A stretch of DNA of 40,123 nt from Actinomycetota bacterium. Lineage in GTDB: Bacteria; Actinomycetota; Actinomycetes; Nanopelagicales; Nanopelagicaceae. Positions 1 to 40,123 of this stretch are shown piece after piece. The notes below the pieces were generated by a model that did not search any database, was not told where the DNA came from, and was given only the letters and a program-made list of their open reading frames with translations. The translations under genes and the position numbers were made by a program. Location of the stretch: positions 1 through 40,123 of the forward strand of contig WLOP01000011.1 in assembly GCA_009699205.1 (NCBI GenBank), in the 5' to 3' direction. Position 1 is the first letter of the stretch. The number at the start of each line of letters is the position of its first letter.

Positions 1-1690
<1,690 letters not shown>

Positions 1691-1693
1691 TTT

Positions 1694-3334
1694 TTACTTC
1701 TTCACCGCCGGTGGGACATGCTTTGTAATTTGTTCATTGCCTTCACCTTCGAGGGCTGCTGCTGGGGCTTCATTAAGAGCCTTCTCAGCTGAAGAAACAA
1801 AGCGTGTCTTGAATGCAGTAACAGCTTCAACCATTGAAGCTACTGTGTCATCTTTAAGTTCTTTGGTTTCGGAGATGACATCGAAGATTGCTTTACGTTC
1901 GCGCCCAATGAACTCAAGGAGTTCTGCTTCAAAGCGACGAATATCGGAAACAGGAACATCATCGAGTTGGCCAGAAGTACCTGCCCAAATCGAAACAATC
2001 TGACGTTCAAGTGAATAAGGTGAGTATTGACCCTGCTTCAAGAGTTCAACCATGCGAGCACCGCGCTCGAGTTGAGCCTTTGATGCAGCATCGAGATCAG
2101 AACCGAAGGCAGCGAATGCTTCAAGTTCGCGGAATTGAGCCAAGTCAAGACGTAGACGACCAGCGATTTTCTTCATCGCCTTAGTCTGAGCAGATCCACC
2201 TACGCGCGATACAGAAACACCAACGTTAATAGCGGGACGAACGCCTGCGTTAAATAAGTCAGTCTCAAGGAAGCACTGTCCGTCGGTGATAGAAATTACG
2301 TTGGTAGGAATAAATGCAGATACGTCATTTCCCTTAGTTTCAATAATTGGAAGACCAGTCATCGAACCGCCGCCGAGTTCATCGGAGAGCTTTGCGCAAC
2401 GCTCGAGTAGACGTGAGTGCAAATAGAAAACATCGCCTGGGTAAGCCTCGCGGCCTGGTGGACGACGAAGCAACAACGAGACCGAACGGTAAGCTTCGGC
2501 TTGCTTAGAGAGATCGTCAAAAACAATAAGTACATGCTGGCCGGCATACATCCAGTGCTGTCCAATAGATGAACCTGTGTAAGGGGCTAGGTACTTGAAG
2601 CCAGCTGGGTCTGAAGCAGGTGAGGCAACGATTGTTGTGTACTCCATTGCACCAGCTTCTTCGAGGGAAGCTTTTACAGATGCAATCGTTGAACCCTTTT
2701 GACCGATAGCAACATAAATACATTTAACTTGCTTCTTTGGATCCCCTGATTTCCAGTTTTCTAATTGGTTAATAATCGTGTCGACAGCCACTGCTGTTTT
2801 ACCAGTCTGACGGTCACCGATGATCAACTGACGCTGTCCACGACCAATTGCGGTCATTGCATCGATTGCCTTGATTCCAGTTGCAAGAGGTTCCTTCACT
2901 GGTTGGCGCTGAACAACAGAAGGTGCCTGCAATTCAAGTGCACGGCGAGCATCTGCCTTAATCTCACCCTTTCCATCAATCGGACGACCGAGAGGATCGA
3001 CAACGCGACCTAAGAACGCATCACCTACTGGTACGGAGAGAATTTCTCCAGTGCGTCGAACAGAAGTTCCTTCTTCGATTCCTGCGTAATCTCCCAAGAT
3101 AACAACGCCGATTTCGCGGACATCGAGGTTAAGAGCCAGGCCGAGTGTGCCATTCTCAAATTGCAACAGCTCATTGGCCATTGTTGAAGGCAGGCCTTCG
3201 ACGCGAGCGATACCGTCACCAGCTTGCGTGACTGTACCTACCTCGTCGCGCGCTGTGACACCTGGATCGTACGACTTAACGAAATTCGCAAGTGCATCGC
3301 GAACTTCTTCTGGTCGGATCTGTAGCTCGGCCAT
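1694..3334 (-). CDS. atpA: F1Fo ATP synthase subunit alpha
   Basis: Regulatory, non-catalytic nucleotide-binding subunit of the F1 hexamer. The protein has 546 residues. The Walker A motif GDRQTGKT is at residues 173-180, the beta-barrel N-terminal domain covers roughly 25-95, and the C-terminal helical bundle follows residue 390. The C-terminus has an extension of about 30 residues rich in Ala/Glu/Lys; such tails occur in actinobacterial alpha subunits. ATG at 3334 is preceded by GGGAG 6 nt upstream. It sits between atpH and atpG in the usual order. Confidence 0.98.
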
Positions 3335-3360
3335 CTTTTTCTCCCTTAGTTATCTCTTTA

Positions 3361-4197
3361 TTAATTCTTCTGACCGACGAGTGCTCGTCCGGCCCCTGCT
3401 AGGCGATGGCTTACGGTGCCATCTACTAATTCATCTGCAAACTTCACTGAAACGCCACCAATAATTGATGGGTCAATCTCAACGTTGATACGAACTGGCT
3501 GACCTACTTGCTTGGTTAGCTCTTTAATCAATCGTTCGCTCTGTGCTGGCGAAAGAGCTACAGCCACACGCACATGAGCAATTACTCTGTCGCGACGAGC
3601 GGCTAACGCGTAGAAGTAATCGGCAAAAGCGGCTTCAATGCTCCGGCCACGTAGGTTATTTACAAGGTAGGAAACTAACTTTGTAGTGGATTGAGTGCTC
3701 GTCTTTCCTAGCAAATCTGCGACAAGCTTGCTCTTTGCATCGGCTGCGCCCGCTGTGATTAACGCTTTACGTAAATCAAAGGAGTTAGCGATTGCGCGAG
3801 AAGTCGCAAAGAACTCATCTTCGACTCGATCAAGTTCGTTATTGATATTTGCGGCCGAAGCTTGCGCTTCGATCGCCAATTGATCGATTACTTGAACTAA
3901 GTCTCCCGATGAAGACCAACGAAGTGATGAAATCGAAGTGACAATCGCTAGAGCGCTAGAACCAAGCGTCGATCCGAAAAGATCTTTCACAAGCGTGGCT
4001 TTAGCTGAAGCATCACGTGATGGATCGGTCAAAGCGCGACGTAATGAAATATTGCCAGCCAGTACATCGGATGCAAAGAAGAGTTCGGAGCAGAGCGCAG
4101 ATGCAGCATCAAAGGTTGCCCCTTTAACTGCAGTATCTAAAGCGGTGCGAGCAGTCTGCAAAGATTGCCGACTGCTACCGCCGAAATGCGCTCTCAT
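3361..4197 (-). CDS. atpH: F1Fo ATP synthase subunit delta
   Basis: Peripheral-stalk subunit (OSCP homologue) that ties the top of F1 to the b subunits. The protein has 278 residues, near the long actinobacterial type and about 100 longer than E. coli delta. The OSCP signature region is in the C-terminal third (about 215-265: ALSPAQSERLIKEL and IDPSIIGGVSVKF). It is a stand-alone gene, unlike the b-delta fusion of mycobacteria, because a complete atpF lies immediately upstream. AGGGA ahead of ATG 4197 overlaps the atpF stop region, consistent with coupling. Confidence 0.95.
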   Translation of the reverse strand: MRAHFGGSSRQSLQTARTALDTAVKGATFDAASALCSELFFASDVLAGNISLRRALTDPSRDASAKATLVKDLFGSTLGSSALAIVTSISSLRWSSSGDLVQVIDQLAIEAQASAANINNELDRVEDEFFATSRAIANSFDLRKALITAGAADAKSKLVADLLGKTSTQSTTKLVSYLVNNLRGRSIEAAFADYFYALAARRDRVIAHVRVAVALSPAQSERLIKELTKQVGQPVRINVEIDPSIIGGVSVKFADELVDGTVSHRLAGAGRALVGQKN

Positions 4198-4206
4198 CGT
4201 TTTCCC

Positions 4207-4734
4207 TTACTTTGATTTCTCTAGATCATCAAGAAAGCGATCAACAATCCGAGATTGGCGAGCCTGGTCATCAAGTGATTCCCCGACAATCTTGGATGCG
4301 AGTTCAACGGCAATCGCGCCAACTTCATTACGAAGTGAGGTTATTGCTTGTTGACGCTCAGCTTCAATCGAAGCATGTGCAGCTGCAGTAATGCGAGTGG
4401 CTTCTTCTTGAGCTTTTGCACGAAGTTCTTCGACAATTGCAACGCCTTGTGCGCGAGCCTCTTCACGAAGAGATTGTGATTCTTCTCGAGCTTTAGATAG
4501 CTGCTCGGTGTATTGAGCTAGAGCACGTTGTGCCTCTTGTTGCGCAATCTCTGCGCGCTCCATGCCACCTTGAATTGCCTGTGTACGAGCAGTAAAAGCC
4601 TTCTCGAACATCGGCACCACTTTTGAACGCAAGACCAAGAACAAGAGCGTGAACGCAATCGCGCCCACAATAAGTTCTGCGGTATGCGGAATCAGCGGAT
4701 TGGTAGTTTCCGCTGCCAAATTAACTACGTGCAT
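4207..4734 (-). CDS. atpF: F1Fo ATP synthase subunit b
   Basis: Peripheral-stalk membrane subunit. The protein has 175 residues with one N-terminal membrane helix (about residues 17-36, IVGAIAFTLLFLVL), then a long charged Ala/Glu/Gln/Arg coiled coil to the C-terminus that forms the stator dimer. The reading frame can be opened 3 nt earlier at a TTG (4737), but ATG 4734 is preferred because AGAGGG lies 6 nt before it. It is an ordinary b subunit, not fused to delta. Confidence 0.95.
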   Translation of the reverse strand: MHVVNLAAETTNPLIPHTAELIVGAIAFTLLFLVLRSKVVPMFEKAFTARTQAIQGGMERAEIAQQEAQRALAQYTEQLSKAREESQSLREEARAQGVAIVEELRAKAQEEATRITAAAHASIEAERQQAITSLRNEVGAIAVELASKIVGESLDDQARQSRIVDRFLDDLEKSK

Positions 4735-4783
4735 CAATGCCCTCTTTCTAGAGTCTCTAGGCCAGTAACTAGCGTGTAATTAC

Positions 4784-4987
4784 TTAGAGAACGAATGCAA
4801 GAACGAGGCCGAAGAGTGCAAGTGCTTCAGCAAGTGCGAACCCAAGGAACGCGATTGGCTGAAGAACGCTGCGAGCTTCTGGCTGACGTGCAACACCGCT
4901 GATGTAAGCAGCGAAGATCATTCCGGTAGCAATCGCGGGTCCGATTGCTGAGAGGCCATAACCGACCAGGTTGAGCGTGCCTTTCAT
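4784..4987 (-). CDS. atpE: F1Fo ATP synthase subunit c (short)
   Basis: Proteolipid that forms the proton-carrying rotor ring. It is a two-helix hairpin of only 67 residues, against roughly 70-85 in most bacteria and 81 in M. tuberculosis. The polar loop ARQPE is at residues 33-37 (R34, Q35, P36), and the proton-binding carboxylate is Glu54 in helix 2 ([11 protein letters not shown]). No clear Na+-site pattern is seen around it, so a proton ring is inferred. The N-terminal helix keeps only part of the usual Gly repeat (GPAIATG). AAAGG precedes ATG 4987. The order atpB-atpE-atpF is canonical. Confidence 0.97.
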
Positions 4988-5011
4988 ATTTCTTACCTTT
5001 CTAGCAGTTAG

Positions 5012-5800
5012 TTAGTGCTCGTCGGCAAGGGCGCCGGCGATGTACAAAGCTGTCAGCAGAGTAAAGATGTACGCCTGCAGACACTGGACCATGAATTCGA
5101 AGAAAGTGAGCCCGATGCCAAAAGCGAAGGCAAAGGGGCTAATCAACTTCAAACCAATGACCCCCTTGAGCAGATGATCTCCACCCAAGATGAAAACGAG
5201 AAGGAGCAAGTGCCCCGCGAACATATTCGCAAACAAACGCAAAGAAAGAGTGAGAGGTCGAACAATAAAGAAAGTTGCAAGCTCTAAAGGAGTTAACAAG
5301 ATGTAAGCCGCTTTAGGAACCCCAGGCATGAACATGATGTCCTTGAGGTACTTACCAATTCCTTGCTTGCGAATTCCTACGTAGTGAAAAACAATGAAGG
5401 TAAAGATTGCTAAGACGTACGGAAAGCTCACATGTGACATTGCTGGAAATTGCAAGAGTGGAACAATTCCAAAAATATTATTTGTTAAGACAAAAGTGAA
5501 GAGCGTAAAAAGATAAGGAACGAATCGCATAAATTCATGTCCGATATTGTCACGGGCAATGTCGTTACGCACGAAGCCGTAGATACTTTCACCAGCGAAT
5601 TGAAGTTTTGAAGGTAAGATTGCAGCTTTGCGAGAAGCAAGGATGAAGAAAACAGATACAGCAATTACTGAGAGAAAAACTAAAAGAATTGGTTTTGTTG
5701 TGTATGGATTATCGCCAAATACTGGAGGTAGATTGAAGTCGCTTGTACTTGGCGGGACAAAGCCTTCGCCATCTTGACTCAAAAAGCGCAACAAGGGCAC
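5012..5800 (-). CDS. atpB: F1Fo ATP synthase subunit a
   Basis: Membrane stator subunit holding the two proton half-channels next to the c ring. The protein has 262 residues with five to six hydrophobic helices. The essential arginine is Arg188 in LSLRLFANMFAGH, and the last helix has the conserved LQAYIFTLLTALYI. It starts at GTG 5800 with GAGGAG 6 nt upstream, a strong ribosome-binding site. It is the first core subunit gene of the operon and lies 93 nt downstream of the AtpZ-like gene, a gap that contains two hairpins. Confidence 0.97.
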   Translation of the reverse strand: MPLLRFLSQDGEGFVPPSTSDFNLPPVFGDNPYTTKPILLVFLSVIAVSVFFILASRKAAILPSKLQFAGESIYGFVRNDIARDNIGHEFMRFVPYLFTLFTFVLTNNIFGIVPLLQFPAMSHVSFPYVLAIFTFIVFHYVGIRKQGIGKYLKDIMFMPGVPKAAYILLTPLELATFFIVRPLTLSLRLFANMFAGHLLLLVFILGGDHLLKGVIGLKLISPFAFAFGIGLTFFEFMVQCLQAYIFTLLTALYIAGALADEH

Positions 5801-5831
5801 GCGAACTCCTCGAACATTGTGGTAATCAGGG

Positions 5832-5879
5832 CTTGCGGGGCAACCCTATTGCCCCAAGTGGGCGAGCGCGAAATCGCGC
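5832..5879 (-). promoter_or_regulatory. Two tandem RNA hairpins between atpZ-like gene and atpB
   Basis: Two inverted repeats fill the 93-nt gap ahead of atpB. GGGGCAA (5837-5843) pairs with TTGCCCC (5849-5855) around a 5-nt loop and extends with CTT/AAG past a 2-nt bulge. GCGCG (5866-5870) pairs with CGCGC (5875-5879) around AAAT. Neither is followed by a T-run, so simple intrinsic termination is unlikely. They may be processing or stability stems that allow higher expression of the core subunits than of the two small upstream genes. This role is inferred. Confidence 0.5.
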
Positions 5880-5893
5880 AAGAGTTAGATTCC

Positions 5894-6079
5894 TTACTCT
5901 CTACCGAAGCGCAGCCAGATCAGATAGAGCGAGGCGCCCATGCCAAGAAGGAGTCCGCCGAGCACGAAGTAATGGGTATGGAGCCAGTGGTCCAGAGCCC
6001 AACCAGCCCCGCCCCAGAAGAGAAGCCCGGAGAGAAGGTAGCCAAAAATCGACCATGCGGCGCCTTCATCTTGTTTCAT
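5894..6079 (-). CDS. AtpZ/ATPase_gene1-like small membrane protein
   Basis: A 61-residue protein with two hydrophobic helices (about 12-29 and 37-56) separated by a short loop containing HTHY. Size, topology and position fit the ATPase_gene1/AtpZ family, small proteins encoded ahead of F1Fo operons that have been linked to Fo assembly or divalent-cation transport in other bacteria. Its start codon overlaps the stop of the upstream AtpI-like gene in an ATGA, so the two are translationally coupled. The family call rests on context and topology because so short a protein has few diagnostic residues. Confidence 0.75.
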   Translation of the reverse strand: MKQDEGAAWSIFGYLLSGLLFWGGAGWALDHWLHTHYFVLGGLLLGMGASLYLIWLRFGRE

Positions 6080-6546
6080 CTTGCCCCTGCCTCATCACTA
6101 GGTAACTGGCTCGTGGATGTGGAATCGGCTGACCCCTGATTTGGTAATGGTAGATGTAATTGGAGCTTAAGGAAACTACGAATCTCCCCGCCAAGCCAGG
6201 CAAGGGTGAGAGCGATTGCCACTACTCCGAAACTTGTACGGTCAATGCTTTCACGCGAGGTGAAATTGGTCAGAGCCCAAAGAACTACGCCCAAGAGCGC
6301 GATCTTGGCGAAGTAGGAAAAGATTGCCAGAGCAAAGGTTGTCAGCGGATCCATTCTGCGAGTGAGAGCAGATACCCCTAGGTGAACTGCGAAGTAAAGG
6401 AGCACGATTACTTGGGCTAAAAGTGCGCCTAGCAAACCAGAACTCCCACGCAGAAATGCGGAGAGCACAATTCCAACTAAACCCACGATTAATGAGGGTA
6501 CTAAGGCTCCGCGCAATAAATCTTTCTCTGCGCTTTTCTTCTTCAC
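6076..6546 (-). CDS. atpI: AtpI-like ATP synthase assembly membrane protein
   Basis: A 156-residue membrane protein with a basic N-terminus (MKKKSAEKD) and four predicted membrane helices (about 12-30, 37-60, 70-92, 103-120), followed by a polar, probably unstructured tail. Its place directly ahead of atpZ-like and atpB matches the ATP synthase I / Rv1303-type gene of Actinobacteria, thought to help c-ring assembly. It starts at GTG 6546 inside a GTGA overlap with the stop of the WecA-like gene and ends with a 4-nt overlap with the next gene. Sequence conservation of this family is weak, so function is inferred mainly from position. Confidence 0.72.
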   Translation of the reverse strand: MKKKSAEKDLLRGALVPSLIVGLVGIVLSAFLRGSSGLLGALLAQVIVLLYFAVHLGVSALTRRMDPLTTFALAIFSYFAKIALLGVVLWALTNFTSRESIDRTSFGVVAIALTLAWLGGEIRSFLKLQLHLPLPNQGSADSTSTSQLPSDEAGAR

Positions 6547-7631
6547 GAAACCCTACTCCCTGGTGCTATCCAATTGCGCGAGACAGAAATCGTTAAGAGT
6601 ACGAGTGCCAGTGCAGTAACAGCTGCAACCCAAAGAGGCATAAATGCCAGAACGGTGACAGGAATCGCCAATGTCGCGGTCCATAAATACATAATCGTTG
6701 CAGTGCGTTGATGCGAGTTTCCAGCATCCAAAATTCGATGATGCAAGTGCTCTTTATCTGGAGAAAAAGGTGAACGTCCCGAACGAATACGTCGAACAAC
6801 TGCAAGTATTAGATCCATTAGCGGGATTGCCAATACTGCAAAAGGAAGTAAGAGAGGCAAAAGGGTGGGACCGCTATTTTCTGCAGAAATTGCATTGGGG
6901 TCGACTTGCCCAGTCAATGTAATTGCAGCAGCAGCAAGTAGTAAACCTAAGAACATAGAGCCAGAATCCCCCATAAATATCCGAGCGGGGTGAGAGTTAT
7001 GAGGCAGGAATCCAATACAGACGCCAACAATTACTGCAGTTATCAAGGAAGGAGAACCTGCGCGACTAAAGCCATAAACAACCGCTAAGAGATAGGCAAA
7101 GGCGAAGAATGATGCACCTGAGATTGCGACGATGCCTGCAGCCAAACCATCGAGCCCATCAATGAAGTTAACTGCGTTTATCGTCACTAGAACAATTAAG
7201 ACAGTAAGCAGTTGACCAATGCTGGGAGGCAGAGTGATGACTCCATTGATTGGGAGCCATAAAATCTGGATTCCGAATGTCAATAAGATTCCTGCAGCAA
7301 GTGCCTGCCCTGCTAATTTTGTCAGAGCATCTAGCTGAAAACGATCATCGAGCATCCCAAGAAGAATAAGAAAAGTTGCTGCGAGGTAGATGCCTAGTAA
7401 CTCGTGGCCAAAGGCTTTTCCGACTAAGGACAAGTTGCTGACCATTAAGAAAGTAAGTGACATCGAAACCCACATTGCAAAACCGCCCCAACGTGCCGTG
7501 GGTTTTGTGTGCACATCTCTGCTTCTGATTTGAGCTACCGCTCCAAATTTCTGAGCAAGACGAATAACCATTGGCGTGATTGCATAGCAAAGAGCTGCCG
7601 CAAGGAGAGCTGTGACAAGATATTCGCGCAT
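6543..7631 (-). CDS. wecA: WecA/TagO-like undecaprenyl-phosphate sugar-1-phosphate transferase
   Basis: Polytopic member of the MraY/WecA family (362 residues, about 10-11 membrane helices), which transfers a UDP-activated amino-sugar phosphate to a polyprenyl phosphate and so starts a cell-wall glycan. Visible motifs are the DD pair at 95-96, NAVNFIDGLDGLAAG (152-166), FMGDSGSMFLG (219-229) and the WecA-type HLHHR at 295-299. This last motif separates WecA-type enzymes from MraY. It lies 5 nt after glyA and overlaps atpI, the same position as rfe (Rv1302) in mycobacteria. The linker made is therefore probably the arabinogalactan- or teichoic-type primer; the exact glycan cannot be told from sequence. 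Confidence 0.93.
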   Translation of the reverse strand: MREYLVTALLAAALCYAITPMVIRLAQKFGAVAQIRSRDVHTKPTARWGGFAMWVSMSLTFLMVSNLSLVGKAFGHELLGIYLAATFLILLGMLDDRFQLDALTKLAGQALAAGILLTFGIQILWLPINGVITLPPSIGQLLTVLIVLVTINAVNFIDGLDGLAAGIVAISGASFFAFAYLLAVVYGFSRAGSPSLITAVIVGVCIGFLPHNSHPARIFMGDSGSMFLGLLLAAAAITLTGQVDPNAISAENSGPTLLPLLLPFAVLAIPLMDLILAVVRRIRSGRSPFSPDKEHLHHRILDAGNSHQRTATIMYLWTATLAIPVTVLAFMPLWVAAVTALALVLLTISVSRNWIAPGSRVS

Positions 7632-7636
7632 GGGTC

Positions 7637-8902
7637 TTAAGCGGAATAGATAGGGAACCGTGCAGTGAGTTCGTGAACTTCGCTACGGATCTGCGCAAGA
7701 GCCTTTTCATCTTCAGTTGCAATTGCGCGAGCAATAAATGAAGCAATGGTCTTCATCTCCGGAGCGCCCATGCCCTGAGTTGTGGTCGCAGCAGAACCAA
7801 CACGAATACCACTAGTAACGGCAGGAGATTCTGGGTCAAATGGAATTGCATTCTTATTGAGAACAATTCCAGCAGCCCCGCAACGTTGATCTGCAACTTT
7901 GCCGTTGACGTTGGTGCTGCGAATATCGATGAGCGCAAGGTGAGTTTGAGTTCCGCCGGAGACTGCGCGCATTCCTTCATCCTCTAGTGATGAAGCAAGC
8001 ACCTGACAGTTAGAAATAACGTTCTTGGCATAGTTTTGATATTCAACGGTGGCGCACTCCTTGAGGGCAACAGCCTTGCCTGCCACTGCAGACATAATTG
8101 GCCCACCCTGCATCCCAGGGAATACTGCTTTATCAATCGCAGGAGCATGTTCGGATTTAGATAAAATCATGCCGCCACGTGGGCCGCGCAGAACTTTATG
8201 TGTCGTAAATGAAACGACGTCGGCATATGGCACAGGAGAAGGAATTGCTTTACCCGCTACCAGGCCAATGAAGTGTGCGGCATCTACCCACATGATTGCG
8301 CCAACCTCATCGCAAATCGCGCGCACTTTTTCGAAGTCAATCAAACTTGGGTAAGCCGTCGCCCCAGAGCAAATCATCTTTGGCTTATTGGCAATTGCAA
8401 GGTCGCGAAGTTCGTCATAATCAATGAGTTCATCTTCTTGGCGGACGCCGTAGGAAACGATGTTGAACCACTTGCCGGAGAAATTTACCTTCGAGCCATG
8501 TGTGAGGTGACCACCATGGGGCAATGACATCGCCAAAACTGTGTCACCAGGTTTTGTAAATGCAGCATAAACAGCAACGTTTGCACTCGCCCCTGAATGT
8601 GGCTGAACGTTTGCGTGTTCGGCACCAAAGAGCGACTTAGCGCGTTCAATGGCAATTACCTCAGCTTTATCTACCTCTTCGCAGCCACCGTAGTAGCGCT
8701 TACCGGCATAACCTTCCGCATATTTATTAGAGAGCGTTGAACCTAAAGTTGCAAGCACTGCACGCGATGTGAAGTTTTCGCTAGCGATAAGTTGTAAGTC
8801 AGTCTGTTGTCTATGAAGTTCCGAGAGCAAAACCGCTGCAATATCTGGATCTTGCTTGGAAAGAAGGTCGAAATCTGGTCCGTAAAAGGGAGTCTGTGAC
8901 AT
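7637..8902 (-). CDS. glyA: Serine hydroxymethyltransferase
   Basis: PLP enzyme that interconverts serine and glycine and feeds one-carbon units to tetrahydrofolate. The protein has 421 residues. The PLP lysine is Lys236 in SFTTHKVLRGPRGG; the N-terminal SENFTS and the YYGGCEEVD segment are typical. The usual D-MAH-GLV motif appears as VDAAHFIGLVAG. ATG 8902 has no Shine-Dalgarno sequence but has TAGGCT 7 nt before it, suggesting a leaderless transcript and a promoter internal to the cluster. It sits between sua5 and wecA, a position where mycobacteria have no gene. Confidence 0.97.
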   Translation of the reverse strand: MSQTPFYGPDFDLLSKQDPDIAAVLLSELHRQQTDLQLIASENFTSRAVLATLGSTLSNKYAEGYAGKRYYGGCEEVDKAEVIAIERAKSLFGAEHANVQPHSGASANVAVYAAFTKPGDTVLAMSLPHGGHLTHGSKVNFSGKWFNIVSYGVRQEDELIDYDELRDLAIANKPKMICSGATAYPSLIDFEKVRAICDEVGAIMWVDAAHFIGLVAGKAIPSPVPYADVVSFTTHKVLRGPRGGMILSKSEHAPAIDKAVFPGMQGGPIMSAVAGKAVALKECATVEYQNYAKNVISNCQVLASSLEDEGMRAVSGGTQTHLALIDIRSTNVNGKVADQRCGAAGIVLNKNAIPFDPESPAVTSGIRVGSAATTTQGMGAPEMKTIASFIARAIATEDEKALAQIRSEVHELTARFPIYSA

Positions 8903-8909
8903 GGAAGGT

Positions 8910-8915
8910 AGCCTA
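8910..8915 (-). promoter_or_regulatory. Predicted -10 box for leaderless glyA
   Basis: TAGGCT on the minus strand ends 7 nt before the glyA ATG, which would put the transcription start at or next to the A of the start codon. No AGGAG-like site lies upstream. A clear -35 box is not visible. The same arrangement recurs at other genes in the window. Confidence 0.45.
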
Positions 8916-8923
8916 TTGGCTCT

Positions 8924-9553
8924 TCAGGAATTTGCAGCCTTAGCGCGTGAGATTTTAGGCACCGCAAGGGCTAATTCCTCGAATGAGATAGCGCCCTCGC
9001 GAATCATGACTACCGAGGTGGCCTTAACTGTGACAACCGTTGAGGCTGGCCCAGGTTCGAGTTCGCCGAAATCACAGACTCGCAAAATATCGCTCTTAAG
9101 ATTTTCAATATCTTCGACTTTAAGAATTGGTGCAGACCCTGCCTTAGCAGCGCTCGCGCAGGCAAGTGGTCCCGTCTTCTTGAGAACTTTGCCAACAAAT
9201 TCAGCAGCCGGAACTCGCAAACTAATTGCATCGAGTTTGCGATCATCACCTAGGTCCCATGTTAAGCCAACTTGTGGAGCAACGTTAAGTGTCAGTAATC
9301 CTGGCCAAAATTCATCCATCAGCGTATGGGCTTCGGGGGAAATCTCGCGAGTGATTCCACCTGCAGCGCCGATATTTGCAACAAGAACTTGTGCGCTCAC
9401 ACCAAGTGCATCACCGCGTAGCGTGTGCATCGTTCTGACCGCATCATGATCAAATGCATCTACTAGAAAAACATAACCATGCTCGAGCGGGGCGACAACA
9501 ACGAAGCCAGATTGAATCCACTTCACTGCTTGTGTAATTGTCGTTGCCATCAT
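8924..9553 (-). CDS. Degenerate Sua5/YciO/YrdC (TsaC-like) protein
   Basis: The fold and position match the Sua5/TsaC family, which makes threonylcarbamoyl-AMP for tRNA t6A modification: 209 residues, FWPGLLTL at 82-89, ISLRVP at 110-115, GPASTVV at 168-174, directly after prmC as in other Actinobacteria. The active-site signatures are eroded. The expected PT(D/E)TVYGLG is APLEHGYVFLV (21-31), the K-x-R-P segment is LRGDALG (45-51), and the SAN-SG loop is SAAKAG (134-139). It may be a paralogue with another ligand or a decaying copy. Its start overlaps the prmC stop by 1 nt (TAATG). The family is likely; activity is doubtful. Confidence 0.8.
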   Translation of the reverse strand: MMATTITQAVKWIQSGFVVVAPLEHGYVFLVDAFDHDAVRTMHTLRGDALGVSAQVLVANIGAAGGITREISPEAHTLMDEFWPGLLTLNVAPQVGLTWDLGDDRKLDAISLRVPAAEFVGKVLKKTGPLACASAAKAGSAPILKVEDIENLKSDILRVCDFGELEPGPASTVVTVKATSVVMIREGAISFEELALAVPKISRAKAANS

Positions 9554-10401
9554 TAATTCCTTATCGCAGTTGTCCAGCGAGGTCTACCAGTGAGATCGTT
9601 ATGCAACTTTACCTCATGGAAATTCTCAGCCAAGGCTTCTGCCACCACCGGTCCTTGCTCTTCTCCGTGCTCAGTGATGAAAAGACCATCAGATTTCAAT
9701 AAACGCGCTGCAGCAGCGTAGAAGCGACGTGGAATCTCCATGCCATCTGGACCCCCAAAGAGTGCAACATGTGGTTCGTAATCTTTAACTTCCGCAGGCA
9801 AATCTTCTTGGCTCGGGACATAAGGAGGGTTTGCAATTATCACATCAGCTTTTACGCCAGGTAAAGCCGTCTCAACATCTTCAACGACAACGCGAACATC
9901 TGCGCCTATCGCTTCGATATTTTTCTTCAACCAAAAAGCAGCATCTGAATCTATCTCAACGGCGATCACATGGGCATGAGGTGATTGCGTCGCTATGGCT
10001 AGCGCTAAGGAACCTGCCCCTGCACCTAGGTCAATCACACTTGCTGCTCCATTAAAGCTTGCTAAGTGCGTCACGATTCGATCGATCATCAACTCTGTTT
10101 CTGGACGAGGGATTAAAACTCCGGGGCCGACGTGCAATGTGAGTTCCCCAAAGTATGCGAGGCCGGTGATGTATTGCACCGGTTCGTGGGCAAGTCTGCG
10201 CTTTATCAACTCTTGATAATCAACTAATAAATCTTCAATTTCGGGAAATTTGAGCAACGCTTCGTCAACGCGTAAGGGGTGATGCAGGTCCATCCGAGAA
10301 ATTCCAAGTAGATGAGCGAGAAGATGCTCTGCATCAACTTCTTCAAATCCAGCTTCCTTCAGCTCAACCTTTGAAGGTTTAAGAATCTCTCGAATATTCA
10401 C
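9553..10401 (-). CDS. prmC: Peptide chain release factor N5-glutamine methyltransferase
   Basis: SAM-dependent enzyme that methylates the glutamine of the GGQ motif in release factors, boosting termination. The protein has 282 residues: an N-terminal helical domain (1-80), LIPRPETE at 96-103, the SAM loop DLGAGAGSLALAIA at 124-137 and the catalytic NPPYVP at 191-196. It starts at GTG 10401 and lies 10 nt downstream of prfA, whose product is its substrate, so the two are co-expressed. The family is clear. Confidence 0.96.
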   Translation of the reverse strand: MNIREILKPSKVELKEAGFEEVDAEHLLAHLLGISRMDLHHPLRVDEALLKFPEIEDLLVDYQELIKRRLAHEPVQYITGLAYFGELTLHVGPGVLIPRPETELMIDRIVTHLASFNGAASVIDLGAGAGSLALAIATQSPHAHVIAVEIDSDAAFWLKKNIEAIGADVRVVVEDVETALPGVKADVIIANPPYVPSQEDLPAEVKDYEPHVALFGGPDGMEIPRRFYAAAARLLKSDGLFITEHGEEQGPVVAEALAENFHEVKLHNDLTGRPRWTTAIRN

Positions 10402-10411
10402 TCAAACGCTC

Positions 10412-11497
10412 TTAGCTTGTAGCCGCTAACTTGGAAGCTTTATCTGCATCCAAGAGTGCTTGAATCATCGGATCGAGTTCTCCGTTTAATACTGCATCGA
10501 GGTTATTTGATTTGAAGTTCACGCGGTGATCGCTAATGCGGTTTTCAGGAAAATTATAGGTGCGAATTCTTTCGCTGCGATCTACTGTGCGAACTTGGCT
10601 TTTACGTTCGGCCGACGCTGCCTCTTGTGCAGCTTCTTGTGCAGCAAGGAGCATGCGAGCGCGCAAGATTCGAAGCGCAGATTCTCTATTTTGTAGTTGG
10701 CTTTTCTCGTTCTGACACGAAACAACGATTCCGGTAGGCACGTGGGTAATACGTACTGCGGAATCAGTTGTATTTACGCTTTGCCCACCAGGGCCGCTGG
10801 AACGGAAAACATCAATGCGTAGGTCGTTCATATTAATTTCTACATCAACTTCTTCGGCCTCAGGTAGAACCATTACTCCCGCAGCAGAAGTGTGAATACG
10901 TCCTTGGGATTCCGTCTCAGGCACTCTCTGCACACGGTGAACTCCGCCTTCAAATTTAAGTCGTGCGTATGGAGATTTGCCAGGTTCAGGAATCCCTTTA
11001 GATTTAACGGCCATCGAAATATCTTTGTACCCACCTAAATCACTTTCGGTGGCATCAATAATTTCTGTTTTCCATCCATGCTTTTCTGCATAGCGAAGAT
11101 ACATGCGAAGTAGGTCGCCAGCGAATAGTGCGGACTCGTCTCCCCCTGCGCCAGCTTTAATTTCGAGGATCACATCGCGATCATCATTGGGATCACGTGG
11201 GAGCAATAACTCTTCGAGTTTGAGAGCGGCTTCATCGCGTGTCTCTTCTAGACCCTGGATTTCGGCGGCAAAATCTGGATCAACTTCAGCTAACTCTTTA
11301 GCTGCGGCAAGATCATCTTCGGCGCTTCGCCATTGACGAAAGCCTGCAGCAACGGGACCAAGCTGGGCATAACGGCGACCAAGTTGGCGTGCCTTACCTT
11401 GATCGTTATGAATATTGGGATCTGCCATTGCGGCTTCAAGTTCTGCATATTCACGGACAAGTTCGTGGGCAAGAGCAAAACGATCATCGTTACTCAT
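10412..11497 (-). CDS. prfA: Peptide chain release factor 1
   Basis: Class I release factor for UAA and UAG stop codons. The protein has 361 residues. The peptidyl-hydrolysis motif GGQ is at 237-239 ([11 protein letters not shown]). The codon-reading P-x-T tripeptide is PET at 193-195 ([10 protein letters not shown]), where RF2 would have SPF, and the C-terminal [18 protein letters not shown] is RF1-like. ATG 11497 is preceded by AGGGGG about 9 nt upstream. It follows rpmE after an intrinsic terminator and so probably has its own promoter in the 11498-11545 gap, which contains AT-rich TATTTTATAAAT. Confidence 0.97.
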
Positions 11498-11544
11498 TCT
11501 TTCGCCCCCTGCCTTACTCGCGCTTCATTTATAAAATATTCGTG

Positions 11545-11588
11545 AAATAAAAAGACCGCAACCGTTACATAAGTAACGGAAGCGGTCT
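11545..11588 (-). terminator. Intrinsic terminator downstream of rpmE
   Basis: Read on the minus strand, AGACCGC-UU-CCGUUAC pairs with GUAACGG-UU-GCGGUCU around a 4-nt loop. This gives two 7-bp stems separated by a U/U internal loop, and the structure runs directly into a T-rich tract (TTTTTATTTC). It lies between the rpmE stop and the prfA start. It is the best canonical terminator in the window. Confidence 0.88.
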
Positions 11589-11598
11589 GATTAGAAAT

Positions 11599-11814
11599 CT
11601 ACTTAGCGCCTGACTTTCCGAAGCGTTCTTCGAACTTCGCAACGCGTCCACCAGTGTCAAGAATTCTCTGCTTGCCCGTGTAGAAAGGATGGCAGACAGA
11701 ACAAACTTCAACATAGATAGAACCGCTAGCAACAGTTGAGCGAGTCATAAAGGTTTCGCCACAACCGCATGTGACCTTTGTGTCACCGTATTGCGGATGA
11801 ATCTCTTTCTTCAT
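11599..11814 (-). CDS. rpmE: 50S ribosomal protein L31, zinc-binding form
   Basis: Large-subunit ribosomal protein L31. It has 71 residues and starts MKKEIHPQY, the usual N-terminus. It keeps the zinc ligands (CGCG near residues 17-20 and CSVC near 37-40), so it is the Zn-dependent C+ form, normally used when zinc is plentiful. An ATG 15 nt upstream (11829) is in frame, but AAAGGA sits 6-8 nt before the ATG at 11814, which decides the start. It lies alone between rho and prfA and ends in a strong terminator. Confidence 0.95.
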
Positions 11815-11926
11815 TTTCTTTCCTTTCATAGGACTGGGTCGTGTGATTACGTGAACCAGTTCGTGATGGCTAAGGGTAACGCCGAGGCGCCACTACTAGG
11901 AAATCGGTCTGCTTTTTAGGCGTGAA

Positions 11927-13468
11927 TTAGTTATCGGAGCCCGGCCCAACGGTGGTCTTCTGGATCTGCATCAAGAATTCGACGTTGGATTTTGTGCCCT
12001 TCATCTTCTCAAGGAGAAGTTCAAGAGCTTGTTGTGGCTCAAGAGCGTGAAGAACGCGGCGCAACTTCCAGACAATATTGAGTTCTTCCGTACCCATAAG
12101 GATTTCTTCCTTACGCGTTCCGGAGGCAACAACGTTTACCGCTGGGAAGATGCGCTTATCTGCAAGGCGACGATCCAAGATGAGTTCCATATTTCCGGTT
12201 CCCTTGAACTCTTCGAAGATAACTTCATCCATGCGTGAACCTGTATCTACAAGTGCAGTTGCAAGGATGGTGAGCGACCCGCCATCTTCAATATTACGAG
12301 CGGCTCCGAAGAACTTCTTGGGTGGATAAAGAGCAGCAGAATCAACTCCGCCCGAAAGAATACGACCACTTGCTGGAGCGGCGATGTTATATGCGCGACC
12401 CAAACGAGTAATCGAATCGAGCAGAACAACTACATCGTGGCCAAGTTCAACTAAGCGTTTTGCGCGCTCAATTGCTAGCTCAGCAACGGTGGTGTGGTCA
12501 TCTGCTGGACGATCAAAAGTAGATGCAATTACCTCGCCCTTAACGGAGCGCTGCATATCTGTAACTTCTTCTGGGCGCTCATCAACGAGAACGACCATCA
12601 AGTGACACTCGGGATTATTGGTCGTAATGGCGTTTGCAATTGCTTGCAGAACCATGGTTTTACCAGCCTTTGGTGGAGAAACAATAAGTCCGCGTTGTCC
12701 CTTTCCAATGGGTGAAATCAAATCAATAACGCGCGTTGTCAGAATGTTTGGTTCTGTTTCAAGACGCAAACGCTCTTGAGGATAGAGAGGAACGAGCTTT
12801 CCAAATTCAACTCTGTTGCGAGCCTCATCTGGTTGCATGCCGTTAATTGTTTCTAGGGAAATAAGCGCGTTGAACTTCTCGCGGCGTTCACCTTCACGTG
12901 CTTGGCGCACTGTTCCGGTAACAACATCACCTTTACGTAAGCCATATCGGCGAACTTGCTGGAGAGAGATATACACATCATTTGGACCTGGCAGATATCC
13001 GCCTGTACGAATAAAGGCGTAGCTTTCGAGAATATCTACTAAGCCACCCACTGGTACGAGCACATCGTCTTCAGATAGAACTGGTTCGCGTTCTTCGCGT
13101 GGTTGGTGGCGATCGCGTCCACGATCGCGTCCACGGTCACGTCCGCGATCGCGGCTACGGCCTGATGAATCACTTCCGCGATCATCGCTTTTGGATTCTT
13201 GGTTATCGCCATCAGAGTCATCGCTCTTTTCGGATTCTTGGCGTTTTTTGTTCCGATTATTGTTGCGCTCAGCTCTCTTGGCTTCGCGTTCTAACTTTGC
13301 GGCCTCGCGATTAGCTGCTTGCAAATCACTAATTGCTTGAACGAGTGCAGCTTTCTTCATCTTGCCGGCGCCCTCGACTCCTAATTGACCAGCAACTTCT
13401 TGAAGTTGTGGCAGGAGCATTGATGCTAGTTCGGGGCTGCTCGAGCGTACTGGAGCTTTTTCAGTCAT
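11927..13468 (-). CDS. rho: Transcription termination factor Rho with Arg/Asp-rich insertion
   Basis: Hexameric RNA helicase that ends transcription. The protein has 513 residues. The N-terminal helical Rho_N domain (about 10-55) is followed by a charged low-complexity insertion (about 56-130, with repeated DRGR), then the RNA-binding cold-shock domain (about 131-205) and the RecA-like ATPase with Walker A SPPKAGKT at 264-271. Insertions of this type are known in high-GC Gram-positive Rho and add RNA contacts. Upstream of ATG 13468 there is no clear Shine-Dalgarno sequence, and a 147-bp gap separates it from thrB, room for a leader of the kind Rho often uses for autoregulation. Confidence 0.97.
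   Translation of the reverse strand: MTEKAPVRSSSPELASMLLPQLQEVAGQLGVEGAGKMKKAALVQAISDLQAANREAAKLEREAKRAERNNNRNKKRQESEKSDDSDGDNQESKSDDRGSDSSGRSRDRGRDRGRDRGRDRHQPREEREPVLSEDDVLVPVGGLVDILESYAFIRTGGYLPGPNDVYISLQQVRRYGLRKGDVVTGTVRQAREGERREKFNALISLETINGMQPDEARNRVEFGKLVPLYPQERLRLETEPNILTTRVIDLISPIGKGQRGLIVSPPKAGKTMVLQAIANAITTNNPECHLMVVLVDERPEEVTDMQRSVKGEVIASTFDRPADDHTTVAELAIERAKRLVELGHDVVVLLDSITRLGRAYNIAAPASGRILSGGVDSAALYPPKKFFGAARNIEDGGSLTILATALVDTGSRMDEVIFEEFKGTGNMELILDRRLADKRIFPAVNVVASGTRKEEILMGTEELNIVWKLRRVLHALEPQQALELLLEKMKGTKSNVEFLMQIQKTTVGPGSDN
13111..13158 (-). repeat. Four 12-bp tandem units encoding DRGR repeats in rho
   Basis: GATCGCGTCCAC occurs twice exactly (13111-13122, 13123-13134) and then twice with changes (13135-13146, 13147-13158). 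It encodes the Asp-Arg-Gly-Arg repeats of the Rho insertion. In-frame 12-bp units can expand or contract without a frameshift, so the number may vary between strains. Confidence 0.85.
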
Positions 13469-13615
13469 TGAACTTCATTTCGGTTATGGGAATAATCCCG
13501 TGATTTTTCTTCTGATGATTATCTGAACTATCTTTCGCCACCAGGGCTTTCAGATAGCGAAACCATAGCATCGCCTGCACGAATCCGCCAAACCCTTAGG
13601 CGGTATAGCCAGGTA

Positions 13616-14548
13616 TTAAGAGGAAAGTACAGCCGCTCCCGAAGCGCTGATTTCGAGCTGTTTTACCTCGAAATTCTCGCCTGCAACTCTAGTTAACTCG
13701 ACGATCTCTTTGGCATCTCCCAGATGCAAGACCAGAACTGTAGGGCCGGCTCCAGATATAAATGCAGCCACTCCTGCCCCGCGTAATTTCTGAACAAGTG
13801 CAAAAGATTTTGGCATCGCTTCTTGACGATACTTTTGATGGAGAAAATCTTGTGTTGCAGTGAAGAGTAAATCTGGACGACCCGATAGCGCATGAACCAA
13901 AAGAGCCGTGCGCGTTGAGTTAGCTACAGCGTCGCTATGTGAGATTGTGTCAGGTAATAATTTGCGAGCTTTTGACGTTGCAACTGTTGTGCTGGGAATA
14001 AATGCAAGTGCTTTTATCCGAGGATCGACAGTGATTCCCACCGCGCGAGCGACAAGGTGTCCGTGCTGAGGTTCCTGCCATGCAATTGTTGCTCCACCAT
14101 AAAGTGCAGCGGCAACGTTATCGGGATGTCCCTCTAATTTGTTTGCAATGTCTAGTAGCTCTTCATCAATCATTCGCTCATTGCCAGAGAGAACTAGTGC
14201 GCGCGCTAAAACCAACCCTCCGACAATCGCGCTAGCTGATGAACCGAGACCGCGGCCGTGAGGAATTACGTTGAGTGCACGTACAGATAAACCGCGGGGC
14301 TTGCCGCCCATATATTCAAAACCTTTGAGCATTGACTTAACAAGCAAATTCTTTTCATCGCGGCGAACTGTTTCAGCGCCTTCACCGGCAACATCGATAT
14401 CTATTCCGACTTCATCAGTGATTTGCGCGATATAGCGATCGTGAAGACCGAGCGCTAAACCGAAGCAATCAAATCCCGGTCCTAGATTTGCACTCGTTGC
14501 AGGCACCTGCACTTGTATAGGTGTAGCGCGAAAAGTTGGCTTTGCCAT
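13616..14548 (-). CDS. thrB: Homoserine kinase
   Basis: GHMP-family kinase that phosphorylates homoserine with ATP, the step before threonine synthase. The protein has 310 residues. PATSANLGPGFDCFG at 16-30 is the N-terminal GHMP signature, the phosphate-binding loop HGRGLGSSASA is at 97-107, and the C-terminal AAFISGAGPTVL is the third motif. The AGGAG overlaps the thrC stop codon and stands 7 nt before ATG 14548, so translation is coupled. It is the last gene of the hom-thrC-thrB set; a 147-bp gap follows before rho. Confidence 0.96.
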   Translation of the reverse strand: MAKPTFRATPIQVQVPATSANLGPGFDCFGLALGLHDRYIAQITDEVGIDIDVAGEGAETVRRDEKNLLVKSMLKGFEYMGGKPRGLSVRALNVIPHGRGLGSSASAIVGGLVLARALVLSGNERMIDEELLDIANKLEGHPDNVAAALYGGATIAWQEPQHGHLVARAVGITVDPRIKALAFIPSTTVATSKARKLLPDTISHSDAVANSTRTALLVHALSGRPDLLFTATQDFLHQKYRQEAMPKSFALVQKLRGAGVAAFISGAGPTVLVLHLGDAKEIVELTRVAGENFEVKQLEISASGAAVLSS

Positions 14549-14557
14549 TATCGGCTC

Positions 14558-15622
14558 CTAACTCAAACCAAGTGCATCAGCTGCGGCGGAAACTACTGGT
14601 GGGATAACAACGGGATCAGCGGCACCTTCAAGCGCCCATGAAACATCTTTAAGTCCATGACCTGTAACGGTGATGACAATGCGCTTTCCCTGTGGCAATT
14701 TCCCTTGCGCCTTATATTTGATCAGGCCAGCAAGCCCAGCCGCGCTCGAGGGCTCAACAAAGACGCCTTCTTGCGCAGCAACTAATCGATAAGCGCTCAA
14801 GATTTCTTCGTCCGTTACCGAATCAATGAGCCCGCCAGATTCATCACGAGCAGCAACAGCTTGCTTCCATGATGCTGGGTTACCGATGCGAATTGCAGTT
14901 GCAATCGTTTCTGGATTTTTCACAATCTCTCCGCGAACAATAGGTGCAGAACCTTCGGCTTGAAATCCCCACATTTGTGGGTTCTTTGTTGAAATACCAT
15001 CGCCGCGATATTCGGTGTAACCCTTCCAATAAGCGGTGATATTTCCGGCGTTACCCACAGGGAGCGCGTGAATATCTGGTGCATCTCCAAGAAAATCTAC
15101 GACTTCAAATGCTGCAGTTTTCTGTCCTTCAATACGGAATGGATTGACCGAGTTAACGAGGGCAACAGGATATTTCTCTGAAAGTTCGCGAGCAACGTTG
15201 AGGCAATCATCAAAGTTTCCATCAACTTGTAACAATGTAGAGCCATGAATGATTGCTTGGGCTAATTTACCCATTGCAATTTTTCCTTGTGGAACAAGAA
15301 CTGCTGGAATCATTCCCGCTTTGCTTGCATAGGCAGCCGCACTTGCACTGGTATTTCCCGTCGATGCGCAGATAACGGCTTTTGCTCCATCTTCGGCAGC
15401 TTTGGAAATTGCCATCGTCATTCCGCGATCTTTAAACGATCCAGTTGGGTTAGCGCCTTCGAATTTAAGCCAGACATCGTTATTCAAAAGTGCAGAGAGA
15501 TGGAGCGCATGAATAAGTGGCGTGCCGCCTTCGCGCAAAGTGATAACTGGAGTCTTTGCGCTAACTGGCAATCGATCGCGATATTCCTCGATTACTCCGC
15601 GCCATTGGTGAGCTCCGCTCAT
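14558..15622 (-). CDS. thrC: Threonine synthase
   Basis: PLP enzyme that converts O-phosphohomoserine to threonine. The protein has 354 residues, the compact bacterial type. The PLP lysine is Lys64 in GSFKDRG; the phosphate-cradling loop [12 protein letters not shown] is near 185-196. ATG 15622 shares its A with the hom stop (TAATG), and thrB starts 9 nt after its stop, so the trio is read as a unit. No leader peptide or T-box attenuator was seen. Confidence 0.96.
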
Positions 15623-16920
15623 TACAAAGACGACCCTTCAACGCGGATAACGCTCTCAACGCTTCGGACCATATCCATCACAGATAAGCGCTTAACAGTT
15701 GCTGCTAAAGCTTGCTCGGTTGCATTGTGTGTAACAACAATAAGTTCGGCATCAGCTCCACGCCCAGTTTGGCGAACAGTTTGGATGGAGACGTTTTCGG
15801 TAGCAAAGCCTTGTGCAATAGCAGCCAAAACACCTGATTTATCGGCAACATTAAGCCGGATTAGGTACTTGGTCTTTGTTTGGCCAATAGGAACGATTTC
15901 GCGATCCGCATAATCACTTTCGCGAGGCCCAAGTGCTCCGCCGGTGCGATGACGCGCGACTGCAACAACGTCACCAAGGATTGCACTTGCTGTAGGTGCA
16001 CCACCTGCGCCGCGACCGTAGAACATAAGTTCACCGGCAGATTCGGCTTCAACAAATACTGCGTTAAAAGCATCGCGTACTGCAGCTAACGGATGTGTCC
16101 TTGGAATAAGAGTCGGGTGAACTCGTACCGAAATTTTGTCATCAGCGGTGAGTTCGGCAATCGCGAGCAACTTAATAACGTGATTCATGGATTTAGCTAC
16201 TGCTACATCAGTTGCCGTAATTGCGCTAATTCCTTCGCGGTGAACATCGGCTGCTGTAACGCGTGTGTGAAAAGCCAGGCCAGCAAGAATTGCTGCTTTT
16301 GCCGCTGCATCAAAACCTTCAAGGTCTGCCGTGGGATCAGCTTCTGCATACCCGAGAGACTGTGCCTCTGCCAATACATCTGCAAATGCACGACCTTCTT
16401 CATCCATCTTGGTCAAAATAAAGTTTGTCGTTCCGTTGACGATTCCCATGATGCGCTTTACATGATCGCCTACGAGTGATTCGCGTAGCGGACGCAAGAT
16501 TGGGATTGCTCCAGCAACGGCTGCTTCGTAATAAAGATCGACACCTGCTTTATCGGCCGCTGCATATAAATCAGCGCCGTGCGTGGCAAGGAGAGCTTTG
16601 TTGGCTGTAACAACAGATTTTCCGTTTGCGAAAGCTTCGAGAATCAAAGCACGAGCAGGTTCGATACCACCCATGACTTCAATGACGATATCGATTTCGG
16701 GATCTGTGACGACCGAGTGTGCATCGGTTGTTAATAGAGATGCATCAACGTTTTCGCGTTTAGCACTGGTATCGCGCACAGCAATTTTCTTAAGCACTAG
16801 CTGAGCGCCAGAGCGTGTTGAGAGTTCGCGCTGATCATCCTTGAGAAGGCGCGCTACCTGTGAGCCGACATTTCCGCAGCCCAACATCCCAATTTTCAGG
16901 GTAGCAAGTGAGGAATTCAT
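15622..16920 (-). CDS. hom: Homoserine dehydrogenase
   Basis: NAD(P)-dependent reduction of aspartate semialdehyde to homoserine, the branch point to threonine and methionine. The protein has 432 residues. The dinucleotide loop GCGNVG is at 14-19, the catalytic domain covers about 140-320 ([24 protein letters not shown]), and a C-terminal ACT domain (about 350-432) suggests feedback inhibition by threonine. It is monofunctional, with no aspartokinase part. It lies 12 nt after lysA, with only a weak GAAAGAG site. Confidence 0.96.
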
Positions 16921-16932
16921 GTGCTTACTCTT

Positions 16933-18252
16933 TCACATATCCAAGGCGAGAAGATCTGCCTCGGTCTCACGACGCACAATCACGCGGGCTTGACCATTCT
17001 TTACGGCGACAACTGGCGGGCGTGGGACATGGTTGTAATTGCTCGCCATGCTGCGGCCATATGCGCCAGTGGCTGGAACGGCCAAGAGATCACCAGGGAC
17101 GAGATCTTCCGGCAAATCGATATCGCGAATAACAATATCGCCTGTTTCGCAATGTTTACCGACTACACGTGACTCGCGAACTTTCGCAGTTGAAGTGCGA
17201 TTGGCAATCACCGTGGTGTATTCGGCGCCATAGAGAGAGGTACGAATATTGTCGCTCATCCCGCCATCAACGGAGATGTAATTACGCGTTTTCCCAGATT
17301 CCAAGAGAACCTCTTTTGTTGTGCCGACTTCATAGAGCGTAAACATTGCCGGCCCAACAATTGCGCGGCCGGGTTCAATAGAAATTCGTGGAAGCTCAAG
17401 TGAATATTTAGCGCACGCAGTAGTGACCGCTCTATGAAGTGCAGGAAGCACTTGTGCTGGCAATAACGGTTCATCTTCAGGAAGGTAGGAGATTCCGTAT
17501 CCACCACCAAGATCTAGTTCGGGCAATTCATAACCAAACTCGTCGCGATACAAACTCAAGAATTCGATAAGACGATCTGCCGCGATACCAAATGCATCCA
17601 TACTCAGAATCTGAGAACCAATGTGGCCGTGGAAGCCTCGTAGCTCAATCTCTGGGTGTTGGCGTACGGCTACTACTGCTTGCCATGCTGCTCCGCTAGC
17701 TATCGAGAAACCAAATTTCACATCTTCGTGAGCCGTTGCAATTGATTCGTGTGTGTGGGCTTCGATGCCAGGTGTGAGGCGTAGCAAAACTGCCTGAACT
17801 TTTTTTGCCGCCGCCGCTGCTTCTGCAATTCGTTCAATCTCAATAAGAGAATCGACAACGATTGTTCCTACGCCCACTTCAACTGCTCTGCGAATTTCGG
17901 CAACTGATTTATTGTTTCCATGGACTTGAATCTTCGAGACTGGAAAATCTGCAGCAAGAGCCACTGCAAGTTCGCCACCTGTGCAGACATCTAGGCCAAT
18001 CCCAGATTGAGCCACCCAACGAAGAACCTCTGTACAGATAAAGGCTTTTCCGGCGTAATAAACCGAACCTGCAGCTGCACCAAAAGATTCGGTCAGAGCG
18101 CTACCCCATGATGTTGCACGTGCACGAAAATCATCTTCGTCAAGAAAAAAGGTAGGGGTGCCAAATTCGCGCCCCAATGACTTCGCAGATAATCCTGCAA
18201 GATGCAGTTCGCCTTTTTCGAAAGTAATTTTTGAAGACCACACGTTTGCCAT
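16933..18252 (-). CDS. lysA: Diaminopimelate decarboxylase
   Basis: Final step of lysine synthesis, decarboxylating meso-diaminopimelate; it also sets the pool of this peptidoglycan precursor. The protein has 439 residues, a fold-III PLP enzyme with Lys69 in YYAGKAF. GFHGHIGSQI and the C-terminal VVGKHCETGDIV (substrate-binding Cys) are typical. It lies 5 nt after argS and 12 nt before hom. Pairing with argS is the arrangement seen in mycobacteria and corynebacteria, where lysine and arginine can regulate the pair. Confidence 0.96.
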   Translation of the reverse strand: MANVWSSKITFEKGELHLAGLSAKSLGREFGTPTFFLDEDDFRARATSWGSALTESFGAAAGSVYYAGKAFICTEVLRWVAQSGIGLDVCTGGELAVALAADFPVSKIQVHGNNKSVAEIRRAVEVGVGTIVVDSLIEIERIAEAAAAAKKVQAVLLRLTPGIEAHTHESIATAHEDVKFGFSIASGAAWQAVVAVRQHPEIELRGFHGHIGSQILSMDAFGIAADRLIEFLSLYRDEFGYELPELDLGGGYGISYLPEDEPLLPAQVLPALHRAVTTACAKYSLELPRISIEPGRAIVGPAMFTLYEVGTTKEVLLESGKTRNYISVDGGMSDNIRTSLYGAEYTTVIANRTSTAKVRESRVVGKHCETGDIVIRDIDLPEDLVPGDLLAVPATGAYGRSMASNYNHVPRPPVVAVKNGQARVIVRRETEADLLALDM

Positions 18253-18257
18253 GTCGA

Positions 18258-19922
18258 TTACATCCTCTCCGGTGCGCCAACACCAAGTAGCTGTAACCCA
18301 TTACCTAATACCTGTTTTGTTGCAGCGCATAGATTTGCTCGCGCGCTATGTGTTGGCGTGCTTGGTTCATCTCCTAATGGCAAGACTCGGCAATCTGCAT
18401 AAAAGCCGTGATAGACGCCAGCCAATTCTTCGAGGTAGCGAGCAATGCGATGAGGTTCGCGCATTTCTGCAGCGCTTGCGACAATTCGAGGATATTCAGC
18501 TAGCGCACCAAGAAGTTCATTTTCACGATCATGTACGAGCAGAGCTGGATCGAAATCAGCAAGTGCATGAGCAACCTTGAGCTCTGCTGCATTACGCAAT
18601 ACTGCTGCGATACGGGCGTGTGCATATTGAACGTAGTAAACGGGGTTCTCGTTGGTGCGTTTCTTGAGTACATCTACATCTAAGACCATCGGTGTTTCAA
18701 CTGGGTAGCGAATCAGCGTGTAACGAGCGGCATCGACGCCCACTTTTTCGACCAGATCTTCAAGAGTAATAATCGTTCCGGCGCGCTTGGAAAGTTTTAC
18801 CTCTTCCCCGCCTTCCATAATCTTTACAAGCTGGCCAATGAGAATTTCGATGTTATATGCGGGGTCATCTCCAGCACACGCCGCAATTGCTTTGAGGCGA
18901 TGCACATATCCATGGTGATCGGCACCCAACATGTAAATGCAGATATCCGAACCACGTTCACGCTTATTAATGTAATAAGCAGTATCTGAGGCAAAATAGG
19001 TGAGTTCGCCGCCGCTTTTAATAAGCACGCGATCTTTATCGTCGCCATAATCTGTGGTGCGCAGCCATGTAGCACCTTCTTGCTCGAAGACATGGCCTTG
19101 CGAGCGCAACTTCTCTAAGCCATGCTCAACTGCTCCGCTGCTATGCAAACTTCTTTCAGAAAACCAGACATCAAACTTTGTTCCAAAAGTTTCTAGGATT
19201 TCCTGTTGGCTCTTTAACTGCACTTTGTATGCAAGTTCGCGGAATTGGATTGACTGCTCATCCCCACTCAAAGTTAAGACTTCCGGATTTAGCGCAACAA
19301 CTTCCTTTGCTAAATCTGCAATATATGCACCTTGGTATCCATTTTCAGGAATCGGTTGCCCCGTTGCAGCAGCCCGTACTGATGCACCAAAAAGATCCAT
19401 CTGATTTCCACGGTCGTTAATATAAAATTCGCGCGTTACCTTTGCGCCAGCTGCAGCAAGTACGCGACCGAGTGCATCGCCAACGGCGGCCCAACGCGTA
19501 TGTCCTAGATGCAAAGGCCCTGTGGGATTTGCACTGATGAATTCGAGGTTGATTGCTACGCCTAATAAAGATTTTCCCCGACCAAAGTTTTCGCCCTGCT
19601 CGCGAATCTGACGAACGACTTCGCCTTGGCTAGCGCGTTCTAAAGTTATATTGATAAATCCTGGGCCAGCAATTTCTACAGAGGCAACTTCAGCAAGTGC
19701 CTCAAGATCGCGCTTCAACAGTTCTGCGATTTCCCTTGGCGCCCGCCCCGCACTCTTGGCTACCTGCAGCGCAATAGATGAGGCATAGTCACCGTGATCA
19801 CGATTTTTAGGTCTTTCGAGTGTGATTGTTGCTGGGATTTCACAGTTCAACTCCCCGCGTTCAACGCAGGCCACGAGGGCAGCGGTGATTTTCGCGGCTA
19901 GGAGATCGCTATGGGAGGTCAC
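18258..19922 (-). CDS. argS: Arginyl-tRNA synthetase
   Basis: Class I aminoacyl-tRNA synthetase for arginine. The protein has 554 residues. There is an N-terminal Add-1 domain (about 8-95), the HIGH variant HLGH in NPTGPLHLGHTRWA (about 136-139), the KMSK equivalent KLSKR in EEVKLSKRAGT (about 380) and a C-terminal anticodon-binding helical domain with DALR features. It starts at GTG 19922 with no Shine-Dalgarno sequence; TAGCCT lies 7 nt before the start, so a leaderless transcript is likely. It is the first gene of the long minus-strand block. Confidence 0.96.
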   Translation of the reverse strand: MTSHSDLLAAKITAALVACVERGELNCEIPATITLERPKNRDHGDYASSIALQVAKSAGRAPREIAELLKRDLEALAEVASVEIAGPGFINITLERASQGEVVRQIREQGENFGRGKSLLGVAINLEFISANPTGPLHLGHTRWAAVGDALGRVLAAAGAKVTREFYINDRGNQMDLFGASVRAAATGQPIPENGYQGAYIADLAKEVVALNPEVLTLSGDEQSIQFRELAYKVQLKSQQEILETFGTKFDVWFSERSLHSSGAVEHGLEKLRSQGHVFEQEGATWLRTTDYGDDKDRVLIKSGGELTYFASDTAYYINKRERGSDICIYMLGADHHGYVHRLKAIAACAGDDPAYNIEILIGQLVKIMEGGEEVKLSKRAGTIITLEDLVEKVGVDAARYTLIRYPVETPMVLDVDVLKKRTNENPVYYVQYAHARIAAVLRNAAELKVAHALADFDPALLVHDRENELLGALAEYPRIVASAAEMREPHRIARYLEELAGVYHGFYADCRVLPLGDEPSTPTHSARANLCAATKQVLGNGLQLLGVGAPERM

Positions 19923-19929
19923 CTGCGCA

Positions 19930-19935
19930 AGGCTA
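19930..19935 (-). promoter_or_regulatory. Predicted -10 box for leaderless argS
   Basis: TAGCCT on the minus strand ends exactly 7 nt before the GTG start of argS, placing the expected transcription start on the start codon. No ribosome-binding site is present. This would be the lead promoter for argS-lysA-hom-thrC-thrB. Confidence 0.45.
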
Positions 19936-19973
19936 CCGTTTACGCTCGCATGCTTGCGCTATATGCGCATTCG

Positions 19974-20000
19974 TTGATTTGGGCTACTTACCTCTAATCT
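19974..20000 (+). promoter_or_regulatory. Possible promoter of tRNA-Leu
   Basis: TTGATT (19974-19979) and TAATCT (19995-20000) are separated by 15 bp and lie 28 bp upstream of the mature tRNA 5' end. The spacer is short, so this is only a candidate. It sits back to back with the argS promoter in a 106-bp gap. Confidence 0.3.
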
Positions 20001-20028
20001 TGCCCCTGTTACATGCAACAAAGCTCCG

Positions 20029-20109
20029 GCGGGAGTGGTGAAATGGCAGACACGCAGGTCTTAGGAACCTGTGTCTTCGGACGTGAGGGTTCAAGTCCCT
20101 TCTCCCGCA
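20029..20109 (+). tRNA. tRNA-Leu, anticodon TAG
   Basis: Acceptor strand GCGGGAG (20029-20035) pairs with CTCCCGC (20102-20108), with discriminator A at 20109; CCA is not encoded. The anticodon stem CAGGT/ACCTG encloses the loop CTTAGGA, giving anticodon TAG, which reads CUA and by wobble other CUN leucine codons. The extra arm (a stem around TTCG) marks a class II tRNA, and the T-arm has GGTTCAAGTCC. No intron or truncation is present. The 3' end is only 10 bp from the stop of the convergent aldehyde dehydrogenase gene. Confidence 0.97.
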
Positions 20110-20119
20110 CAAGTACTAC

Positions 20120-21601
20120 TTACCAACCACCTTCGGCACGACGGTTGTATTTAACCTCGCTATTGCCCAAGTCAAAAACGATGAGCTTTCGTTCAGTAAA
20201 TGACTCAAGGAACCATTGTGAAAGTTCGCGACCAACGCCACTCTTGCCCGCACCACCGAATGGTGCAAGTTGATCCCAGTAATTACTGGTCTCGTTAACG
20301 TTCACCGATCCATGGGGAAGTGCTTCGGCAACGCGCCAAGCGCTGCCAAGATCGCGCGTCCATAACGAAGCGATAAGTCCAAGTTCACTGCGATTGGCAA
20401 TTTCGATTGCATGTTCTGCTGATTTAATCTTCATGATTGGCGCAACGGGACCAAAAGTTTCTTCTTGCATAATCAACATCTCTTCAGTCACATCAGTAAG
20501 AATTGTTGCCGGGAAGTACAGACCTTCCTCTGGGCCAAATTGAATTACCTTCGCTCCCCGATTCTTTGCATCTTCAACGTGCGTGCGAACTCGGGCTAAT
20601 GTCGTCTCGTTACAGAGAGGTCCCATTGTTGTTGTCTCTAAAGAGGGATCGCCAATCACGAGTTTGCCCGCAGCTTTAGTGAACTTCGCTAAGAACTCAT
20701 CGTAGATATCCTCATGAACGAGAAGTCGCTCGGCCGATGTACAAACCTGACCTGAGTAATAGAAGCAGCCATTTATTGCGCCATCGACTGCAGCATCAAT
20801 ATCAGCATCGGCCAAGATAATAAACGGCCCATCGCCTCCGAGCTCAAGTAGATGTGGCTTCAGCGCACACGCTCTTGCAATAATTTCGCCGGTCTTAGTA
20901 GAACCTGTAAAAAAGATTCCATCAACACCTTTATGCTCAACAATTGCTGCTCCGATATCACCGAAACCTTGAACAACATTGACAACACCAGCAGGTAAGC
21001 CAGCATCTTCGAAGATCTGCGCCACCATTGCGCAGCTCAACGGTGCATATTCAGATGGCTTCCACACCGTTGTATTACCTGCGCCAATAATGTGCGCCAA
21101 CGCAATTGATGAAATATCCGTGGGGAAGTTATACGGGGTAATCACGCCCACAACGCCAAGGGGGCGGTGACCAAGAACTAACCTCTTATTGGTGGTCTGT
21201 TCTTGGCTCGATGGGAAGGAGAGACCGCGATGTCTGAGTATCTCTTCTGCAGCTTTTGAATAAGAAGGAACTGCATACTCATAGACCTCTTCGCGCGAAT
21301 CAGTAATAGTCTTACCAATTTCATGGCAAAGCATCAGTGCGATCGGTTCGGCGCGCTCAAGAAATAGTTGATGAATGCGACGCAGAATTTTCGCTCTTTC
21401 AATCACCGGTAGCGCGGCCCAAGCAGGTTGAGCGGCTCTGGCTGCTGCGACTGCACGATCAACATCTACAGTGGTGCATCGCGAAACATTGCTAATTACT
21501 TCGCGAGAATGCGGAGACTTGACTTCAAAAGTTCCACCCGAACCTGGCACCCACTTGCCACCGATAAGTGCATTGACTGGGGCGCTGCTAGTTTCGATCA
21601 T
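20120..21601 (-). CDS. NAD(P)-dependent aldehyde dehydrogenase (succinate-semialdehyde type possible)
   Basis: Aldehyde dehydrogenase superfamily enzyme oxidising an aldehyde to its acid. The protein has 493 residues with catalytic Cys287 (GQVCTSAERL), general base Glu253 (LLELGGDGP) and oxyanion Asn158 (TPYNFP). The start is ATG 21601 because AGGAG lies 5 nt upstream; an in-frame start 45 nt earlier has no such support. Neighbouring glutamate dehydrogenase fits a role in glutamate/GABA catabolism, which would make it a succinate-semialdehyde dehydrogenase. Lactaldehyde- or glyceraldehyde-phosphate-type activities cannot be excluded. It converges with tRNA-Leu, with no visible terminator between them. 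Confidence 0.9.
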   Translation of the reverse strand: MIETSSAPVNALIGGKWVPGSGGTFEVKSPHSREVISNVSRCTTVDVDRAVAAARAAQPAWAALPVIERAKILRRIHQLFLERAEPIALMLCHEIGKTITDSREEVYEYAVPSYSKAAEEILRHRGLSFPSSQEQTTNKRLVLGHRPLGVVGVITPYNFPTDISSIALAHIIGAGNTTVWKPSEYAPLSCAMVAQIFEDAGLPAGVVNVVQGFGDIGAAIVEHKGVDGIFFTGSTKTGEIIARACALKPHLLELGGDGPFIILADADIDAAVDGAINGCFYYSGQVCTSAERLLVHEDIYDEFLAKFTKAAGKLVIGDPSLETTTMGPLCNETTLARVRTHVEDAKNRGAKVIQFGPEEGLYFPATILTDVTEEMLIMQEETFGPVAPIMKIKSAEHAIEIANRSELGLIASLWTRDLGSAWRVAEALPHGSVNVNETSNYWDQLAPFGGAGKSGVGRELSQWFLESFTERKLIVFDLGNSEVKYNRRAEGGW

Positions 21602-21648
21602 TTCTACTCCTGCTCTGCCTATGAGTTTGCGGGCACTACTGAGCACTC

Positions 21649-21676
21649 ATGCTACATCCGTAGTTCTAAAATGCAA
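21649..21676 (-). promoter_or_regulatory. Candidate promoter of the aldehyde dehydrogenase gene
   Basis: On the minus strand TTGCAT (21676-21671) and TAGCAT (21654-21649) are separated by 16 bp. This predicts a leader of about 40 nt ending in the AGGAG site. Matches are partial, so it is a candidate only. Confidence 0.35.
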
Positions 21677-21706
21677 CGGTCGACTAGAAGCATCCCGAAT
21701 ATATGC

Positions 21707-21719
21707 CGAAAAGTTTTCG
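21707..21719. promoter_or_regulatory. 13-bp palindrome upstream of the aldehyde dehydrogenase promoter
   Basis: CGAAAAGTTTTCG is a perfect inverted repeat about a central G, in the 159-bp gap between gdh and the aldehyde dehydrogenase gene and about 30 bp upstream of the candidate -35 box. It could be an activator or repressor site, or a weak end-of-transcript hairpin for gdh; no T-run follows it. Confidence 0.3.
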
Positions 21720-21760
21720 CATTAAGACATTAAGAATTGTGAATTGCTCGAGTCGTTTCT

Positions 21761-23002
21761 TTATGGATACAACCCGCGTAAGCGATGGGCTTCTGCAACA
21801 CGGCTCACACCCAACATATGTGCAGCTTCGCGCCACGTTACGTTCTTGGATTTTGCAGTTTGCTCTACTTCATGGATCGCCTTCATCAAAATCTGATTGA
21901 GATTTTCGCGTACTTCTGCGGCAGTCCAGAAGAAGTTCTGCTTATCTTGGACCCACTCAAAGTAAGAGACGATAACTCCGCCTGAGTTAGCCAAAATATC
22001 AGGAATAACAATTGCACCTTTATCGTTCAAAATCGCATCGCCTTCGGGAGTAGTCGGGGCGTTTGCGCCTTCGACAATTACTTTTGCCCTTATTCCTGGA
22101 GCGGTTTTCCCAGTAATCGAATCGGCAAGTGCGGCTGGAATGAGGACATCAACATCAAGATGCAATATCTCTTCATTGGTTAACGTATCTGTGCCAGGGG
22201 CACCAACGACGCTGCCAGTCTTTTGAGCATAATCAAAGATCTCAGCAACAGATGCGAAACCCGTGACTCCACCTTTTACATCGCTGACTGCAACGATCTT
22301 GAGTCCCATGTTTTCGAGTGCAATCGCTGTCCAATAGCCCACTTTTCCAAATCCTTGAATGGCGACAGTTGCGCCTTCTGGATTGATTCCGCGAACGCGC
22401 AAACCTTCGATGGTTGAAATAGCAACGCCATCACCTGTTGCAGTGGTGCGACCAAGTGAGCCGCCTAGAACAATTGGCTTTCCAGTAACGACTCCGGGGA
22501 CCGAAAATCCCGCGTTAACAGAATAGGTATCCATCATCCATGCCATGTTGCGTTCATCTGTTCCCACATCAGGCGCCGGAATATCGCGCTCTGGTCCGAT
22601 AATGGGCAAGATTTCTGAGGTGTAGCGCCGAGTTAGGCGTTCGTTTTCTGCCAGCGAAAGAGTTTGCGCATCAACTGCTACTCCGCCTTTTGCTCCGCCG
22701 TAAGGCAAGTTTGTCAGTGCACATTTCCATGTCATCAACATTGCGAGCGCGACTGTTTCATCGAGGTCGATATCTTGATGGAAGCGAACTCCGCCTTTTG
22801 ATGGGCCGCGCGTAGTTGAGTATTGGACGCGATAGCCCTTATACATTTCGACTCTGCCGTCATCGCGGCGCAGTGGAACAGCTACTTCAAGAACTCTGCG
22901 AGGAGTTGAGAGGGTGTTCCAGTCATTTTCAGAGAGATTAAGTTGATCTACCGCTCGCCGTAATTGGGCAAGGGCTGTTGCCATTGGTGACTCCGTTGTC
23001 AT
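21761..23002 (-). CDS. gdhA: Glutamate dehydrogenase
   Basis: Reversible oxidative deamination of glutamate to 2-oxoglutarate and ammonia. The protein has 413 residues, the hexameric small type. Catalytic Lys105 lies in LPYGGAKGGVAVD; GPSKGGVRFH at 66-75 is the substrate-binding segment, DIPAPDVGTDERNMAWM follows, and the Rossmann loop is IQGFGKVG. The length and motifs resemble the NAD-preferring GudB/RocG group, but coenzyme use is not proven. ATG 23002 has no Shine-Dalgarno sequence; TACTGT lies 6 nt before it, suggesting a leaderless mRNA. It may be read through into the aldehyde dehydrogenase gene. Confidence 0.95.
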   Translation of the reverse strand: MTTESPMATALAQLRRAVDQLNLSENDWNTLSTPRRVLEVAVPLRRDDGRVEMYKGYRVQYSTTRGPSKGGVRFHQDIDLDETVALAMLMTWKCALTNLPYGGAKGGVAVDAQTLSLAENERLTRRYTSEILPIIGPERDIPAPDVGTDERNMAWMMDTYSVNAGFSVPGVVTGKPIVLGGSLGRTTATGDGVAISTIEGLRVRGINPEGATVAIQGFGKVGYWTAIALENMGLKIVAVSDVKGGVTGFASVAEIFDYAQKTGSVVGAPGTDTLTNEEILHLDVDVLIPAALADSITGKTAPGIRAKVIVEGANAPTTPEGDAILNDKGAIVIPDILANSGGVIVSYFEWVQDKQNFFWTAAEVRENLNQILMKAIHEVEQTAKSKNVTWREAAHMLGVSRVAEAHRLRGLYP

Positions 23003-23008
23003 GCTTTT

Positions 23009-23014
23009 ACAGTA
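23009..23014 (-). promoter_or_regulatory. Predicted -10 box for leaderless gdhA
   Basis: TACTGT on the minus strand ends 6 nt before the gdhA ATG. It matches the TANNNT -10 pattern at the distance expected for a transcript beginning at the start codon. A -35 box is not obvious. Confidence 0.42.
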
Positions 23015-23093
23015 GTCCTGTCTTAAAAGGAAAGGAAGTTTTGCTCAGTGATTATCGCCACTGAAAATAGGCGCGATGCTAAAGTTCACTTTG

Positions 23094-23107
23094 TTGCCTG
23101 CAGGCAA
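23094..23107. promoter_or_regulatory. 14-bp perfect palindrome upstream of the MFS gene
   Basis: TTGCCTGCAGGCAA is its own reverse complement and lies 40 bp upstream of the MFS start, in the divergent gap between gdhA and the exporter gene. A TATAAA at 23124-23129 follows. It has the look of a dimeric repressor site for the exporter, but no regulator gene is adjacent. Confidence 0.4.
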
Positions 23108-23147
23108 ATGCGGATGCACGCGCTATAAAGAAGATAAGGAAGCCCCC

Positions 23148-24380
23148 ATGCTGGAACAGTTGCGGCTTCTGAAAAGTCATAAAGGTTTTTCTCCTTTGAT
23201 TCTCTCTAGGTTCATATCGAATTTAGGTAATGGACTCTCGCCGGTTGCTTTGGCATATGGCGTTTTGGCTCTCCCCCATTCGACCGGAAAAGATCTAAGT
23301 TTGGTTATGACTGCCCGAATTACACCAATGATTGTGTTTATGTTGATTGGGGGTGTCGTCGGAGACAGGTTTAAGCGCAATCGCATCGTTGGCGGTACTG
23401 ACATTATCGGCAGTGTCATAGCGGGATTAATCGCGCTCTCATTTATCAAAGGTTTTGCAACAATCCCTCTTCTGTGTGTATTGGGAGGGATTTTTGGAGT
23501 TCTCAACGCGCTCTGGTGGCCGGCGATGTCAGGAGTGCTACCCGAAATATTGCCTAAAGAATTACTGCAGAAAGGCAACGCCGTTGTTGGCCTTGTCAGC
23601 AATATCGGATTCACAGCAGGCGCTCTCCTTGGCGGCACAATCGTGACTTTATTCGGCTCAGGTTGGGCGCTACTTGTTGATGCGCTCTCCTTTACTGTTG
23701 CTGGTTTTCTTGTCTGGAATATCACTTTGCCTCCAATGCCCGACCGCGAAAAGAATTCTGTGCTCCACGATCTAAAGAGTGGCTGGGTTGAATTCATTTC
23801 CCGCTCATGGGTTGTCGCCGTAGTAATCGGTTTCACATTTATCAACCTCTGCTTTGAAGCGACGATGACTGTGTTGGGCCCCCTGGCATATAACAAGGAT
23901 TCATTTGGGCCAAGGAATTGGTCCTTTAACTTGGCTGCACTAACAATTGGAATGATTGTCGGCGGGATTATTTCCCTGCGTATTCATTTTGGACGTCCGT
24001 TAGTTCTTGGCATGATTGCAATTGCTTTTGCCTCTTCATGGGAGTTCGCGTTGGGTATTGGAATCACGCTGCCAATCACCTTGCTCTTAGCAATTGTTGC
24101 TGGGGTTGCGATAGAGATTTTCGGTGTCGTCTGGCAAAGTTCGATGCAGAGCAACATTCCTGAAGAGTCTTACTCGAGAGTTGTTGCATATGACGCTTTG
24201 GGTTCGTATGCACTTGCTCCCATTGGCATCGCAGTAGCTGGTCCTATCGCTATTGCTATCGGAACATCCACCACACTTATTGTGGCAGCGACCATCACCC
24301 TGGCAGGAGCCTTGATCCCTTTGAGCCTGTCATCTGTCAGAAATCTCAGGAGCCACGCCAATAGAGCGCCAGACGCGTAG
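23148..24380 (+). CDS. MFS transporter (drug/metabolite efflux type)
   Basis: Major facilitator superfamily secondary transporter with 410 residues and about 12 membrane helices. The helix 2-3 loop motif is GGVVGDRFKRNR (68-79). The overall pattern (short N-terminus, FISNLGNGLSPVALA in helix 1) resembles the EntS/MFS_3 group of exporters, so export is more likely than import; the substrate is unknown. The start is ATG 23148 because AAGGA stands 7 nt upstream; an earlier in-frame ATG (23076) would add 24 non-hydrophobic residues and lacks a site. It is divergent from gdhA. Confidence 0.88.
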   Translation: MLEQLRLLKSHKGFSPLILSRFISNLGNGLSPVALAYGVLALPHSTGKDLSLVMTARITPMIVFMLIGGVVGDRFKRNRIVGGTDIIGSVIAGLIALSFIKGFATIPLLCVLGGIFGVLNALWWPAMSGVLPEILPKELLQKGNAVVGLVSNIGFTAGALLGGTIVTLFGSGWALLVDALSFTVAGFLVWNITLPPMPDREKNSVLHDLKSGWVEFISRSWVVAVVIGFTFINLCFEATMTVLGPLAYNKDSFGPRNWSFNLAALTIGMIVGGIISLRIHFGRPLVLGMIAIAFASSWEFALGIGITLPITLLLAIVAGVAIEIFGVVWQSSMQSNIPEESYSRVVAYDALGSYALAPIGIAVAGPIAIAIGTSTTLIVAATITLAGALIPLSLSSVRNLRSHANRAPDA

Positions 24381-24383
24381 AGT
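24378..24383 (+). promoter_or_regulatory. Predicted -10 box for leaderless hlyIII, overlapping the MFS stop
   Basis: TAGAGT begins with the TAG stop codon of the MFS gene and ends 6 nt before the ATG at 24390. No Shine-Dalgarno sequence is present, so the downstream gene may have its own leaderless transcript even though the gap is only 9 nt. Confidence 0.38.
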
Positions 24384-24389
24384 CAGAAC

Positions 24390-25058
24390 ATGAAGAGCAA
24401 AGCAAAAGAGGTGGAAGTAGTGGCGCCGATTGCGCCTCCTAAGTTGCGGGGATGGTTTCACCTAGGAGCAGCGCCTGTAGTTTTTATAGCCTCTCTTGTT
24501 CTTTTTATTCTTAGCAAAGATTCACTGAAATTTGCCGTCGCCCTTTATTCGCTCACTGCAATCCTGCTCTTTAGCGTCTCTGCTATCTATCATCGCGTTC
24601 CTTGGTCGCCATCTAAGAAAAAGATTTGGCGCAGATGGGATCATGCAAATATCAATCTATTAATTGCAGGTTCCTACACTCCATTTGCGGTAACACTTCT
24701 TGAAGGACGCGACAGAACAATTCTCTTGTCGGTTATCTGGACTGGCGCACTTATCGGAGTTGCAGTCCGCGTCTTCTGGGTCGGCGCACCACGTTGGTTA
24801 TATGTCGCCAACTACCTGCTCTTAGGTTGGGTTGCAGTTATTTACACCCCGCAGATGTATCGATCTGGCGGACTTTGGATTCTTCTGCCCATCTTGATCG
24901 GTGGCCTCTTCTATTCAGTCGGTGCAATCTTTTATGCACTCAAATTGCCCGGTAGAAATGCCCGTTATTTCGGATTCCATGAGCTTTTTCATATTTTTGT
25001 AATCGCGGCTTGGATTTCGCAGTACGTTGCAGTATCAGTGGCCATTTACCGCCAATAA
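24390..25058 (+). CDS. HlyIII/PAQR-family integral membrane protein
   Basis: Seven-helix membrane protein of the hemolysin III/PAQR (CREST) superfamily, 222 residues. The putative metal-site residues are present: Ser64 and His68 in SAIYHR, Asp84 in WDHANI, and His197/His201 in GFHELFH. Eukaryotic relatives are metal-dependent ceramidases or receptors. Bacterial members are often called hemolysins, but cytolytic activity is rarely shown, so the physiological role here is unknown. It follows the MFS gene after 9 nt. Confidence 0.9.
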   Translation: MKSKAKEVEVVAPIAPPKLRGWFHLGAAPVVFIASLVLFILSKDSLKFAVALYSLTAILLFSVSAIYHRVPWSPSKKKIWRRWDHANINLLIAGSYTPFAVTLLEGRDRTILLSVIWTGALIGVAVRVFWVGAPRWLYVANYLLLGWVAVIYTPQMYRSGGLWILLPILIGGLFYSVGAIFYALKLPGRNARYFGFHELFHIFVIAAWISQYVAVSVAIYRQ

Positions 25059-25153
25059 CCCGCATCTACGCCTGCGCGCTTACCCTCGTGGGCTTTTCGC
25101 GCAAGGCCCTTTTGCTCTAACCTGTGCTCCTAACGATAGTGAGGAATCTGGCG

Positions 25154-25963
25154 ATGGCCGAAAAGGGATCTTTTCTCAACTGGGTGGGATTTAAAGGCGA
25201 AGAAAGTAACGCTCCAGGTTCAGTTGACCGTATTCGCGAACTAGAAGCGCAGTTGGCCGATCTTCGTTCTCGTCGAGATGTCACAACGCTCTCCAAGGAA
25301 GAGTTTGAAATTCTCGCAACTGAAACTGCGATGACAATGATCAAGTCCGCGCAATTGCGCGAATCGAAAGCTCAAGCTACTTCTGACCGAGTGATAAATG
25401 AAACTGCTCGCCAAGCGAAAGATGCCCTTGACTCTGCAGATCAGAAAGCCAAAGCTCTCCTTTCCAGCGCCGAGAGTCGTGGACGTAAATACATCGAAGC
25501 GGCAGAAAGCGATGCGCAAGAGCTCCGTGAGACTGCCGAAATTGAAGCTGAGACGCTCATCGAAACCAAGAAGCGCGAAGCATCACACTTAACATCTGCA
25601 GCACGTCGTGAAGGCGAGCGGATGATTTCTGAAGCCGCTAAAGATGTAGTTGATTATCGCCAGTGGCTGTCCGGTGTTATTTCAGAAGCTGAACGTCTAT
25701 ACAAAATTCAAACTCAATCACTTGATTCTGCAGAGAGCGCGATTCACCAATCACGTACCCGCCTCGAAGTGGCATTTAATCGTTTGGCAGAGTTGCAAAA
25801 AAGCGTCATAGAAAACTTGCGCGCCGATGGAACGTTAATTAAGCCGGACCCAATCAAAGTGACAAGCGAGCGCACTAAGCCAGCACTTGATGCTCCAAAG
25901 CGCACCGCAGCAAAGAAACCTGTGAAGAAAGTTGCTAAGAAGACCGCGCCTAAACGCAAGTAA
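25154..25963 (+). CDS. Coiled-coil protein with Lys/Ala-rich tail (function unknown)
   Basis: The protein has 269 residues. Residues 24-42 form a short coiled coil, and 65-220 is a long heptad-like helix rich in Ala, Glu, Lys and Arg, resembling the coiled-coil parts of DivIVA or of b-type stalk proteins. Residues 249-269 are a basic tail (KRTAAKKPVKKVAKK and on) like histone-H1-type tails. No DivIVA N-terminal domain, signal peptide or membrane helix is seen. The start is ATG 25154, with GAGGAA 7 nt upstream. It lies 5 nt before the acyltransferase gene, so the two are co-transcribed. A cytoplasmic scaffold or nucleoid-contacting role is speculation. Confidence 0.75.
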   Translation: MAEKGSFLNWVGFKGEESNAPGSVDRIRELEAQLADLRSRRDVTTLSKEEFEILATETAMTMIKSAQLRESKAQATSDRVINETARQAKDALDSADQKAKALLSSAESRGRKYIEAAESDAQELRETAEIEAETLIETKKREASHLTSAARREGERMISEAAKDVVDYRQWLSGVISEAERLYKIQTQSLDSAESAIHQSRTRLEVAFNRLAELQKSVIENLRADGTLIKPDPIKVTSERTKPALDAPKRTAAKKPVKKVAKKTAPKRK

Positions 25964-25968
25964 CTTTT

Positions 25969-27765
25969 ATGGACGCTAATCGCGGTATCCGACATATTCC
26001 TGCCATCGATGGCCTTCGCGCCATCGCGGTTATTGCCGTCATGCTCTACCACTTGGGTTTCAATTGGATACCGGGTGGTTTTCTTGGAGTCGATCTCTTC
26101 TTTGTCATCTCTGGCTATGTAATTACCCGTTTGCTCTTAGATTCGATACAGCGAAGCGGCGGATTAGATTTACGAGGCTTCTACTTTGCTCGAGCTAGGC
26201 GATTGTTACCGGCTTTAATATTTATGGTCATCACCACCGCACTTTTTGTTGGGGTATGGGCACCAGAGGCGATCAAACGATTCGTAAGTGACCTGCCTTA
26301 TGCGCTTACGGGAACAATCAACTGGGCACTTGTTGCTCGCCATACCGATTATTTTGAATCAATCGGGCGACCACCACTGCTTCAACATACGTGGTCGCTA
26401 GCGGTTGAAACACAGTTCTACTTAGTATGGCCCTTGATTCTCTTATTGGTATTGAAAAGATTTGGAAAGAAAAGTATCCCCCGGGCCGCATTAGCAATTG
26501 CAATGTTCTCCGGAGCTGCGCTCTTTATTCTTTCAATGCGATTAGATGTATCAAATGTACAAAGCGTGAGCCACGTCTACTTTGGTACAGATACCCACAG
26601 TATCGGTCTCTTCTTAGGGGCGGCCCTTGCCGTGAGTTGGATCCCCCAAAACCTCACCACAAATATTGCTCAACGTGCGCAGGATTTCATTGATGGAATC
26701 GGTGTATTCGGACTTTTAGGCCTACTCGCCTGCTTCCTCTTTATTAACGAAACAAATGCAAGTCTGTATCGTCTGGCTTTTCCGCTCGCTGGCATTTTCG
26801 GCTGTGCAATTATCATCTCGTTGGTTCACCCTGCATCACGCTTTGCACCCCTGCTAAGTACCCCAGCTATCTTGTGGATTGGTCAACGCTCGTACGCAAT
26901 TTATCTATGGCATTGGATTATTTTTCAAGTGACGCGTCCAAGTGTCGATCTCGCTGGATCGCCTTGGGCTCTTTATACCTTACGAATTCTCATCGTCTTT
27001 GCTCTTGCAGATATCTCCTTGCGTTGGGTTGAGTTACCAATAAGAGGCGATGTAGTAGGTGCTTGGTTTAGGGGAATGAAATATCGGACCAAAAAAGTAC
27101 GAGTCCGCCAACAAGGTTTGGTTCTTGTAGGTGCTCTGTCGCTCTTAACTGCAACGGGCATTGTTAGCCTTAATGCCATTAATAGCAGTGCCCGCGTACA
27201 GGCAGCACTTGAGGAAAGTTTGCTTAATCCCGTTCCGGCATCATCTCCCTCACCGACGCCTTCGGCTTCAGTCACTCCGGTAATTTCTAACGTTTCAGGT
27301 TTGTGGGTTGTCGGAGACTCAGTGATTCTTGGAATTCGTTATGAACTCGACCAGAAAGAGCGAGTGGAATTGATTAATGCACGTGTAGGTCGCCAAGCGG
27401 CAGAGGTGATTACAGTTCTTAAACACGATCAAGCTGCAATGGCAAATTCGCCAGTCATATTAGATTTAGGAAATAACGGATTAGTCTCCGAGAAAGAGAT
27501 TCAAGCAATCTTCGATATCATCAAAGATCAACCCCAAATAATCATTGTAAATACTGCTGTTCCGCGTGGGTGGCGCGATGCAAATGATGCGCTAATCAAT
27601 CGTTTCGCAGAGAAATATGCACAAGCTTCAGTTGTAGATTGGAACGCAATATCTAAGGGTCATCCTGAATATTTCGCGCCAGACGGAGTACACCTTGAGC
27701 CCAACGGCGTGCGAGTGTATGTAGATGCAATTCTCTCTAAGCTTTACGCGCCAGAAATAAAATAA
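25969..27765 (+). CDS. Acyltransferase-3 / SGNH-hydrolase O-acetyltransferase (OafA-like)
   Basis: The protein has 598 residues. Residues 1-375 are a ten-helix acyltransferase-3 domain (PAIDGLRAIAVIAVMLYH at 8-25, FFVISGYVITRLLL, and the HTWSLAVETQFYLVWPL segment). A further membrane helix (about 385-405) and a Ser/Pro/Thr linker (about 422-435) lead to an external SGNH domain with VVGDSVI near 445 and the catalytic DGVHLEPNG near the end. Such proteins move acetyl groups across the membrane onto cell-surface glycans or peptidoglycan. It could act on the glycan begun by the WecA-like enzyme, but the target is not shown. It ends at an adjacent terminator. Confidence 0.9.
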   Translation: MDANRGIRHIPAIDGLRAIAVIAVMLYHLGFNWIPGGFLGVDLFFVISGYVITRLLLDSIQRSGGLDLRGFYFARARRLLPALIFMVITTALFVGVWAPEAIKRFVSDLPYALTGTINWALVARHTDYFESIGRPPLLQHTWSLAVETQFYLVWPLILLLVLKRFGKKSIPRAALAIAMFSGAALFILSMRLDVSNVQSVSHVYFGTDTHSIGLFLGAALAVSWIPQNLTTNIAQRAQDFIDGIGVFGLLGLLACFLFINETNASLYRLAFPLAGIFGCAIIISLVHPASRFAPLLSTPAILWIGQRSYAIYLWHWIIFQVTRPSVDLAGSPWALYTLRILIVFALADISLRWVELPIRGDVVGAWFRGMKYRTKKVRVRQQGLVLVGALSLLTATGIVSLNAINSSARVQAALEESLLNPVPASSPSPTPSASVTPVISNVSGLWVVGDSVILGIRYELDQKERVELINARVGRQAAEVITVLKHDQAAMANSPVILDLGNNGLVSEKEIQAIFDIIKDQPQIIIVNTAVPRGWRDANDALINRFAEKYAQASVVDWNAISKGHPEYFAPDGVHLEPNGVRVYVDAILSKLYAPEIK

Positions 27766-27790
27766 CCCCCGCACATTTACTGTGCGAGGG
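27766..27790. terminator. Bidirectional hairpin terminator between convergent genes
   Basis: CCCCCGCACA (27766-27775) and TGTGCGAGGG (27781-27790) flank a 5-nt loop. On the minus strand the pairing is complete with one G-U pair and is followed by TTATTTTATTT, a good terminator for the Lys-rich protein gene. On the plus strand there is one C-A mismatch and a weaker CTATTTCTT tail, still positioned right after the acyltransferase stop. Confidence 0.82.
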
Positions 27791-27807
27791 CTATTTCTTA
27801 ATAAGTA

Positions 27808-28698
27808 TTAGGAGAAGAGACCTGGCAGACCGAAATCTTTTCCAGGTGTGATGATTGCATCCGAGTAAACAGTGGAGATTCGGAATGAAGTCCATGTGTT
27901 CTTTGATGGCGATTCACCCTTTGTTACATCATAGGTGAACTGATCGGCGCCCACAGTTGCGAGTTCAGTCCAAGGACCATCGCTAATTGAAGTTTCGATC
28001 TTGTAGCCAGTGACGCCTTCGACTGCTGTTGGTGCATTCCAGTAAATAGTCGCGCCAGTTGCGGTGTAGTGAGCAACAATTCCCACTGGAGCTTCGTGGG
28101 CAGTAACTGTTGGAAGAGTTTCGGTAGGTGGAGTTGCAACCGTTGTTGGCATGTCAGTTGCTGTCTCTGTTGGAGTTGTATCAGCAGATGCAATCGCTGT
28201 TGGTGTTGGCATTGGAGGCAGAGCGCCTTCGTCGTCGCCACCCTTTGATTTACTCCAAACAATGAGCACCAATAGAATAACGCCAAGTGCTACCGCGTAA
28301 ACAACGCGACGTGAAGGCGCTTCTTTCTTGGCAGGTGCAGCAGGTGCTGCTACTCGTGGAGCAGCTGGAAGAGTAGAAACAGAAACTGCAGGTGTGCGAG
28401 TTGTTCCACCTAGTGGAACTGGTGGAATGACAGGAGCAGATACTGCACGAGTTGAGCGCTTAGCCACTTTTTTCTTCGCGCTCTTTTTGACTGCGGATTT
28501 CTTAACGACAGCTTTCTTGACTGCTGACTTCTTTACCGCTGACTTCTTTACTGCTCTCTTGGCAGTCTTCTTAGCGACAGCTTTCTTAACAACTTTTTTC
28601 TTCGCCACAGTTTTCTTGGCGGGAGATTTCTTAGTGACAGCTTTCTTCGCGGGCTTTTTTGCCGCGGACTTTTTGGCAGTTGCCTTCTTTACAGCCAC
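27808..28698 (-). CDS. Membrane protein with histone-H1-like Lys/Ala tail and external FN3-like domain
   Basis: The protein has 296 residues in three parts. Residues 1-84 are a Lys/Ala/Val repeat ([12 protein letters not shown] type) like bacterial histone-H1 tails. A Pro/Ala linker leads to one membrane helix at about 131-148 ([17 protein letters not shown]). Outside lie a Thr/Pro-rich stretch (160-200) and a fibronectin-III-like beta domain (about 202-285, with [16 protein letters not shown]). The basic tail before the helix and acidic residues just after it (DDE, 155-157) predict a cytoplasmic tail by the positive-inside rule. The tail could bind DNA or anionic polymers. The start is GTG 28698, with AGGAG 5 nt upstream. 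No family name is certain. Confidence 0.8.
28482..28571 (-). repeat. 15-bp tandem repeats encoding KKSAV units
   Basis: Near-identical 15-bp units, such as 28527-28541 and 28542-28556 (ACTTCTTTACYGCTS), tandemly encode Lys-Lys-Ser-Ala-Val repeats of the histone-H1-like tail. The wider region to 28692 has looser copies. Copy number could vary by slippage without breaking the frame. Confidence 0.7.
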
Positions 28699-28757
28699 AG
28701 TAACTCCTTGTGTTTTTAGTACTTGCTTTGCGCAAGATCACCTTGATGGGGAGAACT

Positions 28758-29378
28758 TTACCCCAGTGCGCCAAGCTTGGCTGCAACTAAAGGCGCTATT
28801 GCGCGGAGAGATTGGCCCCTATGGCTAATTGCATCCTTAGCCTGCGCCTCCAACTGCGCCATAGATAGCGTGGTGCCGGTCGGAGTGAAGATTGGATCGT
28901 ATCCAAATCCATGCTCGCCAATGGGGGCTTTCGAAATGTAACCCTGCAATATCCCTTCGCGAGTTACCCAATATCCATCGGGTGTAACAAAAGAGGCAAC
29001 GCAAGTGAAATGGGCTCCGCGTTTTTCAGCGGGGGTTTCTTTGAGTTGAAGAAGAACTTTCTCTAAATTTGCTCTGTCGTCACCGTGTACTCCAGACCAA
29101 CGTGCAGAGAAAATCCCAGGATCACCGCCAAGTGCATCGACGCACAGGCCACTGTCATCAGCAATGGCCGGCAGATTTGTTGCCGCACAAATTGCTCGCG
29201 CTTTGAGAAGTGAGTTCTCCTCAAATGTAGAACCCGTCTCTTCAACATCTTCCAAATCGGGAAAGTTCTCAAGCCCTAACAATTCAATGGAATCTGGTGC
29301 AATTTCATCAAGAATTCGACGAAACTCTGCAATCTTGCCGCTATTGCGAGTCGCCAGGACTATTTTGTGACGGCTCAC
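28758..29378 (-). CDS. rdgB: XTP/dITP diphosphatase (RdgB/HAM1)
   Basis: House-cleaning nucleotide pyrophosphatase that removes ITP, dITP and XTP. The protein has 206 residues; ATRNSGKIAEF at 9-19, ADDSGLCVDAL in the middle and SHRGQ near the C-terminus are the family signatures. It starts at GTG 29378, sharing one base with the rph stop (TAGTG), so the pair is coupled. The rph-rdgB pairing is common in bacteria. Confidence 0.96.
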   Translation of the reverse strand: MSRHKIVLATRNSGKIAEFRRILDEIAPDSIELLGLENFPDLEDVEETGSTFEENSLLKARAICAATNLPAIADDSGLCVDALGGDPGIFSARWSGVHGDDRANLEKVLLQLKETPAEKRGAHFTCVASFVTPDGYWVTREGILQGYISKAPIGEHGFGYDPIFTPTGTTLSMAQLEAQAKDAISHRGQSLRAIAPLVAAKLGALG

Positions 29379-30103
29379 TACTTAGCTAAAACCGCTCGTT
29401 GAAGTTCGGTCAATTCTTTACATCCACCAACAGCTAAGTCTAGTAGTGAATCAAGAAGCGCACGATCAAATGGAACGCCTTCGGCAGTGCCTTGAACCTC
29501 GATGAACTTTCCATTACCGCTACAAACAACATTCATATCTGTGTCAGCGCGAACATCTTCTTCGTAACATAGATCGAGCATCGGAACGCCACCAATAATT
29601 CCGACGCTGACTGCCGCGACTGAATCCGAAAGTGGTTCTGCCTTTGCTGCAATGTGACCCTTCTCTTTTGCCCAAGCGATTGCATCTGCGAGAGCAACAT
29701 ATGCCCCGGTGATTGCTGCAGTACGTGTGCCACCATCTGCCTGCAAGACATCGCAATCGATAACAATTGTGTTTTCGCCAAGTTCGGCTGTATTTACAAT
29801 CGCACGTAGCGAACGTCCTACGAGGCGCGAAATCTCTTGAGTGCGTCCACCTAGTTTCCCTTTTACGCTTTCACGATCAGAGCGAGTATGGGTCGCACGT
29901 GGCAACATCGCATATTCAGAAGTAACCCAACCTTTTCCAGAATCCTTTAGCCAACGTGGAACACCGGGTGTAAATGATGCAACACATAGAACTCTCGTTG
30001 CACCAAATTCAACAAGTACTGAGCCTTCGGCATTATCTAACCAATTGCGGGTGAATTTGATTTCTCGCAATGAAGCATTTTCTCTTCCATCGATTCGGGA
30101 CAT
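29378..30103 (-). CDS. rph: Ribonuclease PH
   Basis: Phosphorolytic 3'-5' exoribonuclease that trims tRNA 3' ends; it forms a hexamer. The protein has 241 residues. An in-frame start at 30124 would add seven residues, but MSRIDGRE at 30103 is the usual N-terminus and AGAGG lies 6 nt before it. Conserved [14 protein letters not shown] and [12 protein letters not shown] (phosphate-binding arginines) are present, as is [16 protein letters not shown], a hallmark of the family. It follows murI after 24 nt. Confidence 0.96.
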
Positions 30104-30127
30104 TATTTCCTCTCCTAGGGACAAACT

Positions 30128-30925
30128 TTAGATATCTGCGTGTTCAACTCGACCCACTTCAGGACCAAGAAATCTACGTGCCAATGTTTCAAATGATTGC
30201 GCATCCCCTGTTGCTAAAAACCTATGCGTGGCAGGTGTTGCTTGCGGAGCGCGCAGTAGGTTATTTTCAACGAGTACGCGGTATAAGTCTTTTGCCGTTT
30301 CTTCGGCGCTAGAAACTAATGAAACGTTATCCCCCGCTATATAAGAAATTACACCTGTGAGCAGCGGATAGTGAGTGCACCCTAAAACCAAAGTATCAAC
30401 GCCTGCCTCCAAAACTTTGGAGAGATATTCGCGAGCAACAGCGGTTATTTCGGCTCCGGATGTTTCGCCGCGCTCCACGTATTCAACAAATAATGGGCAA
30501 GCAACAGAGGTAATGTGAAGTTGGGGAGCGGCAGCAAATGCATCGAGATATGCTCTCGAATCTATAGTCGCTTGCGTTCCGATAACCCCAATTCGACCAC
30601 TTCGCGTAGCGGCCACAGCTCGCCGCACCGCTGGTTGAATAACTTCAATGACAGGTACCGAATAACGTTCACGTGCATCGCGCAACATTGCAGCACTCGC
30701 TGTATTGCAGGCAATAACAATTGCTTTACATCCTTGAGCGACGAGAAAATCTAAAGTTTCGAGTGCATATTCACGAACTTCTGCAAGTGGTCGAGGGCCA
30801 TATGGTCCACGCGCAGTATCGCCGATATATAGAGTGGATTCGTTTGGCAATTGATCAAGTATTGCTCGAGCAACGGTGAGACCGCCTACCCCAGAATCAA
30901 ATATCCCAATCGGTGCATCGCTCAC
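30128..30925 (-). CDS. murI: Glutamate racemase
   Basis: Makes D-glutamate for peptidoglycan. The protein has 265 residues with the two catalytic cysteines Cys73 (ACNTASA) and Cys183 (GCTHYPLL), and [12 protein letters not shown] at 7-18. It starts at GTG 30925. No Shine-Dalgarno sequence is present, and TAGGCT lies 6 nt before the start, so the gene may have its own leaderless promoter inside the clpS-DUF2017-murI-rph-rdgB cluster. Confidence 0.95.
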
Positions 30926-30931
30926 GCGCTA

Positions 30932-30937
30932 AGCCTA
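30932..30937 (-). promoter_or_regulatory. Predicted -10 box for leaderless murI
   Basis: TAGGCT on the minus strand ends 6 nt before the murI GTG, in the 24-nt gap after the DUF2017 gene. It is the same hexamer as at glyA. A -35 box would fall inside the upstream coding region and is not evident. Confidence 0.4.
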
Positions 30938-30949
30938 CCCTTGCGAGTA

Positions 30950-31522
30950 TTAATCCTCGACATCATCCATGAGCGCTAATAGCAAGCTTTCTTGCAGCCA
31001 ACCGAGCCAATTGAAGACTGCATACACGCCACGCATTGGATCATCGGGTGCTAGTAATTCCAACTGGTCGCGCGAATTTTCTTCTACATTTAACCTAACT
31101 CCCAGAGCCAACCTGATGTCATTGAGCCCACCTAGCCAGGCTTGCGCGCTCTCGTGATTGATTACAACTTTAGATTCTTCGCCACTTGGGCTATTGAGTA
31201 GATGCGATCGAATCGCTAGAGCACTTATTCGTTTCTTCTCGCGCAATCCAGATTCGGTATAGCGACGAAATTCCGCCGAATCTACTTGATCTGCATACGC
31301 GTTAGGCAGAAGTCGTAAAAGCACATCGTCATCAGGCGGGGTGTTATATCCGGTAATCCCAACCATCGCAGCAAGAGGATCGGTATACAAGTCATCAACT
31401 CGCTCACCTAGAATTTCCAGAAGTTGCTCTGAAAGATTTACAAGAACTTCTCGTTCACTCGCGGAAAATGTGGCCTCAAATGAATCGTGCCCATGTCGCA
31501 GGAATCCTGACGGGTCAGTCAT
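30950..31522 (-). CDS. DUF2017 family protein
   Basis: The protein has 190 residues and is soluble, acidic and largely helical. It matches the actinobacterial DUF2017 family by position directly after clpS and by features such as FSASEREVLVNLSEQLLEIL near the N-terminus and the C-terminal WLGWLQESLLLALMDD. Its function is unknown. The invariable pairing with clpS in Actinobacteria suggests a link to Clp proteolysis. Its ATG shares one base with the clpS stop (TAATG). Confidence 0.85.
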   Translation of the reverse strand: MTDPSGFLRHGHDSFEATFSASEREVLVNLSEQLLEILGERVDDLYTDPLAAMVGITGYNTPPDDDVLLRLLPNAYADQVDSAEFRRYTESGLREKKRISALAIRSHLLNSPSGEESKVVINHESAQAWLGGLNDIRLALGVRLNVEENSRDQLELLAPDDPMRGVYAVFNWLGWLQESLLLALMDDVED

Positions 31523-31812
31523 TATTGATCATCTCGTTGCAATGTTGCCCAGAGTCCAAATTCATGCAAGCGCTGAACGTCACGTTCCATTTCTTCACGT
31601 CGCCCACTTGAGACAACTGCTTTCCCTTCGTTATGCACTTGCAACATCAATTCGTGCGCTCTCTCTTTTGAATAGCCGAAGAGAGTGATAAAAACGTAAG
31701 TCACGTAAGTCATAAGGTTTACGGGGTCATCCCACACGATAGTGACCCAAGGGCGATCATGAAATAGAAGTGGATCGATCAACTCCTCAACTTTTTCAGA
31801 TGTTTTTACCAT
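31522..31812 (-). CDS. clpS: ATP-dependent Clp protease adaptor ClpS
   Basis: N-degron recognition adaptor that hands proteins with destabilising N-terminal residues to ClpC/ClpA-ClpP. The protein has 96 residues. The substrate pocket is visible as [12 protein letters not shown] (27-38) with His60 in VHNEGKAVV. The N-terminal extension to about residue 20 is disordered, as usual. TTAGGAG overlaps the end of the GH18 gene and stands 5 nt before ATG 31812, so translation is coupled to the secreted hydrolase gene upstream. Confidence 0.94.
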
Positions 31813-31819
31813 TGCGCTC

Positions 31820-33586
31820 CTAAGAAATTACTATATTAAATATAGGGCTAATAACTTCATCGAATTTCGCATCTGGGCTTACTCGGATTCGAAAGGTGAC
31901 AATGCTCCGACTCTTGCCTAGATAAGAAAGAACAAAGTGGCCAGTTGGATCGCTTATCTCGGCTGCCCCTTCGGACTTCCACACTCCCTTAACAAGTCTT
32001 TCCAGTTGAACGTTTGCGCCGGCTTCGTGAGGTTGAATTACTCCACTGATTGTGGCCCCATTGCCAATGCTTGCAGTTGCTGGTGCAGTAATAGCCAGGC
32101 GACGCTTAACGTTTACAGGCAATTCGCTACTGGTCGAGGCAAGACGTTCCCACGAGCCCTCAGAAGTTAATCGAATTTGCGTGCTGCGCCCCAATATAAG
32201 TGGGAGAGATATTGTCCCGTCGCTTCCAGTGACAGGGTCGATTTCTAGCTTCTTCCAGGCATCTTCTCCGACAGGTTTCACTTCTATTTTAATACCCAAT
32301 CCAACAACCGGCTGTTTATCTGTTAATTGGAATAACCCAGTGAGATTAAGGGATTCACCATAGAACATCTCGCTCTTATCGAGGGTGAGCGAATTCAAAA
32401 TTGGCGCAGGTGCGATGCCGGTAGCCACGGTACGAACGGCTTGTATTGCATCAGTATCTTGCATTCCTAAAGTCCATAAAGTAATTCCACCAAGGCGATA
32501 TTTTGCAACAAGGTTAGCGCGATCGGTATAGCTTTGAGCATTCTGGTACCACGCACGTCTAGTTGCAGTGCACTTAGTCGCTAACCCTGCCGCAGAAACT
32601 CCTTCGTAAACTTTTTTATAGCTAAATGTGGCTTCACTGTATGTCGCGTTAAAAGTTGGGACAGTGCGGTAATTTGCCGCCAAAGTAATGGCATCCCTCT
32701 GAACAAAGACTGCGGGTTTAGCACCTACTGCAATGGCTTTGCTGTATTGAGAAGGGCAAACACCCTCTACTTTTGTTACCCAGTCGCGGCCATAACCTGG
32801 AACTCCAATATATATTTTGGAGGCAGCGATAACTGAGACCGCATATTTCACGCTTTCATCCACCCATGCAATTGGCCCGATAGGCCCTTGAGATCCTGTG
32901 GAATAGTCGTAAGTCATAATTCTTAATCGATCAATCATCGGTGAGATAGCTGCCCAATCGAATAAGTAATAACCCTTCTTTCCCGTTGTTGGGTCGAATA
33001 AAACGGGAGTGGTAATCGAAAGCAATTTATTTTGTGCATGGAGTGATGCGCTTAGCTCCTGAACGAAAAGGACCCAATTGGGACGAGTTGCGCTCCATGT
33101 GGAAATTCCATCCACGAATGCGAAACCTTCAAAATCTAAATCGATTCCATCGAAATTGTTATCCATCACGAGTTTGGTGATAGTCGCAACGACCTGAGTC
33201 CTGGTCTTAGCTTTAGCGATTAACCCCGAAAGAACCAATTTTGCAGTTCCATCGGTAATTGTGGGGATGATTGTGAAACCAGAATCACGCATTGTTGTAA
33301 GAGGAATACTGATTGGCACGCTCGGATTAGCGGGTTTATAAAGGTCAGCAATGGACGTTGCACTTTTGAGGCTATACCAAAATGGCATCACTTCTTGAAT
33401 GAGATCCCCATTTGTAACAGCAGCCGGAAGTGCACTCTTCATTCCGTAGTAAGGAATCCACCCAGTCAGAATTTTGCGAGGTTGAGCATCCGCACGTGCT
33501 GAGGGTTCAGAAGTGAGAGAAAATGTAAGCAGCACAATGCTGGCCATAGCAAAAGCTAGGGCGCGCCTTGAACCGGTTCTAAACAT
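31820..33586 (-). CDS. Secreted GH18 glycoside hydrolase with C-terminal beta domains
   Basis: The protein has 588 residues. An N-terminal signal peptide ([18 protein letters not shown], cleavage likely after ARADA at about 34) is followed by a GH18 TIM barrel (about 38-390) with the catalytic motif [11 protein letters not shown]; the proton donor is Glu153 of DxxDxDxE. The C-terminal 190 residues look like two Ig-like beta domains. It resembles the spore-germination/SLG-type GH18 enzymes that act on peptidoglycan or chitin-like glycans. ATG 33586 is chosen over an upstream start because the signal peptide begins there. No Shine-Dalgarno sequence is seen; TACCCT lies 9 nt upstream. It heads the clpS cluster. 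Confidence 0.88.
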
Positions 33587-33680
33587 AGGATTTTTAGGGT
33601 ATCGGGTAGGCTCGCCAAATCCGCGCGACCACGCGTGAGATCGGCTCACAAGATTCAACACCTACGGGGAGAATGAAAAA

Positions 33681-34361
33681 ATGCAACATTCACTGCTGAA
33701 GAAATCAATAGTTGAAGCTCTCGGCACCTTCGCACTGCTATTTGCGGCCACAGGTGTCATCATTAATAAGTCCTTCGATCTTCTTGGAATTGCTTTAGCC
33801 CCCGGAATCGTTGTTGCAATCCTGATCGTCACCTCAGGACATATCTCAGGGATTCATCTCAACCCGGCAGTTTCATTTGCATTCTTACTTGCAAAGAAGA
33901 TGACACCCAACGAATTCTTCGCTTACCTTGTTGCACAGTTTATTGGCGCGGCTGCTGCTTCATTTGCGTTGCGATCTATTTATACGGAAAGTGTCGCCTC
34001 TGTTGTACGTAATGGAGTAAATACTCTGGCTCCTGGAACTTCATATGTCACGGGATTTGCAATCGAACTCGTCCTAACATTTATTCTTGTCATGGTTATT
34101 TTTGCAATCGCAATCGATAAAGATAACCCGCGTGCTTCATGGGCGCCTGTAGCTGTCGGATTAACTATCGCGGTAAATATCATGGCAATGGGCCCAATCA
34201 CTGGCGCATGCTTTAATCCAGTACGTTGGTTTGGTCCTGCTCTTGCTGGCGGATATTGGGAGAACTCATCGCTCTATTTAGTTGCACCAATGATTGGCGC
34301 AGCGATCGCTGTACCTTTCTTTACCTACTTATCTTCAGGTCCAGGACGTAAGCCAGAGTAA
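33681..34361 (+). CDS. Aquaporin/MIP-family channel with NPV second motif
   Basis: Six-helix major intrinsic protein, 226 residues. The first half-helix motif is canonical NPA (61-63, in GIHLNPAVSF), while the second is NPV (179-181, CFNPVRWFGPA), followed by the selectivity-filter Arg182. Actinobacterial MIPs with WFGPA usually carry NPARWFGPA, so the Ala-to-Val change is notable. Water or small neutral solutes are the likely cargo. GGGGAG lies 9 nt before ATG 33681. The divergent 94-bp gap with the GH18 gene must hold both promoters. Its 3' end overlaps the convergent DUF3039 gene by 37 bp. Confidence 0.9.
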   Translation: MQHSLLKKSIVEALGTFALLFAATGVIINKSFDLLGIALAPGIVVAILIVTSGHISGIHLNPAVSFAFLLAKKMTPNEFFAYLVAQFIGAAAASFALRSIYTESVASVVRNGVNTLAPGTSYVTGFAIELVLTFILVMVIFAIAIDKDNPRASWAPVAVGLTIAVNIMAMGPITGACFNPVRWFGPALAGGYWENSSLYLVAPMIGAAIAVPFFTYLSSGPGRKPE

Positions 34362-34591
34362 ATCTCTTTACAGACGGGGCAGATAGGAAATCTTTCGGGG
34401 TCCCTATTAGGAATCCATTTCTTGCCACATAAGGCTCGCACTGCTTTACCGCTTACCGCCGATTGAAGGATTTTCTCCTTCTTTACATAGTGCGAGAAGC
34501 GATCATGATCGCCTTCATCTTCTTGAAGTTCAGGGCGCGTGAGCAGGTCTGAATCAGTCTGCGTTTCAGGCGTACGTCGAAAAATTCCCAT
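34325..34591 (-). CDS. DUF3039 family protein (possible zinc ribbon)
   Basis: Small protein of 88 residues matching the actinobacterial DUF3039 family. The features are a polar N-terminus, HDRFSHYVKK at 29-38 and a C-terminal CGKKWIPNRDPERFPICPVC segment in which Cys55, Cys71 and Cys74 (with His34) could bind zinc. Function is unknown. A longer frame opens at 34726 but would run through argF; ATG 34591 is chosen since TATTGT stands 7 nt before it, the leaderless pattern. The C-terminal 12 codons overlap the end of the aquaporin gene on the other strand. Confidence 0.85.
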   Translation of the reverse strand: MGIFRRTPETQTDSDLLTRPELQEDEGDHDRFSHYVKKEKILQSAVSGKAVRALCGKKWIPNRDPERFPICPVCKEIYSGLRPGPEDK

Positions 34592-34598
34592 ACCAAGA

Positions 34599-34620
34599 AC
34601 AATACTTGGCTGAGTAGAAT
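34599..34620. promoter_or_regulatory. Back-to-back leaderless promoters of DUF3039 gene and argF
   Basis: TATTGT on the minus strand (34604-34599) ends 7 nt before the DUF3039 ATG. TAGAAT on the plus strand (34615-34620) ends 6 nt before the argF GTG. The two starts are only 35 bp apart, so both -10 boxes sit within 22 bp, and each -35 region must overlap the other transcript's start. Neither gene has a usable Shine-Dalgarno sequence. Confidence 0.5.
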
Positions 34621-34626
34621 AAAGAG

Positions 34627-35565
34627 GTGAAGGACCTACTTCGTACCGCAGACTTGAGCCGTGATGATGTCGAGCTCTTGATTTCAACTGCAGCCGATTT
34701 CGCTGCCGATCCACTTCGCGCTTCATCCGCTCTAGCTAATCGCACAGTGGCTATTTATATGACCAAGCCTTCTACGCGCACTCGTCTGGCCTCTGAAACT
34801 GCAGTGGCTCACTTAGGGGGCGTTCCAATCTTTATTCGCGGTGATGAACTCCAACTAGGACGCGGTGAAACTATTGCCGATACTGCTCGCATCATCAGTG
34901 GTTATGCGAGTGCGCTCATCGTTCGCACCTTTGCGCAATCTGACGTGGATGAACTTGGCGCTTACTCCACGATTCCAGTAATTAATGCGTTGACCGATGA
35001 TGATCATCCAACCCAATTGCTAGCCGATTGGATAACAATTCGCGAAACTTTCGGCAAGGATATTGCAGGAAGAAAGTTTGTTTACTTTGGCGACGGAAAC
35101 AACATGTCACATGCATGGCTGACAATGGGCGCAATTATGGGTGCACATGTTGTCGCTGCTACACCAGAAGGTAAATGGGCTCCAGATGCTGATGTTGTTG
35201 CCCACGCACAGGAGATCGCAAAAGAAACTGGGGCAACTATTGAAATTTCACATGATGCACATAGCGCCGCTAAGAATGCGAGTGTTATTTACACAGATGT
35301 GTGGATGTCAATGGGCGATCCCGAAAATGATCGCGCAGAAAAGATGAAAGTTCTTGCACCCTTTGCAGTCAATTCAGATCTTATGAAGTTGGCAGTTGAT
35401 GATGCAGTGTTCATGCATTGTTTACCTGCACATCGCGGTGAAGAAGTATCTGCCGACGTCATCGATGGACCACGATCCATTGTGTGGCGTGAAGCACAAC
35501 ATAGACGCACGACTATTCAAGCTTTGCTCTACCACCTAGTACGCGGTGAGGTTAAAGGGCGCTAG
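34627..35565 (+). CDS. argF: Ornithine carbamoyltransferase
   Basis: Joins ornithine and carbamoyl phosphate to citrulline in arginine synthesis. The protein has 312 residues. The carbamoyl-phosphate motif STRTR is at 49-53, DDHPTQ is mid-protein, and the ornithine-binding HCLPAHRG is near 274-281. It starts at GTG 34627. AAAGAG directly abuts the start and is too close to act as a ribosome-binding site, while TAGAAT lies 6 nt upstream, so a leaderless mRNA is expected. It is alone: no other arginine genes adjoin it, unlike the usual argCJBDFR cluster. A catabolic role is less likely because no arcA or arcC is near. Confidence 0.96.
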   Translation: MKDLLRTADLSRDDVELLISTAADFAADPLRASSALANRTVAIYMTKPSTRTRLASETAVAHLGGVPIFIRGDELQLGRGETIADTARIISGYASALIVRTFAQSDVDELGAYSTIPVINALTDDDHPTQLLADWITIRETFGKDIAGRKFVYFGDGNNMSHAWLTMGAIMGAHVVAATPEGKWAPDADVVAHAQEIAKETGATIEISHDAHSAAKNASVIYTDVWMSMGDPENDRAEKMKVLAPFAVNSDLMKLAVDDAVFMHCLPAHRGEEVSADVIDGPRSIVWREAQHRRTTIQALLYHLVRGEVKGR

Positions 35566-35588
35566 CACTCGCATTTAACTCAAAAAAC

Positions 35589-35618
35589 ATGACAAGTAAG
35601 AAGTTGACCGACTACGGT
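35589..35618 (+). promoter_or_regulatory. Predicted promoter of the pnt operon (leaderless)
   Basis: ATGACA (35589-35594, five of six matches to TTGACA) and TACGGT (35613-35618) are spaced by 18 bp, and TACGGT ends 6 nt before the ATG at 35625. The first three bases of the -35 box are the ATG that an ORF finder would take as the pntAA start. Confidence 0.5.
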
Positions 35619-35624
35619 TACTCC

Positions 35625-36737
35625 ATGCGCGTAGTCGTACCAACCGAAACAAGAGTTGGCGAGAAACGTGTAGCTCTAGTCCCAGACATCATTAACAAAC
35701 TAGTCCGCCTTGGGCTAGATGTAACGATTGAATCTGGCGCTGGACTTCACGCTCAAGCCTCCGATGCTGAATACACCACCGCAGGAGCAACAGTCTCCTC
35801 CGGCAATGTCCTCAAAGATGCCGACGTAGTTCTATCGGTACAGCCGCTTACTCCTGAGCAGATGTCCTCGCTGAAAAAAGGCGCCATCACAATATCCTTC
35901 CTTCCTATAACTACTGCACAAGATTCCATTGACGCAGCGTTGAAGGCAGGCGTAACCGCCTTTTCTCTTGAACTGGTTCCGCGAATTTCGCGAGCGCAGT
36001 CGATGGATGCACTCTCCTCACAAGCCTTGTGCGCCGGTTATCGCGCCGCACTTGTTGGCGCTGAACTTTCTCCACGGTTCTTCCCATTACTAATGACAGC
36101 CGCAGGAACAGTTACTCCTGCTCAAGTATTAGTTCTAGGTGCTGGTGTCGCAGGTTTGCAAGCAATTGCTACTGCTCGCCGACTCGGAGCTGTTGTATCT
36201 GCTTACGATGTACGTCCAGCTTCTGCAGATGAAGTCAGGTCGATGGGTGCAACATTTGTTCAGCTCGAACTCGAATCACTCGAGGGCACAGGCGGATATG
36301 CACGCGAGATGACAGAAGATCGCGCCGCTAAACAACGCGAACTCTTAACTCCTTACATCGCTAAATCACATGTCTTGATTACCACTGCAGCAGTGCCAGG
36401 TCGGGCTGCTCCACGATTGGTAACAAAAGAAATGGTTGATTCAATGTCCCCCGGAACAGTAATTATCGACTTAGCTGCTGAAACTGGCGGAAACGTTGAA
36501 GGTTCAAAACCTGGCGAGATTGTTACTACCGCAAATGGTGTCCGCATCTGGGGCGGCAAGGATGTTCCAAGCCAACTTCCATTCCACGCATCAATGCTTT
36601 ACTCGCGTAACGTCGTCAATATCTTGACGCTTATGACGAAGGATGGCGTGATTGCTCCAGATTTCGAGGATGAAATCATCGCAGGCTCTGTTGTTGTTCA
36701 TAACGGCGAACTGAAGAAAGAGGTGGTCAAAAAATGA
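35625..36737 (+). CDS. pntAA: NAD(P) transhydrogenase subunit alpha, domain I
   Basis: NAD(H)-binding part of the proton-translocating transhydrogenase. The protein has 370 residues, starting MRVVVPTETRVGEKRVALVP, the usual N-terminus. The Rossmann loop GAGVAGLQAIATARRLGA lies at about 169-186 and RPASADEVRSMGATF follows. The soluble alpha1 form is split from the membrane helices of alpha2, the three-subunit arrangement of Rhodospirillum type. An ATG 36 nt upstream is in frame but appears to be part of the promoter. ATGATG at the end overlaps the pntAB start. Confidence 0.94.
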   Translation: MRVVVPTETRVGEKRVALVPDIINKLVRLGLDVTIESGAGLHAQASDAEYTTAGATVSSGNVLKDADVVLSVQPLTPEQMSSLKKGAITISFLPITTAQDSIDAALKAGVTAFSLELVPRISRAQSMDALSSQALCAGYRAALVGAELSPRFFPLLMTAAGTVTPAQVLVLGAGVAGLQAIATARRLGAVVSAYDVRPASADEVRSMGATFVQLELESLEGTGGYAREMTEDRAAKQRELLTPYIAKSHVLITTAAVPGRAAPRLVTKEMVDSMSPGTVIIDLAAETGGNVEGSKPGEIVTTANGVRIWGGKDVPSQLPFHASMLYSRNVVNILTLMTKDGVIAPDFEDEIIAGSVVVHNGELKKEVVKK

Positions 36738-37021
36738 TGAGTAATGGCATGGCGCTACTGGCCATCTTCACTCTTTCAGTATTTGTTGGCTTTGAAGTTG
36801 TTTCTAAAGTCAGCTCAACTCTGCATACGCCACTTATGAGTGGCGCGAACGCAATTCACGGCGTGATCTTGGTCGGTGCAATCGTTGTTGCCGACCATTC
36901 ATCAAATAACGTCGAACTTTGGTTAGCCCTTACCGCAATCGTTCTGGCCACCATCAACATGGTCGGTGGATTTGTTGTTACAGATCGAATGCTCGAGATG
37001 TTTAAGGCGAAGAAGAAATGA
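36734..37021 (+). CDS. pntAB: NAD(P) transhydrogenase subunit alpha 2 (membrane)
   Basis: Small membrane subunit of the transhydrogenase. The protein has 95 residues with three hydrophobic helices (about 6-22, 40-55, 62-82). The conserved HTPLMSGANAIHG at 31-43 lines the proton path in helix/loop 2. Both ends overlap neighbours by 4 nt (ATGA type), giving a tightly coupled three-gene operon. With pntB it forms the proton channel. Confidence 0.93.
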   Translation: MMSNGMALLAIFTLSVFVGFEVVSKVSSTLHTPLMSGANAIHGVILVGAIVVADHSSNNVELWLALTAIVLATINMVGGFVVTDRMLEMFKAKKK

Positions 37022-38424
37022 ACCGTAACCTGTATGACCTCATCGGCCTCGCCGCATCAGTCTGCTTCATCCTTGCCCTCAAGGGTTTATCGCATCCAAA
37101 GACAGCTCGCCGAGGTAACCTCATCGGTGCCTTCGGTGCAACCGTCGCAACTCTTTTAGTCTTCTTCTTCACTGGTAATAAAGAGGATAAGAACTATCAC
37201 GCATTGCCTCTACACCACCTTCCGCTAATCCTTGGCGCAGTGGCAATTGGTTTGCTCGTTGGAGTTCCTGCTGCACGTAAAGTGCAGATGACCGCGATGC
37301 CTCAATTGGTAGCGCTCTTCAACGGTGTTGGTGGCGGAGCTGCTGCACTCGTTGCCATCGTCGAATATTTGAAGCTAGGAACCGAAGCAACTTCTGCTGA
37401 AGTTATCGCAACGGTATTCACCGTTATCGTCGGTAGCGTTTCCTTCTCTGGCTCATGCATCACCTTCGCCAAACTCCAAGAGTTAATGACAACACGTCCC
37501 GTCGTATTTCCTGGCGGACGCTTTGTTATCGCGCTCAACGTGGGTGGCGTATTTGCTGCAGCAGGATGGGTTATTAACTCCGGCGGAAATACATCTCTAG
37601 CAGTCCTTGGTGGACTTTCACTTCTCTTTGGTGTTCTCTTCGTACTTCCAGTGGGTGGAGCTGACGTTCCTATCGTTATCTCGCTCCTGAATGCATTTAC
37701 TGGTTTGACAGTGGCTGCAAGCGGATATGTACTGCAAGCAACTCTCCTTATTGTTGCTGGAACACTCGTCGGAGCATCTGGAACGATCTTGACTCGCTTG
37801 ATGGCAGATGCCATGGGTCGCTCGCTCTTTAAGACTCTCTTTGGCGCGTTCACCGCTAAGCCACAAGCTGCAACTGATGCAGCAGAAGCTCGTCCTGTGA
37901 AATCTGGTTCACCTGAAGATGTTGCGATCTTGCTTAACTATGCTCGCCGCGTCGTGATCGTTCCTGGTTTCGGACTCGCAGTTGCACAAGCACAGCACAC
38001 AGTTCGCGAAATGGCAGATGTACTTGCAGCTAAGGGAATTGAAGTCGCTTACGGAATTCACCCTGTTGCGGGCCGTATGCCTGGTCACATGAACGTGCTA
38101 CTTGCTGAAGCAAATGTTCCTTACGAACAATTAGCTGAAATGGAAGAAGTGAACCCAACGTTTTCACAGACCGATGTTGCGCTAGTTATCGGTGCAAACG
38201 ACGTCGTCAACCCTGCCGCAAAGAACACGCCTGGCTGCCCAATCTATGGAATGCCAATTCTTGAAGTTGCTGACGCTGCAAACGTCATCTTCTTGAAGCG
38301 TTCGATGCGCCCAGGATTTGCCGGAATCGAGAATGAACTTCTCTATGATCCTAAAACAACGCTCCTCTTTGGCGATGCCAAGGAGACGCTGACCAAGGTA
38401 GTGAGCGCGCTTAAGAGTTTGTAG
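37018..38424 (+). CDS. pntB: NAD(P) transhydrogenase subunit beta
   Basis: Membrane and NADP(H)-binding subunit. The protein has 468 residues: about eight to nine membrane helices in 1-270, then the soluble domain III from about 300, with VVIVPGFGLAVAQAQ (the NADP loop) and HPVAGRMPGHMNVLLAEA. The complex uses the proton gradient to reduce NADP+ with NADH, supplying NADPH. The window also contains the ATP synthase that shares the same gradient. The gene ends 73 nt before pirin with no clear terminator. Confidence 0.96.
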   Translation: MNRNLYDLIGLAASVCFILALKGLSHPKTARRGNLIGAFGATVATLLVFFFTGNKEDKNYHALPLHHLPLILGAVAIGLLVGVPAARKVQMTAMPQLVALFNGVGGGAAALVAIVEYLKLGTEATSAEVIATVFTVIVGSVSFSGSCITFAKLQELMTTRPVVFPGGRFVIALNVGGVFAAAGWVINSGGNTSLAVLGGLSLLFGVLFVLPVGGADVPIVISLLNAFTGLTVAASGYVLQATLLIVAGTLVGASGTILTRLMADAMGRSLFKTLFGAFTAKPQAATDAAEARPVKSGSPEDVAILLNYARRVVIVPGFGLAVAQAQHTVREMADVLAAKGIEVAYGIHPVAGRMPGHMNVLLAEANVPYEQLAEMEEVNPTFSQTDVALVIGANDVVNPAAKNTPGCPIYGMPILEVADAANVIFLKRSMRPGFAGIENELLYDPKTTLLFGDAKETLTKVVSALKSL

Positions 38425-38435
38425 TAGCGCGCTCC

Positions 38436-38465
38436 TTGACTTGCTAGTAGTTGAAAGTTCAATTA
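38436..38465 (+). promoter_or_regulatory. Candidate promoter and MarR-type operator upstream of pirin
   Basis: TAGTTGAA-AG-TTCAATTA (38448-38465) is an 8-2-8 inverted repeat with one mismatch, the size and shape of MarR/HxlR-family operators. TTGACT (38436-38441) with a 17-bp spacer to TCAATT (38459-38464) is one possible promoter; TTGAAA (38451-38456) with 17 bp to TATCTA (38474-38479) is another. Either would be covered by the palindrome, predicting repression. Confidence 0.45.
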
Positions 38466-38496
38466 CCCTTGGATATCTAGACCCAAGGAGCACGTG

Positions 38497-39474
38497 ATGC
38501 CAGCTGTAACCGTTAAGGATATTTCAGTACTTCCCCGCGTGAGCGCTGCGCACAATCTGCGCGCGCGAGGAGTCCTGTCTGTGACTACTGCTCCCCAAGG
38601 TTTCGAAGGTGAAGGCTTCCCCGTTCGTCGTGCATTTGCCGGCGTCGATATCGCAGCGCTCGATCCATTTATTCACTTAGATCAAATGGGTGAAGTGGAG
38701 TACGCACCGGGTGAGCCAAAAGGAACTCCGTGGCATCCGCACCGTGGATTCGAAACTGTTACTTACATTATCGATGGGATTTTCGATCATCGCGATAACA
38801 ATGGCGGCGGCGGAACAATTACCAATGGTGATACGCAATGGATGACAGCGGGCGCTGGAATTTTGCATATAGAAACTCCCCCGGAACATTTGGTGATGAG
38901 TGGCGGGCTATTCCATGGTTTTCAGCTCTGGGTTAATCTTCCGGCTGCAAAGAAATGGTCACCACCTGCATATCAAGATGTCCGTGCAGCTGATGTCGCG
39001 CTCCTGTCTTCATCCGATGGTGGCGCACTGATTCGAGTTATCGCAGGAGAAATTGATGGATATAAAGGCCCGGGCACCACACAAACCCCAATTACTTTAA
39101 TTCATGCCACTGTTGCAGCAGGTGCTGAGCTACGTCTTCCTTGGCGCAAGGATTACAACGCTCTGGTTTACACCTTGGCTGGTCGCGGTTTGGTTGGCGA
39201 GGAACGTCGCCCTGTTGAAATGGGAGAGTTAACTGTTTTTGGTGAAGGCGATCTCATTGTTGTACGCGCATCTGATAACCAAGAGAGTCGCTCTCCCGAA
39301 ATGGAGCTCTTTATTCTTGGCGGCCAGCCAATTAAGGAACCTGTTGCGTGGATGGGGCCATTTGTTATGAATACTAAGCGTGAGGTTTTACAAGCTTTCG
39401 AAGATTTTCAGAACGGAGTTCTCGGAAGTATTCCCGCAGTGCACAATGCCCCGACGACATTGATTGAGGGTTAG
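38497..39474 (+). CDS. Pirin-family protein (cupin)
   Basis: Bicupin metal protein, 325 residues. The N-terminal cupin has the pirin metal motif HPHRGFETVTY (about residues 78-88) and the second ligand pair in GAGILHIETPP. The C-terminal pirin_C domain begins around 195. Bacterial pirins include quercetin 2,3-dioxygenases and redox or stress regulators; the substrate cannot be assigned here. ATG 38497 is chosen over the adjacent GTG 38494 because AAGGAG (38485-38490) stands 6 nt before it. An operator-like palindrome upstream suggests inducible expression. Confidence 0.92.
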   Translation: MPAVTVKDISVLPRVSAAHNLRARGVLSVTTAPQGFEGEGFPVRRAFAGVDIAALDPFIHLDQMGEVEYAPGEPKGTPWHPHRGFETVTYIIDGIFDHRDNNGGGGTITNGDTQWMTAGAGILHIETPPEHLVMSGGLFHGFQLWVNLPAAKKWSPPAYQDVRAADVALLSSSDGGALIRVIAGEIDGYKGPGTTQTPITLIHATVAAGAELRLPWRKDYNALVYTLAGRGLVGEERRPVEMGELTVFGEGDLIVVRASDNQESRSPEMELFILGGQPIKEPVAWMGPFVMNTKREVLQAFEDFQNGVLGSIPAVHNAPTTLIEG

Positions 39475-39480
39475 TTAAGG

Positions 39481-39524
39481 TCTTTCCATTCAGAGCTTTT
39501 GCGTTGAGAGCCTTTCCATTCAAA
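39481..39524 (+). repeat. Three imperfect 15-bp tandem units after pirin
   Basis: Units of 15 bp beginning TCTTTCCATTCAGAG, CTTTTGCGTTGAGAG and CCTTTCCATTCAAAC follow one another; the first and third share CTTTCCATTCA exactly. They lie in the 100-bp gap between pirin and the DUF222 gene. The role is unknown; slippage debris or a binding array are both possible. Confidence 0.55.
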
Positions 39525-39551
39525 CCTTGGGATAACTTTTCTCTTTTGTCA

Positions 39552-39568
39552 GGGGCGGTTGCCACCCT
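39552..39568 (+). terminator. Weak hairpin ahead of the DUF222 gene
   Basis: GGG-C-GG pairs with CC-A-CCC around TTG, followed by TTGCTTT. It may end the pirin transcript or fold the 5' end of the DUF222 mRNA, since the ATG is only 7 nt further on. The stem has an internal C/A mismatch and the T-run is poor. Confidence 0.3.
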
Positions 39569-39574
39569 TGCTTT

Positions 39575-39994
39575 ATGTTCAAGAATGCAAGCAAAAGAGA
39601 GGGTTCACCTCTTACTATCTCGCGGGTGGGTCAGCTCCTGGGCGAGAGCGCGGGCATAGCGATTCTGAGCGAGCTGCTCGAGATCGATCCATTCACTCTC
39701 AGTCGCGTTGATCGCGTTGATTATTTATCGGCGCTCGAAAAACAGAGCGGTTGGTTGCAAGCTGCGCTGCAGAGAGCGATTGTTGCTGTTGCTGGGGATC
39801 AACCAAGTCAGAGTGAAGGCATATGGACAGGGGTAGATGATTGCGAACGCGAAGAAATCGCATCGGCTCTTCGTCTCTCTGGCTCCACGGCGCAGCATCG
39901 CATCGATGTAGCTCGCACCCTCGTTAACCACTTACCCGAAGTCTGCTCTGCGCTCTCTACCGGCGAGATTTCTCCGGCACATGCGGATGCTTGA
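39575..39994 (+). pseudogene. DUF222 (13E12-type) N-terminal fragment, interrupted
   Basis: The reading frame has 139 codons. Residues 42-139 match the N-terminal domain of the DUF222/13E12-repeat family of Actinobacteria, which usually continue to an HNH endonuclease domain and total 350-500 residues; EREEIASALRLSGSTAQHRIDVARTL and ALSTGEISPAHADA are the recognisable segments. The frame stops right after AHADA, where the family normally continues, and no other frame restores it. The break coincides with the start of a recombinase gene, so the gene is probably split by an integrated element. A free-standing short protein is possible but less likely. Confidence 0.7.
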
Positions 39995-40002
39995 TTTGTG
40001 TC
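39975..40002 (+). other. Predicted element boundary (attL/attR-type junction) in DUF222 gene
   Basis: DUF222 homology ends at the codons for AHADA (to 39991), a TGA follows at once, and the recombinase coding region opens at 40003. Serine recombinases usually lie next to their attachment site and recombine at a 2-bp core, so the crossover should fall in this stretch. The exact core cannot be placed without the other junction. Confidence 0.5.
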
Positions 40003-40123
40003 ATGAGGCTGGATTACTCTTTAGAGGTGGCGAACCCAAAAGCAAGTCAAGTGTCTCGCAAGGTCGGGGTATATCTTCGCATTTCCGATGACCGCGAAGG
40101 TAAGGGTTTAGGTGTTGCTCGCC
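40003..40123 (+). CDS. Serine site-specific recombinase/integrase, N-terminus (runs off window)
   Basis: About 40 codons are visible. KVGVYLRISDDREGKGLGVAR carries the resolvase-family nucleophile serine in YLRIS and the DDREGKG-type segment typical of large serine integrases of actinobacterial phages and integrative elements. The rest is beyond the right window edge. ATG 40003 gives a 20-residue lead; GTG 40027, with TACTCT 6 nt upstream, is an alternative and fits the leaderless pattern seen elsewhere. Its place beside a broken DUF222 gene indicates that it is the integrase of an element inserted there. Confidence 0.85.
   Translation, partial: MRLDYSLEVANPKASQVSRKVGVYLRISDDREGKGLGVAR

Follow-up and report, generated by a model that had tools for sequence, protein, structure and literature searches.

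A mobile element has almost certainly entered the single DUF222-HNH gene of this actinobacterium through attP x attB recombination driven by its own large serine recombinase of the R4 type, as far as can be read from the DNA at the two ends of the element. We favour insertion because both halves of the disrupted gene were recovered, a 5-bp core is common to the two junctions, joining the halves at this core restores the reading frame, the reconstructed attP forms a dyad, and an independent copy of the element lies at the same base in another genus. These gene halves, core, attP dyad and second copy bear out the original prediction that a large serine integrase had inserted its element into a protein-coding gene.

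The split DUF222-HNH gene and its neighborhood

The window, by which we mean the whole stretch of DNA that was analysed (40123 bp), constitutes contig C3 of a 1.42-Mb, 17-contig assembly, and its end is the contig end. The features at this end, and the one at the end of contig C16 that is discussed with them, are as follows.

37018 to 38424, + strand: pntB (transhydrogenase beta subunit), an ORF named by homology; host flank and synteny anchor, as its orthologue adjoins the intact DUF222 gene in relatives
38494 to 39474, + strand: pirin-family gene (Pfam Pirin, 1.6e-30), host flank directly 5' of DUF222; adjoins DUF222 in most relatives
39575 to 39994, + strand: truncated N-terminal DUF222-HNH piece, 139 aa (Pfam DUF222 positions 17-85/306), of host origin as far as the core at 39980-39984
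39955 to 40006, + strand: predicted attL, with host B half-site 39955-39979, crossover CA 39980-39981 and element P half-site 39982-40006, from dyad analysis and the boundary of identity with genome G229
39980 to 39984, + strand: common core CATGC, 5 bp, shared by attL and attR; the contig with the C half in G229 starts at CATGC
39996 to 40006, + strand: outer arm of the P half-site, TTGTGTCATGA, equal to the C16 arm at 11/11 positions; the int start codon lies inside it
40003 to 40123, + strand: 5' end of int, large serine recombinase gene, running off the contig; identical to the start of a longer copy with Resolvase and Recombinase domains
C16 end, L005:9883-10683: DNA methyltransferase, type II-like (Pfam N6_N4_Mtase, 3e-42; PADLOC type II MTase, 3e-116)

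The truncated DUF222 ORF (39575-39994, +) scored 28.9 bits against Pfam DUF222, its match covering profile positions 17-85 of 306, and 8 nt separate its stop codon (39992-39994) from the int ATG at 40003, so that the predicted broken DUF222 frame with a recombinase gene opening close by is real. This frame had been described as ending after AHADA; host sequence does continue through ..SPAHA, but the final codons and stop ('DA-stop') are supplied by the element. As had also been claimed, no other reading frame continuing DUF222 was found within the window. The continuation, expected as a missing C-terminal DUF222/HNH half at the far end of the element, was found beside the other element end on C16 (59067-59711, - strand), where it covers profile positions 112-306, lies about 1 kb from the contig end, and is followed by an HNH domain whose score fell just under the Pfam cut-off. 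When C3 and C16 were joined at CATGC, they encoded an unbroken, in-frame DUF222-HNH protein of 460 aa, which gave one match to DUF222 positions 36-306 at 103 bits, as against 29 and 66 bits for the separate halves.

Apart from the C3 piece, the genome had only one other DUF222 match, the C half on C16, so that the gene is single-copy and therefore offers one natural landing site. The suggestion of several landing sites through multi-copy DUF222 genes consequently did not hold for this genome. The DUF222-HNH orthologue is intact in relatives, with 61-77% identity over its length in the best cases, and the norm for the family is a full-length DUF222-HNH protein of about 450-500 aa rather than one of 139 residues, a length whose being the norm would have counted against insertion. 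In relatives within the genus, the intact gene is flanked by pntB-pirin on one side and by GNAT/hypothetical/smpB on the other, and the same neighbor genes occur at the C3 and C16 ends. Because the intact orthologue sits in this matching neighborhood, the empty site is known from relatives, and comparison with these uninterrupted alleles, which had been proposed as a check, allowed the attB core to be read as CATGC. DUF222-HNH is a gene family of unknown role, and its protein is presumably lost while the element occupies the gene.

The int gene encodes a large serine recombinase

The int ORF visible in the window, MRLDYSLEVANPKASQVSRKVGVYLRISDDREGKGLGVAR, comprises 40 aa cut by the contig end, and by itself this start was too short to give a Pfam match. 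A longer copy in G229 (L040, 296 aa read) opens with the same 40 residues (100% identity) and is likewise cut by the end of its contig. The 296-aa copy (P0003) matched Resolvase (PF00239, 2.4e-24) and then Recombinase (PF07508, 6.5e-11), as well as phrog_95 'integrase' (1.3e-56); the Recombinase domain is known from this copy and lies outside the int portion in the window. We take the catalytic Ser to be encoded at 40084-40086, in the YLRIS motif within the window, an assignment made by motif from knowledge of the family. The closest named relatives in the phage collection were the integrase of Streptomyces phage R4 and those of the M. abscessus prophages prophiT49-2 and prophi86-1, which have the same domain order as int, although they are only 30-33% identical to it. 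Judged by its sequence, int is an R4-type large serine recombinase (serine integrase).

The rest of int, sought in its own genome with PF00239, PF07508 and P0003, was not found in the assembly, and a search of IMG/VR for int and both attP arms returned no copy. Recognisable large serine recombinases are rare in the family (6/296 genomes).

The junctions reconstitute an attP with dyad symmetry

We reconstructed attP by swapping the outer halves of the two junctions, the core on C16 running from 59798 downwards. The product is a 25+25 bp dyad centred on the CA within CATGC, and its half-sites, read outward from CA, matched at 17/25 positions, including 11/11 at positions 15-25, where the outer arms are identical (TTGTGTCATGA both in the window and on C16). 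Other centres tested within a few bp gave at most 9 matches, and the 17/25 symmetry was reached by 0.15% of shuffles. Because the matching arms come from different contigs, they provide independent evidence that the ends of C3 and C16 are parts of a single element. A serine integrase is expected to use an attP some 50 bp long, in which dyad arms surround a short core that also occurs in a different attB, and this is the arrangement seen here. In the structural work on LI integrase and its attP (PMC3783163), a whole half-site spans 25 bp, and the zinc-ribbon domain was placed with the help of base pairs 16-24, a region in the same place as the matching arm at positions 15-25 here. The attB and attP of R4, as given in the portion of the source that was covered (PMC4015280), differ from the sites described here.

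Bases 2, 3 and 8 (G, C, G) are identical in all four half-sites. The attB covers the conserved codons S-P-A-H-A-T-V, and the CATGC core was kept in 20/30 aligned orthologue sites (L014 and L044 being one gene, counted twice), with the G-C-G positions kept in most. By itself, attB shows weak symmetry (10/25 at CA; 14/25 at a centre that is not shared), which was not used as evidence.

Separately, the genus of the window holds another, unrelated serine recombinase (L041, G018:C31). Its 3' end continues through ..GFEPLTPCMPCRCATSCATAP.., a sequence with the look of a tRNA gene taken from the wrong strand, which would be an attachment site of a different kind.

The same element occupies the same base in another genus

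In G229, which belongs to another genus, the same element was found at the same base of the DUF222 gene. To the left of the core, the DNA of G229 and the window is about 77% identical (67% in protein for the DUF222 N half), whereas from the core rightwards 144/144 bases are identical up to the end of the window's contig. The DUF222 C half of G229 opens a contig exactly at CATGC (L188, G229:C80:1), which could represent a fork in the assembly graph due to a mixture of occupied and empty sites. A short DUF222 gene followed by the recombinase elsewhere, with no distal half, had been named as a finding that would argue against insertion; G229 has the distal half. The simplest reading of these sequences would be transfer between the genera, or acquisition by both from a common source, at one base of one gene.

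This second copy bears directly on whether the junction could be an assembly or binning chimera, in which the last ~140 bp of C3 came from a phage contig of another organism and were misjoined to DUF222. The assembly is a draft, the junction lies at most 144 bp from the contig end, and the interior of the element is missing, all of which would fit such an artefact. We nevertheless consider it very improbable, because the second assembly has this junction at the identical base next to a host flank that differs, and two unrelated misjoins would have had to fall on one base with only 5 bp in common, which is difficult to believe. Furthermore, a k-mer misjoin would need more than the 5 bp of the shared core, the attP arms at the ends of C3 and C16 complement each other, and the DUF222 C half was found where insertion needs it to be. 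It is still harder to believe that ordinary decay or an unrelated rearrangement truncated DUF222 and that the recombinase adjoins it by chance: although Actinobacteria often carry several DUF222 genes, which vary, and other genomes have degenerate copies, the break here is base-precise in two genera, falls at the centre of the attP dyad, and leaves halves that rejoin in frame. We give just as little credence to splitting of the gene by a transposon or IS of the small serine recombinase or IS607 kind, since the IS607 profile matched the integrase weakly (5.1e-07, 29 bits vs a cut-off of 110), whereas a Recombinase domain follows the Resolvase domain, the best matches are phage serine integrases, and the ends form one attP of the serine-integrase type.

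Contents of the element

We therefore retain insertion by a serine integrase as the preferred reading, and regard the element as a prophage or genomic island, known here from its two ends alone. Its interior, including most of int, is absent from the assembly, and since no single contig spans it, here or in G229, we infer the linkage between C3 and C16; the right-hand end was seen in one genome only. If only part of the population harboured the element, contigs would be expected to break near the att sites.

On the C16 side, the element starts about 80-130 bp before the DNA methyltransferase gene, which is transcribed into the element and is its visible cargo. Among 296 genomes of the family, this methyltransferase was unique to the present one, the others yielding nothing close to it, and relatives with 50-73% identity occurred in many viral contigs, none tied to the window's integrase. 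The start of a short frame after the methyltransferase gave no reliable match, and a restriction-enzyme partner beside it is only a guess.

DUF222-HNH genes as a probable recurrent landing pad

REP13E12 genes encode DUF222 proteins. The closest precedent for the insertion described here is phiRv1 of M. tuberculosis (serine recombinase Rv1586c), a prophage-like element integrated in REP13E12 (PMC9317374). It is likewise a serine-recombinase element in a 13E12-family gene, the counterpart here being the split DUF222 gene, but its target is a repeat with several sites whereas ours is single-copy. The phiRv1 crossover is reportedly in the C-terminal HNH part, not at AHATVI. In the parts of their paper that were covered, Durrant et al. 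described different large serine recombinases converging on one conserved coding-gene site, for example in a prolyl isomerase or Mg chelatase-like gene (PMC10083194). Those elements disrupt a conserved gene, as here, where the target is DUF222-HNH, which was not seen named as a target in the main text of that paper as searched; no papers treating DUF222 together with attB or a serine integrase were found in the literature searched.

We examined a wider sample of 30 class-level integrase homologues with about 30-39% identity to int. A broken DUF222-HNH gene lay 5' of int in 4/30 (G526, G373, G482 and G370), in what is a small sample without a formal background rate and with break points read by eye; on the 3' side of int, there was no DUF222 match among the 30 homologues. 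In G526, a 37%-identical integrase in the opposite orientation adjoins a DUF222 C half that starts RHAVVI, at the homologous HA-VVI codons (L131, G526:C665); the candidate N half, which ends EHATVA within the same segment, lies on a separate contig (L179, G526:C275:5044-5424). These halves fuse in frame via a shared GTCG some 9 bp away from the crossover in the window. The element is in reversed orientation there, and the pairing of the halves is likely. In G370, both DUF222-HNH halves lie on one contig about 4.9 kb apart (L181, G370:C269:59023-65271). The core there, GAACCTCG, is 8 bp long and falls within the HNH motif ELANL|VLLCHRHH; the ~4.9 kb element carries a 469-codon serine recombinase frame and an ORF that resembled, by eye, a plasmid replication protein. 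The DUF222-HNH gene of G373, a complete genome with 29 DUF222 matches, is cut at NLKCLCRK directly before the int start (L143, G373:C1:2474807-2478586), and in G482 a C-terminal DUF222 piece starts at NIAPLCRRHH. We did not accept the two DUF222 pieces of G482 as one split gene, as no convincing joining core was seen and the distal piece may represent a further paralogue. G531 (L125), with a nearly whole DUF222 before int, was left out of the count.

Together with phiRv1 in REP13E12 (PMC9317374), these cases suggest a reused landing pad. We think it somewhat probable that R4/phiRv1-like serine-integrase elements in general have landed time and again in DUF222-HNH genes throughout Actinobacteria, and that they have done so at no fewer than two hot spots of conserved codons, one being AHATVI and another the HNH motif NLxxLCRRHH. 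Gene-splitting insertion is a known kind of event, and the element in the window confirms it as a further case at an apparently reused target gene.

Proposed mechanism and implications

The pairing of dimers, cutting, rotation and religation are established steps of serine-integrase biology. Applied to this locus, integrase dimers would bind the ~50-bp attP and the attB over codons S-P-A-H-A-T-V, both sites would be cut at CA, and the strands would be exchanged by subunit rotation and then religated. The products would be attL beside int in the window and attR beside the DNA methyltransferase on C16. Integration would disrupt DUF222-HNH and set int 8 bp behind the truncated host frame, and excision with a directionality factor (none was seen) would restore the gene. 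With the int start codon inside the attP arm, binding by the integrase could affect its own expression.

These results provide a predicted attP and attB, resolved to the base, for a new serine integrase, and with it a candidate tool for integration into small-genome actinobacteria of the freshwater type. They also place one element in two genera, within a family that has few recognisable large serine recombinases, and they extend the phiRv1/REP13E12 case, in that DUF222-HNH seems to be a recurring landing pad, an idea that is now open to testing.
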